Shown here: positions 1 through 50,483 of the stretch, piece after piece
How the letters are laid out: every line of letters starts with the position of its first letter
Numbering within the stretch: the stretch's first letter is position 1
Assembly: GCA_021846505.1 (NCBI GenBank)
Contig: JAJZWV010000021.1
Span: 1 to 50,483 of the forward strand
Reading direction: 5' to 3'
Length of the DNA stretch: 50,483 bases
DNA from: Bacillota bacterium
GTDB taxonomy: Bacteria > Bacillota > Sulfobacillia > Sulfobacillales > JAIMBI01
Notes under the pieces: model-generated
Databases searched by the model: none
What the model was told of the DNA's origin: nothing
What the model saw: only the letters and a program-made list of their open reading frames with translations
Program-made: the position numbers and the translations under genes

Positions 1-1
1 C

Positions 2-991
2 GTCGCGGCGTTGACGACCTGGATCCCGGCGGGGCGGACGGGCGTCCGCCTCGGGTTGGAAGCCACCGGCGTCTACGCTTGGCATCTGGCCCTGTTCCTG
101 AGTCAGGCGCCTGCCCTGACCCCGTACACGGCGACGGTCTCCCGGCTCCAGCCGCGCACCGTCCATCGCTACCTCGCGGCCTTTGCCAGCCGCCGCAGCA
201 AGACGGACCCCGAAGACGCGTGGCACATCGCCGCCGTGTTGGGCCAACCCGCCTGGCTGCCCCACCCGTTCCAGATCACGGAGCGGACGGTGGCCCTGCA
301 GCGCCTGACCCGGCATCGGCGGCACTTGGTGCAGGACCTGGCGCGGCTGAAAAACTACGGAGCGAGCTACCTGTTCTGGCAGGCCAACGGCCTGGCCACG
401 GCGCCCCCCGGGAGTGACCCGTGGGGGGCGAGTGCCACGGCCCTCCTCACGCGCTATGCCACGAGTGAGGAGATCGCCGCGGCGCCGCTGGCCGACTTGG
501 CCCAGTGCCTCGACGACGGGGCGCGCGGCCACCTGGCCGACCCCGCCGCCGTGGCCCAGGCCGTCCAGCGGGCCGCGCGCGACTCGTATCGCTTGCCCGC
601 CGTGTTGAAGGATCCCGTGCACCAGATCCTGCGTGGGACGGTGCAGGACATCCGCTGCCTGACCCAGCAGATCCACGCCGTGGACCAGCGCATCGCGCGA
701 GAACCCGCCGTGATCACGACCCGCTTGCAGACCGTGCCCGGCCTCGGGCCGGTCTTCGCCGCGGGCCTCCTCGCGGAAATCGGCGACGTCAGCGCCTTCC
801 CCTCGGATGATTTGGCCGGCTCGTGCCCGCGCGGGAAGTCCTCGGGCACGGCACACGGCCGCCGGAATCCGGCAGAGCTCCCTTCTCAGTTGACCCGCTC
901 CACAGGCGGCCTCCCCAGGCGGGCAGGAGCCCCCACCCCGTCGCAGTTTGGTTCTCGGTCACGTGTTCCTCCCAAGCGGTTTCACATCTAG
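2..991 (+). pseudogene. IS110-family transposase, cut by the window start and broken at the 3' end
   Basis: The reading frame is open from the first bases, so the N-terminus lies outside the window. Visible IS110 features are the GLEATGVYAWHLALFL segment of the DEDD/RuvC-like catalytic domain, the SRRSKTDPEDAWHIA segment, and the helix-hairpin-helix of the C-terminal Transposase_20 domain (LQTVPGLGPVFAAGLLAEIGD, about 725-795). Homology stops near 825, just after FPSDD. The remaining codons up to 991 do not look like an IS110 C-terminus, whose conserved serine region and last 70-100 residues are missing. I read this as a 3'-truncated, inactive copy; the family call is firm, the exact break point is not. 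No terminal repeats could be placed. Confidence 0.8.
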
Positions 992-1881
992 CCGCGACGC
1001 CCGCGGCGCCGCGATGGGTGCACCAGGCGACAGCCGGACGGGTTCCCATGCCCCATCTCACCACCCTCGCGGCCCCGGAGACCTCCGCCGCGGACAATCG
1101 GCCCCTGAAGGAGCTGGAGGGGGAAAGATCTCGCGATCCCCATCCTCCGGAACCTCGAAAACGTAGACCGCGCCCCCAGGATCGCTGTGTCGTCGTGCAC
1201 ACCGAGATCGCGCGGGCGCGTCGCACCAGCCCGGGCTGTCGTTTGGCCGGGGTGGCGCGATCCACGTTCTCCGCCGGGCAGGGCCTCCCGGGGCGGTCAT
1301 CACCCGAACCTGGGCGGCGGCGTGCGCCGCGCTGCGCCTCCGGCACGGGCATTCTGCCGGCCAGACGCACCCAGAACACCCATCTGGAAGGCGCGGGCAC
1401 CGCCGGCGGGAGCGGGGGTGCTTGGCGAACGAACCTTCGGCCACTGCCCGGCCGTGTGCCGCACTGCCGCAGCGCGGCTGCACGAGCTGCCGTCGGGTCC
1501 TCTCGGGGACCTTCACACGGAAACCGGTCCGGGGGTGACCCGCAGGCGTCGCGCCCTCAAAGCCACCGGAGCGGATGGAAACCGGAGCGCGTGTCCACGA
1601 TCGGGGGGTAAACCGGTGCCGCCACCCGTCGAGCGATTCCCTGTGGGTGCGATGGCTTGCACCCCTGCACCCTGTAGCGGCGGCGCGCTGCCGACAGCCG
1701 GTGAAGAGCCCTCTGGGGCTGAAGGCAGTCAGCCGCCGGACCTGCCCGGCTAGTTGCGGCAACCGGGCCCCATGCATCCCCTGGGATCACGGGTGACGCT
1801 GCCAGACCCTGGGCAGGCCCCGGACAGCCCCGTCGACCGCCTCACCCGGCTGCCTTCTCAAACCCCCGCCGCGTCCCTGCC
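992..1881. other. Intergenic stretch without a recognisable gene
   Basis: About 0.9 kb between the broken IS110 transposase and the EamA exporter. Open frames exist on both strands because the DNA is GC-rich, but their translations are Arg/Pro/Gly-rich, have no domain I know and overlap each other in all frames. It may be eroded mobile-element or host DNA beyond the IS110 break. I see no tRNA, repeat array or clear promoter here. Confidence 0.5.
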
Positions 1882-2847
1882 TTATTTGTGGTGGACCGCC
1901 GGAGTCGACACCCCCGTGACGCCGGATGCTGCGGCGCGCAGGCGGGTCAGCGCCGCGGCGGCGATCGCCAGCAGTGCCGCTCCCGCGACGGTGGCCGGCT
2001 CGAGCCGCTCGTGCAGGAACGCGATGCCGAGTGCCACTGCCACGACCGGCTCGAAGTAGATGTACGAGGCGGCCTCCGAAGCTCGAATTTGTGTGAGCGC
2101 GTAGTTGTACAGCAAGTAGCCGGCCACCCCGCACACGACTGATAAGAACAGCAGGTTCGCCCAGCCAGCGGCCGACAGATGCCATACGGCGTTCCACCCT
2201 TCGGCGGCCGGAACCATGACGGAGGCCAGAACGAGTCCGAGCGCGCCAAAGGCCATGGACCCGCCGGTAAGCACCAGAGGTGGAAGACTCGGATCCCGCA
2301 TCCACGCCTTGCTCAACGTGGAATTCACAGCCCACAACACCGCATTGGCAATGAGGCAGAGGCCGCCGAACACGTAGGTGGAGCTCCAGGAGACAACGGA
2401 ACCGTGATGTGGTCCTGCCACAATCAAGATGACGCCGACGAGGCCGAGAGTGAGGGCCGTCAGCGTCGCCAGCGTGAGTCTCTCCTGTCCCAGCGCGTAC
2501 GCGCTGACCGCCGTCATGATCGGCACGAGTCCAACGACCAGAATGGACGCAACGGCCGCGTTCGTGTCTGCCACGCCGGTGTACTGAAGCCAAAAGTACA
2601 TCGTGTAGCCGGTCAACCCCATGACCGCCATCTTAAGGACGTGGCTAAGACGGATCTGGCCCGCACCTATCGCCCGTGCAAGCGGAACAGCGAAGAAGAG
2701 TGCGGCGAGGCTGAACCGGGCCGCAGCCAGCACGACCGGCGTCAGGTGAGAAGTTCCTCTGAGCAGGCTGTCCGCGGCGACAAACGACGCACCCCAAACC
2801 GACACGGCAAACCACACGCCGAGGCGCGCTAAGCCTCCTGCCCTCAT
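1882..2847 (-). CDS. EamA/DMT-family membrane exporter
   Basis: A 321-residue integral membrane protein of the drug/metabolite transporter superfamily, with two EamA halves and about ten hydrophobic segments. The N-terminus (GVWFAVSVWGASFVAADSLL) is the typical first EamA helix. The second half contains the usual SAYALGQERLT and AVALGIAFLHERLEP loop/helix segments that EamA proteins carry before each C-terminal helix. Likely role: export of an amino acid or metabolite; the substrate cannot be told. The ATG at 2847 is preceded by GGGGAGGGGG and begins exactly at the first helix. The frame is open further upstream, but that part is non-membrane and Arg-rich, so I exclude it. The gene stands alone; the next gene on this strand (recG) lies about 0.5 kb upstream. 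Confidence 0.85.
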   Translation of the reverse strand: MRAGGLARLGVWFAVSVWGASFVAADSLLRGTSHLTPVVLAAARFSLAALFFAVPLARAIGAGQIRLSHVLKMAVMGLTGYTMYFWLQYTGVADTNAAVASILVVGLVPIMTAVSAYALGQERLTLATLTALTLGLVGVILIVAGPHHGSVVSWSSTYVFGGLCLIANAVLWAVNSTLSKAWMRDPSLPPLVLTGGSMAFGALGLVLASVMVPAAEGWNAVWHLSAAGWANLLFLSVVCGVAGYLLYNYALTQIRASEAASYIYFEPVVAVALGIAFLHERLEPATVAGAALLAIAAAALTRLRAAASGVTGVSTPAVHHK

Positions 2848-3363
2848 GGCGCCCCCTCCCCGAAAGCACTCGATGAGACATTCTAACACTCGACTTCTGA
2901 TCCATCGCACGATCTGACATGAGTATCGGTGGTTCGGCTCCATATCTAACACTTCCACGCCATACCTGACCCTCGCTATCCATAAGGCGCCTGTGTTGCA
3001 GCGGACCCGGCCATGCGTCCCGGGCGCGTGGCCGGGCGATTGGAAGTACGAACGCCTAGCGGCCGGGCGCAGGCTCGGCGTCGCAGCCAGGACTGTGCGG
3101 CGCGGTCGCTCCACGTGGTGTTGGACAACCCGGTCGGCCCACGCCTCGCCCCGTGCGCTTGCGCTTGCCAGGTGCACCCCTCCTGGCTCCGTCGCATGGA
3201 CCGATTCGCGGCCAAGCTGTGCCGGCGGGGATTCGCGACGCGTGGGTGGAGGACTGGGAGCAGTGGCTGCGGCAAGGCCTCGCGCGATGAGCACGGGCCC
3301 CGCCGGGACCGAAGCGGGACGGTCCGACACCCTCGCACGATGACGCGGCTCGGGCTGCTTCTG
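2848..3363. other. Intergenic region between recG and the EamA exporter
   Basis: About 0.5 kb without a convincing gene. The part next to the exporter (2880-2990) is noticeably more AT-rich and carries a direct repeat (see the entry at 2882). A short plus-strand frame ending at a TGA near 3289 encodes a plausible but unrecognised C-terminus (RDAWVEDWEQWLRQGLAR); it has no start and no known domain, so it is at most a gene remnant. Confidence 0.45.
2882..2953 (-). promoter_or_regulatory. 9-bp direct repeat upstream of the EamA exporter gene
   Basis: AGTGTTAGA on the minus strand occurs twice, at 2882-2890 and 2945-2953, 63 bp start to start, about six helical turns. Both copies lie in the AT-richer stretch just upstream of the exporter start (2847). 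Such spacing fits a regulator site, but no regulator gene is adjacent and no good -35/-10 pair was found. Confidence 0.3.
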
Positions 3364-5427
3364 CTAGTGCAGCACAGTGGACGGCAGTGCCTCGCCGAGT
3401 GCCGCCAGCACTGAGGCGCGCAGCGCCGCGTGGTCGCGGTGCTGGAGGTCCGGATCTTGGTCCAACAGCTGGCGCGCCATGCGCTGCGCGGCTTGCAGGC
3501 GCCCCAGGTCTTCCGTCGGGCGCGTCAGGCCAAACCCCGGCACGCCGTGCTGGCGCAAGCCCAGCACCTCACCCGGCCCTCGAATCTCCAAGTCCCGCTC
3601 GGCCAGCTCGAACCCATCTTGGCATTCGACCAGGGCGTTCAGCCGTGCCTCGCCGTCCTCCCCCGCAGGGTCAGCCACTAGAATGCAGCGGCCCGCTTGG
3701 CGCCCTCGCCCCACCCGGCCCCGCAGCTGGTGCAGCTCCGCCAAGCCAAACCGGTCGGCATCCTCGATGACCATCACGGTCGCGTTGGGCACGTCCACGC
3801 CCACCTCCACAATCGTGGTAGCCACCAGCACGTCAAGTTCGCGCCGCCGAAACGCCTGCATGGCGTCCGCCTTCGCCGCTGCCGGCAGACGCCCGTGCAA
3901 AAGCCCCACGCGCCAGCCCGCCACGGTGCGCATGCCCTCGTACACCTGGACGGCGCTTTTGGCATCCGACGACTCGGACGGATCCACAAAGGGACACACC
4001 ACGAACGCCTGCTCACCCCGGCGGACCGCCGCCAGCACCTCCTGGTACACTTCGCGCCGCTCGGCGCGCGCAGCCCGGCGAGTGGCCACCGGCTGGCGGC
4101 CCGGCGGGCGCCCCAGCATGCGCGACAGCTCCAAGTCGCCATAGACGGTGAGCGCCAGGCTCCGCGGAATCGGAGTGGCCGTCATCACCAGCAGGTGGGG
4201 GTAAGTGCCTTTGCTGGCTAACTCCGACCGCTGCCGCACGCCAAATCGGTGTTGCTCGTCCACCACCACCAACGCTAGGCGGTGAAACTGGGTGCGCTCC
4301 TGCACCAGCGCCTGGGTGCCCACCGCCACGTCAATCGCGCCCGCCTCCAGCTGGGCCCGAGTGTCGCCACGCAGCGCCTCGCTGCCCGCCAAGAGCCCCA
4401 CCGACACGCCCAGCGGCGACAGCCACTCCTCAAGCACATCGGCATGCTGCGAGGCGAGCAGTTCGGTCGGGGCCATAAATGCGGCTTGCTGCCCGGCATC
4501 CACAGCCGCGAGGCATGCCAGCACCGCCAAAATCGTTTTGCCCGCCCCGACGTCTCCCTGCAAGAGCCGCGCCATCGGGGCGCCCTTCTCGAGGTCGGCG
4601 GCCACCTCGGCCCACGCGCGGGATTGGGCCGGGGTGAGCTGGAACGGCAGCCCCGCCACAAAGCGCCGAGCCAGCGGCCCATCGGGCTGCAGGGGAATGC
4701 CAGACACGCCGCCCACCGCCCGCTGGCGCAGCCACTGCACCCCCACCGTCAGCACTAGGGCCTCATCCAGCACCAGCCGCGTGCGCGCCCGCTCCGCATC
4801 CTCGGCGCTGTCGGGAAAATGCAGGTGCTGCAGCGCCCACGCCCGGCTGGGCAGGCTCCACGCTGCGCGGACCGCACTCGGCATGGGATCGGCCACTTGC
4901 GGCGCATAGGCGGGCACGACCCGCTCCATGAGGGACCGCATCCAGCGCTGGGACAGCTCGCCCGACAGCGGGTAGATAGGAACAATCCCGCGGCTGGGTG
5001 CGCTCTCGTCCACTCGCTCCCACTCGGGGTGCACCATGACCAGCCGCGGCCCGCGGCGATCCACGCGGCCCGACAGCCACAGCCGGCTGCCCGCAGGCAG
5101 CATCCGCGCCAGGTACCGGGCATGAAAAAACAGGACGTCCAGCTCCGCTGACCCATCCCGCAGGTATACGTGCGCCGTGACGTCGCTGCCAAAGTGGGGC
5201 TGGACGCGGACGTCGCGCACGGTCCCCATCACGTGATAAACGCCGCCCGCCGCCAGCTGGCTAATCGGCGTGACGCGCGAGCGGTCCCGATGCCGGCGCG
5301 GCCAGATGGTGAGCAAATCAGCAACCGTGGCGGCGCCCAGGCGCGCCAAGTCGGCCGCGCGGCGCGGCCCCACGCCCCCGAGCCGCGTGACGGGATCACC
5401 CAGCAGCGGTGCAGGCCCGGCGCTCAT
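3364..5427 (-). CDS. recG: ATP-dependent DNA helicase RecG
   Basis: A superfamily 2 helicase that remodels stalled replication forks and Holliday junctions. The 687 residues match the usual RecG length. Order: N-terminal wedge/OB domain (PVTRLGGVGPRRAADLARLG, then the OB fold around residues 70-160), helicase motif I GDVGAGKT, DEQHRFGVRQR (motif II), TATPIPR (motif III) and the motif V/VI block VEVGVDVPNATVMVIEDADRFG followed by QLRGRVGRG. The start is chosen at ATG 5427: GGGAGG lies 9 nt upstream, whereas for the ATG at 5433 it is only 3 nt away. The gene follows yloU by about 20 bp and is probably in the same transcript. In B. subtilis fakA and sdaA genes sit between yloU and recG; here they are absent. 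Confidence 0.96.
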   Translation of the reverse strand: MSAGPAPLLGDPVTRLGGVGPRRAADLARLGAATVADLLTIWPRRHRDRSRVTPISQLAAGGVYHVMGTVRDVRVQPHFGSDVTAHVYLRDGSAELDVLFFHARYLARMLPAGSRLWLSGRVDRRGPRLVMVHPEWERVDESAPSRGIVPIYPLSGELSQRWMRSLMERVVPAYAPQVADPMPSAVRAAWSLPSRAWALQHLHFPDSAEDAERARTRLVLDEALVLTVGVQWLRQRAVGGVSGIPLQPDGPLARRFVAGLPFQLTPAQSRAWAEVAADLEKGAPMARLLQGDVGAGKTILAVLACLAAVDAGQQAAFMAPTELLASQHADVLEEWLSPLGVSVGLLAGSEALRGDTRAQLEAGAIDVAVGTQALVQERTQFHRLALVVVDEQHRFGVRQRSELASKGTYPHLLVMTATPIPRSLALTVYGDLELSRMLGRPPGRQPVATRRAARAERREVYQEVLAAVRRGEQAFVVCPFVDPSESSDAKSAVQVYEGMRTVAGWRVGLLHGRLPAAAKADAMQAFRRRELDVLVATTIVEVGVDVPNATVMVIEDADRFGLAELHQLRGRVGRGRQAGRCILVADPAGEDGEARLNALVECQDGFELAERDLEIRGPGEVLGLRQHGVPGFGLTRPTEDLGRLQAAQRMARQLLDQDPDLQHRDHAALRASVLAALGEALPSTVLH

Positions 5428-5446
5428 GCCCATCGCCCTCCCACCG

Positions 5447-5794
5447 CTATTCGCCCGAGCTGGCGACGCGCAGTCCCACGACATGGGTCCGAACGCGCAG
5501 CGCCTCGATGCCGGCCAGCGTGCGCAGCGTCTGCCGCACCGCCTGCCCCACCGCTTCCGCAACGGCCGGGATTGATTGGCCGTAGTCGACGGCGACGCTC
5601 ACTTCCACCGCAATTCCCGCCGGCTGATGCTCCACGTGGACGGCGTGCACCGCCGCAGCCGCCATCTGGCGCCACACCGCACTGCGGACCACCAGCCCGG
5701 CCACGCCCGGCACTTGAAGCGCGGCCCACGCCGCCAGGGACATGACCACATCGTCATGAACCGAAATGTGCCCAGCCCCCGCGCGCGCGTCCAC
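5447..5794 (-). CDS. yloU: Asp23/Gls24-family protein (YloU-like)
   Basis: A 115-residue DUF322/Asp23 protein. It begins HISVHDDVVMSLAAWAALQVPGVAGL, the typical opening of the family, followed by an alternating alpha/beta pattern and ends with RTHVVGLRVA. Family members are small cytoplasmic or envelope-associated proteins linked to alkaline or envelope stress and often encoded next to the fatty acid kinase gene fakA (yloV), which is missing here. Start is GTG at 5794 with GAGGAGGG five bases upstream. It lies between rpmB and recG, as in the B. subtilis order except for the missing fakA. Confidence 0.85.
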   Translation of the reverse strand: MDARAGAGHISVHDDVVMSLAAWAALQVPGVAGLVVRSAVWRQMAAAAVHAVHVEHQPAGIAVEVSVAVDYGQSIPAVAEAVGQAVRQTLRTLAGIEALRVRTHVVGLRVASSGE

Positions 5795-5881
5795 GGCAAC
5801 CCTCCTCAGCTTAGGCTTGGCTCAGGTTTGGGCTTCGGCTATCGGCCGGCGCGTGACGGGCTGCCGGGGCGCCCGGACACA

Positions 5882-6073
5882 CTAAATGGCTCGCTCGACC
5901 TTGCCCGCCTTGAGACATGAGGTGCAAACGTACATGCGCACCGTCCGCCCGTTGACGCGGGCGCGCACGCGCTGAATGTTGGGCCGCCACACTCGCTTGG
6001 TGTGTCGGTTTGAGTGGCTCACAGCGTTGCCGTGCACCACGTGCTTGTCGCAAATCTGGCAGCGATATGCCAT
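5882..6073 (-). CDS. rpmB: 50S ribosomal protein bL28
   Basis: A 63-residue L28 protein with the usual start AYRCQICDKHVVHGNAVSHS, the NRHTKRVWRPNIQ core and the C-terminal RMYVCTSCLKAGKV. The four cysteines (CQIC and CTSC) form the zinc-binding type of L28. The ATG at 6073 has AGGAGGAGG upstream. It carries its own promoter-like sequence (6117-6146). In B. subtilis rpmB is transcribed opposite to yloU; here it is on the same strand, so one promoter may also serve yloU and recG. Confidence 0.97.
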   Translation of the reverse strand: MAYRCQICDKHVVHGNAVSHSNRHTKRVWRPNIQRVRARVNGRTVRMYVCTSCLKAGKVERAI

Positions 6074-6116
6074 GGCACGGGCCTCCTCCTAGTCTGGTCT
6101 CAAAATAGCTCGCGTA

Positions 6117-6146
6117 AATATACCACAGGCGGCCCCTCGCCAACAA
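6117..6146 (-). promoter_or_regulatory. Putative sigma-A promoter of rpmB
   Basis: On the minus strand TTGTTG (6141-6146), an 18-nt spacer and TATATT (6117-6122) precede rpmB by about 45 bp. The TATATT box is the only AT-rich hexamer in this stretch. Position and spacing fit a housekeeping promoter. Confidence 0.55.
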
Positions 6147-6865
6147 TGGCGACCCGCGCCGCCAACAGCGGCTCTTCTCCTGATTCGACCCACCTGACGG
6201 CGCTCGTGCCTCGTGCGCGCACGCCAGCCCCAATGCGGGGAGTCGGCCTCGCGCCATCGACGCACGGCCGCCTCATCAGACTGGCCTGCCGCCGCGCAGC
6301 GCCCGAGCCGCCGGTGCAGGCGCTGCCTCATCCCCGCTCGTATCGGGCATGGGGCAGGAAACGCCGCGATCCCGTCCGCGCGCCAGTGCTCGCGCTGCCA
6401 CGCTCGGTGTCGGATCCTGCGCGCTGGCGCGGGTGGCCGGGCAAATTGCGACACTCCCTGGGCGGTCCTCCTTTGGGGATCGTCTCAAGGATCTGGCGGT
6501 GCTGGACGAGAGCGGGTCACGGGGGAGCCGACGCCGCCTCGCCGGCAGACCCGCGCCCCTCATGACAGGTTGTCCAGCGATCGGCCGAGTCCATGCTCGC
6601 GGTCGCGGCCGACAGCTCCGGGCACACCTCACCGAAGGCTGTTTGCCATCACTTTGCCGACGGCGGGGCCAGGACGCGCGCCATCCCACTCGACGGAGCC
6701 ATTGGCTGTGACTTAAGCCTGTGCCGTGGAGCCAGCGCCATTCACCTGACCCGCACCGTTCCGGCGGGACCTGTCGGCTAGCCGTGGCCTGGGCCTGCCG
6801 GTCGGAGGAGTCGGTGCCGCACGGCGCGCCTGCCTTTCCGCCACAGCACCCCCGCGGGCCAGCCG
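6147..6865. other. Intergenic region between hslO and rpmB without a recognisable gene
   Basis: About 0.7 kb. Open frames on both strands give Arg/Ala/Pro-rich translations with no known domain and no good ribosome binding site; the long minus-strand frame that crosses into hslO is a shadow of that gene. I see no RNA gene, repeat or terminator that I can defend. In other Bacillota the rpmB/spoVM interval is short, so this is extra DNA. Confidence 0.45.
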
Positions 6866-7780
6866 TCAGGGGTCCGGGTCGCCTGGGGAGGCCAGCTCGG
6901 CCACCTCCGCGGACGCAAACCGATAGTGGGTCTGGCAGTAGTGGCACACCACCTCGGCTCCCTCGTCCGCCGCCCACTGCCGCCGCTCCGCGCCCGGCAC
7001 CACCCGCAGCAGATCGCGCGAGTGCTCTCGGCTGCACCGGCAGCCAAAGTGCAGGGGCTCTTCCACCAGGCGGGGCAGTGCCTTGTCCACCACCCAGGCG
7101 AGCAAATCGGGGATGGCCTGGCCCTCGGCCAGCCGCCAACTCAAGTCGCGGAGGGACTCCAGCCGCGCACTCATCGCCTCCAGACGGTCCGGATCCGCGC
7201 CCGGCAGCGCCTGCACCAACAGCCCTCCCGACGCCGCCACCGACCCATCGCGCTCCACCAGCACCCCCAGCGCCACTGCGGATGGCACTTGCTCACTCGC
7301 CCACAGAAACTGCGCCACGTCTTCTCCCAGCTCGCCGCTCACTAAGTCGCTCGCGCTGGTGTACCCGATCCCGGCTCCATCTACTCGCTCGACGATGAGT
7401 CGGCCCGCTCGCCCCACCGCCGCGCCGACAGGCAACTTGCCGCCCGGCGCTGGAGGCAGTTCAACCTGCGCATGGTCGACGCGCGCCCGCAAAAGGCCGT
7501 CCGCGCAAGCCTCCGCTCGCACTCGCCCCAGTGGCCCCCCTCCGTCAGCGGTAAGTTGCACGCCGCTGCCGGCCTCCTTGGCGTCGCTGGCCAGGAGCGC
7601 CGCCGCCGACAAGAGTCGGCCCATCGCCGCCGCCGCCACCGCATAGGCGCCGTGCGCCCGCGCGGCGCCTTCCGCTGCGCCGCGGGTAGTCACGCCCAGC
7701 AGCCGGACGTCCTCCGCAACCGCCCGCCACCGCCGATCCCCCACGGATGCCGGCGCTTCTCTCACGGCCTCGCCCCCCAT
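6866..7780 (-). CDS. hslO: Hsp33 redox-regulated chaperone
   Basis: A 304-residue Hsp33, the cytoplasmic holdase activated by oxidation. The C-terminal zinc/redox switch is visible as CRCS (about residue 236) and CHYC (about residue 277), the four conserved cysteines, followed by YRFASAEVAEL. The N-terminal half shows the Hsp33 fold signatures AHGAYAVAAAAMGRLLSAAAL and the LPVGAAVG/GYTSASDLVSGELGEDVAQFL region. Start is set at ATG 7780 because the conserved domain begins soon after; its Shine-Dalgarno is weak, and a GTG a few codons later is an alternative. It sits directly downstream of spoVM (37-bp gap), a position usually held by rpmB. Confidence 0.93.
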   Translation of the reverse strand: MGGEAVREAPASVGDRRWRAVAEDVRLLGVTTRGAAEGAARAHGAYAVAAAAMGRLLSAAALLASDAKEAGSGVQLTADGGGPLGRVRAEACADGLLRARVDHAQVELPPAPGGKLPVGAAVGRAGRLIVERVDGAGIGYTSASDLVSGELGEDVAQFLWASEQVPSAVALGVLVERDGSVAASGGLLVQALPGADPDRLEAMSARLESLRDLSWRLAEGQAIPDLLAWVVDKALPRLVEEPLHFGCRCSREHSRDLLRVVPGAERRQWAADEGAEVVCHYCQTHYRFASAEVAELASPGDPDP

Positions 7781-7817
7781 TCCCGCTATTGTGCACGAGG
7801 GCGGACGGGGGCACGGG

Positions 7818-7898
7818 CTACCGCTTGGCCCAGATGGACAGCACCATCTGCAGGATCCGCCCCACCAGCGGCGGAACTTTAATGACCTGCACACGCAT
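7818..7898 (-). CDS. spoVM: SpoVM, 26-residue spore coat anchoring peptide
   Basis: The peptide MRVQVIKVPPLVGRILQMVL plus SIWAKR is 26 residues, exactly the length of B. subtilis SpoVM (MKFYTIKLPKFLGGIVRAML plus GSFRKD). It shares the IK[LV]P start, a proline near position 9-10, a hydrophobic face and a basic C-terminus. In Bacillus it is an amphipathic helix that marks the curved forespore membrane and recruits the coat ATPase SpoIVA. The start ATG at 7898 has a perfect AAGGAGGTG five bases upstream. Its location between rpe and rpmB is that of spoVM in B. subtilis. Length, position and pattern together make this convincing despite the small size, and it implies an endospore former. Confidence 0.88.
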   Translation of the reverse strand: MRVQVIKVPPLVGRILQMVLSIWAKR

Positions 7899-7924
7899 CG
7901 GTGCACCTCCTTGCCGGATGGCTT

Positions 7925-8140
7925 CTATCGGGCCGCCAGCATCCTGTATCCCGCCCACACCAGCACTCCGCCAATCAGGAGGGGGCCGAGGCCCGCCCAC
8001 ACCAGCCACAGCCCCAGTCCCAGCGGCCACAGCGCCCAGGGGCACACCTTGATTACCAAGAGCCCACCGGCCAGCACCAGCCCGGCGCCCACGATCTTGG
8101 GCCGGCCACCGTGCCGCTGCCAGCGGGAAAATCCGCTCAC
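7925..8140 (-). CDS. Small membrane protein of unknown function
   Basis: A 71-residue protein. A basic N-terminal segment (SGFSRWQRHGGRPK) is followed by two to three hydrophobic stretches (IVGAGLVLAGGLLVI, then ALWPLGLGLWLVWAGLGPLLIGG and a last short one ending at GYRMLAAR). Start is GTG 8140 with GAAGGGGGTGGG just upstream. It lies between rpe and spoVM, the slot of thiN (thiamine pyrophosphokinase) in B. subtilis, but shows no resemblance to ThiN. I do not recognise a family. Confidence 0.6.
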   Translation of the reverse strand: MSGFSRWQRHGGRPKIVGAGLVLAGGLLVIKVCPWALWPLGLGLWLVWAGLGPLLIGGVLVWAGYRMLAAR

Positions 8141-8183
8141 CTGCCCACCCCCTTCGGCCCCGCGAAGCGAGGAACCGTGCATC

Positions 8184-8873
8184 CTATGGGGGAGGCAGCG
8201 CCGGGGTGACCGCACGCCGAAGATTCGCCAGCCGCACGGCCGGCTGTTGGCCGTCAAACACATACGACCCGGCTATCAGGACATCGGCACCCGCCGCCGC
8301 GAGCTGCGGCGCGGTCGAATCATCCACGCCGCCATCCACGGCGATGCGGGGGCGCGCCAATCCCCCGCGCCGCTCATGGGCTGTTTGGACCTTATGTATC
8401 GCGCGCGGCCAAAATGGCTGGCCGCCAAATCCGGGATTGACGCTCATCACCAAGAGCCAGTCGCACTCGTCCCACACCTCCGCCAGCAGCGAGATGGGGG
8501 TGGCCGGATTTACCGCAATGCCCGCCAAACGCTCGCGCAGGCGAATGTGCGCCAGCAGGCGCTCCAGGTGGGTTACGGCTTCCCAGTGCACCGTCACCAC
8601 GTCGGCGCCCGCGTCAATGCAGGCGTCCACCAAATATTCCGGGTCGCGCACCATGAGATGCACATCCAGCGGGAGCGCCGTCGCCCGGCGCAGCGCGGCC
8701 ACCACTGGGGGGCCGAAGGTAATGTTGGGCACGAAGTGGCCATCCATCACATCAATGTGCAGCAAATCGGCGCCGGCCGCCTCCACCTGCGCAGCCGCGT
8801 CCGCCAGCCGGCCCGCATCGGCCGACAGCACGGATGGAGCTAGTTGGATGACATGTGGAACATCCTCTGGCAT
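8184..8873 (-). CDS. rpe: Ribulose-phosphate 3-epimerase
   Basis: A 229-residue TIM-barrel enzyme interconverting ribulose 5-phosphate and xylulose 5-phosphate in the pentose phosphate pathway. Signatures: QLAPSVLSAD, LLHIDVMDGHFVPNITFGP (metal His and catalytic Asp), the HLMVRDPEYLVD strand, VNPATPISLL, LLVMSVNPGFGGQPF and the phosphate-binding IAVDGGVDDSTAPQLAAAGAD with second catalytic Asp. Start ATG 8873 has GAGAGGGGGGA upstream. It follows rsgA by 32 bp in the conserved rsgA-rpe order. Confidence 0.96.
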   Translation of the reverse strand: MPEDVPHVIQLAPSVLSADAGRLADAAAQVEAAGADLLHIDVMDGHFVPNITFGPPVVAALRRATALPLDVHLMVRDPEYLVDACIDAGADVVTVHWEAVTHLERLLAHIRLRERLAGIAVNPATPISLLAEVWDECDWLLVMSVNPGFGGQPFWPRAIHKVQTAHERRGGLARPRIAVDGGVDDSTAPQLAAAGADVLIAGSYVFDGQQPAVRLANLRRAVTPALPPP

Positions 8874-8905
8874 CGCGGGTCCCCCCCTCTCTGCGCCCTC
8901 GCCCG

Positions 8906-9775
8906 TCACCCCCATGCGCGGTGGCGTGGCGGCGGCTCCTGCTGCAGCAGCCGATAGTGCTGATACCGCTCCTGACTGACCACGCCCCGGCCCAGAAGGT
9001 CCGGCACCGCACACCCCGGCTCCTCCAGATGGCGGCAGTCGGCGTACCGGCACCCCGCCCCCCGCCACTCCGGAAACGCATCGCGAAGCTCCAGGGAATC
9101 GTGTGGCGGCAGGTCCAGCTGGGTAAATCCCGGTGCGTCCGCCAGCCACCCCTTTCCGACGGGCGACAGCGCCACCGTGCGGGTGGTATGCCGGCCGCGC
9201 CCGGTGCGCTCGGACAGTGCACCCACCGCGCCTGCACGCCCCGCAGGCAGCAGCCGTGCCAGGAGAGATGTTTTGCCCACCCCACTTTCGCCGGCCATCA
9301 CCCAGACGGCCGTGCCCAGCAGGCCAGGCACCAGGTCCACGCCCTCGGTCGATACGGTGGACACCGCCACCGTGGGATAGAGGGCGCGCCAGGGAGCCAT
9401 CCGCTCCCACACCCCGGGGCGGGCCTCCCACAGATCCCGCTTGGTCATGACAATCGCGGCCCGCAGTCCCATCAGCTCGGCCGTCACCAGCCGCCGGTCT
9501 AACAGTGCCACGGAGCCCGGGGGCTCTACCGGCGAAAACACCGCCAGCAAGCCGTCGGCGTTGGCCAGGGGCGGGCGCACCAAGTGATTGTGGCGCGGGA
9601 GCACCTGCTCTATCATGCCCACCGGCTCCGCCGGGCGCACGTCCACCCAGTCACCCGCCAGCACCTGGCCCACCGCGCGGCGCAGCCGGCCGCGAAACTG
9701 GCACACGTGCCGCTGGCCGCCGTCATCCACCACCCACGCCTGCTCCCCCAGCACCTCCAGCACGCGGGCCCGCAC
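8906..9775 (-). CDS. rsgA: Ribosome small subunit-dependent GTPase RsgA
   Basis: A 289-residue circularly permuted GTPase that checks 30S subunit maturation. An N-terminal OB fold (to about residue 65) is followed by G4 TKRD, G1 GESGVGKTSLL, the switch segment GRGRHTTRTV and G3 DAPGF; the C-terminal zinc site is CRYADCRHLEEPGC. The family usually has NKxD at G4; the T in place of N is a mild deviation. Start is GTG at 9775, 16 bp after the prkC stop, with only a weak ribosome binding site, so translation may be coupled to prkC. Confidence 0.95.
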   Translation of the reverse strand: MRARVLEVLGEQAWVVDDGGQRHVCQFRGRLRRAVGQVLAGDWVDVRPAEPVGMIEQVLPRHNHLVRPPLANADGLLAVFSPVEPPGSVALLDRRLVTAELMGLRAAIVMTKRDLWEARPGVWERMAPWRALYPTVAVSTVSTEGVDLVPGLLGTAVWVMAGESGVGKTSLLARLLPAGRAGAVGALSERTGRGRHTTRTVALSPVGKGWLADAPGFTQLDLPPHDSLELRDAFPEWRGAGCRYADCRHLEEPGCAVPDLLGRGVVSQERYQHYRLLQQEPPPRHRAWG

Positions 9776-9791
9776 TGGCGCACTGGAATCG

Positions 9792-11690
9792 CTAGGTGCC
9801 GTTGCTCGACCCTCCCGGCGGATTTTGACCCGGGCTCGCCTGGGGCACCAGCACCGTCGGACTGCCTTGGGCCACCCCGTTCAAGTAAAGTACCATTTCG
9901 CCACTCTGGCCGTACCAGGACACCGTGAAGCTCACCTGCTGGCCAGGGGCCACGGACTGGTAGTACACCTCTTCGTTGCCCGCAGAGTCCGTCACTTTGG
10001 CTTCGACCAGTGAGTGGCGGGGCGCGCTCGACGGCACCGTAAAGCCGACATTGCTTTTATTCGCCAGCGCGCTGGCCGAGGCGGGGCTCGGTCCCTTCGA
10101 CAGGGTCACGTTCACCGGGGCACCAGACTGGGCGGTGGCATCCGGTGCCGGGCTTTGGGTGACCACGGTGTTGGCGGGTTCGGTGCTGTAGGTGTAGGAC
10201 AAGTTGCCGAGGGTCATCCCCACACTGGACAGCGCGCTGGACGCGCTGCTGGTCGTCATGCCAGACAAAATCGGCACCACCTGGTTCGCTGCGGCGCCGC
10301 CGCGCCCATTGGACACCACCAGCGTCACCACCGTGCCTTTCGGCACGGTGCGCCCGGACGGAATGCTCTGCTTCACCACCTGGCCGGCCGGTGCGGCGCT
10401 GGTGACGGTGCGGGGATGCGACTTCAGCCCCGCTTGCTGAAGCGCCTGGGCGGCCTGCTGCTCGTCATCCCCTACCAGCGGCGGCACCACCGCCGGGCTC
10501 GGGCCCGAGCTCACCAAGAGTCCCACGGTCTGCCCGGGGCGCAGCACCGTGCCGGCGGCCGGTGACTCGCTCACCACCCGCCCCCTGCCAATATGGCTGC
10601 TGGACCGCTGGCCCAGCATCACCGGCTGGAAGCCCTCCTGGGTCAGCCGCGCCTTCGCCGCCGCCACCGTCAGGTTGCGCAAATTGGGCAGCGTCACCGG
10701 CGCCGGCCCTTGGAGCCAGCGGAGAAACGCATAAATCAAGCCGGCCAGCACCAGCAGCACGATGGCCAGGACGTACAGCCACGTGCGCCGCTTGCGGCGC
10801 GGCACCGGCTGTGTCGGGGGCGCCGCCCCCCCGGTGGTCCCCACCTCTGGCTCCGGCTCCCCACGCCGCACCGCCTCCAACTGCCGGCGGAACGCCTCCG
10901 CACTTTGATAGCGCTCATCCGCATCCTTGGCCAGCAAGCGAGCCAGCAGTGCGGCTACGCCCGGGGGCACATCTGGGCGCTCACCCCGGATATCGGGCGG
11001 AGCTTCCTGCACATGGCGCAGTGCCACCGCAATCGGCGACTCCCCCGAAAAGGGCGGGTGGCCCGCCAGCAGTTCGTACAGCAGGACACCCAAGCCGTAC
11101 AGGTCGCTCGCCGGGCCCACGCTGCGGCCCCGGGCCTGCTCCGGCGACACGTACTGCGCTGTGCCCAGCATGCTGCCGGAATTGACCAGCGTGCCGGCCG
11201 AGATGGCCTGCGCAATGCCAAAATCGGTCACTTTGACGCTGCCGTCCTCGGACAGCAAAATATTTTGCGGCTTGATGTCGCGGTGGATGATGTGCTGGGC
11301 ATGGGCCTCGCCCAGGGCCGCGGCCACCTGGTCCACAATCCCCAGCGCTTCATCCACCGGGAGCGGGCCCGTGCGCGTGAGGTAGTCCTTCAGGTTCTCC
11401 CCGTCCACCAGCTCCATCACAATGTAGTGCGACTCCAGGTCGGTGCCGACGTCAAACACCTGCACCACGTGGCGATTGTCCAGCGACGCCGCCGAGCGCG
11501 CCTCCAGCTGAAACCGCTCCACGAGGCTCGGATCTTCGGCCAAGTGCTCCCGCAGCACCTTCACCGCCACCAGGCGGTTCAGCGCTAAGTCGCGGGCGCG
11601 GTACACCACCGCCATGCCCCCTTGGCCGATGCGATCCAAAAGGTCATACCGGCCGGCCAGGACGCGGCCCACCATCTCCCGCCCGGTCAT
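9792..11690 (-). CDS. prkC: Membrane Ser/Thr protein kinase with PASTA repeats (PrkC)
   Basis: A 632-residue Hanks-type kinase that senses peptidoglycan fragments and controls germination, cell wall and growth. Kinase domain about 14-270: glycine loop IGQGGMAVVY, Lys44 in VAVKV, HRDIKPQN (136-143), DFG (156-158). A linker rich in Pro/Arg leads to one transmembrane helix (about 304-323). Outside are three PASTA repeats (about 333-395, 400-465, 470-535), then an Ig-like C-terminal domain with a Gly/Pro-rich tail, as in B. subtilis PrkC. The ATG overlaps the prpC stop (ATGA), so kinase and phosphatase are translationally coupled. Confidence 0.97.
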   Translation of the reverse strand: MTGREMVGRVLAGRYDLLDRIGQGGMAVVYRARDLALNRLVAVKVLREHLAEDPSLVERFQLEARSAASLDNRHVVQVFDVGTDLESHYIVMELVDGENLKDYLTRTGPLPVDEALGIVDQVAAALGEAHAQHIIHRDIKPQNILLSEDGSVKVTDFGIAQAISAGTLVNSGSMLGTAQYVSPEQARGRSVGPASDLYGLGVLLYELLAGHPPFSGESPIAVALRHVQEAPPDIRGERPDVPPGVAALLARLLAKDADERYQSAEAFRRQLEAVRRGEPEPEVGTTGGAAPPTQPVPRRKRRTWLYVLAIVLLVLAGLIYAFLRWLQGPAPVTLPNLRNLTVAAAKARLTQEGFQPVMLGQRSSSHIGRGRVVSESPAAGTVLRPGQTVGLLVSSGPSPAVVPPLVGDDEQQAAQALQQAGLKSHPRTVTSAAPAGQVVKQSIPSGRTVPKGTVVTLVVSNGRGGAAANQVVPILSGMTTSSASSALSSVGMTLGNLSYTYSTEPANTVVTQSPAPDATAQSGAPVNVTLSKGPSPASASALANKSNVGFTVPSSAPRHSLVEAKVTDSAGNEEVYYQSVAPGQQVSFTVSWYGQSGEMVLYLNGVAQGSPTVLVPQASPGQNPPGGSSNGT

Positions 11691-12466
11691 GCGGGCGACC
11701 TCTCCGGAGCCGCCGCGGCCTCCGACACCGATTCCCAGCCGCGGCCGGGCTCATCTTCTTCCACCAGCACCGCCGTCACATTGTCTGCGCCACCCCGCTC
11801 CAGCACCCAGGCCACCAGGTGCTCCAGCAGGTCCTCGCCGTGGCGCTGCTGCCACTGCTCCTGCAGCTCATCGTCGTCCACCAGCCCGGAGAGGCCATCG
11901 CTGCACACCAGCAGCCGGTCCGCAGCGTGCCACGGCACCGCCAGCAAGTCCACGCGCACCTGCAGCCACGGGCCCACCACGCGAGTCAGCACGTGGCGCT
12001 GCGGATGGTGGGCCGCCTCGGCGACACTGATTTGGCCCGCCTGCTGCAGCTCGGCAGCCACGGAGTGGTCCTGGGTCAGCCGGTCCACCTGGCCCGCACG
12101 CAGCCGATAGGCCCGCGAGTCTCCCACATGGGCCAGCTGGAGCTGGCCCGGCACAATTTGGGCCACGGTCAGCGTGGTGCCCATACCCGTCAGGCGCCGC
12201 TCGCGCTGCGCCCACTCAAATAAATCCTGATTGCACGCTTTGACCGCTTGCTCCAACTCCAACACCGAGTGCGGGCGCTCCGACAGGCGCTCCGCCACAA
12301 TCTCGAGAGCGCGCGAGCTCGCGCCGCCGCCGCCAGGGTATCCCCCCATGCCATCGGCCACCGCCACCAGCCACCCCGCTGGCTTTAACGGGAGCACCAA
12401 AAAATGATCTTGGTTTTCGTGCCGGACCAAGCCCCGATGCGTCCGACCATATGCTTTGACCGCCAT
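11687..12466 (-). CDS. prpC: PP2C-type Ser/Thr phosphatase (PrpC/Stp)
   Basis: A 259-residue metal-dependent phosphatase that reverses PrkC phosphorylation. PP2C motifs in order: RHENQDHFL, VADGMGG (metal aspartate), GMGTTLT, HVGDSRAYRL, LTQDHS, CSDGLSGLV and GGADNVTAVLV. It lacks a membrane segment and should be cytoplasmic. A 12-residue Glu/Ala-rich tail follows the domain. Start ATG 12466, about 65 bp downstream of rlmN. The 4-bp overlap with prkC is the usual arrangement. Confidence 0.96.
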   Translation of the reverse strand: MAVKAYGRTHRGLVRHENQDHFLVLPLKPAGWLVAVADGMGGYPGGGGASSRALEIVAERLSERPHSVLELEQAVKACNQDLFEWAQRERRLTGMGTTLTVAQIVPGQLQLAHVGDSRAYRLRAGQVDRLTQDHSVAAELQQAGQISVAEAAHHPQRHVLTRVVGPWLQVRVDLLAVPWHAADRLLVCSDGLSGLVDDDELQEQWQQRHGEDLLEHLVAWVLERGGADNVTAVLVEEDEPGRGWESVSEAAAAPERSPA

Positions 12467-12532
12467 AACGCCCCCGGCCAGGTACCGGAGTGTCGTCCCC
12501 CCTTCGCGATCTCACGGCCTCGCCGTCCGCTG

Positions 12533-13582
12533 TTAGGTCGGCGCTGGCAACGCCCCCGTCCGGCGGAGTTGGCCACAGGCCGCCTGAATTTCCTGACCCA
12601 GCTCGCGGCGAACCGTACAAGGGATCCCTCGGTTCAGCAGCGCATCACAGAATGCCTTCACCTGATGCGGCGGAGATGGCCGAAACGGATGTTCGGGAAC
12701 TGGATTCCACGGTATCACATTCACATGGGCCGGAAAGGTGAGCTGGTCCGCCAGCGATTCTGCCAGTGCCGTACCGTCGTTCACGCCTTGAATCAGCAAA
12801 TACTCGAACGTGACGCGCCGCCCCGTGCGCTCCCAGTACGTCTCGCAGGCCGCCAGCAACTTCGCCACCGGATACGCCCGATTCACCGGCATCAGGCTTT
12901 CCCGCAGCGCATCGTCGGGCGCATGCAGGGACGCCGCCAGCGTGACCGGCAGCCCTTCCTCGGCCAGCCGCAGCATCGCCGGCACCAAGCCACTGGTCGA
13001 CACCGTCAGGTGCCGGTACGACAGCCCCAGTCCAGACGGTTCATGGACTAACCGTAAGAATCGCACGGTTTCGCGGTAGTTGTCTAGAGGCTCGCCGATC
13101 CCCATAAGATCGACACGCCCCACGCGGCCCGGCGCCACAGCGGATGCCCACGCCACCTGATCCATAATTTCTCCCGCCGACAGGTTGCGCTTGCGCCCGC
13201 CGATGCCCGACGCGCAGAAGTGGCACCCCATCGCGCATCCCACCTGGGTGGAGACACAGACTGACCAGCCGTACCTATGCGGCAGCAGCACCGCTTCGAC
13301 CGATTCGCCATCGGCCAGCCGCAGCAGCCCCTTCACCGTCCCGTCGTGCGCGCGCTGCTCCGCCAGCGGCACGGCGCGCTGCAAGCGATACCGCTCACTC
13401 ATGGCCTGGCGCAGCGAGCGCGGCCACACGGCCAAATCCTCAAAGGAGGCGAGGTGGCCGCGCCACAGTCCTTGAAACAGCTGGCGGCCGCGGTAGGGCG
13501 CCGCCCCCAGGTCTGCAACGGCGGCCTCAGCGTCCGCCGGCAGCCAGGACAGCACGTCGGTGGCCCAGTCGATGCGGCTCAT
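12533..13582 (-). CDS. rlmN: Dual-specificity 23S rRNA/tRNA adenine-C2 methyltransferase RlmN
   Basis: A 349-residue radical SAM enzyme that methylates A2503 of 23S rRNA and A37 of some tRNAs. The [4Fe-4S] motif is CAMGCHFC within VSTQVGCAMGCHFCASG. Further signatures are LMGIGEPLDN, LTVSTSGL, LAASLHAPDD, EYLLIQGVND and NVIPWNP. The C-terminal AACGQL holds the cysteine that is methylated in the mechanism. Start ATG 13582 overlaps the rsmB stop by 4 bp (ATGA), which rules out the open but unrelated codons further upstream. Confidence 0.96.
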   Translation of the reverse strand: MSRIDWATDVLSWLPADAEAAVADLGAAPYRGRQLFQGLWRGHLASFEDLAVWPRSLRQAMSERYRLQRAVPLAEQRAHDGTVKGLLRLADGESVEAVLLPHRYGWSVCVSTQVGCAMGCHFCASGIGGRKRNLSAGEIMDQVAWASAVAPGRVGRVDLMGIGEPLDNYRETVRFLRLVHEPSGLGLSYRHLTVSTSGLVPAMLRLAEEGLPVTLAASLHAPDDALRESLMPVNRAYPVAKLLAACETYWERTGRRVTFEYLLIQGVNDGTALAESLADQLTFPAHVNVIPWNPVPEHPFRPSPPHQVKAFCDALLNRGIPCTVRRELGQEIQAACGQLRRTGALPAPT

Positions 13583-15024
13583 CGGAGCCCACCCGGTCCC
13601 GGTGCGCGCTTCACGAGCCGGGCGACAAACAAGCCATCGAGGCGCTCTTCCGCCGGCCGCCACGTTAGATAGGGCCCCTGGGCCCGGCGCCGGAGCGCTG
13701 CCGAGGGCAGCAGCGGACCCACGGGATCGAAGGCCGCCTCCGGGTGGCGGCGGGCGAAGTGGCGCAGCACGTCGACGGTCTCCTCAGGCTCCACGCTGCA
13801 GATGCTGTACACGACCGGCCCCTCCGCCGCCACCACACGCCAGGCGGCTTCCAGCAGCTCCAGCTGCAGCGCCTGGTGCGCGCGCGGATCTGACTCGCGG
13901 CGCCGCCAGCGGGCATCCACGCGCCGGCGCAACACGCCGAGGCCGGTACAGGGCGCGTCCAGCAGCACGGCATCGACTCGGCCCACCTGCGCTGGGGTGA
14001 GCTTGGTCCCGTCGCCCTCGTGAATCGCCAGCCGACCGGCCACTCCCAGGCGGGCGGCGTTGGCTTCCAGCCGCTTCAGACGGCGGCCATCAATGTCCCA
14101 GGCGGCGAGCGAAACGCTCGGCCACTTCTGCAAAATATGGCATGCCTTGCCGCCGACGCCCGCGGCCAAATCCAGCACGCGGCTCTCAGGCGGCGGCGCG
14201 AGGACGTGGGCCGCGACCATGCTGCTCTCGTCCATCACCGTCGCCCCGCCCGCATGAAACGGCTCCCAATCCTCCAGCCACAGCGCCCCATCCACGCGAA
14301 TCGCTTCCGGCAGCAGCGGCGACGCCATCGCCTCGACCTTTTGCTGGGCCAGGTCGGCTAGCAAATCCTCCCGCGACCAACCGGGACTGACGCGGAGCGT
14401 GAGCGGTGGCACCTGATTGGCCGCCCGCAGCAGTTCCTCCACGTCGGCTGGCCAGCGCTGCTGCCAGCGCTCCACCAGCCAGGCGGGATGCGAGTAGCGG
14501 GTCGCCAAGTCCTCGGGCAATGGGCGGTCGTCCAGCCGCTGCCGCAGCACCGCGTTGACCAAGCCCTGTGCTCGCGGCGCCACCCGCTTGGCTTGCTCCA
14601 CGGCGGAAGACACCAGCGCATATTCGGGGATCCGGTCTAAAAAGGCCACTTGGAAAAAGGCCAGCCGAAGAACATTGGCCACCGCCGGCTCCAGCCGCGC
14701 GTGGGTGCGCTTGGCAATCCAAAAGTCCAGCAGGCTCTTATGCCTCAGCACCCCATACGCTAGCTGCACGGCCAGCCGGCGGTCCGCGCGGCTCAGCTTC
14801 GCGTGCTGCGCCGCCTCCTCCACCGCGTCCGCCACTGGGACGCGGCGGGCCACACGCGCTAAGGCATCGAAAGCCGCGGCCCGGGCGGGGCCTTCGGCTA
14901 GCGCAGCATAGTCGGCCGGGGTGATTGGCCCCGGTCGAACGCGCCGGGGCTCATGGGCCGGCGCCCGGCCGGCTGAATTTCCTGGATCGCGAGCGCCGTC
15001 TGGCTGCCGCACGCTACCACCCAC
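13579..15024 (-). CDS. rsmB: 16S rRNA m5C967 methyltransferase RsmB
   Basis: An N-terminal NusB-like RNA-binding domain (AAFDALARVARRVPVADAV to about residue 175) is followed by a Rossmann methyltransferase with VLDLAAGVGGKACHI, DIDGRRL, the catalytic DAPCTGLGVLRRR and YSICSVEPEET cysteines. The start is unusual: no ATG, GTG or TTG occurs between the fmt stop and the conserved domain. The first usable codons are GTG 15024 and GTG 15012, both inside fmt. A purine-rich GAGGAGAGGAG sits just upstream of them, with good spacing to GTG 15012. Either start gives an overlap with fmt of 115-127 bp and an N-terminus of about 40 unconserved residues. Function is certain, the exact start is not. Confidence 0.92.
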   Translation of the reverse strand: MGGSVRQPDGARDPGNSAGRAPAHEPRRVRPGPITPADYAALAEGPARAAAFDALARVARRVPVADAVEEAAQHAKLSRADRRLAVQLAYGVLRHKSLLDFWIAKRTHARLEPAVANVLRLAFFQVAFLDRIPEYALVSSAVEQAKRVAPRAQGLVNAVLRQRLDDRPLPEDLATRYSHPAWLVERWQQRWPADVEELLRAANQVPPLTLRVSPGWSREDLLADLAQQKVEAMASPLLPEAIRVDGALWLEDWEPFHAGGATVMDESSMVAAHVLAPPPESRVLDLAAGVGGKACHILQKWPSVSLAAWDIDGRRLKRLEANAARLGVAGRLAIHEGDGTKLTPAQVGRVDAVLLDAPCTGLGVLRRRVDARWRRRESDPRAHQALQLELLEAAWRVVAAEGPVVYSICSVEPEETVDVLRHFARRHPEAAFDPVGPLLPSAALRRRAQGPYLTWRPAEERLDGLFVARLVKRAPGPGGLR

Positions 15025-15857
15025 TCCTCTCCTCGGTCTCTTGGGTCTCTTCGGCGTCCGATGCGCTCGATCTGACCCGGGACGCCGCCGGTGCGGGCCC
15101 CCTCCGCTACGCTGGCACGCAAAATCTTAATCCGCGTCGCTCCCGCGATAGTATGAGGGCCCGGATCTGGCAGCATGCTTCGAATCAGGCGGTCCAGCAC
15201 CAGGGCCGGCTCTTCAAAATTCACGCGCGCCGCCTCGGGCGGATCTTTCGGCGCCAGCGACACCGGACCCACTTGGGGAGCGGCCGCCGCAGTGCCTGCG
15301 GCAATGGCCGGCCACTGCTCCACCCAAAGCTCTCGCGCTGCTTGCGCCAGACGCGCGCCCAGGGCGCCCGTGGTATCGCCCGCTCGCACCCCCACCGTCG
15401 CTTGTGCGACCACGGGCCCGCTATCGACGCCCGCGTCCATGCGCATCAGCGACACCCCCGTGGCCGCATCGCCCGCACGAATGGCCCAGGCGATGGGGTT
15501 CGGGCCCCGCCAGCGCGGCAGTAGCGACGCGTGCAGATTGTACGCCCCACCCGGGAAGGCCGCCAGCCAGGGGGGCGGAAGAATCAGCCCGTACGCTGCC
15601 GTCAGCGCCACATCCGGGCGCCAGTCCCGAAGGCGCGCCAGGGTGCGCGGCCCCAGCGCGCGCGGTGTCCACACGGGAAGCCCCAGCGCCTCCGCCGCCG
15701 CCCGGACCGGCGACGGCGCGGTGCGCCCGCCTCGGCCCCGCGGGGCATCGGGGCGCGTGATGACCAGCACCGCTTCCACACCAGGAAGCTCCACGAGCCC
15801 CTCCAGCACCGGAATCGCGTAGCCGGGCGTTCCCATCAAGACAATGCGCTGACCCAC
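14898..15857 (-). CDS. fmt: Methionyl-tRNA formyltransferase
   Basis: A 319-residue enzyme that formylates initiator Met-tRNA. N-terminal formyltransferase domain: RIVLMGTPGYAIPVLEGL, AYGLILPPPWL, and the catalytic NLHASLLPRWRGPNPIAWAI with the family Asn and His; the catalytic Asp lies in MRMDAGVDSGPVV. The C-terminal OB-like domain is present but short and ends in a region shared with the start of rsmB in another frame. Start GTG 15857 with AGCAGGTGGG upstream, immediately before the first strand. The peptide deformylase gene def, normally between priA and fmt, is absent. Confidence 0.95.
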   Translation of the reverse strand: MGQRIVLMGTPGYAIPVLEGLVELPGVEAVLVITRPDAPRGRGGRTAPSPVRAAAEALGLPVWTPRALGPRTLARLRDWRPDVALTAAYGLILPPPWLAAFPGGAYNLHASLLPRWRGPNPIAWAIRAGDAATGVSLMRMDAGVDSGPVVAQATVGVRAGDTTGALGARLAQAARELWVEQWPAIAAGTAAAAPQVGPVSLAPKDPPEAARVNFEEPALVLDRLIRSMLPDPGPHTIAGATRIKILRASVAEGARTGGVPGQIERIGRRRDPRDRGEEWVVACGSQTALAIQEIQPAGRRPMSPGAFDRGQSPRPTMLR

Positions 15858-15921
15858 CTGCCCACCTGCTCTCGCTGCCTTATGATTCCTCGCCGCCCCG
15901 CCTTCCACGAGGCGGCGAGCG

Positions 15922-18099
15922 TCACAGAAAATTATACGGATCGATGGTCAGCGACAGGTGCGGCTGGCTGGCAGCTAGGCGATGAGCGGCCGCCACAATG
16001 CGGGGGCGGTCGGCCGCCCGCACCAGCAAGTGACACCGGTGATGCGCGCGCACTTTCTCCACCGGCGCGGGCGACGGCCCACGGACGGTGAGTGCGGGAT
16101 CCTGGCGGAGCTCGCTGGCTGCCTGCTCCAGCGGCGCTCGGGCCGCCTCGCCGCTGGCGCCGGACGACTCTACCAGCAGCAGATGGCCAAAGGGCGGATA
16201 GCCCAGCTCCTCGCGGTAGCCCACCTCTTCGTCGTAAAACGGCTGAAACGCCTGGGCGGCGGCAGCTGCCACGCTGTAGTGCTCGGGGTTGTAGGTTTGC
16301 ACCACCACCCGGCCGGGATGCTCCCCTCGGCCGGCGCGGCCCGCCGCCTGGGTCAGCAAGTCGTAGGTGCGCTCCGCCGCCCGAAAGTCGGGCAGCGACA
16401 GCGCCAAGTCCGCGGCAATCACCCCCACCAGGGTGACGTGGGGCCAGTCCATTCCCTTCGCCAGCAGCTGGGTTCCCACCAGCATGTCGTACTGCCGCGC
16501 GCTGAACGCCTGAAACAGGCGCTCGTGGCTGCCCCGGCGCCTCAAGCTGTCGCGATCCGCGCGCGCGATGCGGGCCGCCGGCCAGCGAATGCGGGCGGCT
16601 TCCAGCACCTGCTCGGTGCCGACCCCAAAGCTTCGCAGCCGCGCCGACCCGCACGCGGGGCACGAATCCGGCACCGCCATGCGAAAGTCGCAGTAGTGGC
16701 ACACCAGCCGATCGTCCTCGCGGTGCCAGGTCAGGCTGACCGAGCACTCCGCGCACCGCGCGGTGTAGCCGCACGTGCGGCACACCACACTTTTGGCGTA
16801 GCCGCGGCGATTCAGCAACAGCAGGACCTGCTGGCCCTCCGCCAAGGTGTCGTCCACGGCCGCCGCCAGTTGCTTGGAAAACATCTCTCGGTTGCCGCGC
16901 TCAAGCTCCGCCCGCAAGTCCACCACGCTCACGCAGGCCAGCGGGCGGCCGGCCACCCGCTCCGGCAGGCGCAGCCAGCCGATGCGGCCCTGGCGCGCCT
17001 GGTGCGCTGTCTCTAGGCTGGGTGTCGCGCTCCCCAGCACCAGCAGGCCACCGGTGGATCGGAGCCGCTCCTCGGCGACATCCCGCGCATGGTAGCGCGG
17101 ATGCTCATCTTGCTTGTAGGTCGACTCGTGCTCCTCATCGATCACCACCAGACCCAGCCGCTCACACGGCGCGAAGATGGCGGACCGGGGGCCGAGCACC
17201 ACGTCGGCCTCCCCCCGGCGCACGCGGTGCCACTCCCGCAGGCGCTCGCCGTCGGCCATGGCCGAGTGAAACACGGCCAGGCGCCCGGGAAACCGCGAGC
17301 GGAACCGAGCGCCCATCTGCGGTGTGAGCGCGATTTCGGGCACCAGCACAATGGCCTGCCGCCCGCGCTCCAGCACGGCCGCCGCGGCCGCCAGATACAC
17401 CTCGGTCTTGCCCGATCCGGTGACCCCCTCCAGCAGCACCGTTTGGGCCGCGCCCGCGCCCAGGCAGCCCGCCAAGGCGGCGACCGCCTGCTCCTGGGCA
17501 GCGGTGAGATGGTGGCGCGTCGGCACGGGGGCCAAGCGGGGGGCGGGGCCGCGACGCAGCGTGCCGGCACTCAGGAGCGCTGACAGCACAGCGGCCGACG
17601 CACCTGTTGCCGCCCGAGCTTCCGCCTCGGCTACCCCGGGTCGGTCGCGGACATACTCCCACAGCCGCTGGCGCACCGGTCCCCGGGGAGAATCCGCTGC
17701 GGCGTACAGGTGCGCTCGCGGCGGCGGCGGCAGCTGGCGCACCGGCGCGGGCACTGCCGTGCGCAGCGCCTGCCCCCACCAGCAGCACCACTGCTCCCGG
17801 AGGTAAGCGACCAGCCGCACCAAGTCAGGAAGCAGCAGCGGCTCTTCGCCGATCGGCGCCAAAATGGACTTCAGCTGGACTGGCCGATCCCGGGTGTCCT
17901 CCTCGTCCGCAGCCCTCCAGCCGACGATGACGCCGGTGGCGGTGCTGGCGCCCAGCGGAACACGCACCCGCCAGCCCGGCCCCACATGGGCCAGGGACGG
18001 CGGGACCCAGTAATCGAAGGGATGGTCCAGGCCAGCCGCCACCCGGTCGAACACCACCAAGGCCCGCCTACCGCTCTCCAACGAGGCCCACCACCGCAT
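15922..18099 (-). CDS. priA: Primosomal replication restart helicase PriA
   Basis: A 3'-5' helicase that reloads the replisome at stalled forks. Order: N-terminal 3'-DNA-binding domain (DHPFDYWVPPSLA, PLGASTATGVIVGW), winged helix, helicase motif I GVTGSGKTEVY (about residue 235), DEEHESTYKQDEHPRYHARD, the cysteine-rich zinc insert with eight Cys (CRTC, CAEC, CHYC, CPAC), GTQLLAKGMDWPHVTLVGVI and QAAGRAGRGEHPGRV. From ATG 18099 the protein has 725 residues and overlaps coaBC by 32 bp. A TTG at 18060, just before VVFDRV and beyond the coaBC stop, is an alternative start that avoids the overlap. Confidence 0.96.
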   Translation of the reverse strand: MRWWASLESGRRALVVFDRVAAGLDHPFDYWVPPSLAHVGPGWRVRVPLGASTATGVIVGWRAADEEDTRDRPVQLKSILAPIGEEPLLLPDLVRLVAYLREQWCCWWGQALRTAVPAPVRQLPPPPRAHLYAAADSPRGPVRQRLWEYVRDRPGVAEAEARAATGASAAVLSALLSAGTLRRGPAPRLAPVPTRHHLTAAQEQAVAALAGCLGAGAAQTVLLEGVTGSGKTEVYLAAAAAVLERGRQAIVLVPEIALTPQMGARFRSRFPGRLAVFHSAMADGERLREWHRVRRGEADVVLGPRSAIFAPCERLGLVVIDEEHESTYKQDEHPRYHARDVAEERLRSTGGLLVLGSATPSLETAHQARQGRIGWLRLPERVAGRPLACVSVVDLRAELERGNREMFSKQLAAAVDDTLAEGQQVLLLLNRRGYAKSVVCRTCGYTARCAECSVSLTWHREDDRLVCHYCDFRMAVPDSCPACGSARLRSFGVGTEQVLEAARIRWPAARIARADRDSLRRRGSHERLFQAFSARQYDMLVGTQLLAKGMDWPHVTLVGVIAADLALSLPDFRAAERTYDLLTQAAGRAGRGEHPGRVVVQTYNPEHYSVAAAAAQAFQPFYDEEVGYREELGYPPFGHLLLVESSGASGEAARAPLEQAASELRQDPALTVRGPSPAPVEKVRAHHRCHLLVRAADRPRIVAAAHRLAASQPHLSLTIDPYNFL

Positions 18100-19249
18100 C
18101 GAGCAGGGCTGCCGCCAGGCCGGCTTTGCTGCCCCGATATGGCTCCACACGGTCCGGAGACCGCACCAGCCACGCCTCCGACTCCTGGCGGCCAAATCCC
18201 AGGCCCGCCTCCACTCGGTTGGCCACCGCCAAGTCCAGGTGCTTTTCGCGCAACATGTCCACCGCGCGGGCCACATGGTCTTCCGTCTCCGCCTTGAATC
18301 CAATCAGCAGCTGGCCCGGCCGCTTCGCCGCGCCGAGCGCCGCCAAAATGTCCGGGGTGCGCTCCACCGCCCACGCCGCCGCCGCATCACTGGACTTTTT
18401 GAGTTTGTGGGCGCTGGGGTCCCGCGGGCGAAAGTCAGCCACGGCTGCGGCCGCCACCACCACGTCCGCTGCCGGGAAGCGGTCCTCCACGGCGCCGGCC
18501 ATCTCCGCAGTGCTGGTGACCGCGATGGCCCGCACTTCCGGCGGCACCGGCACCGCCAGCGGGCCGTGCACCAGGGTCACGTCGGCCCCGCGAAAGAAAG
18601 CCGCCTCAGCCACGGCCACCCCCATGGCCCCCGTGGAGGGGTTGCTCAACAGGCGCACCGGATCAAAGAATTCCCACGTCGGGCCCGCAGTCACCAGCAC
18701 GCGGACGCCCGCCAGGTCTTGAGGCGTCGCCCGACGCCGCACCGCCCGCACAATCACGTCGGGCTCCACCAGCCGGCCCAGCCCCACCTGGCCCGATGCC
18801 ATGCGCCCCGCGGCCGGCCCCAGAAATTCGACGCCATCGGCGGCTAGCTGGGCTGCGGCACGGCGCGTGGCCGGATGGTCCCACATCTCCGGCTCCATGG
18901 CCGGCGCGGCCAGGACCGGGCAGCGCACCCCGAGATACACCGCCGACAGCATGTCATCCGCGCGCCCCGCCGCGAGGCGCGCCAATAGGTCGGCGGTGGC
19001 GGGGGCCAGCACCACCAGGTCGGCGGCATGAGCCAGCGCGACATGCGACAGCACTCCCGCCGGACGGTCGGCGACCGCCGTGCTGACGGGCCGATGGGTG
19101 ACGGCCTCAAACGTCAACGGCGCGACAAATTGCCGCGCCGCCTCGGTCATCACCACATCTACCGTGTGCCCCTCTTGGGTGAGCCGACTGGCCACCTCGC
19201 ACGCCTTATAGGCCGCGATGCCGCCGCCCACCCCCAATATGACCCGCAC
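18068..19249 (-). CDS. coaBC: Bifunctional phosphopantothenoylcysteine decarboxylase/synthetase
   Basis: A 393-residue two-domain enzyme of coenzyme A synthesis. CoaC half: flavin-binding GVGGGIAAYKACEV, the active-site His in LSHVALAHAADLV, the APATADLLARLAAGRADD loop and PAMEPEMWDHPA. CoaB half from about residue 185: VLVTAGPTWEFFDPVRLLSNPSTGAMG, the AAAVADFRP strand and the KLKKS lysines. The loop has APATAD instead of the commoner APATAN, a variant I also associate with actinobacterial enzymes. Start ATG 19249, 5 bp after the rpoZ stop. Confidence 0.95.
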   Translation of the reverse strand: MRVILGVGGGIAAYKACEVASRLTQEGHTVDVVMTEAARQFVAPLTFEAVTHRPVSTAVADRPAGVLSHVALAHAADLVVLAPATADLLARLAAGRADDMLSAVYLGVRCPVLAAPAMEPEMWDHPATRRAAAQLAADGVEFLGPAAGRMASGQVGLGRLVEPDVIVRAVRRRATPQDLAGVRVLVTAGPTWEFFDPVRLLSNPSTGAMGVAVAEAAFFRGADVTLVHGPLAVPVPPEVRAIAVTSTAEMAGAVEDRFPAADVVVAAAAVADFRPRDPSAHKLKKSSDAAAAWAVERTPDILAALGAAKRPGQLLIGFKAETEDHVARAVDMLREKHLDLAVANRVEAGLGFGRQESEAWLVRSPDRVEPYRGSKAGLAAALLDAVVGLVGER

Positions 19250-19254
19250 GCCTG

Positions 19255-19461
19255 CTAGCGGCTGGCGACGGGCGGCAGCACGATGTCCAGCCGGCCGTCC
19301 GCAATTTCCTGCAGCGCGATGGTCACCGGCTTAGTGGCTTCAGTATCCACGAGCGGACCCGTCCCGGCCATCAGGTCACGCGCGCGGCGCGAGGCTGCCA
19401 CCACCAGTGCATACTTGCTGTCCACCCGCGCCATCAATTCGTCCAGCGATGGCTTCAGCAC
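19255..19461 (-). CDS. rpoZ: RNA polymerase omega subunit
   Basis: A 68-residue omega subunit, at the short end of the family. Core features: KPSLDELMARVDSKYALVV, the ASRRARDL helix that contacts beta', and KPVTIALQEIADGRL. It aids assembly of beta'. Gmk (guanylate kinase), which normally lies between remA and rpoZ in Bacillota, is missing; only about 50 bp separate the two genes. Confidence 0.94.
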   Translation of the reverse strand: MLKPSLDELMARVDSKYALVVAASRRARDLMAGTGPLVDTEATKPVTIALQEIADGRLDIVLPPVASR

Positions 19462-19514
19462 GCCACCATCCCCCAGTCTGGCTTGGAATCTCCGATCCGG
19501 CTCGGCGCACTGGG

Positions 19515-19817
19515 CTAGGAGGAGGCGCCTTCCTCGGCGGCCAGCTCCTCGCCCTCGCCCTCGCTGTCCGCGCCCGAGCCGCGATACAGCCGGTTGGCCA
19601 CCGTTTCTGGATGCACTGCCGACAGTATCACATGATCGCTGTCCGCGATAATGACCGCCCGGGTCCGCCGCCCATACGTCGCATCAATCAGGGACCCGCG
19701 GTCGCGAGCTTCGGCGACGATGCGCTTGATGGGCGCAGACTCGGGACTCACGATCGCGATGATGCGATTGGCCGACACGATGTTGCCGAACCCGATGTTG
19801 ACCAGCTTGATATCCAA
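19515..19817 (-). CDS. remA: Extracellular matrix regulator RemA (DUF370)
   Basis: A 100-residue DNA-binding protein nearly identical in its core to B. subtilis Rem[52 protein letters not shown] and [14 protein letters not shown]. RemA forms rings that wrap DNA and activates biofilm and osmoprotection operons in Bacillus. The acidic tail ([16 protein letters not shown]) is an extra of this copy. Start is taken as TTG 19817 with GAGGGGTGG at correct spacing, giving the usual MDIKLVNIG start; another TTG at 19832 adds five residues. A good promoter lies at 19871-19899. Confidence 0.94.
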
Positions 19818-19870
19818 TCTGCCACCCCTCAACCCAGCGCGCTCTCATGATCTCGCCAAGCTTGCATGCT

Positions 19871-19899
19871 ATCGTACGAAAGAGCCGAGTGCCTGTCAA
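19871..19899 (-). promoter_or_regulatory. Sigma-A promoter of remA (and probably rpoZ-coaBC-priA onward)
   Basis: On the minus strand a perfect -35 TTGACA (19894-19899), a 17-nt spacer and -10 TACGAT (19871-19876) precede remA by about 50 bp. It is one of the best promoters in the window. Because the following genes are separated by short gaps or overlaps, it may drive the run from remA to priA and further. It also lies in the short divergent space before the DedA gene. Confidence 0.75.
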
Positions 19900-19919
19900 T
19901 TTCAAGCAGTGGAGGACTC

Positions 19920-20552
19920 ATGCTAGCGCTGATTCACTGGACACTCCTGTGGCTGGACCGTCTGGGCCTGCCCACGGTGTTTGTGATTTTGCTGGCGGAG
20001 AGCCTCGGCATGCCCTCCCCCTCCGAAGTGGTGCTGCTGCTGTCCGGCCTGCTGGTGGCGGAGGGTCACTTCGCGTTTCTCGGCGTCGTGCTGGTGGGCG
20101 CGCTGGGCAGCACGCTGGGCGGCACCGTCGCCTTCACCCTGGCTCGGGTGCGGGGCCGCGACTTTGTGCTCCGTCGCATGCGGTATGCCAGTGGACGGGC
20201 CGCCGCGTGGGAGCGCTGGGAGGCCCAGTTCGTCCGCCGCGGGTTTGTGATTGTCGCCGTCGGCCGCGTGATTTCGGGCGTGCGCATGCTGATTTCCTAT
20301 CCGGCCGGCCTGTTCCACCTCTCCTGGGCGGAGTTTCTGCCCGCCACCGTGCTGGGATCGCTGGCATGGGCCGCGCTCGCCACCGGGGTCGGGGCCCTGG
20401 CCGGCCCCCGGGTGCTCAGCATTCTCACCGCGATGCACACCACCGAGGATTACGCGCTGGGGGCGGCAGCGGCGCTGGCGGCCGCCTGGTGGGTGCGACG
20501 ACACTACGCGCGCCGCGCCACCCCCGCCCCTCGGCCTGAGGCCGACGACTGA
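19920..20552 (+). CDS. DedA-family membrane protein
   Basis: A 210-residue inner-membrane protein of the DedA/SNARE-associated (VTT domain) family, several members of which flip polyprenyl phosphate or phospholipids. Signatures: ILLAESLGMPSPSEVVLLLSG (E-x-G-x-P-x-P-E motif), GALGSTLGGTVAFTLARVRGR, and RVISGVRMLISYPAGLFHLSW with the conserved arginines and YPAG. Start ATG 19920 has TGGAGG eight bases upstream. It is transcribed divergently from remA and converges on dapL (13 bp between stops), interrupting the usual yloB-to-remA order. Confidence 0.9.
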   Translation: MLALIHWTLLWLDRLGLPTVFVILLAESLGMPSPSEVVLLLSGLLVAEGHFAFLGVVLVGALGSTLGGTVAFTLARVRGRDFVLRRMRYASGRAAAWERWEAQFVRRGFVIVAVGRVISGVRMLISYPAGLFHLSWAEFLPATVLGSLAWAALATGVGALAGPRVLSILTAMHTTEDYALGAAAALAAAWWVRRHYARRATPAPRPEADD

Positions 20553-20565
20553 GGATGCGCCGCGC

Positions 20566-21732
20566 TCACACGAGGCGCATGGCCGCGATTCGCCCGCACG
20601 CCTCCTGAATGCGGTCGTCCGGCGCGGTGAGCGACAGCCGCACGTACCCCTCCCCCGATTCCCCATACGCAGACCCTGGCGTCAGCACCACGCCGGTCCG
20701 GTCCAGCACCAGCGCCGCAGTATCCCGGGCGGACAGGCCGGGCGGCGTGGGCACCCACAGATAGAAGGTGGCTCGGGGCGCCGCCGCGTCAAACCCGGCC
20801 GCGCGGAGTGCGGACACCGCCAAGTCCCGCCGGCGCTGATACACCCCCACCGCCGCTTGAATGGCTTGGTCCTGATCCGGCTCCAGCGCCCGCACGCCAG
20901 CCAGCTGGATGGCCGTAAACTGGCCTGAGTCCGTGTTGGTTTTCACCAGCGACAGCGCGTGAATGGCGTCCGCCCGCCCAACGGCCGCCCCCAGGCGCCA
21001 TCCTGTCATCCGATACGGCTTGGACAGGGAAAAAAACTCGACCGCCACCTCCTTGGCCCCCGGCACCTCCAAGACAGACGGTGCCCGATAGCCGTCATAG
21101 CCAATTTCCGAGTAAGCCTGGTCCGACGCCAGCAGCACGTCGTGCGCCCGGCAGCGGTCCACGGCGTCGGCCAAAAACGCGCGGTCTGCCACGGCGCCCG
21201 TGGGGTTGTTGGGATAATTGATCCACAGAAGCTTAGCGCGCCGCCACACGGGGTCGGGAACAGCGGCCAAGTTCGGCAGAAACCCCTGGCCCGCGGTCAG
21301 CGGCAGGGAAAAGACCGTGGCGCCCGCCAGCCGAGCCTGGACGGCATACACCGGATACGACGGCTCGGGCACCAGCACCACGTCGCCCGGCCCAGCGGCT
21401 GCCCACGTCAGGTGGCTAATGCCCTCTTTGGAGCCGATGAGGCCCAGCACTTCCTGCCGGGGGTCGAGGGCGACCCCAAAGCGCCGCTGGTAGAAGTGGG
21501 CCACCGCCTCGCGAAAGCGGAGCGCGCCTTGGTAGTCGGGATAGCGGTGGGTGGCAGGATCGCGCGCCCCTTCCACCATCGCATCAACGATCGCGCCGGG
21601 GGTGGGCAAGTCCGGATCTCCAATGCCCAAGTTGATAACATCCACGCCCCGCGCGCGCGCCGCCGCCGCCTTTTGGTCCAAGTCGAAAAACAGGTAGGGC
21701 CCCACCGTGGCCAATCTGTCCGCAAATTTCAC
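20566..21732 (-). CDS. dapL: LL-diaminopimelate aminotransferase-type class I aminotransferase
   Basis: A 388-residue PLP enzyme. Signatures of DapL: MKFADRL start, PYLFFDLDQK, VINLGIGDPDLPTPG, HRYPDYQGALRFREAV, LIGSKEGISHL, NYPNNPTGA, SDQAYSEIGYDGYRAPS, EFFSLSKPYRMTGWRLG with the PLP lysine in SLSK. DapL makes LL-diaminopimelate from tetrahydrodipicolinate in one step, for lysine, cell wall and spore dipicolinate precursors. Start GTG 21732 is chosen: GGAGG lies 6 nt upstream, DapL proteins begin MKFADRL, and the promoter at 21766-21794 would leave the earlier ATG 21753 with almost no leader. A related aminotransferase of other specificity is possible. Confidence 0.85.
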   Translation of the reverse strand: MKFADRLATVGPYLFFDLDQKAAAARARGVDVINLGIGDPDLPTPGAIVDAMVEGARDPATHRYPDYQGALRFREAVAHFYQRRFGVALDPRQEVLGLIGSKEGISHLTWAAAGPGDVVLVPEPSYPVYAVQARLAGATVFSLPLTAGQGFLPNLAAVPDPVWRRAKLLWINYPNNPTGAVADRAFLADAVDRCRAHDVLLASDQAYSEIGYDGYRAPSVLEVPGAKEVAVEFFSLSKPYRMTGWRLGAAVGRADAIHALSLVKTNTDSGQFTAIQLAGVRALEPDQDQAIQAAVGVYQRRRDLAVSALRAAGFDAAAPRATFYLWVPTPPGLSARDTAALVLDRTGVVLTPGSAYGESGEGYVRLSLTAPDDRIQEACGRIAAMRLV

Positions 21733-21765
21733 CGCACACCTCCGCGCAGTCATCAAACCTCCCCC

Positions 21766-21794
21766 ACGATAGCGCATGCGGCGTCTGCTGTCAG
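21766..21794 (-). promoter_or_regulatory. Putative promoter of dapL
   Basis: Minus-strand CTGACA (21789-21794), 17-nt spacer and TATCGT (21766-21771). The expected transcription start, near 21759, lies some 27 nt before the GTG start at 21732 and includes its GGAGG. Confidence 0.55.
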
Positions 21795-21862
21795 ATGGCG
21801 GTCAGGCGCGAGGGCGCCGCATCGGGCTGCGCCCCACGCCGGCGAGGGCCTGGAGGGCGGCC

Positions 21863-24547
21863 TCACGGCAAGGCTCTGGCGGCCGCCGGCGCCGAGCCGA
21901 ACAGATGGCGCACGGCAGAGGCCATTTGAATGAATCCCGAGGCGCCCACGACCAGCACCCAGTCGCCGGCCGTCAGCGGGTCGGTCTTGAACAGCAGCGA
22001 CAGGCTGGGCACATACACGATGGCCAGCAGCAGCACGATGCTGGATCCCACGGCCCAAAGCGCCCAGGGGTTGGACAGCAAGCCCACTTCCAGGAAGTTT
22101 CGGTCCTCGACCCGGGCATCAAAGACGTGAAACAGCTGGCTCATCACCAGGGTGGCCAGCGCCAGTGTTCGGGCTTCGCGGAGTCCCAAGCCCCCCAGCG
22201 CCAGCGCCCAGAAAAACACCGCCACCGTGGTGACGCCAATCAGGACCCCGCGCACCAAAATTTTTGCCGCGAGTCCCCGGGCAAACACGCTTTCGCCCGG
22301 CGGCCGCGGCGGGCGCGCCATCACTGCGGGGTCGGGGGGATCCACTCCCAGCGCCAGCGCCGGCAGCCCATCGGTCACCAGGTTGACGAACAAAATCTGA
22401 ATGGGCAGCAGCGGCAGCGGCAGGCCCAGCGCCACTGCCAGAAACATGACCAGCACCTCGCCGACATTGCAGGACAGCAGATAGCGCAGGAACTTGCGAA
22501 TGTTGTCGTAGATGGCGCGCCCCTCCCGCACCGCGCGCACGATCGTGGCAAAGTTGTCGTCGGTCAAAATCATGGCGGCCGCTTCCTTGGCGACGTCGGT
22601 TCCAGTCACCCCCATAGCCACGCCGATGTCCGCCTCCTGGAGCGCCGGAGCATCGTTCACCCCGTCCCCCGTCATGGCCACCACCTCGCGGCGGCGGCGC
22701 AGCGCGGCCACGACCCGCAGCTTGTGCGGCGGCGAGACGCGCGCAAACACCCGCACCGCCACCACCTGCTGCGCCAGGGCATCGTCGTCCATCGCGTCTA
22801 GGTCGCGCCCCGTCAGAAGCTCCTCGGGGCGCTCGGCGATGCCCATCTGCCGCGCAATCGCCAGCGCCGTATCTGGATGGTCCCCGGTAATCATGACGGT
22901 GCGCAGTCCCGCTCGCCGGCACAGCCGGACCGCGTCGACCGCATCAGGGCGCGGCGGATCCATCATGCCCACCAGCCCCAGCAGCACCAGCGGGCGCTCC
23001 CAGCAGGCCGGGTCGGCCAGGTCGGCAGGCGCCAGCGGCCGGAACGCCACGGCCAGCACGCGGAGCGCCCGCGCCGCCATCTCATCGTGCGCGCGGGCCC
23101 AGGACGCGCGGCGGGCGGCGTCCAGCGGCGCGAGCCGCCCCTGCCACCAGATGAAGTGGGCTTGGGCCACGAGCGTGTCTGGCGCGCCTTTCACAAACGC
23201 AGCGGGCTCGTGGGCCGCGTTTTTCACCACCACGGTCATGCGCCGGGCTTCGGACGTGAACGGCACCTCGGCCAGGCGCTGGTGGCGCTGCCACACCTCA
23301 CGCGGCGGCTGGCCCATAGCCGCCGCCGCCGCCAGCATAGCCAGCTCCGTCGGATCGCCGCGGCCCTCCGCGCGGCCCGTGGATTCATCGGACAGCTCCG
23401 CCGCCGAGGCCAAGACCGCGGCCTCCATCAGGCGCCGCACATCTTCCGGGTCACCGGGTCGGGTCCCTTGGAATGCCTCGCCCGCCGACCGCCGCGTCCG
23501 GTGAACCCCCCCAGCATATAGGTCGAGGACCGTCATTTGATTGTTCGTCAGCGTGCCGGTCTTGTCGGAGCAAATCACGGTCGTGCAGCCGAGCGTCTCA
23601 ACGGCGGCCAGTTTGCGGACGATGGCATGTGCCCGAATCATGCGCTGCACCCCCAGCGCCAGCGCCACCGTGACAATAGCGGGCAGCCCTTCCGGAATCG
23701 CGGCCACGGCCAAGCTCACACCGGTGAGAAACATGAGGTACAGCGGCTCGCCGCGCAGGAGCCCCACCCCCACCACCGCCAGGACGATGGCCACCGACAG
23801 GAACACCAGCACCCGCCCCAGATGATCCAGCCGGCGCTCCAGCGGCGTGCTGTCATCGCGCGGCTGATTCATCAGGTGCTGAATCTGCCCCATTTCCGTC
23901 GCCATGCCCGTGTTCACCACCAAGGCGCGCCCGCGCCCGCGGGTCACCGCGCTGCCCATAAACACAAGGTCGCGCCGGTCCGCCAGCGGCGCGCGCGGGT
24001 CCCCCACCAGCTCCAGGCGCTTCGCCACCGCATGCGACTCGCCTGTGAGGGCGGCTTCGTCTACCGCCAGGCTGACCGCGTCCACTAGGCGGGCGTCCGC
24101 CGCGACGCGATCACCGGCCTCCAGCAGCAGCAGGTCCCCCGGCACGAGCGTGGCGGCGTCGACCGTGAGCGGGCGCCCATCGCGCATGACCTGAGCCCGC
24201 GGGGCTGTCAGCGACTTGAGCGCCAGGGCCGCTTGCTGCGCCCGGCCCTCCTGATAAAATCCCAGGACCGCGTTCATGAGGACGATCGCCAAGATCGTGA
24301 GCGCATCGCCGGCTTCGCCCAGCACGAGGGACACGCCCGTCGCTGCCACTAGCACCAGCACCATGAAGTCCGTGAACTGGCTTAGCAGAAGCCGCCACCA
24401 GGGCGTGGGCGGTGCACTCACCAGCCGATTGGGGCCCGCCGCTGCCAGCCGCTGGCGGGCCTCCGCCTCGGCCAGCCCGCGCTCCCGGTCGCTCGCCAGT
24501 GTCAGCACTGCCTCGTCGGGCGACAGCGTATGCCACAGTTGGTCCAC
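21863..24547 (-). CDS. yloB: P-type calcium-transporting ATPase (YloB-like, type IIA)
   Basis: An 894-residue cation pump. N-terminal cation ATPase domain (LWHTLSPDEAVLTLASDRERGL), M1-M2, actuator domain with DEAALTGES, M4 with VAAIPEGLPAIVT (calcium site), phosphorylation site CSDKTGTLTNNQMTV, nucleotide domain KGAPDTLV, hinge MTGDGVNDAPAL, and M5-M10 with NLVTDGLPALALG in M6. The PEGLP and N..TDG residues fit Ca2+ transport; in B. subtilis yloB is expressed in sporulation and sits in the same cluster. Start GTG 24547 has GGAGG eight bases upstream. Mn2+ as an alternative substrate cannot be excluded. Confidence 0.93.
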   Translation of the reverse strand: MDQLWHTLSPDEAVLTLASDRERGLAEAEARQRLAAAGPNRLVSAPPTPWWRLLLSQFTDFMVLVLVAATGVSLVLGEAGDALTILAIVLMNAVLGFYQEGRAQQAALALKSLTAPRAQVMRDGRPLTVDAATLVPGDLLLLEAGDRVAADARLVDAVSLAVDEAALTGESHAVAKRLELVGDPRAPLADRRDLVFMGSAVTRGRGRALVVNTGMATEMGQIQHLMNQPRDDSTPLERRLDHLGRVLVFLSVAIVLAVVGVGLLRGEPLYLMFLTGVSLAVAAIPEGLPAIVTVALALGVQRMIRAHAIVRKLAAVETLGCTTVICSDKTGTLTNNQMTVLDLYAGGVHRTRRSAGEAFQGTRPGDPEDVRRLMEAAVLASAAELSDESTGRAEGRGDPTELAMLAAAAAMGQPPREVWQRHQRLAEVPFTSEARRMTVVVKNAAHEPAAFVKGAPDTLVAQAHFIWWQGRLAPLDAARRASWARAHDEMAARALRVLAVAFRPLAPADLADPACWERPLVLLGLVGMMDPPRPDAVDAVRLCRRAGLRTVMITGDHPDTALAIARQMGIAERPEELLTGRDLDAMDDDALAQQVVAVRVFARVSPPHKLRVVAALRRRREVVAMTGDGVNDAPALQEADIGVAMGVTGTDVAKEAAAMILTDDNFATIVRAVREGRAIYDNIRKFLRYLLSCNVGEVLVMFLAVALGLPLPLLPIQILFVNLVTDGLPALALGVDPPDPAVMARPPRPPGESVFARGLAAKILVRGVLIGVTTVAVFFWALALGGLGLREARTLALATLVMSQLFHVFDARVEDRNFLEVGLLSNPWALWAVGSSIVLLLAIVYVPSLSLLFKTDPLTAGDWVLVVGASGFIQMASAVRHLFGSAPAAARALP

Positions 24548-24626
24548 TTGCCCCACCTCCGCGCGGTACACGCTATGTGCCGCGGACAGGACTATGCCGT
24601 GCCGCACCGGCCCTCGCCGGGACCCG

Positions 24627-24635
24627 TGCTATACT
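24627..24635 (+). promoter_or_regulatory. Putative extended -10 promoter element
   Basis: TGC followed by TATACT (24630-24635) matches the extended -10 pattern TGnTATAAT. It lies in the space between the divergent yloB and the hypothetical gene starting near 24751, about 115 bp before that start. No good -35 is present, as is common for extended -10 promoters. Confidence 0.4.
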
Positions 24636-24750
24636 TGGCGAGAAGTCCCCACACGGATGGGTGCCCTCCGACGGTGTCACGCCATCCGCTGTCACTTCGC
24701 ACTCGCCGCCAATGGCCATCGCGTGCCGCGATTGGAAGATGGGGGTGCCG

Positions 24751-25767
24751 ATGCACACTTCTCACGGCCGCCGGCCGCTGCCGGTGCGCGTCCGCGACGA
24801 AGACCTGCGGCCCGCCGACATTCCGCAGGCGGGGGACTGGGATGCCATCTGGCCATTTGCCGCCGACAGCTACCGCCCGAAGAAGGGACGGCCCTGGCTC
24901 CGCCAGGGGCAAGAGGCGTACCGCCACTGGAAGCGGCACCACTCGCTGCCGGAGACGCTCCCGCTCTTGCGCGCAGCGCTGTACTACGAGACGGGCCGGA
25001 TGCACTTCACCTCGCAGCACCCAAGCTTTTGGGACGCCGACGAGTTCCAGCCCTACGCGGCGGCCCTCCTGGAGGGCATCCGCCACGTTGTCGCGCAGCA
25101 GCCGCCTCTGCCGCCGATCTACCAGCCGACGCCGGGCGTGGTGGCGCTGGCGGCCTATCAGGAGCCCGAGTACCTGTCCGTGGCGGTGCTGAAGCGGCAG
25201 AACGGGGTAGTGCCCCTGCCGGGCGACGAGGATGACTGGATACAAGTCCAGCGCGCCGACGGCCCCGTGCCTCCTATGATTCCGCTGCGCACCTGCACCC
25301 TGCACCCGGTCGATTGGGTGCCCAATTTTGCGGAGCCCGTGCAGCTGGCGGTGCAGGAAGGGTCCGAGCGCCTGCATGACAACCCCCTGCAGCAGGTGGA
25401 GGAGTGGATGCTTGCCGTCGCCACCGCGGCCGCGCCCGATGAGGACGAGCCGATTTTTGACGTCGAGCTCACATGGGTGGACGGGCGCTCGTACCGCCTG
25501 CCCGTGCCGGTGACCGACGATGGCCGCGCGGATCGGCGCGCGTGGGACACCCCGGGCATCAGCCTATGCGTCCTGAGATACACGGCGTACTTCGCGGGCC
25601 AAGAGGACTGGACCACGTGGGCGTCGCTGGGCGTCAGAGACTGGGAGCGCCTGCTGGCGCGCGTGCCGCCGGACTCGCGCACCGAGGCCGCCGAGATCGG
25701 GTCGGGGGCGTACGAGGTGCAGGGGGGCATTTGGTGGCAGGAGTTTTGGCGCGGCGGCCCCCCATAG
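24751..25767 (+). CDS. Hypothetical protein, unrecognised family
   Basis: A 338-residue soluble, acidic, tryptophan- and proline-rich protein without signal peptide, membrane segment or motif that I know. A helical-looking segment (RQGQEAYRHWKRHHSLPETLPLLRAAL at about 54-80) is followed by YETGRMHFTSQHPSFWDADE, then a beta-rich half with PDEDEPIFDVELTWVDG and a Trp-rich end (YEVQGGIWWQEFWRGG). Codon use matches the neighbours and only this frame looks coding. The start is uncertain: ATG 24751 is given, ATG 24739 adds four residues. It is divergent from yloB and is followed directly by a strong stem-loop at 25768. Confidence 0.65.
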   Translation: MHTSHGRRPLPVRVRDEDLRPADIPQAGDWDAIWPFAADSYRPKKGRPWLRQGQEAYRHWKRHHSLPETLPLLRAALYYETGRMHFTSQHPSFWDADEFQPYAAALLEGIRHVVAQQPPLPPIYQPTPGVVALAAYQEPEYLSVAVLKRQNGVVPLPGDEDDWIQVQRADGPVPPMIPLRTCTLHPVDWVPNFAEPVQLAVQEGSERLHDNPLQQVEEWMLAVATAAAPDEDEPIFDVELTWVDGRSYRLPVPVTDDGRADRRAWDTPGISLCVLRYTAYFAGQEDWTTWASLGVRDWERLLARVPPDSRTEAAEIGSGAYEVQGGIWWQEFWRGGPP

Positions 25768-25797
25768 CCAAACCAGACCCGGAGGGGTCTGGTTTGG
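25768..25797. terminator. Stem-loop between convergent genes
   Basis: A perfect 13-bp inverted repeat: CCAAACCAGACCC (25768-25780), 4-nt loop, GGGTCTGGTTTGG (25785-25797). It starts immediately after the stop of the hypothetical gene and lies 28 bp from the citrate synthase stop on the other strand, so it can serve both. There is no T-run on either side, so termination efficiency is uncertain. Confidence 0.65.
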
Positions 25798-25825
25798 AGT
25801 GCGGTGGGCAGTGGCCTTCCGGCCC

Positions 25826-26956
25826 TTAGCCCCGCTGCTCGAGGGGCACGTACTCGAGGCGCGTGGGCCCGGTGTACTCCGCGCGGGGGCGAATCAGCCG
25901 GTTGTTGCCGTACTGCTCCAGCACATGGGTCGTCCAGCCCGCCGTGCGGCTCATCGCAAACACGGGCGTGAAAATGTCCCGGGGAATGCCCATCAGGGCG
26001 TACACCGAGCCCGAGTAGAAGTCTACGTTCGGGTACAGCGGCTTGCCCTGGGGAAACAGCGCTTCGACCTTCCGCAGCATCTCGTACCACTTTAGCTCGC
26101 CCGCCATGCGGCCCACTTCTTCCGAGTAGCGCCGCAGAATCGTGGCGCGGGGATCTTCTGTCTTGTATACGCGGTGGCCAAAGCCCATGATTTTCTTTTT
26201 CGCCGCCAGCGCGTCGGCCATCCAGCCCTCCACCCGGTTCACGCTGCCGATTTCCTCCAGCATGTGCATGACCTGCTCGTTGGCGCCGCCGTGCAGGGGG
26301 CCCTTCAGCGTTCCAATCGCCGACGTGATGGCCGAGTGCATATCCGACAGTGTGCCCGCCGTGACCCGCGCCGAAAACGTGGACGCATTCAACTCATGGT
26401 CCGCGTGCAGCATGAGCGCGACATCCATGACATGGGCATGCAGCGCGGGGGGCCGCTCGCCGTGCAGCATGTACAGGAAGTTTTCGGCCAGCGGCAGCTC
26501 CGGATCCGGATCCACCGGGGACTTGCCGCTGCGAATCCGGTCAAAGGCGGCTATCACCGTCGGCAGCTGCGCTGTCAGCCGGCCGGCCTTCCGGCGGTTG
26601 GCTTCCGGGGTCATGGCATCGCCGTCGGGGTCGTAGATGCCCATGAGGGATACGGCCGTCCGCAGCACGTCCATGGGATGCGTGGAGTGGGGCAGCGACT
26701 GCAGCAGCGCCATCACGGGGGCGGGAGCGGTGCGCTCCCGGGCCAGTTCCTGACGGAACGCCTGAAGCTCAGGCGCCATCGGCAGGTGTCCGTGCCAAAG
26801 TAAAAAGGCCACCTCTTCAAAGCTGGAGTGGGCCGCCAAATCGGTTATGTTGTACCCACGATACAAGAGGCGCCCCTCGTGGCCATCGATGAAGCAAATG
26901 TCGGAGGTGCCGGCCACCACATCTTCGAGGCCGGCCTTAAATGGAGTCTCGGGCAT
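25826..26956 (-). CDS. gltA: Citrate synthase (possibly 2-methylcitrate synthase)
   Basis: A 376-residue enzyme of the short bacterial/archaeal type, condensing oxaloacetate and acetyl-CoA at the TCA cycle entry. Catalytic residues are seen: His187 in HADHELNAST, His222 in GPLHGGANEQV, His261 in MGFGHRVYK and Asp312 in PNVDFYSGSVY. The N-terminus TSDICFIDGHEGRLLYRGY is typical. Methylcitrate synthases share these residues, so the substrate (acetyl- or propionyl-CoA) is not settled; no prp genes are near. AAGGAGG precedes ATG 26956 and a promoter lies at 27009-27036. Confidence 0.93.
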   Translation of the reverse strand: MPETPFKAGLEDVVAGTSDICFIDGHEGRLLYRGYNITDLAAHSSFEEVAFLLWHGHLPMAPELQAFRQELARERTAPAPVMALLQSLPHSTHPMDVLRTAVSLMGIYDPDGDAMTPEANRRKAGRLTAQLPTVIAAFDRIRSGKSPVDPDPELPLAENFLYMLHGERPPALHAHVMDVALMLHADHELNASTFSARVTAGTLSDMHSAITSAIGTLKGPLHGGANEQVMHMLEEIGSVNRVEGWMADALAAKKKIMGFGHRVYKTEDPRATILRRYSEEVGRMAGELKWYEMLRKVEALFPQGKPLYPNVDFYSGSVYALMGIPRDIFTPVFAMSRTAGWTTHVLEQYGNNRLIRPRAEYTGPTRLEYVPLEQRG

Positions 26957-27008
26957 AATTCGGTCCCTCCTTGCCGCGTGCGCTCAATGCGCCACCGCAG
27001 ACAGTGTC

Positions 27009-27036
27009 ATTCTACTACTCCTCGCATCCGCCCCAA
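27009..27036 (-). promoter_or_regulatory. Putative promoter of citrate synthase
   Basis: Minus-strand TTGGGG (27031-27036), 16-nt spacer and TAGAAT (27009-27014), about 52 bp before the citrate synthase start. The TAGAAT box stands in an otherwise GC-rich stretch. It lies beyond the stop of the upstream pseudogene. Confidence 0.5.
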
Positions 27037-27063
27037 CAGATCCAGCCCCAGGCGCCGGGTGCG

Positions 27064-27867
27064 CTAGCCGCCAGCCAGGCCCGCCGGCAGCGGCGTGTCC
27101 AGCACTTGCGCCAAGTGGGCCATCGTCACGTTGGCCCCGGTCACCACCACCACCACCGGGCCGTGCCCCCGGACTTGGCCCGACAGCAGCGCCGCCACGC
27201 CCGCCGCCCCCGAGGGCTCCGCCAGCACCCGGTCCAGCTCCAGCAGCACCCGCAGGGCAGGCAGCAGCGCGTCCTCGCTCAGCCGGGCGAGGGTGTGCAC
27301 CTTCGACGCCACGATCGACAGCGTGCGCTCGGAGACCGTGCTCGGGGCCAGCCCATCGGCTTGGTGCTGACCTGGTCCAGCGCCACCACGCGCCGCTCGG
27401 CCACGGACCGCAGCATCGCGTCGGCCCCTTCCATCTGCACCCCCACCAGTGCGGCCGCGGGCGCGCGCCAGCTCTCTCGGCCCAAGGCAAAGCTTTCGCC
27501 GCCAAGTCCCGAAAGGTGCGGCCGCCCGCCACCACCTCTGCCCCGAGGGCCCGCATGGCAGCCACTTTGGCCGGATTCGCCTGCTCAGGCACAAACACCG
27601 TGACGGGGCGCCCCGCCCGCCGGCCGGCAAACGCGACCGCCAATCCGTGATTGCCCGCCGCCGCGGTGGCGAGGCCGCCCGGCCTCTCCCCGCGGCCTCC
27701 AGCGCGGCCACCTTCACCAGGGCGCCGCGCACCTTAAAGGCGCGAATGGGGGCGGCCGTCTCGAGCTTCAGCCACACCGGGCGCCCCGCACAGCGGCTCA
27801 AGCCCACGCTTTCGCCCAGCGGTGTGCGCGGAAACACCTCGCGCACCGCTGCCTGCGCGGCTTCCAA
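27064..27867 (-). pseudogene. Broken threonine/serine dehydratase-type PLP enzyme
   Basis: Pieces of a fold type II PLP dehydratase (IlvA/TdcB-like) are spread over three frames. Frame 1: PRTPLGESVGLSRC, LKLETAAPIRAFKVRGAL with the PLP lysine. Frame 2 from about 27685: GLATAAAGNHGLAVAFAG, VFVPEQANPAKVAAMRALGA. Frame 3 near 27460-27340: LVGVQMEGADAMLRSVAERR. Back in frame 1: GLAPSTVSERTLSIVASKVH, LAEPSGAAGVAALLSG to the stop. Besides at least three frameshifts, roughly 60-70 residues including the glycine-rich phosphate-binding loop are deleted after AKALPWAER. No functional enzyme can result. It lies between citrate synthase and an ArsR regulator with no coupling to either. Confidence 0.85.
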
Positions 27868-28033
27868 GCCCGCGGGCTGAAGCGGGGCTTCCCATGCGGT
27901 GCCGCCGCCCTCGGCTGCTCCGCCTGCGCGACAGTCACTCTCCGCGCATCCGCCTCTTCTGGTTCAGCTGGACGGCCGCCCGGCTCGCAGCCCCGGCCCG
28001 TGAGCCGGAACAGCTGGTCGGGGTGCTGGTGAC

Positions 28034-28075
28034 TTGCGCGCCTTTCATATTCACATTATCATATCCGTTAATGTG
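28034..28075 (+). promoter_or_regulatory. Promoter with overlapping inverted-repeat operator for the ArsR-MFS pair
   Basis: TTGCGC (28034-28039), 17-nt spacer and TATCAT (28057-28062) form a plausible promoter. It overlaps the inverted repeat CACATTA (28052-28058), 10-nt spacer, TAATGTG (28069-28075), in a short AT-rich patch that stands out strongly. The right arm touches the Shine-Dalgarno GGAGGT of the regulator gene. This is the layout expected for ArsR-type autorepression. Confidence 0.6.
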
Positions 28076-28095
28076 GAGGTGATTACACGTCCGAG

Positions 28096-28674
28096 GTGCC
28101 GCCCGGCTACCGCCCGCTGACGACGACCGAGGAGCTGCGCGCCATCGCCCACCCCCTGCGCCAGCGCCTAGCCGCCGCCCTGGCTGGCCAGCCGCAGAGC
28201 GCCACGGCGCTGGCCGCACAGCTGGGCGAGCCGGTGGCGCGCGTGCACCACCACCTGCAGGTGCTGCTCCGGGCCGGATTGGTGGAGCGCGCCGTCGACG
28301 TTCGCCATGGCCGCGCGCGGGAGCGCCTGTATCGAGCGCCGGACGAGCACTGGTGGGTCCCACACTCGATCTTTGGCGGCTCATCGCCGGAAGCTCGCGC
28401 CGCCTGGGAGCAGCTGGAGAGCCGGGTGGCGGCCGCCGCTACCGGCCTTCAGGCCGCACTGACTCGCTCGCGGGATGCCGGAGCCGATGCGGCTGAGACG
28501 TGGCAGGAAGCCGATCTGCGCATCCCAGAGCACTTGGCCCCCCACATGCCGGCCCTGCTGGCGGGACTTATGCGGATGCTGGAAGGGCTGGGGACCGGCG
28601 ACGGGCTGGACTACCATGTGGTGCTGGCGCTCCACCGAAAAGTCCCCCCGGCCTCCCGCGGCGATGCCCAGTGA
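28096..28674 (+). CDS. ArsR-type winged-helix transcriptional regulator
   Basis: A 192-residue protein. The N-terminal 75 residues are an ArsR/HTH_20 winged helix: LRAIAHPLRQRLAAALAGQPQSATALAAQLGE, recognition helix ARVHHHLQVLLRAGLVER, and a wing with GRARERLYRA. The remaining part is helical (EQLESRVAAAATGLQAALTRS, then HLAPHMPALLAGLMRMLEGL) and could bind ligand or mediate dimerisation. No metal-binding CxC motif is seen. GTG 28096 is the first standard start, but GGAGGT is 15 nt away; the in-frame ACG at 28087 has ideal spacing. It is coupled to the MFS gene by a GTGA overlap and probably represses it through the site at 28052-28075. Confidence 0.85.
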   Translation: MPPGYRPLTTTEELRAIAHPLRQRLAAALAGQPQSATALAAQLGEPVARVHHHLQVLLRAGLVERAVDVRHGRARERLYRAPDEHWWVPHSIFGGSSPEARAAWEQLESRVAAAATGLQAALTRSRDAGADAAETWQEADLRIPEHLAPHMPALLAGLMRMLEGLGTGDGLDYHVVLALHRKVPPASRGDAQ

Positions 28675-29843
28675 CCTCCCGCCCGTTTCGCCTGCTGCTG
28701 GCTAGCCGCGCGGCGTCGGCGTTGGCCACCGGGCTGGCATCGGTCGTCATCCTCTGGGTCGCCTCTCCGTCTGGTCCCGCCGCCCTCGCGCTCATTGGCT
28801 TGGCCATGACCCTGCCGCGGCTGGCTGCACTCGTGGCCGGGGTCCTCATCGACCGGATGGACCGGCGCCGCCTGCTGGCCCTGGTGGAGGGGGGCCGTGG
28901 GCTGACCGCGTTGGCACTGGCTCGCGCGGCCTGGCTGCCGCATCCGCCGCTCGTGGTGCTGGCCGGGAGCACCGCGCTGCTGGCGCTGGGCTCGAGCCTC
29001 TTTGGGCCGCTGGTGAGCGCTTGGATGCCACAGGTGGTGCCGCCGGCCGAGCTGACCGCGGCCAACGGACTCCAGCAAGGGGTGTGGCAGGGCGCCTCCC
29101 TCGCCGGGTACGTGGCGGGGGGCGGTGCCCTCGTCCTGCTCGGCGCCGGCGGCGGCCTCATGGCGGCCGCCGCGCTGCTGGCGGCCGCCCTAGCCCTGGC
29201 CCTCGCGGTGCCGCGCGCGGGCGGGCGACCAGCCCCGGCCGACACGTCCTTTGCCCACGAGGCGGCGGCGGGACTCCACGCCGTCGCGAAGCACCCGGCG
29301 CTCCGGGTGCTGGTTCCCGCCGCGCTGGTGTTCAACCTGCTGTTTGCCCCCCTGACGGTGGGCCTCGTGCTGCTGGCCCGCCAGTGGCACCTCGGCCCCA
29401 CCGGCTACGTGGCTCTGGAGGGCGCCTGGGCCGCCGGAAACCTTGCGGGCGGCGTGGCGGCGTCCCGATGGAGGCTTCTGCCCGCGGACCTGGCGCGCTA
29501 CGCGGTGCTGGGAGGGCTCCCACTCGTGGCCGGAGGGATGTTGGGCTGGCCGCCCGCCGCGCTCGCTGCCCTCCTGGCGGCCGGCATCGGAAACTTGCTG
29601 CTGAATGCCAGCGCCCTCACGCTGGTGCAGCAGTCGACGCCGCCCGAGCTCCGGGGGCGGGTGCTGGGCGTCTTGTTTGCGCTGGTGGGCGCAGCCGCGC
29701 CGTTGGGCATCGCGCTGTGGGGCTTAGCGGCGCGCCTCCTCCCCTCCGCGGCCGTCCTCGTCATTCCGGGCACGGCCTCACTCCTGGCGGCGCTCTTGGC
29801 CGCGATGCCGGCGGGCCGGCGGATCCTAGGAGGTTGTCCATAA
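28671..29843 (+). CDS. MFS exporter, C-terminus altered by an IS insertion
   Basis: A 390-residue major facilitator with about 12 hydrophobic segments, of the MFS_3/enterobactin-exporter-like type: FRLLLASRAASALATGLASV, the loop-2 motif GVLIDRMDRRRLL, and PPAELTAANGLQQGVWQGASL as in this family. It probably exports a drug or metabolite sensed by the upstream regulator; its GTG 28671 overlaps the regulator stop (GTGA). The last codons and the TAA stop at 29841-29843 lie inside the left end of an IS1182-type element. Beyond the right end the original frame continues for 14 more codons to a TAG at 31667. The final residues GGCP are therefore IS-derived. All membrane segments are intact, so the protein is probably still functional. 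Confidence 0.88.
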   Translation: MTSRPFRLLLASRAASALATGLASVVILWVASPSGPAALALIGLAMTLPRLAALVAGVLIDRMDRRRLLALVEGGRGLTALALARAAWLPHPPLVVLAGSTALLALGSSLFGPLVSAWMPQVVPPAELTAANGLQQGVWQGASLAGYVAGGGALVLLGAGGGLMAAAALLAAALALALAVPRAGGRPAPADTSFAHEAAAGLHAVAKHPALRVLVPAALVFNLLFAPLTVGLVLLARQWHLGPTGYVALEGAWAAGNLAGGVAASRWRLLPADLARYAVLGGLPLVAGGMLGWPPAALAALLAAGIGNLLLNASALTLVQQSTPPELRGRVLGVLFALVGAAAPLGIALWGLAARLLPSAAVLVIPGTASLLAALLAAMPAGRRILGGCP

Positions 29844-29844
29844 A
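29830..29844 (+). repeat. Left terminal inverted repeat of the IS1182-type element
   Basis: GAGGTTGTCCATAAA. Contains the TAA (29841-29843) now used as stop codon by the MFS exporter gene. Confidence 0.8.
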
Positions 29845-29961
29845 CGGGGCCGGGGGGGCGGTTCCGAGGGATGAGGAGACGCCGCGACCCCCGGGGGGAC
29901 CGGAAAAAGACCGCCGCGGGGGGCGGTCCGGGTGGGGAGCGGCCGCGCGGTGCCGCCCGGG

Positions 29962-29997
29962 GGGCCCCCGCCCGCGTGTTGGGGCGGGCGGGGGCCC
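29962..29997 (-). terminator. Stem-loop directly after the transposase stop
   Basis: A perfect 14-bp GC stem: GGGCCCCCGCCCGC (29962-29975), 8-nt loop, GCGGGCGGGGGCCC (29984-29997). It abuts the transposase stop at 29998. There is no T-run, but the stem is very strong. It probably ends transposase transcription and may also block read-through from the MFS side. Confidence 0.6.
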
Positions 29998-31497
29998 TTA
30001 TCCGGCTCGCACATCGGCCAACGAGCCGATCTCTCCCGTGTCCCGCGCGCGGCGGCGCAGGGCGGCCGCGATCTTGCGCCCGTTGTAGGTCAAGCACACC
30101 AGCGCCCACTCCCCCGCACACGGGGTCTGCCCGCGCACACTGAACTGGCGAAAGCCGAGCGTTTTTTTGATGATCCCGAAAGCCGGTTCGACTTGGCCCT
30201 TCCGCGTGCGATAAATCGTGTCCCCGGCTGGCGTCCGCCCTTTCGCCTTCATCGCATCCCGCACGGCGTCATCGGCCCCCCGGGTCAGCGCCTGCTGCCG
30301 TTGCGTCGGGGTGAGACACTGGGCCTTCCGGGCGCACGCGCCACACGTGGCGCGGTCCCCCCGGTACCCCTCCACCGTCCGGGTCGCCTCCCCGCCGACC
30401 GCCTCGGTCCGGGTGTGGTGCCACGGCAGGGTCTGGTCGGCGGGGCAGCGATACGTGTTCGTCGTCTCGCCATAGGCAAATTGGCCTTTGCCGTAGAGGG
30501 TCTGCCCCTTCACCTGCCGCCACGCGTCCGCGCCCGCGGCGATGTACGCGTCCACGTGGTGGGCCTCGGCCCCCGCCACATTCCCCGCGGAACAGTACCC
30601 CGCATCCGCGGTGAGTTGGTCAAATGGCCCGCCCCCGGTGGCCGTCTCCACCGCCGTCAGGGCGGGGGCCGGTTCTTGCTGGTCGTTGGGGTGCGCCGAC
30701 AGGGTCGCGCCCACAATCACCCCGGCCGTCGCATCCACGACCCCTTGCCCCTTGTAGGCTTGCTGCACCCCCCGGGTCTTGGTCACCATGATGTGGGCGT
30801 CGGGGTCGGTGAAGTTGATCGGCGTGCCGTCCGGGGGGGTGGGGTCCTCGGGGTGTTCCGCGGCCCGCCGGTCCTCTAGGTCGGCTTTGGCTTGGCGAAT
30901 GCGGTCCAGCCGCGCCTGGAGCCGGGCCAGCCGGTCGGCCGGCACCGCGGGCGGGGACGCCTCCTCGGCGTCCGCCGCCCCTTGGCGCACCACGAGGGTC
31001 GCGATCTCCGCCTCCAGGGCGGGCAGCGCCTCCTGCATCCGCTGGTAGGACATGGCCTGATGCTTGGACGCATCCGCCTGGAACTTCGACCCGTCGAGCG
31101 CCCCGAGCTTCAACCCCACCAGCCCGAGGTCCAGGCAGACCAGCACCACCTGGGCCATCCACCCGGGCAGATCCTCGGCGTGCTGGGTCCGAAAGGCGGC
31201 CAGCACACTGTGCTGGGGCTGTTGCAGGCGGGCCCGCCACATCAGGGCCAAGTCCTCGCGGCAGGCGCTGCTGATGCGCCGCGAGCCAAAGCGCTGCGTC
31301 AGGTAGCCATAGGTCAAGCGCTTCAGCAACAGCTTGGGGGGATAGGCCGGCGCGCCGGCGCCGGTGGTATGGAAGGCGGCCTCGGCCGCCGACAGGTCCA
31401 GGAGGTCAATGGCCTCGTCCACCACGCGCGCCAGGTGGCCGGGGGGCACCCACTCATCGACGCGCGGGGGGAGCAAGAACGCTTGGTCGGACGACAC
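29998..31497 (-). CDS. IS1182-family DDE transposase
   Basis: A 499-residue transposase. N-terminal DUF772 domain: DQAFLLPPRVDEWVPPGHLA, YPPKLLLKRLTYGYLTQRFGSRRI, LALMWRARLQQPQHSVLAAFR. Then the catalytic domain with GALDGSKFQADASKH (first Asp), a charged coiled-coil-like insert (about 160-220), LTADAGYCSAGNV (second Asp), a cysteine cluster CGACARKAQC and the last acidic segment RKGQVEPAFGIIKKTLGF (Glu). Start GTG 31497. The frame is uninterrupted and the terminal repeats are present, so it may be active. Length is normal for the family. Confidence 0.93.
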   Translation of the reverse strand: MSSDQAFLLPPRVDEWVPPGHLARVVDEAIDLLDLSAAEAAFHTTGAGAPAYPPKLLLKRLTYGYLTQRFGSRRISSACREDLALMWRARLQQPQHSVLAAFRTQHAEDLPGWMAQVVLVCLDLGLVGLKLGALDGSKFQADASKHQAMSYQRMQEALPALEAEIATLVVRQGAADAEEASPPAVPADRLARLQARLDRIRQAKADLEDRRAAEHPEDPTPPDGTPINFTDPDAHIMVTKTRGVQQAYKGQGVVDATAGVIVGATLSAHPNDQQEPAPALTAVETATGGGPFDQLTADAGYCSAGNVAGAEAHHVDAYIAAGADAWRQVKGQTLYGKGQFAYGETTNTYRCPADQTLPWHHTRTEAVGGEATRTVEGYRGDRATCGACARKAQCLTPTQRQQALTRGADDAVRDAMKAKGRTPAGDTIYRTRKGQVEPAFGIIKKTLGFRQFSVRGQTPCAGEWALVCLTYNGRKIAAALRRRARDTGEIGSLADVRAG

Positions 31498-31606
31498 GCC
31501 CCGACGAAATTGCGCTCGGCACCTCCCCAGATAATTCGTTCCTTGTCTAGGGAGGTTTGCGATTCACCAGATGAACTCCTTCTGATCTGGAGTCCCCAGG
31601 CAATAA

Positions 31607-31621
31607 TTTATGGATAAGCTC
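31607..31621 (-). repeat. Right terminal inverted repeat of the IS1182-type element
   Basis: TTTATGGATAAGCTC on the plus strand, which is the inverted match (13 of 15) of the left end. It is followed by CTAG. Confidence 0.8.
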
Positions 31622-31665
31622 CTAGAGGTGGGACCGGCCGCCGGCCCCTCCCCGCCTCCGTCGCG

Positions 31666-31959
31666 CTAGTCGGTTAAGGCGCTCGCCGGCACGTCTTGCG
31701 CCTCCCACTCCCACACGGCCCGCCCATCCAGGCGGGTGCCCCGGGGCGGAAGCGATCCGCGGCGCATGTGGCGCAGCACGTGCGTCAGCACATAGCGGCC
31801 CATATGTTCCTCGCGCGCCGCCTCGTCCCAGCCCGCCGGGGGCAGCGGCACATGCTCCACGCGCACCGGATAGCGGTCCATCTGGTACACGCCGTCATAC
31901 ACTGACAGCTCCACCTGCCAACTTTCGCCCATCGGGGTCATCGTGGCTACCTTTACCAT
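31666..31959 (-). CDS. Small hypothetical protein downstream of a TetR regulator
   Basis: A 97-residue soluble protein: VKVATMTPMGESWQVELSVY, DRYPVRVEHVPLPPAGWDE, then a helix EEHMGRYVLTHVLRHMRRG and an acidic end. No family is recognised. Start ATG 31959 has GGGAGGGA eight bases upstream and overlaps the tetR stop by 7 bp, so the two genes are probably co-translated. Its stop overlaps the ancestral stop of the convergent MFS gene interrupted by the IS element. Confidence 0.65.
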   Translation of the reverse strand: MVKVATMTPMGESWQVELSVYDGVYQMDRYPVRVEHVPLPPAGWDEAAREEHMGRYVLTHVLRHMRRGSLPPRGTRLDGRAVWEWEAQDVPASALTD

Positions 31960-32591
31960 GCTGAATCCCTCCCCAATACGTTGCCTTCCGGAGATCGCGG
32001 GCTCGCCTCGCTGGCGCCTGCCCGGGCGGGCAGGCCGCACCCTCGCCAAAACAGGCGCCGCACCACTTGGCCAGCATCCCAAAGCCGAGCGGTGCCGCCC
32101 TCTTCGGCCATCTGCCACACCAGCACTTCGCCGAGGGCGCCCTCCAGCATGCGCGCTGCGCACTCCCGCTCCCAAGGAGCCATCCCCGCTTCGCCCAAGT
32201 CTTCCGCGATGAGCGCCGCCAGTGTCCGGCGCACGCGGTCCAGGCGCTCGCGAAACAGCGGCGAGGCGCCCGGGGCGTCGCGCAGCACCACCGCCGCCAG
32301 CTGCCGTTCCTCGTCAAAGACCCGCACGGCCGCCTCCATGGACACCCACAGCTTATCCGTCACCGCCGTCTCCTGCGCGCGCGCCGCGGCCACGGCGGCC
32401 AGCACGCGCTCGTACAAGCGGTCAATCAGGGCGGACAGGCAGTCGTCTTTGGAGGGGAAGTACAAGTAAAATGTGCCGGTGGCGCAGCCGGCCTGCTCGG
32501 TGATGGCTTTCACCGAGGCCCCTTGATACCCTTGGCGCAGAAACACCCAAATGGCTGCCTGCAGCAGCGCCTCGCGCCGATCTTCGACCAT
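31953..32591 (-). CDS. TetR/AcrR-family transcriptional regulator
   Basis: A 212-residue regulator. The N-terminal HTH is REALLQAAIWVFLRQGYQGASVKAITEQAGCATGTFYLYFPSKDD, the classical TetR signature. The C-terminal ligand domain is all-helical and includes LWVSMEAAVRVFDEERQL and ECAARMLEGALGEVLVWQMAEE. Start ATG 32591 has GGGGAGGG upstream. Downstream it overlaps a small hypothetical gene; upstream it is divergent from a Nudix gene, with a palindrome in the shared region that may be its operator. The ligand is unknown. Confidence 0.92.
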   Translation of the reverse strand: MVEDRREALLQAAIWVFLRQGYQGASVKAITEQAGCATGTFYLYFPSKDDCLSALIDRLYERVLAAVAAARAQETAVTDKLWVSMEAAVRVFDEERQLAAVVLRDAPGASPLFRERLDRVRRTLAALIAEDLGEAGMAPWERECAARMLEGALGEVLVWQMAEEGGTARLWDAGQVVRRLFWRGCGLPARAGASEASPRSPEGNVLGRDSAW

Positions 32592-32625
32592 GCGGCCCTC
32601 CCCGGGTGCATCTTGCCCGTACCTG

Positions 32626-32644
32626 GTATACTCAATCTTAATAC
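32626..32644. promoter_or_regulatory. Possible TetR operator/promoter in the tetR-nudix divergent region
   Basis: GTAT (32626-32629), 11 nt, ATAC (32641-32644) forms an imperfect palindrome within the only AT-rich stretch of the 115-bp divergent region. TATACT (32628-32633) and TAATAC (32639-32644) on the plus strand could act as -10 boxes; no good -35 was found. Confidence 0.35.
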
Positions 32645-32707
32645 AGCAGCCCGCGCAGGTGAGGCGTGGGCTCCGCCGAAACTTTTGAACAGAAGGACGT
32701 TGGCCGC

Positions 32708-33265
32708 ATGTTGCGCAATCGCATAAGACAGGTGCCGGTAACCATCCGAGAGACGCACTACGTGCACGAGTATTTGATTCTGCCGGACGTCGCCGCGGTG
32801 CTGGCGGAAACCCCCGAAGGGGTTGTGCTGGTCGAGCAGTATCGGCCGACCCTAGGGCGGCGCATTTTGGAGCTGCCGGCTGGCCGGCTGCGCCGCGGCG
32901 AAGACCCCGTGGCCGGGGCCCGCCGGGAGCTGCAGGAGGAAACGGGCTTGATTGCGGGGCCGATGCGATTTTTGGCGCGCTTCTACCCCTCGGTGGGGGT
33001 GGCGCGCAACAAGTGCCACCTGTACTACACAAAGAACCCGCAGCTCGGCGAGATGCACTGGGACGCCACCGAGGATATCGTCGTCACCAAGGTGCCGATC
33101 GACGAGATTCCCACGATGCTGCTGGACGGCCGCGCCGCCGACTCCAAGACCCACTTGGGGCTCGTGTATTTCCTGGTATCGCAGGGATGGGTGTGGCAGC
33201 ACGGGCACTGGAAGGCTCCCGGCACCGAAGCCCGCCGCCGGCCGCAGCCAGTGGAGCGCCCGTAG
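32708..33265 (+). CDS. Nudix hydrolase, probably ADP-ribose pyrophosphatase
   Basis: A 185-residue protein with a full Nudix box (G59 to L81): AGRLRRGEDPVAGARREL followed by QEETGL, matching Gx5Ex7REUxEExGU. The upstream strand VVLVEQYRPTLGRRILELPAG is characteristic of ADP-ribose/sugar-nucleotide pyrophosphatases (NudF type), as is ARFYPSVGVARNKCHLYY after the box. The role would be to clear ADP-ribose or related dinucleotides. Start ATG 32708 has GAAGGA ten bases upstream; a GTG at 32666 would add 14 unconserved residues. It is divergent from the TetR gene. Confidence 0.88.
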   Translation: MLRNRIRQVPVTIRETHYVHEYLILPDVAAVLAETPEGVVLVEQYRPTLGRRILELPAGRLRRGEDPVAGARRELQEETGLIAGPMRFLARFYPSVGVARNKCHLYYTKNPQLGEMHWDATEDIVVTKVPIDEIPTMLLDGRAADSKTHLGLVYFLVSQGWVWQHGHWKAPGTEARRRPQPVERP

Positions 33266-33375
33266 CGCCTGCGCACCTTTTTGGGCGCGGGTGGCCAACG
33301 GCTCGGCGCGGTCCACCGCACCCGGCCATCTTGCACAAAGAACACAGGGATCCCGGTAGAGACAGGAGGGACGCG

Positions 33376-33615
33376 ATGCGCCACGGACCCTATTCCGATG
33401 ACAAGCAGCCGGACCCCGTTCGGCCGGCTGCCAAGCCGTCGCGCCACTCGCTGCGCATTGCGCCGGTGCGCGGCAAGGTGGTGCCGTTCCCCGGGCGCCG
33501 CGGGCCGTCGCGGCACGTGCCCCCACCGCCGCCCCGCCGCCGGTTTCGACTGGGCTGGATCTGGGTGGGCCTCGTAGTGGTGGCGCTCCTGCTCCCCTAC
33601 ATCTGGCACGGCTAG
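33376..33615 (+). CDS. Small tail-anchored membrane protein
   Basis: A 79-residue protein: a hydrophilic basic segment rich in Pro and Arg (SRHSLRIAPVRGKVVPFPG, then PPPPPRRRF) and a single C-terminal membrane helix (LGWIWVGLVVVALLLPYIW). ACAGGAGGG lies 6 nt before ATG 33376, a strong signal that the gene is real. The stop overlaps by 4 bp the stop of the convergent spoVR gene. Function unknown; the topology suggests the basic part is cytoplasmic. Confidence 0.65.
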   Translation: MRHGPYSDDKQPDPVRPAAKPSRHSLRIAPVRGKVVPFPGRRGPSRHVPPPPPRRRFRLGWIWVGLVVVALLLPYIWHG

Positions 33616-34850
33616 CGGAGCCGACTCCCTGAGCCCAGAACTGCCGCCGCTCCTCCCGCAACGCGCTCGGACAGCACGCCGTCGCCGGCAAAGGCGCGCG
33701 ACGTGATCACCAGCGCCGCCCCGCCGCGGTGAGTGGCCAAGTCCACCGGGCCGCCCCACAGCCGGCTCACGGCTCCCAAGGCGTGCGGCAGCAGCGCCCA
33801 GTCCAGCTCGCGGCCATCAAAGCGGTGCACGAGCCGAAGCCCTCCCCCGCCGAAGCCGTCCACTTCGATGCGCGGGATGCCGCCGTTGTCGAGCGCGGCC
33901 AGCAGCTGCGCCTTCACGGTGCCGAACGCGCCGTCCGCATGGGACAGGCAGCGCGCCGCCACGGATTCATCCAGGTACCGGTCCACCAGCGCGGCATCGT
34001 TGGTCCAGACGCGCTCGCGCCACAGCCGCTCGGGATCCTCAGCCACCCGCTCCCAAAGGGCGAGGCCTAGGGCGTACGGGTTCAGCACCCGCCCCGTGGC
34101 GACCACCTGCGCATGGAGCCGAGCGCCGTCCAACGCCTCTCCGAGCGTCAGCCGCTGGCTTCGTTGCAGGCGCCGATGCCACCAGGTGGCCCACCCTTCG
34201 TTGGCGATCTTCGTTTCCAGCGCGGGGCGGACGAAGCGGGCCTCCTGCTCCACGATCCACAGGGCATGCCGCTCGCGATCCGCCAGCCCCGGCGCCTCCT
34301 GGGCCACCAGAGGGAGTACGTTCAGCGGAGCCGCTGGGTCGCGGGTCCAGGGGTCGATGAGGTCGGCCAGCACGGCGGCATCATCCAGAAACGGCTCCCA
34401 GGCCCGGGCCCGCCGGCCGGGGGCAGCGGCCGCCATCCAGTCCCGCCACACACCCGCGCGCCGCGGCATGTCGCCCGGCTGCTGAGCGAACCGCACGTGA
34501 TGGCGAAAAAAATCGGCATGGGCCAGCACATGCGCCATCACCAGCCGCGTCTCAGCGGGGGGCGTTTGGTCCAGCAGATAGGCCACGGCAGGGCGGCTCG
34601 GCACCACCAGCTCGTACAGCCGCAGCTCGTGATACTGCTGCGCCAGCTTGAGCCGGTAGTACGCTTTGCCAAAGGACCAATGCCCCAGCCGTGTCAGGAG
34701 GCCGCCGTACGCCGTGACGGTTTCCAACAGGCGCGCCGGCACCATCTGAAAGTCGACCGGCCCGGGGTCTAGCCCGGCCACCGCTGCGCTCGCGGCCACA
34801 TCATCGAGCACGCTCTGCAGAGCGAGGGATCCGGCCGCCGTCTCATGCAT
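33612..34850 (-). CDS. spoVR: SpoVR/YcgB-family protein
   Basis: A 412-residue SpoVR-like protein. Family signatures: LGHWSFGKAYYRLKL, YELVVPSRPAVAYLLDQ, LVMAHVLAHADFFRHHVRF (conserved His/Asp cluster), NEGWATWWHRRLQ and RVLNPYALGLALWE. In Bacillus SpoVR is needed for spore cortex formation; in other bacteria it works with YeaG/PrkA and YeaH/YhbH in stress and stationary phase. Start ATG 34850 overlaps the yhbH stop by 8 bp, indicating co-translation within the prkA-yhbH-spoVR operon. Biochemical role of the family is unclear. Confidence 0.93.
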   Translation of the reverse strand: MHETAAGSLALQSVLDDVAASAAVAGLDPGPVDFQMVPARLLETVTAYGGLLTRLGHWSFGKAYYRLKLAQQYHELRLYELVVPSRPAVAYLLDQTPPAETRLVMAHVLAHADFFRHHVRFAQQPGDMPRRAGVWRDWMAAAAPGRRARAWEPFLDDAAVLADLIDPWTRDPAAPLNVLPLVAQEAPGLADRERHALWIVEQEARFVRPALETKIANEGWATWWHRRLQRSQRLTLGEALDGARLHAQVVATGRVLNPYALGLALWERVAEDPERLWRERVWTNDAALVDRYLDESVAARCLSHADGAFGTVKAQLLAALDNGGIPRIEVDGFGGGGLRLVHRFDGRELDWALLPHALGAVSRLWGGPVDLATHRGGAALVITSRAFAGDGVLSERVAGGAAAVLGSGSRLR

Positions 34851-36009
34851 CAGGCCGCACCCCCTCCGGGCTCGCCGGGCCAAAAAACCGCAGCAGCGCC
34901 CGATACACGTCTTCCTTGCCGCGCAGCACAACCGCCCGCGTGTGCGCCCTCGCCTGGAACCCCTCGTACAGCGGGCTGGGGTGGCGGGCCGTGTCATGGA
35001 TTTCTCCATAGCCGAACAGGTTGACGCGGGCCGCGAGCCTGTCGCCCGCGGCCAGCGCCTGCGGATTGTCCGAGGTCAAATTGCCTCCGTCGGTGAAGTG
35101 AAAGGCATACGCGTTGTACTGGGAGGCCGGAAAGCGCTCCAGTACCTCCATGGCCAGCCGGTACACGGAGGACGACACCGTGCCGCCGCTGGCCCCGCGG
35201 TGGAAAAACGCCTCTTCATCGACCTCCCGGGCCCGCACGTCATGGGCCAAAAACACCAGCCTGACGCGGGGATAGCGCGTGCGCAGGAGGCGCACGGTCC
35301 AATAGAAGAAGCTGCGCGCCAAGAACTTCTCAAAGCTGCCCATGGAGCCCGACGTGTCCATCAGGGCCAGCACTACCGCACCCGCTTCTTCTTGCTCCGC
35401 CGGGCGCGCCTGCCAGTAGCGCAAGTCGTCGGGCCAGATGGCCAAGCGCGCGCCGGACTGGCGATGGGTGAGGCATTGAGCGATCGTGCGCGCGCGGGAC
35501 AAATTAGCGGTGATGCCGTGCGGCGACAGCGCCGCCGCCCGCTCCCCGCCCGCGACGTCGCGATGCCGCCGCTCCGAATCCCACTCCGGCAGCGCCAGCG
35601 CAGCGAACAGCGCGGCGTCTACCTCCTCCAGGGTCACCTCGGCATCCGCCAAGTTTTCGAGTCCCGGGCCCGGCCCACCCGCCGCACCGGCCTCGCGCGT
35701 GCGCCGGTCCTGCCCTGCCGCCGCTGCACTTTCCGCTCCATGGCCTCCCTGCTGGTACCGGAACCGAAATTCCGCCAGCGTCTCCACGGGCACCCGCAGC
35801 ACCCGGTTCGGCGAGTCGGACTTGGCTACCAGGATGCTGTCCTCCTGGACCCAGTCGGTCAAGTGGCGCAGGATCGCCTCCGCCACACGCTCCTTGTGGC
35901 GGCGCTGATCTTCTTCGGCCGGAAACATTAGGTCCCAATCCCGATACATGAGTCGGTGCCCGCGGCCGGACCTAGGCAGGATGGCCTCCGCCCCCTCGCC
36001 GGCGCTCAT
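34843..36009 (-). CDS. yhbH: YhbH/YeaH-family protein (DUF444, von Willebrand A-like)
   Basis: A 388-residue protein, close to the 392 of B. subtilis YhbH. N-terminus EEDQRRHKERVAEAIL, the SIL..SDSPNRVLRVPV segment, then a vWA-like domain with the metal site DTSGSMGSFEKFLARSFFYW and RLVFLAHDVRAREVDEEAFFH, SGGTVSSSVYRLAMEVL, and YAFHFTDGGNLTSDN. A Gly/Ala-rich linker (about 95-135) separates the parts. Start ATG 36009 is chosen by length and 34-bp spacing to prkA; ATG 35949 is an alternative with fewer residues. It probably acts with the kinase PrkA. Confidence 0.92.
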   Translation of the reverse strand: MSAGEGAEAILPRSGRGHRLMYRDWDLMFPAEEDQRRHKERVAEAILRHLTDWVQEDSILVAKSDSPNRVLRVPVETLAEFRFRYQQGGHGAESAAAAGQDRRTREAGAAGGPGPGLENLADAEVTLEEVDAALFAALALPEWDSERRHRDVAGGERAAALSPHGITANLSRARTIAQCLTHRQSGARLAIWPDDLRYWQARPAEQEEAGAVVLALMDTSGSMGSFEKFLARSFFYWTVRLLRTRYPRVRLVFLAHDVRAREVDEEAFFHRGASGGTVSSSVYRLAMEVLERFPASQYNAYAFHFTDGGNLTSDNPQALAAGDRLAARVNLFGYGEIHDTARHPSPLYEGFQARAHTRAVVLRGKEDVYRALLRFFGPASPEGVRPDA

Positions 36010-36043
36010 CACAGCGCACCGCTGAGGATTCGGTGTGCCACGC

Positions 36044-37948
36044 TCAGCGTGCCTGCATCTGGGCCACATACTGCAGCGCGCCCTCGGCGCACTCGGCGCA
36101 GTAGCCCGCCCGCTGGAGCCCCTCCACCACGCGATCCAGCCGAGCCGCCACCGGGAAGCGCTCGTCATCCGGGCTCACCGCCGACCCTCGCGCCAGCGCC
36201 AGCAGGTCCGCCAGCTGGTCAAAGACGCGGCGCTCCACGGCGCGCCGGAGCCGCACATGCACCCGGTAGTCCCAGGCTTCCCGCTGCCCTCCCACTGCAG
36301 CCACCCGGAGCCACAACTCCTCGCGAAATGTCCGGCGCTGCGCATCCAAAATGCCCAGCGGCTCTTCGATGCTCACCATCAGCTCATCATCAGGGGCGAC
36401 GGGCTCCCCGCCCGGCGAGCGCACCGGCGGCCGAAGCCACTGGCCCACCTGCTCCAGATAGCGCTGAAACAGTGCCCGGGCGTGGTCCGCAAAGGCCACG
36501 GCAAACTGCTGCTCCACCTCGCGGCGCACCTGGTCGTCATAAGCGCGCCGCGCCTGCCCGATCCACTGCTGCATGCGCTCGGCGCCGGCCCGCTCCGCCA
36601 GCGCATGTTGGGTCACGCCGGCCTCCAGCGCCCGCAGCACGGCCGGCGCATCGATACAGGGGCCGCCGCGGCGCCTCACCACGGCGGCCGCCAGCCGATT
36701 CACCACAAATCGCGGGTCCAAGCCCTCCATGCCGGCTCCCGCCTGGGCCGCCTTCCGAATGGCGGCCGCTTCCTCCGGCGGCAAGTCCGGCACCTCTTGC
36801 CCATTCAGCACCTCGAGCCGCGTCACGGGGTCGGCCAGCGTGTCCGCCCGATCTTTCAGCCGCGACAGCACCGAGACGGCCGCCGCGGCCTCCAGCGCCC
36901 CCGGCGCCCAGTGCACAGACTGCACGTGGGGACTTTGCCGCAACAGCTTTTTGTACACCGCCACTTCGTCGGACAGGGCCAGAGGGTACGGCACGCGGAT
37001 CACAATCATGCGGGACAGCAGCGCCTCGTTGCGAGGGTTGGCCGCGAAGGTGCGGTACTCATGCTCGTTGGTGTGCCCGACCACCACTTGGTCCGCGGAG
37101 ATGAGCGCGAAGCGGCCGGCCTTGAATTGCCCTTCCTGTGTTAGCCCCAGCAGCTGGTACAAAAAGCGCTCGTCCAGCTTCAGCATTTCCTGAAATTCCA
37201 TCAGGCCGCGGTTGGCGCGGTACAGCTCGCCGTCAAAGCGGAACGCCCGCGGATCCGACTCCGACCCGTACTGCGTGATGGTCGAGAAGTCCAGGGATCC
37301 TGTCAGCTCGGCCACATCCTGCGACTTGGGGTCAGACGGCACGAACGTGCCGATGCCGACGCGCCCGGATTCCGAAAAGGCTAAGCGCACCACCGGCATC
37401 TGCAGTGCCTGGCCGCCGTACTGCTGCTCGAGGGTTAGGCGGCACCGCGGGCACAGCTCCCCGCCGGGCAAGCCCCCCAGCCGCCGCGCCCACTCTTCGC
37501 GGAGACCACTGGGCAGCAAATGCAGCGGATCTTCCTGCATCGGGCATCCCGCGATGCCGTACACCGCGCCCGCCTGGGTGCGGGTGTACGCCTCCAGCCC
37601 GCGCTTCAGCAGCCACACCAGGGTGGACTTGCCGCCGCCCACGGGCCCCACCAGCAGCAGCAGCCGCCGGCGGGTCTCCAATCCTAAGGCGGCGGTGTGC
37701 AGGTACTCCTCCACCAAAGTGTCTATGGCGGCATCCAACCCATGCAGCTCCCCATCAAAAAACGCCCACTGGGCGGGCCGCCCATCGGCGCCGGGGCGCT
37801 GCCCGGCGGCGTGGATCATCCGGTAGAGCCGCGTGTGGGCGTCATCCGCCAGCTCAGGGCGGTCCGCCGCCAACTCCAGATACTCGGCCAGGGTGCCTGC
37901 CCACGACAGCAGGGGCCCTTCGGCGGGGCGTGTCTCCTCTAAAGCCAT
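36044..37948 (-). CDS. prkA: PrkA/YeaG serine protein kinase (AAA+ type)
   Basis: A 634-residue protein of normal length. AAA+ core with LLLLVGPVGGGKSTLVWLLKRGLE (Walker A), GCPMQEDPLHLLP, the zinc-like CPRC, TGSLDFSTITQYGSESDPRAF, ANRGLMEFQEMLK and ALISADQVVVGHTNEHEY, all family hallmarks. The C-terminal helical kinase-like region ends with a cysteine pair (CAEC). PrkA is transcribed at sporulation or starvation in Bacillus; recent work on the family also reports protease activity. Start ATG 37948 with AAGGAGG seven bases upstream. First gene of the prkA-yhbH-spoVR operon; no clear promoter was identified. Confidence 0.95.
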   Translation of the reverse strand: MALEETRPAEGPLLSWAGTLAEYLELAADRPELADDAHTRLYRMIHAAGQRPGADGRPAQWAFFDGELHGLDAAIDTLVEEYLHTAALGLETRRRLLLLVGPVGGGKSTLVWLLKRGLEAYTRTQAGAVYGIAGCPMQEDPLHLLPSGLREEWARRLGGLPGGELCPRCRLTLEQQYGGQALQMPVVRLAFSESGRVGIGTFVPSDPKSQDVAELTGSLDFSTITQYGSESDPRAFRFDGELYRANRGLMEFQEMLKLDERFLYQLLGLTQEGQFKAGRFALISADQVVVGHTNEHEYRTFAANPRNEALLSRMIVIRVPYPLALSDEVAVYKKLLRQSPHVQSVHWAPGALEAAAAVSVLSRLKDRADTLADPVTRLEVLNGQEVPDLPPEEAAAIRKAAQAGAGMEGLDPRFVVNRLAAAVVRRRGGPCIDAPAVLRALEAGVTQHALAERAGAERMQQWIGQARRAYDDQVRREVEQQFAVAFADHARALFQRYLEQVGQWLRPPVRSPGGEPVAPDDELMVSIEEPLGILDAQRRTFREELWLRVAAVGGQREAWDYRVHVRLRRAVERRVFDQLADLLALARGSAVSPDDERFPVAARLDRVVEGLQRAGYCAECAEGALQYVAQMQAR

Positions 37949-38048
37949 GACCAGCCTCCTTGTTGGGGTAGACTGCCCACGGCGACCGTTTTTATCCAAG
38001 CCCGCTCCGGTTCCCCATTCGCCCCAGGTTCTCCAGCGTGGCGCGCGG

Positions 38049-39026
38049 CTAGCGGAACCCCTGGTGGCGGCGGACCCACCACAGGAGGGTCAGCGTGACC
38101 GCTGCCATTAGGGTGAGGCTATACCAGTAGCCAAACCACCAATGCAGCTCCGGAATTTTGAAGTTCATGCCATAAATCGACGCGATCGTGGTTGCGGGAA
38201 GCGACAGCACCGAGATGATGGTCAGCAGCTTGACCACCTTGTTGATTTCATTGGACTGCATCGATGTATACGCCTCCACCGTGCCGGCGAGCCCCTCGCG
38301 CGTGGCCTCCACTTCGTCCGCCAAATCGTTCATGCGGTCGGTCACGTCTTGAAAGTACGCGCGGTGCGCCGAATGCACGAAGGCAAAGCCGCTGGAGCCC
38401 AGCAGCTGAAAAATTTCGGCCTCGGGGTGCAGCAGGCGGCTGAACGCCAGCAGCGCTCGCCGAGCCGCCAGAATCCTGGGTGCCAAGTTGGCGTACGGAT
38501 GCAGCAGCATCTCCGCCTGAATGGACTCATAGTCCGCAGTCAGATGTCCCTGCAGCCGCTCCCATGACGAGAGATACGCCGTGAGCAGTTGGTACAGGGC
38601 CAGGTCCACTCCTGCGGCCAGCGTTTCGCCGCGCCGCGTCTCCCCCCAGGCGAGGGCCAGCACGTCCGACGGCGCCCGGTGCGCCGTGACGAGCACGTGT
38701 CGATTCATGACCACGTGCAGGGCCCGCTCGCGGTCCGCCGCCACACTCACGTCGCGGTCCGCCTCGAGTGCCATGTCCGCCAGCAGAAACGTGACGGCTT
38801 CGGGATACAGCAGCAGGCTGGGGCGCCGGCGCTCATGCCGCACAATGCGGGCGGCCAATCCGGTCCGCGCCCGCGCCACATGCGCCAGCACACCCTCCAG
38901 CTCCGCTTGGTCATGGTCCAAGTCCACGTCCACCCACACGGCGCGCGCCCCCCGCGGCCAGTCTTCCGCGCGGGCCGCGTCCTGGTCGTGAATGCCGCGG
39001 TCCGCCGCCGCCCACGTTATGCGCAT
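38049..39026 (-). CDS. corA: CorA-family magnesium/cobalt channel
   Basis: A 325-residue CorA protein. The N-terminal cytoplasmic alpha/beta funnel runs to about residue 240, with the long helix DVTDRMNDLADEVEATREGLAGTVEAY leading into TM1 (VVKLLTIISVLSLPATTIASI). The signature YGMNF follows, then a periplasmic loop with Trp-rich HWWFGYWY and TM2 (SLTLMAAVTLTLLWWV). The channel would import Mg2+ or related divalent cations. Start ATG 39026 has TGGAGGA upstream. It stands alone between prkA and the divergent YetF gene. Confidence 0.94.
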   Translation of the reverse strand: MRITWAAADRGIHDQDAARAEDWPRGARAVWVDVDLDHDQAELEGVLAHVARARTGLAARIVRHERRRPSLLLYPEAVTFLLADMALEADRDVSVAADRERALHVVMNRHVLVTAHRAPSDVLALAWGETRRGETLAAGVDLALYQLLTAYLSSWERLQGHLTADYESIQAEMLLHPYANLAPRILAARRALLAFSRLLHPEAEIFQLLGSSGFAFVHSAHRAYFQDVTDRMNDLADEVEATREGLAGTVEAYTSMQSNEINKVVKLLTIISVLSLPATTIASIYGMNFKIPELHWWFGYWYSLTLMAAVTLTLLWWVRRHQGFR

Positions 39027-39242
39027 CGCTGTCCTCCATCTGGCAAGGTGCCGCTCCGCGCCTTAGGCTGGCTTACCGGGCAGGCGGTATGCGCCCCCGC
39101 CGCACCCTCTCATCGTCCGCCGCAGCGCTGGCACAGGCCCGCGCCACACGCAGCTCCGCATAAGCCGCACGGCCCCACTGGATACTACCCCGGGGCCCGG
39201 CGATCCCGGTTGCCAGCTAGGTGGCGAGAGGAGTGAGCACCC

Positions 39243-39761
39243 GTGTTTGGCAGCGGTGGGGAGTTGTGGCTATCGCTGTGGCGCACGACCGTGCTGTGGG
39301 GCGTGGCGCTGGCGGTATTTCGGATGGTGGGCAAGCGCACGCTGGGCAAGATGGGCGCGTTTGACTTTGCCGTCATCATCATGATGGGCGAAGCCACGGC
39401 CATCGGCATGGAAGACCCGCATGTGGCGCTGATGATCCCGATTGGGGTCGTCGTGCTGCTGGGGCTGCTGCAGTGGGCCCTCACGTTCCTGAACGTCCGC
39501 TGGCCCGCGCTGGAGCAGCTGACCCAGGGCACCCACACCGAGGTGGTCAAGGACGGGCAGCTGCAGGCGGCCGCCATGCGCGCCGAGCGGCTGTCCGAGG
39601 CCGACCTGCTGATGGAGCTGCGGCAAAAGGGCGTGTCCTCCGTGTCCGCGGTGCAGGCCGCCTACCTGGAGCCGACTGGCCAAGTGAGTGTGTTCCAAAA
39701 GTCGTCTGGAAGCTCTTCGTCTTCGTCCTCTTCTTCGCCCTCGCGCTCATCGCCGTCCTAG
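39243..39761 (+). CDS. YetF-type (DUF421) membrane protein with a serine-run tail
   Basis: A 172-residue protein. Three hydrophobic segments at the N-terminus (ELWLSLWRTTVLWGVALAVF; FAVIIMMGEATAIGM; VALMIPIGVVVLLGLLQWAL) with VGKRTLGKMGAFDFAVIIMMG between them, then the small cytoplasmic YetF domain (EVVKDGQLQAAAMRAERLSEADLLMELRQKG) ending at EPTGQVSVFQKS, where family members usually stop. Here 18 further residues follow, nearly all serine (GSSSSSSSSS), encoded by TCTTCG-type repeats. YetF proteins are implicated in spore germination or envelope functions. Start GTG 39243, GAGAGGAG upstream. The tail DNA encodes a hydrophobic helix in another frame (see next entry). Confidence 0.85.
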   Translation: MFGSGGELWLSLWRTTVLWGVALAVFRMVGKRTLGKMGAFDFAVIIMMGEATAIGMEDPHVALMIPIGVVVLLGLLQWALTFLNVRWPALEQLTQGTHTEVVKDGQLQAAAMRAERLSEADLLMELRQKGVSSVSAVQAAYLEPTGQVSVFQKSSGSSSSSSSSSPSRSSPS

Positions 39762-40171
39762 TCGCCGCGCCAGTCGTCTCGTGTCTCCAGAGCGCGACCC
39801 GCGCTCGCGAAACCGTGGACTCGGGCGCTCCCCTCGCCGTGCACGTCGGCGGCGCACCGCATCGTAATGATCCGGGCAGATGACCGCATCCCGCCTTCTG
39901 GCGGCGCCCGCTCCCGCCCTCAGCGCCCCGCCGCCCGCGGGACGCTCTGCGAGGAGGGCTGGGATCGCGCCGTCATGGTGGGTGCGAGAACCAACCTCGG
40001 ACGATGCCAAGTGCGCGGCCCTCGCCCTGGCCGCGGACTTTGGCACTGTCCGGGCCCATCGCAAGGTCATCGCAACCCCGTTGGAAAGTTGCATGGGCCA
40101 TCGGAAAGGAGTATGGCTTTGGGTGCTGCCAATGGTCGCCGGCCAGCAGCGGTGGGGAGGTACAGCGTCCC
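39762..40171. other. Region downstream of the YetF gene, with an out-of-frame hydrophobic reading frame
   Basis: A plus-strand frame that is -1 relative to the YetF gene stays open to 39883. From about 39713 to 39778 it encodes LFVFVLFFALALIAVLVA, which looks like a membrane helix, followed by a polar tail. It has no start codon of its own nearby. The remaining stretch to 40171 holds only low-quality overlapping frames; no RNA gene or repeat is seen. The DNA becomes more AT-rich towards 40200. Confidence 0.4.
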
Positions 40172-40414
40172 ATGCAAAGTGAACTAGTGGCCGTCCTCGA
40201 CACTTTTCCTCTGCGCATTAGCACCGAGAACCCGGTGAACATTTGTCACCGATATCATATTAAAGTACTTGCGCTGTTTGGATCCATCTTGAGAGATGAT
40301 TTTAGCCCTAGCAGTGAGGTGGATGTTCTAATTGACCTTGCGCCGACCACCCCAATTAAGCGCTTGATGGATAGAGCACAGCTGGTCGTAGACCTCGAAG
40401 GTGTCTTTGGTTGA
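40172..40414 (+). pseudogene. MntA-like minimal nucleotidyltransferase (antitoxin), truncated
   Basis: An 80-codon frame from ATG 40172 (GGGGAGG 11 nt upstream) encodes ICHRYHIKVLALFGSILRDD and SSEVDVLIDL, the GSxxR...(D/E)xD motif of minimal nucleotidyltransferases paired with HEPN toxins. The frame ends at a TGA after DLEGVF, about 20 residues before the normal MntA end; sequence after the stop still resembles a continuation. The first carboxylate is Glu instead of the usual Asp. MntA antitoxins AMPylate their HepT partner. AT-rich composition differs from the neighbours and suggests transfer. Confidence 0.7.
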
Positions 40415-40490
40415 GCCGTTGACCCAGCCGACAAACGGCACCGCTATCCCCCTCTGCCTGATAAAATCTTGAAGACCCGTCAGGCCATGT

Positions 40491-40843
40491 ATGCCGCAGC
40501 CCCGTGAGATAGCCGCTATACAGCAAATGGTGGACGCCGCCAATACAATTGTGCGGAGTTCTTTGGGCTTGTCTCACACGCTTTTATGGCGGACGATGAA
40601 AAGCAGGATGCTTTCATTCGGCAGCTCGAGATTATCGGTGAAGCCGTTGGTCGAATTAACTCAATCTTTCGCGCGGCTCATCCCGACTTGGTGCAGTGGC
40701 CCACGGTGAAGTCTATGCGGAATCTGTTAATTCACGGGTGCGGCGTCGCAGACTTGGATGAAGTGTGGACCGCGGTGATCCGGGACCGCCAGCACTGCCG
40801 GACAAGTTATCCACGTGGCTCACAGCTCAGGGCGGGGGCCTGA
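40491..40843 (+). pseudogene. HepT-like HEPN toxin gene, frameshifted
   Basis: HepT pieces lie in different frames: REIAAIQQMVDAANTIVRS in one; MADDEKQDAFIRQLEIIGEA, GRINSIFRAAHPDL, KSMRNLLIHGCGVADLDEVW in the next (frame change near 40575); and LPDKLSTWLTAQGG in a third (change near 40793). The HEPN RNase motif Rx4HxY appears as RNLLIHGC: Arg and His remain but the Tyr, which the partner MntA modifies, is Cys. With two frameshifts and a truncated antitoxin, the pair is inactive. The coding pattern is otherwise well conserved, so decay looks recent. Confidence 0.75.
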
Positions 40844-40963
40844 GACATCACCCGATCCAGCCGCCCACGATTGAGATCCGCGACACGCGCGAGCATCCAC
40901 CGCCGCAGGCCGACGCTTCCGGGGCGGCCGCAGATGAGATGCGGCGCCCCGCCGCCCGCAAAA

Positions 40964-40994
40964 GCAGCGGGGCTCCACGTCAGAGCCCCGCTGC
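40964..40994 (-). terminator. Rho-independent terminator of the CocE-type hydrolase gene
   Basis: Perfect 12-bp stem: GCAGCGGGGCTC (40964-40975), 7-nt loop, GAGCCCCGCTGC (40983-40994). On the minus strand it is followed by TTTT and lies about 30 bp after the hydrolase stop. Confidence 0.8.
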
Positions 40995-41022
40995 GATCCG
41001 GGCAGACTTCGGCGGCTGGCGG

Positions 41023-42900
41023 CTAGCCGCGGTCGGGGGCGGAGTGGATCCGAATCTCCCCGGTGTACTGCCGAAATTCGATCCGCGAGGGATGGCGGGC
41101 ATCGTGGTGGAGGGTGATGTGCGCCACTGGGCCATCGGTGTCCTCGGCATTTTCTCCACCCGTGTGCCAGTTGCGGTCCGCCAGCGGGAAATTGGACCCC
41201 GCCACCTCCAGCCGCACCTGGTGCCCTGGGCCAAAGTAGTTGGCGGTCACCATGCCGGAGACCCGAATTTCGTAGATGCGCCCGGGCTCCACCGGCGTCG
41301 GGTGCTGGTAGCCGCCGCGGTACCGCAGGCGCACGCAGCTCCACGCCACATTGTACGCAGTGCCGTCGGGGTACACGTCCACCAGCTTGACGAACACATC
41401 GGCGTCGGGCACATCCGTCGAGACGTGCAGCACCGCGTCGACGTCGCCCACCATCGCCACCCCGTGCTCCAGCACCGGCGTCGAGTACACCAGCACGTCC
41501 TGGCGCGCTTCGACGCTCCGCTGGTCGGCCACCACCGGGTCTGCCCCCAGCGCCGCCCCCACTGACTGCACCGGGTTGTGCGGGTCGGCCAGCACCGTGT
41601 CGGATCCTGCGCCACCGCTGGCGGCGCCCTCCAGCCGGCCATCCCCAAAGAGGCTCTGGGCGTGGCCCTGGCTGGCCAGGTGCAGCGCGGCCGGCGCGGT
41701 GTCCGGCAGCGGCCACTGCTCACCGGTGAGCCATTGGCTCGCGCCCATGAGAAACACCTGGACCTTGGGCATGGGCTGCCAGGCGTCCGGCTCCTCATTC
41801 AAAAAGCGCCGAAACCACGACATGATGAGGTCGTCATAGGGGAACGTGGTGTTGCCCATGGGCCGGTCGCCCAGCCACGCCTGCGGAGCCGCACTGCGAA
41901 TCATGGCGCAGTGAGAGCTGGCCGCCATGATGAGGTACTGGTCGGGGTGATGCTGCTGGAACTCGAACAGCTTCACGCTCTCGTAGGCGCCGACATCGAG
42001 CCACCCGTTGATGTTCAGCTGCGGCGTGGCCCCGGTGTGGTGCCCGTGAATCAAGTCCACACTCTCCCAGATGGGATCGGCGGGCGTCGACCGCATGTAG
42101 TCGTCGTACCCCGTCCGAGGCACCCCCATGCGGCGCAGGATGTCCCAGCTGGGCGGGATGCGCCGCACGCGCTCCAGCATCTTTTGATAGCCCGGCTCCC
42201 CTTTGGTAGGCTGCGTGAGCACGAAGTTGCGCATCGCGCGCTCGAGCTCATCCCCATCGTCGCTGGCAGGCAGGCGGGGGCGGCGCAACGTGGCGGCCGG
42301 GTGATACCACATGGTCCAGGTGCTGAGCACCGGGATGCCGTTCTTGTAAAACAAGCCTTGGGATCCCTCGCCGCCGGGAATGTTGCCCACTCCGGCGCCC
42401 GCGCTCATCGGCACCCCCGCCTTAAAGGCCGGGTGGCCCTCGGCGGCCAGCCGCAGCTGGTTTTCCGCCGGCGACGAGCAGCCCAAAAGTCCCACCCGCC
42501 CGTTGGACCAGGGCTGCTCCGCAATCCAGGTCATCGTGTCGGCCCCGTCTTCGGTCACGTGGCCCAGCAGGCTGAAGTCGCCATCCGACCAGCCCGTGCC
42601 GCGCTCGTTTTGGATGATGACGGCCCATCCGGCCTTGAATGCCTGGCGGTACACGCCATAGGGCAGGTGGTTGGTGTAGGGGGTGCGCTCCATGATCACC
42701 GGCACGCGGCCCTCCGCGCGCGGGCGGATAATCACGGTGGCCAGCCGCACGCCATCCCGCATGGCCACCATGCGATATTCGATTATGTACCGGTCCCCGG
42801 TGGCGCCCATCTCCTCCACTTTGGTCTCCAGGCTGTTCGCGGCGCCGTAGTGAATTCCGAAGCGGTTCGGGTCACTGGCCCATCGTTCGTCTGGCTGCAC
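41023..42900 (-). CDS. CocE/NonD-family alpha/beta hydrolase (Xaa-Pro dipeptidyl-peptidase type)
   Basis: A 625-residue enzyme. The N-terminal S15 alpha/beta domain has VAMRDGVRLATVIIRP, NERGTGWSDGDF, the nucleophile region VGLLGCSSPAENQL with Ser after GC, Asp in NINGWLDVGAY and His in AASSHCAMI. The C-terminal jelly-roll domain (about 450-620) has VGDVDAVLHVSTDVPDADVFVKLVDVYPDG and VRLEVAGSNFPLADRN. Members are esterases, acylases or dipeptidyl-peptidases; the substrate is open. The family motif around the Ser is usually GxSYxG, here GCSSPA. Start GTG 42900 with GGGAGG six bases upstream. Followed by a terminator; single-gene unit. Confidence 0.88.
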   Translation of the reverse strand: MQPDERWASDPNRFGIHYGAANSLETKVEEMGATGDRYIIEYRMVAMRDGVRLATVIIRPRAEGRVPVIMERTPYTNHLPYGVYRQAFKAGWAVIIQNERGTGWSDGDFSLLGHVTEDGADTMTWIAEQPWSNGRVGLLGCSSPAENQLRLAAEGHPAFKAGVPMSAGAGVGNIPGGEGSQGLFYKNGIPVLSTWTMWYHPAATLRRPRLPASDDGDELERAMRNFVLTQPTKGEPGYQKMLERVRRIPPSWDILRRMGVPRTGYDDYMRSTPADPIWESVDLIHGHHTGATPQLNINGWLDVGAYESVKLFEFQQHHPDQYLIMAASSHCAMIRSAAPQAWLGDRPMGNTTFPYDDLIMSWFRRFLNEEPDAWQPMPKVQVFLMGASQWLTGEQWPLPDTAPAALHLASQGHAQSLFGDGRLEGAASGGAGSDTVLADPHNPVQSVGAALGADPVVADQRSVEARQDVLVYSTPVLEHGVAMVGDVDAVLHVSTDVPDADVFVKLVDVYPDGTAYNVAWSCVRLRYRGGYQHPTPVEPGRIYEIRVSGMVTANYFGPGHQVRLEVAGSNFPLADRNWHTGGENAEDTDGPVAHITLHHDARHPSRIEFRQYTGEIRIHSAPDRG

Positions 42901-42999
42901 AAGGCACCTCCCACTGAACTGATATGAAGCGGATGGCAACGCGGCTAGCATAGCAAATGACGGGCTGCCGGGATCCGCCGGCTCCCACGGGCGGGACGC

Positions 43000-43030
43000 C
43001 GAGGGGGCCGGCCGCTCGCCGACCCCCTCG
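43000..43030 (-). terminator. Stem-loop downstream of katG
   Basis: 13-bp stem with one G-T type pair: CGAGGGGGCCGGC (43000-43012), 5-nt loop, GCCGACCCCCTCG (43018-43030), 24 bp beyond the katG stop. No T-run follows, so it is a likely but not certain terminator. Confidence 0.5.
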
Positions 43031-43054
43031 CTATCTCAGCGGCCCGGTTCGCCC

Positions 43055-45582
<2,528 letters not shown>

Positions 45583-46509
45583 CTACAGAAGCGCGAACGC
45601 CTCCTGGCGCAGCACGGCATGCACACCGCGCACCTGGTTGACCAGCTGGGTGACGCGCATATCCACCACAGCGGTGGCCAGGGCCAGGGCGTGCGCACGG
45701 TCATGGAGGTCCAGCTGCTTGACCATCAGCGCCAGCATGGCATCGAGCGCCGCCATCGCCGCCTGATCCAAATCCGCGTCAAAGCCAAAGGTGATCCACC
45801 CCGCCGGGGTGGCCGCGTAGGGGGTTGACAGCAGTGGGTCGGCCTCCAGACTGAACGTTAAGTCGACCTGCTCCATCGGGCACTCAATGGCGACGCCGCC
45901 CACTTCGCCGTCCCCCTGGGCCGCGTGGCCGTCGCCGACGGAAAACAAGCCTTCCGGCAGCCCCACGGGCAGGTAGAGGGTGCTGCCGGCCACCAGCTCG
46001 CGGCAGTCAATATTGCCGCCGGTGCGGCGCGGCGGAATGGTGGACTGCCATCCCGCCACGCTGTCGGGCATCCCCATGACGCCCATGAAGGGCGCGACGC
46101 GGACGCGGTGCCCGAAGGCGTTGGCGGCCGTGCGGCGATTTTCATCTAAGGTCCACCCCATGCGCAGACGCGGCACACCCTCCAAGCCCATTTCGCGGTT
46201 CAAGCCCCACGGGCCGCCCCCGGCACCCGACTGGCCCCACGCGGCCGGCCGCACCTGCTCCACGCGCACCGCCAGCATGTCATGGGGCTTCGCCCCCTCG
46301 ATGGCCACCGGGCCCGTGAGCGCGTGGCCTCGATCCGCCTCTGGATCTCGCGGCGCCAGCACTGGGCCATCCGGCCCGGTTTGCCAGCTGGAGATCATGG
46401 TGGAAAACCTCACCGTGTCCCCCGGCTGAATGGTCAGCACCGGCGGGCGCTCGCGCGAAAAGGCCCCATGCAGATGGGGCCGCTCGGCCGACAGGGTGTA
46501 GTGTCCCAA
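45583..46509 (-). CDS. Acetamidase/formamidase-family amidohydrolase
   Basis: A 308-residue FmdA/AmdA-type enzyme hydrolysing short amides to ammonia and the acid. Signatures: GHYTLSAERPHLHGAFSRE, PPVLTIQPGDTVRFST, GHALTGPVAIEGAKPHDMLAVRV, MGVMGMPDS, PPRRTGGNIDCREL, GSTLYLPVGLPEGLFSVGDGHAAQGDGE with the metal-binding GDGHAAQGDGE, and GVAIECPMEQVDLTF. Start is taken as TTG 46509, directly before the conserved first strand, with AAGGGGCGG upstream; longer frames add about 40 non-conserved residues. It is divergent from the lipoprotein gene. True substrate not determined. Confidence 0.88.
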   Translation of the reverse strand: MGHYTLSAERPHLHGAFSRERPPVLTIQPGDTVRFSTMISSWQTGPDGPVLAPRDPEADRGHALTGPVAIEGAKPHDMLAVRVEQVRPAAWGQSGAGGGPWGLNREMGLEGVPRLRMGWTLDENRRTAANAFGHRVRVAPFMGVMGMPDSVAGWQSTIPPRRTGGNIDCRELVAGSTLYLPVGLPEGLFSVGDGHAAQGDGEVGGVAIECPMEQVDLTFSLEADPLLSTPYAATPAGWITFGFDADLDQAAMAALDAMLALMVKQLDLHDRAHALALATAVVDMRVTQLVNQVRGVHAVLRQEAFALL

Positions 46510-46685
46510 CTGTGCCGCCCCTTTCCCTTCCCGCTCCCTCTTGGGCAGAAGACGCCCCGGCGCGGGGCGGTCCCACTTTCCCGCGCCCTTCTCGCTCGGG
46601 TGCCACGCCTCTTCCGGACCATCACAGCCTGCCACCTAACCCGATGATACATCGTCGGCGGCTGCCGCCGCTCCGCAGCCGGATC

Positions 46686-46716
46686 TTGACATGTTATAGT
46701 CATACATGCGTATGAT
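46686..46716 (+). promoter_or_regulatory. Promoter with palindrome upstream of the lipoprotein gene
   Basis: A perfect TTGACA (46686-46691) and TATGAT (46711-46716) with a longish 19-nt spacer, in a clearly AT-rich patch. TCATAC (46700-46705), ATGC, GTATGA (46710-46715) is a perfect 6-bp inverted repeat covering the -10 region, so a repressor or activator probably binds here. It lies about 65 bp before the ATG at 46780. Confidence 0.6.
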
Positions 46717-46779
46717 ATCTTACCTCACATCACAATGCAGATTCCCTTTACTCAGCGTTGGCGGGAGGAATCGGCCCTG

Positions 46780-47871
46780 ATGACAACCAAAAGCACAGCG
46801 CCTCCGGCGCACAAGACGCACGCGGTGACGAGGTGGAGCCGGCGCTGGGTTCTCGGGAGCCTGGCGGTACTGGCAGCGGCATGCGGGCCGGTGGGCGCCG
46901 CCCGCACGGGCGCGCCCGCCAACAGGGTGCCACCCGCCCACACCGAGGCTCCGGCTCCCACGCCCCGCCACCCCAACCCGCCGCTGCCATCGCACGCCAC
47001 GATCGTGAACATCGTGCCGGGCGCCCTGCGGCTGGTGCAGGTCAGCGTGATTCACTGGCCCACCGCCGCCCCCGAAGTGCTGGCCGTCGTCGCGGGCCAG
47101 GGCAGTGGGCCCCAGTCCATTCCCTACATTCGGGTGGCCGCCATCCAGTGGAGCCCGGCCACCCACAACTGGAACAACACTTGGCGAGGCCCGGATATGA
47201 CGGTCGAGCCGCGGGCGCAACTGATGGGCACCACTCCGCAGGCCCAGGAGCACCTCGGCCGGGTTAGCTCCCGGGGCGTCTTTTACGGCCTGCTGGCCAC
47301 CAACGATACCGGCGACGCCATCGACTCGGGCGCCGTGCTGGTGTGGGTGCCGGCCCAGGGCACGCCACACGTGCTGTCCAGTGCGGCGCTGGCAAACGCC
47401 TATCTTCGGAACGCCCAGCTCGCACCGGCGGGCGCTGGCCTGCTGTTGTCCCAGGCCCTTTGCGCGCAGGGCGGCTGGCTTGGCCAAGTATCGGCCGCGG
47501 GGCGGCCATCGGTAACCCATCTCACCTGCGCGCAGACGGTGGCCCGCCTGCTGGGGACCACCGTGCGCTTCACGGTGCAGCCGGGCACGAACACGGTGGC
47601 CACCCCGCACCACTCGCTGACGGCCGCCCCCGGCACCACCATCGTGTTTCGCCCCGGCAATGCCTACACCGCCCAGCTGATGAACCAGGGCACCATCATC
47701 CCGCTGGGCCAGCAGGGGCTGCCGGTGTTTGACGACCAGGCCGACATGATGCCGACCTGGGCGTGGACGTTTCGGTCCTCTGGCGTGTATGGGTTCACCG
47801 TGATGACGCCCGCGACCGGCCAGCTAAGCTCGGGCGGCGTGCCGTCCACGTGGGTGGTGCACGTGCCGTAG
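46780..47871 (+). CDS. Putative secreted lipoprotein of unknown function
   Basis: A 363-residue exported protein. A twin-arginine-like start (SRRWVLGSLAVLAAACG) combines basic residues, a hydrophobic core and a lipobox LAAAC, so the mature protein would be lipidated on Cys near residue 36. A Pro/Thr-rich spacer (about 40-72) is followed by a beta-rich domain without a family I know. It contains TIVFRPGNAYTAQLMNQGTI and ends WAWTFRSSGVYGFTVMTP, reminiscent of a small cupredoxin- or Ig-like fold, which is only an impression. GGGAGGA is 11 nt before ATG 46780; a longer start at ATG 46735 is possible. The sigma-like gene follows after 120 bp. Confidence 0.75.
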   Translation: MTTKSTAPPAHKTHAVTRWSRRWVLGSLAVLAAACGPVGAARTGAPANRVPPAHTEAPAPTPRHPNPPLPSHATIVNIVPGALRLVQVSVIHWPTAAPEVLAVVAGQGSGPQSIPYIRVAAIQWSPATHNWNNTWRGPDMTVEPRAQLMGTTPQAQEHLGRVSSRGVFYGLLATNDTGDAIDSGAVLVWVPAQGTPHVLSSAALANAYLRNAQLAPAGAGLLLSQALCAQGGWLGQVSAAGRPSVTHLTCAQTVARLLGTTVRFTVQPGTNTVATPHHSLTAAPGTTIVFRPGNAYTAQLMNQGTIIPLGQQGLPVFDDQADMMPTWAWTFRSSGVYGFTVMTPATGQLSSGGVPSTWVVHVP

Positions 47872-47873
47872 CC

Positions 47874-47894
47874 GCGCCGGCCGGCTTCCGGCGC
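47874..47894 (+). terminator. Weak candidate stem-loop after the lipoprotein gene
   Basis: GCGCCGG (47874-47880), 7-nt loop, CCGGCGC (47888-47894), two bases beyond the lipoprotein stop. The stem is short and has no T-run, so read-through into the sigma-like gene remains possible. Confidence 0.3.
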
Positions 47895-47991
47895 CTTCCC
47901 GCCCGTGCTTGACACCGGCCGCGCCCCGCCGCCCAATGGGGAGAGCCGCGCGGTGTGGACCGGGGCCGCGCCGCGCTGGGGGGGGACCGCC

Positions 47992-49050
47992 ATGAGCCTT
48001 GGGCCCGATGAGCGTGTGGTCGCCGAGGAGTCCCAGGCGCTGGCCTCGTGGGTGGCGCGCCACGTGCCGGTGGACGCGGTCGGCGATGTGTGCCAGGACG
48101 CCTGGCTGGCGTGGTGGCAGGCGCGCCAGCGCGGCGCGGTGATTCGAGAGCCGGCCGCCTTGCTGCGCACGGTGGCCGCCCGCCGCATCGCGGACTTCCA
48201 CGCGGCCGCGGCGCGGACAGCTGCCGCAGCCCCGGTGGACTCCCTGGGCTGGGACCCCGGCGGCTCCCCGGCCCAGGTGCTCCACGAAGCGGGGGTCCAC
48301 CCCGGCTCGCTGGTGTGGCACCGGGTCGTGGACGGCTGGTCGCTGTCCCAGCTCGCGGCCGCGTTCGCCCTGCCGCTTGGCACGGTCAAGTCCCGCCTGC
48401 ACCACGAGCAGCTGAGCTTGGCCGCGCGGCTCTACCAGTGGCGGCATCCGGATGCGCCCGGCCATCCCGTGGGCCGCGGCTCGTGCCCGCGCTGCCGCGG
48501 CACGTTCGAGTGGCTCGCGCGGCCAACCTCGGATCGGGACTGGCATCAAGTGCTGGTCGTGAGCGTGCACAGCACCCTCGGCATCCGCATGGACTGCCGG
48601 CTTCGCTGGCACCCACTCGCTACCCCGCAGCACATCGTGAGCCATCCTGGCGACTGGCCCCGGCCGACCCAGCTGCGCGACGGCCGCGGCATCGGGCTTC
48701 TGGGCCGCCTCAAGCCCTCCGTGCCGGGCCCCCAGGGGCCGCAGCTGGGGTTCACGCTGAAGCCCGGGGATGCACCCGGCGCCTTCATCCAAACGCATCT
48801 GCCGCCGGCGGACGCCGAGCGCCTAGGCCTCGTCGCCGCCCGCCGCGGCCGGTTTGCCATCCGCGTGCCCCTCTCCTGCTCCCCCGAGCTGGACGACAGC
48901 TTGCTGGTGCAGCTGCCGCCCAACACCCGGGTGGACCGCGCAGCGCCGGCACCGGCCTGGCAGGGCCACCTGCACGGGGCGCCGGCGGTGCTTTGGCGCC
49001 ACACGGCCGCGCTGCGTTCGCCGCCTACGGCCGTGGCCGCCTGGGATTAA
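47992..49050 (+). CDS. ECF-sigma-like protein with a long C-terminal extension
   Basis: A 352-residue protein. Residues about 15-75 look like a sigma-70 region 2 (DAVGDVCQDAWLAWWQARQR, then AALLRTVAARRIADFHAAAAR). Residues about 100-145 look like region 4 with a helix-turn-helix (GWSLSQLAAAFALPLGTVKSRLHHE). The remaining 200 residues are not part of normal ECF factors. They start with a possible zinc pair SCPRCRGTFEW and continue as a beta-rich domain with QGPQLGFTLKPGDAPGAFIQ and DSLLVQLPPNTRV. Start ATG 47992 is preceded only by a G-run. No anti-sigma gene is adjacent. The sigma assignment of the N-terminus is good; the extension's function is unknown. Confidence 0.7.
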   Translation: MSLGPDERVVAEESQALASWVARHVPVDAVGDVCQDAWLAWWQARQRGAVIREPAALLRTVAARRIADFHAAAARTAAAAPVDSLGWDPGGSPAQVLHEAGVHPGSLVWHRVVDGWSLSQLAAAFALPLGTVKSRLHHEQLSLAARLYQWRHPDAPGHPVGRGSCPRCRGTFEWLARPTSDRDWHQVLVVSVHSTLGIRMDCRLRWHPLATPQHIVSHPGDWPRPTQLRDGRGIGLLGRLKPSVPGPQGPQLGFTLKPGDAPGAFIQTHLPPADAERLGLVAARRGRFAIRVPLSCSPELDDSLLVQLPPNTRVDRAAPAPAWQGHLHGAPAVLWRHTAALRSPPTAVAAWD

Positions 49051-49120
49051 ATCGCCCCCCAGCTGGAGAACCTTTTGGGCGCGGCCGCCGACATCTGGGG
49101 AAATCCCTGGAGGTGGCACG

Positions 49121-50395
49121 ATGAATACACCGAGTCCCCGCCCGCATGCCCGCCGAGCTCCTGGACGCCTCATTCGTGATTGGCTCCCCATCCGCCGCCG
49201 AGCCCTCGGCATCCTGGCGGCCGGCCAGTGGGTCTCCACCGTCGGCAATGCGCTGAACGGCTTGGCGCTGGGCTGGCTGGTGCTGAGCGTGACCGACAGC
49301 CGCGCCGCGCTGGGGCTGGTGAGTGGACTCGGCGACGCGGTGGGCCTGTTCATGATGGTGTCGGGCGTGTGGGTCGACCGCTGGAATCGGCGGCGCACGA
49401 TGCTGGCCGCCGACGTGGTGCGCGCCGCTGCCGCGCTCGCCCTCGGACTGCTCGCGCTCGCGGCGCGCGCCAGCCTTGCGTGGATCATCGGCCTGGTGGT
49501 GGTGAGCCGGCTGGCCGGCACGTTTTTCGCGCCGGCGTCGTTTGCCCTGCTGCCCGAAATGGTGGACCGTGAGGACTTGGGAGCGGCCAACGGCCTCTTG
49601 GCCACCGCCCGCACCTCCGCGGGGCTCTTGGGGCAGCTCCTGGGCGGGGTGCTCTTAGGCCTCTTGGGACCCGCCGCGCTGTTTCTCTGCAACGCCGGAT
49701 CGTTTGCCGCCTCGAGCGCGTCGCTGGCCGCGATTCGACCCGCCGGCGCGCTGACTCCCCCGCCAGCCTCCGGAGGGCTTTCGGGGATCTGGCGGGACTT
49801 GGTGGCCGGCCAGCATGTGATTTGGCGCGACCCCTTTTTGAAGCGCCTGGTGCCCATCGCCATGGCCACCGGCTTTTTCTCGGTGGCCATCTCCGTGCTG
49901 GACGTGGCCTGGGTGCGCCAAATCCTGCACGCGGGGCCGGTGGTCTACGGGGGCTTTTGGGTCGCCGCGGGTCTCGGGGGCCTCGCGGGCAGCGCGCTCT
50001 CGGGCCGCCTGGTGAAGCGCTTCGCCGTCATCCCGCTGAACGTCGCGTCCCTGGTGGCCATCGGCCTCGCGGTCGCGGCACTGGCGCTCACGCCGGTCGC
50101 CCTGTTCGACCTCGGGTGCATGGTGGCCATGGGCTTTGCGCTCGGCGTGCAGAGCACCAGCATCAACACGGCGCTGCTGCTGCTGGTGCCCGAAGCCGCC
50201 ATTGGCCGATCCATCGGCGCCATTGGTGCGCTCGCCAACGCCAGCGGCCCGGTGGGGGCGGTGGCCGCGGGGCTGGCGGCCACGGCATGGCCCCTTGGAC
50301 GGGTGCTGTGGCTCTCCGGCGTGATGGTCGCGCTGACCTCGCTGGGCCTGCTGGGCATCCGCACGCCGCCCGCCAGCGCAGGCGCCCCCGCGTGA
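49121..50395 (+). CDS. MFS transporter (MFS_3/MacB-independent drug exporter type)
   Basis: A 424-residue membrane transporter with about 12 segments. The opening RRALGILAAGQWVSTVGNALNGLALGWLVL, the loop-2 motif SGVWVDRWNRRRTMLAADVVRA, the PEMVDREDLGAANGLLATARTSAGLLGQLLGG signature and a central cytoplasmic loop (RPAGALTPPPASGG) are typical of MFS_3 exporters. Substrate unknown. GGAGGTGG lies six bases before ATG 49121. It starts 70 bp after the sigma-like gene and could be co-transcribed with it. Confidence 0.9.
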   Translation: MNTPSPRPHARRAPGRLIRDWLPIRRRALGILAAGQWVSTVGNALNGLALGWLVLSVTDSRAALGLVSGLGDAVGLFMMVSGVWVDRWNRRRTMLAADVVRAAAALALGLLALAARASLAWIIGLVVVSRLAGTFFAPASFALLPEMVDREDLGAANGLLATARTSAGLLGQLLGGVLLGLLGPAALFLCNAGSFAASSASLAAIRPAGALTPPPASGGLSGIWRDLVAGQHVIWRDPFLKRLVPIAMATGFFSVAISVLDVAWVRQILHAGPVVYGGFWVAAGLGGLAGSALSGRLVKRFAVIPLNVASLVAIGLAVAALALTPVALFDLGCMVAMGFALGVQSTSINTALLLLVPEAAIGRSIGAIGALANASGPVGAVAAGLAATAWPLGRVLWLSGVMVALTSLGLLGIRTPPASAGAPA

Positions 50396-50450
50396 CAGAT
50401 TCCGCGTACGGCCCCCCCGCCGCGCTCATACTACCCGGCGGAGGTGTGGC

Positions 50451-50483
50451 ATGGGCTCCAGCTCGGCTCCGATCGATTGGGCT
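50451..50483 (+). CDS. Start of a gene cut by the window end
   Basis: ATG 50451 is preceded by GGCGGAGG at good spacing and opens a frame (MGSSSAPIDWA) that runs off the window. Only 11 codons are visible, so no product can be named. Confidence 0.4.
   Translation, partial: MGSSSAPIDWA

Follow-up and report, generated by a model that had tools for sequence, protein, structure and literature searches.

A family of ECF sigma factors with a fused C-terminal domain, an MFS exporter gene next door and a conserved predicted promoter between the two

What does an ECF sigma factor control, and what controls it, when it carries a C-terminal domain of about 200 residues of its own and lies directly upstream of an exporter gene? 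ECF sigma factors are classically paired with a separate anti-sigma factor, about 55% of them are reckoned to be autoregulated, and autoregulation is the usual route to the prediction of an ECF promoter (PMC8103513, cited in part). The question is raised by a gene within the 50,483 nucleotides of Bacillota DNA analysed here (the window). As the original prediction had stated, no anti-sigma gene is called next to this sigma gene. The answer that we consider likely is an ECF sigma factor with a built-in regulator which serves a single local promoter and, once released by a signal, expresses the neighbouring MFS exporter. The gene and its sigma regions are:

47992-49050, plus strand: ECF sigma factor gene with fused C-terminal domain, 352 amino acids, start ATG (open frame; homologues; family profile against PDB sigma factors)
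48037-48216, plus strand: sigma region 2 (residues 16-75), with a D-V-x-Q-[DE] motif shared by every aligned member (Pfam Sigma70_r2, E=3.5e-4; alignment columns)
48313-48432, plus strand: sigma region 4 (about residues 108-147), with an invariant G-T-x-K-S-R (Pfam Sigma70_r4_2, E=0.002; invariant columns)

The frame is free of stops. Taken alone, the window protein gives only weak matches to the two sigma models, both under the Pfam cut-offs (Sigma70_r2 over residues 16-75, Sigma70_r4_2 over residues 108-137). These matches are not due to chance, because relatives exceed the cut-offs (33.8 bits against 24 for region 2 of L021, 54.4 bits against 25.7 for region 4 of L067) and because two further comparisons find SigL of M. 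tuberculosis: the family profile (positions 11-152), run against solved ECF sigma factors, at E=4.4e-19, and Foldseek, run with the predicted model of the window protein, as top match at E=2.5e-4. In the window protein, residues 1-150 constitute an ECF sigma factor comprising regions 2 and 4. The original prediction had called both regions recognisable and had proposed an HMM search of the sigma part; the relatives, the profile and the structural match bear it out. Full-length homologues of the window protein occur in several genera, and dN/dS values (NG86) of the extension are 0.33 in two pairs: G001/G003, with 0.32 for the sigma part, and the second copies of G002/G001, with 0.22 for the sigma part (the closest pair is uninformative: 0.37 at a dS of 0.08 for the sigma part and 0.75 at a dS of 0.02 for the extension). 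The window gene is therefore real and under selection, and the extension itself is under purifying selection.

Protein searches followed by profiles identified 18 copies of the family in 14 of the 154 genomes of the class; in most genomes only the best candidates of the first look, at most 20, were scored, and absence elsewhere is not certain. The window genome (G000) has two copies, as have G001, G002 and G003, while G004, G006, G014, G026, G012, G024, G023, G094, G097 and G099 have one each. Several genera have intact homologues; they represent two families within the order plus a further family of the class. Broken sigma frames are found in G094 and on contig C49 of G000, and broken MFS frames in the second copy of G001, in G026 and again on C49. 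The C49 locus (L029:7534-9965) is the second copy of the window genome and has a promoter match of 15/16 in its gap.

With the exception of a 28-residue match (E=0.008), which was not counted as a real carrier, searches with the extension profile in the 154 class genomes returned only copies fused to a sigma part, two of them with a broken sigma frame. Among 398 genomes of the phylum, with the best seven candidates at most scored in most genomes, the extension profile found only the window's own genome at E<=0.001; the full profile gave seven other matches at E<=1e-20 in the same draw (best four candidates at most in most genomes), all to the sigma part only. A scan of named genomes covered at least 59 loci: among the matches listed, the extension is present only in L098, apparently the same contig as C128 of G001, and the best of the other 58 loci listed, L099, is a plain 192-residue sigma factor. 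The literature searched, a scope outside which the main ECF classification paper (Casas-Pastor et al. 2021) lies, contains no paper on this family.

The gene downstream of the sigma gene is:

49121-50395, plus strand: MFS exporter gene, 424 amino acids, preceded by GGAGGTGG (best NCBIfam match TIGR00900, an H+ antiporter model, below cut-off)

An MFS gene is the next gene on the same strand in all 18 family loci (three with a broken frame). Between the two genes lie 54 to 642 bases in the 16 loci that were measured, and 70 bases in the window. The control set consisted of every other ECF-like frame in 156 loci. These came to 90 distinct frames, of which 88 had 700 bases or more downstream; the 90th had an MFS neighbour, was recognised as a fragment of the broken second G000 copy and was removed. 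None of the remaining 89 frames (87 with at least 700 bases downstream) is followed by an MFS gene, in a control that detects only MFS proteins resembling the partners.

Distances between sigma proteins correlate with distances between their MFS partners (r=0.89 for 14 pairs, reached by none of 5000 permutations, with shared genome ancestry inflating r). Both trees contain the same four groups, but differ in the order in which these join and in the placement of the window copy within its group. In G002 and G003, each of the two sigma paralogues keeps its own MFS type. When the 14 partners are analysed together with 16 other MFS sequences (one being the broken C49 partner), the 14 are not recovered as a single clade: four label changes are needed on the tree, at least two of them forced by well supported branches. 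The pairing has therefore outlasted the MFS lineage, and, as the partners are not one clade, the sigma gene has probably changed its exporter while always having one.

Seven partner proteins were scanned against domain models: all are nearest to TIGR00900 and most also match, more weakly, EntS, Tap and Mef, all below the cut-offs. These seven share no extra domain and match only models of MFS-kind transporters or the MFS part of fused acyltransferases. An MFS protein closely related to that of the window is encoded on contig C109 of G000 (L187:3788-5038), where its gene immediately follows one for a class III lanthionine synthetase (L187:5038-7665; NF038151 with 646 bits, cut-off 575), and this neighbour may hint at peptide export by that MFS branch. 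The window itself has a further MFS gene of the same broad kind at 28665-29801 (E=9.9e-42 to the partner profile), with no family sigma gene adjoining.

The constant presence of the exporter gene allows a different reading of the extension, in which the sigma factor still drives the exporter but the extension senses no ligand: the exporter, or another membrane protein, would hold the sigma factor via the extension and release it on transport. The adjoining MFS gene in every locus, the use of several MFS clades and the correlated distances would suit this, and activation by protein interaction is the model proposed for ECF42 (PMC8999054, in part). We nevertheless regard it as unlikely, as the seven scanned partners belong to separate clades and have no additional domain in common, and an interface conserved over such different partners is less easily imagined than a small-molecule site.

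The reading that we prefer, a sigma factor with a built-in regulator, places the target promoter in the gap between the two genes. The predicted elements are:

49068-49076, plus strand: -35 element GAACCTTTT of a predicted ECF promoter (site scoring with held-out matrices)
49088-49094, plus strand: -10 element CCGACAT, 11 bases past the -35 block (site scoring with held-out matrices)

In the window, GAACCTTTT-N11-CCGACAT (49068-49094) is followed by GGAGGTGG and then by the MFS start codon ATG at 49121. The family consensus of the predicted promoter is GAACCTTTT-N11-CCGA(C/T)(A/G)T. ECF promoters typically have AAC at -35 and CGT at -10 (PMC8103513, in part); the predicted promoter has GAAC at -35, thus containing the first hallmark, and CGA(C/T) instead of CGT at -10. 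Both blocks were recognised by eye and then by scripted scoring, at an identical spacing of 11 bases, in 17 of the 18 loci, the spacing in G097 being that read in the held-out test described below. The exception, G023, has a weak variant with a spacing of 10 bases, GAACCAATC-N10-CCGACTC, which fails the held-out test. In this test, a matrix made from the other clades was run on both strands of the whole loci of the left-out clade: the gap site ranked first among 13,288-100,914 positions in 16 of 18 loci, ranked second in G014 and was not found in G023, the blocks having been picked from these same loci beforehand. Shuffles of a locus's own gap reached the site score at most twice in 200 in 15 loci; the sites of G004 (9/200), G014 (16/200) and G023 (50/200) are not outstanding singly.

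The original prediction had also proposed a genome search for the deduced motif. The pattern GAACYTTTN12CCGAYRT is matched exactly at seven positions in the 14 carrier genomes, every one of them within a sigma-MFS gap; seven carriers have the exact pattern, and the orthologues of the window copy have CCGACCA at -10. The whole class has only four further exact matches, all in the 140 non-carriers and all inside called genes (11 matches in total, against three for the backward control pattern); Fisher's test of carriers against non-carriers gives p=2.7e-6, a value that ignores relatedness and the origin of the pattern. With up to two mismatches, the window has two matches where 0.13 are expected, the exact one in the gap and another with two mismatches. 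The predicted gap promoter is conserved and nearly unique.

Allowing up to one mismatch gives 37 places in the 14 carrier genomes, of which 13 are at family loci; the backward control gives 14. Thirteen of the other 24 places were examined: 11 lie in or overlap called genes and two are intergenic with no called gene after them on that strand; the pattern search in these 14 genomes thus gave no clear wider regulon. A site for autoregulation was likewise not found above shuffles when the 300 bases preceding the sigma gene were searched in 16 of the 18 loci, the best candidate, in G099, being reached by 4 of 100 shuffles.

The carrier genomes have further ECF-like genes, and the gap site could in principle be a promoter for one of these, with the sigma gene here being a mere neighbour or acting elsewhere. 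This is improbable: the exact site is confined to gaps in half of the carriers and to the inside of genes in the few non-carriers that have it, a site stands beside both G000 copies, and a sigma factor shared with other genes should have other targets.

The remaining part of the protein, by which the sigma factor would be regulated, has two segments:

48445-48519, plus strand: residues 152-176, zinc/anti-sigma-like segment in degenerate form, with H152, H158 and C165-x2-C168 followed by a helix in the low-confidence model (sequence, family alignment and zf-HC2)
48547-49047, plus strand: beta-rich domain, residues 186-352 (low-confidence AlphaFold models)

The last 200 residues or so of the window protein have no significant sequence match in Pfam or PDB, and a Pfam search with 15 members found none either, in agreement with the original prediction, which had seen no known counterpart. 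It had also noted a CxxC, present as C165-x2-C168, and had taken the start of the extension for a possible zinc knuckle. This last point holds in part. Four cysteines are present in the extension of the window copy, and the zinc segment has the CxxC with two nearby histidines, not a canonical motif; the window copy is the only one of 16 copies with CxxC alone, and its three orthologues have CxCxxC with a preceding histidine. HxxxCxxC is the signature used for zinc-binding anti-sigma domains (PMC7406223, in part) and follows region 4 in two of the 16 copies (L067 and L069); the broken copy L068 also has C...HxxxCxxC at this position. CxH-x10-CxxC, seen in another clade, occurs in seven of the 16. 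In the remaining three (G012, G024, G023) the zinc ligands are absent, and zinc can therefore not be the general signal. A zf-HC2 match was obtained for one of 15 members in Pfam, below threshold (best E=0.0014).

Structure prediction, which the original prediction had suggested for residues 150-352, gave two AlphaFold models from two-sequence alignments with mean pLDDT values of 52.2 and 50.6: these low-confidence models consist mostly of strands, with a helix at residues 166-175, and no fold was drawn from them. Foldseek with the low-confidence extension model found nothing at E<=0.001, and a second comparison gave only middling rows with Z up to 7.0. The last strands may resemble surface beta-sandwich repeats. 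Hydropathy gave no sign of a membrane helix: the highest 19-residue mean is 1.14 in the window protein and at most 1.58 over 16 members, the latter within region 4. All 11 invariant columns of the 15-member alignment lie within regions 2 and 4, and conservation in the extension is limited to two nearly invariant prolines; invariant sigma regions with a variable extension would fit a constant promoter with a diverging sensor.

The extension could instead sense redox state or zinc as a soluble domain of the RsrA/ChrR type, with the exporter as one effector of that stress. The canonical motif in L067 and L069, the CxH-x10-CxxC copies and the sub-threshold zf-HC2 match point in this direction, and soluble class I anti-sigma domains often bind zinc, class I groups having zinc and non-zinc members mixed (PMC7406223, in part). 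It is a doubtful explanation all the same, given that the ligands are gone in three copies and incomplete in the window copy, that the beta-rich domain is left unexplained and that the genome-wide pattern search, with 13 of the 24 other places examined, gave no clear wider regulon.

Apart from the MFS gene, the surroundings differ between groups of loci: by names read from translations, the gene upstream is aroC-like in G001-G003, peptidyl-prolyl isomerase-like beside the second copies, and another gene elsewhere. In the window, a lipoprotein-like gene (46735-47871) precedes the sigma gene, and a second, distant copy of it is found on contig C80 of G000. The original prediction had suggested that lipoprotein, sigma factor and exporter could form one unit. 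The exporter belongs to this unit and the lipoprotein does not: homologues of the lipoprotein occur patchily, in five of 31 genomes, and it matched no sigma locus of the relatives, which have other genes upstream; we rejected the triad. Further upstream, on the minus strand (43055-46635), are a peroxidase-family gene (PF00141, 727 amino acids), which we take to be KatG-like, and a formamidase/acetamidase-family gene (PF03069).

As a single contig from a draft genome, the window stops just past the MFS gene. Over the last 752 bases (49732-50483) it shares 94.3% identity with the end of another contig of this genome, C39. Genes lying further along C39 correspond to the ones that follow the MFS gene in G001-G003; C39 is probably the continuation of the window, the two differing by strain variation where the contig breaks off. 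Such a contig end and the broken frames of some copies might suggest an assembly accident or a decaying gene without function, but this can be dismissed in view of the intact homologues across the class, the purifying selection and the conserved promoter.

The sigma identity, the conserved fusion, the conserved exporter neighbour and the conserved promoter were all computed, and the mechanism that we propose builds on them. Sigma regions 2 and 4 (residues 1-150) would bring RNA polymerase to GAACCTTTT-N11-CCGACAT in the 70-base gap, and transcription from there would lead to production of the neighbouring MFS exporter. The sigma gene itself lies outside the reach of the gap promoter and there would therefore be no positive feedback. 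The fused cytoplasmic domain, with its anti-sigma-like and often zinc-binding segment and its beta-rich domain, would most likely keep the sigma factor inactive until the signal arrives, an inhibition that is suggested by analogy to other ECF groups; the signal would be related to the exporter substrate and is plausibly the compound that the exporter removes. The extension is likely the on/off switch of the sigma factor, since a separate anti-sigma gene is not called next to the sigma gene and since activity is under the control of fused extensions in other ECF groups (PMC8999054, in part). A bolder version, to which we give slightly less than even chances, is a new ECF group acting as an efflux switch of one protein and one promoter, in which a soluble sensor rich in beta structure would bind a toxic compound or peptide directly and fire the promoter of whichever MFS gene adjoins, the sigma-promoter code being fixed while the exporters are exchanged.

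The members of the family are ECF sigma factors whose extension is of the regulatory kind; they may fall into a numbered ECF group with undescribed function and differ from ECF48/52/53, CorE and ECF42 in the features given below. Local control of drug efflux, with a neighbouring efflux pump as the single target, is also exerted by regulators such as those of the TetR, MarR and MerR families. These act as repressor or activator on a housekeeping promoter, whereas the window system would work through a sigma factor and a dedicated promoter. ECF48, ECF52 (SCO4117) and ECF53 of Actinobacteria are similar in having an ECF core with a C-terminal anti-sigma-like zinc segment, which takes the Hx3CxxC form in two of 16 copies of the window family, but are described with one or two transmembrane helices and, for ECF52, an additional carbohydrate-binding domain beyond the membrane (PMC8999054 and PMC5826349, both in part); the extension of the window family looks soluble and beta-rich and has no transmembrane helix by hydropathy. 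SCO4117 has pleiotropic action and suggested autoregulation (same sources), in contrast to one predicted neighbouring target and no sign of autoregulation here.

Soluble C-terminal regulatory domains are also found in ECF41 and ECF56 (SigJ; SigG1), there with a SnoaL_2 extension, and the SigG1 regulon includes an MFS gene (PMC7730460, in part). SigG1 differs in having a separate anti-sigma factor, RsfG, and its MFS target STSU_23024 has a locus tag far from that of sigG1 (STSU_11560) (same source); the Pfam sequence search with 15 members found no SnoaL match, the fold of the extension being modelled only at low confidence, and at the level of fold the family may still be of the ECF41/56 kind. 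CorE and CorE2 (ECF238) are one-component sigma factors with a soluble extension that senses the signal directly; in CorE, a cysteine-rich domain is accompanied by a CxC in the linker between sigma2 and sigma4, the CxC not being kept in most of ECF238 (PMC8999054, in part), while the linker of the window protein (residues 76 to 105) has no cysteine. ECF42 has a TPR extension, whereas Pfam found no TPR match in 15 members of the window family and the low-confidence model is mostly strands.

In this family, the deduction of a target did not depend on autoregulation but on a conserved promoter lying between two genes, the products of which have diverged down to identities of about 20-25%. The arrangement of sigma gene and exporter gene is shared by distant relatives within a single bacterial class. 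The family offers a sigma-promoter pair that is ready for use and has its regulator built in, a testable case of the control of sigma factors by fused domains, and possibly a ligand-responsive one-component switch for synthetic circuits. As sigma activity would report the inducer, it may also provide a route to the substrates of the exporters.
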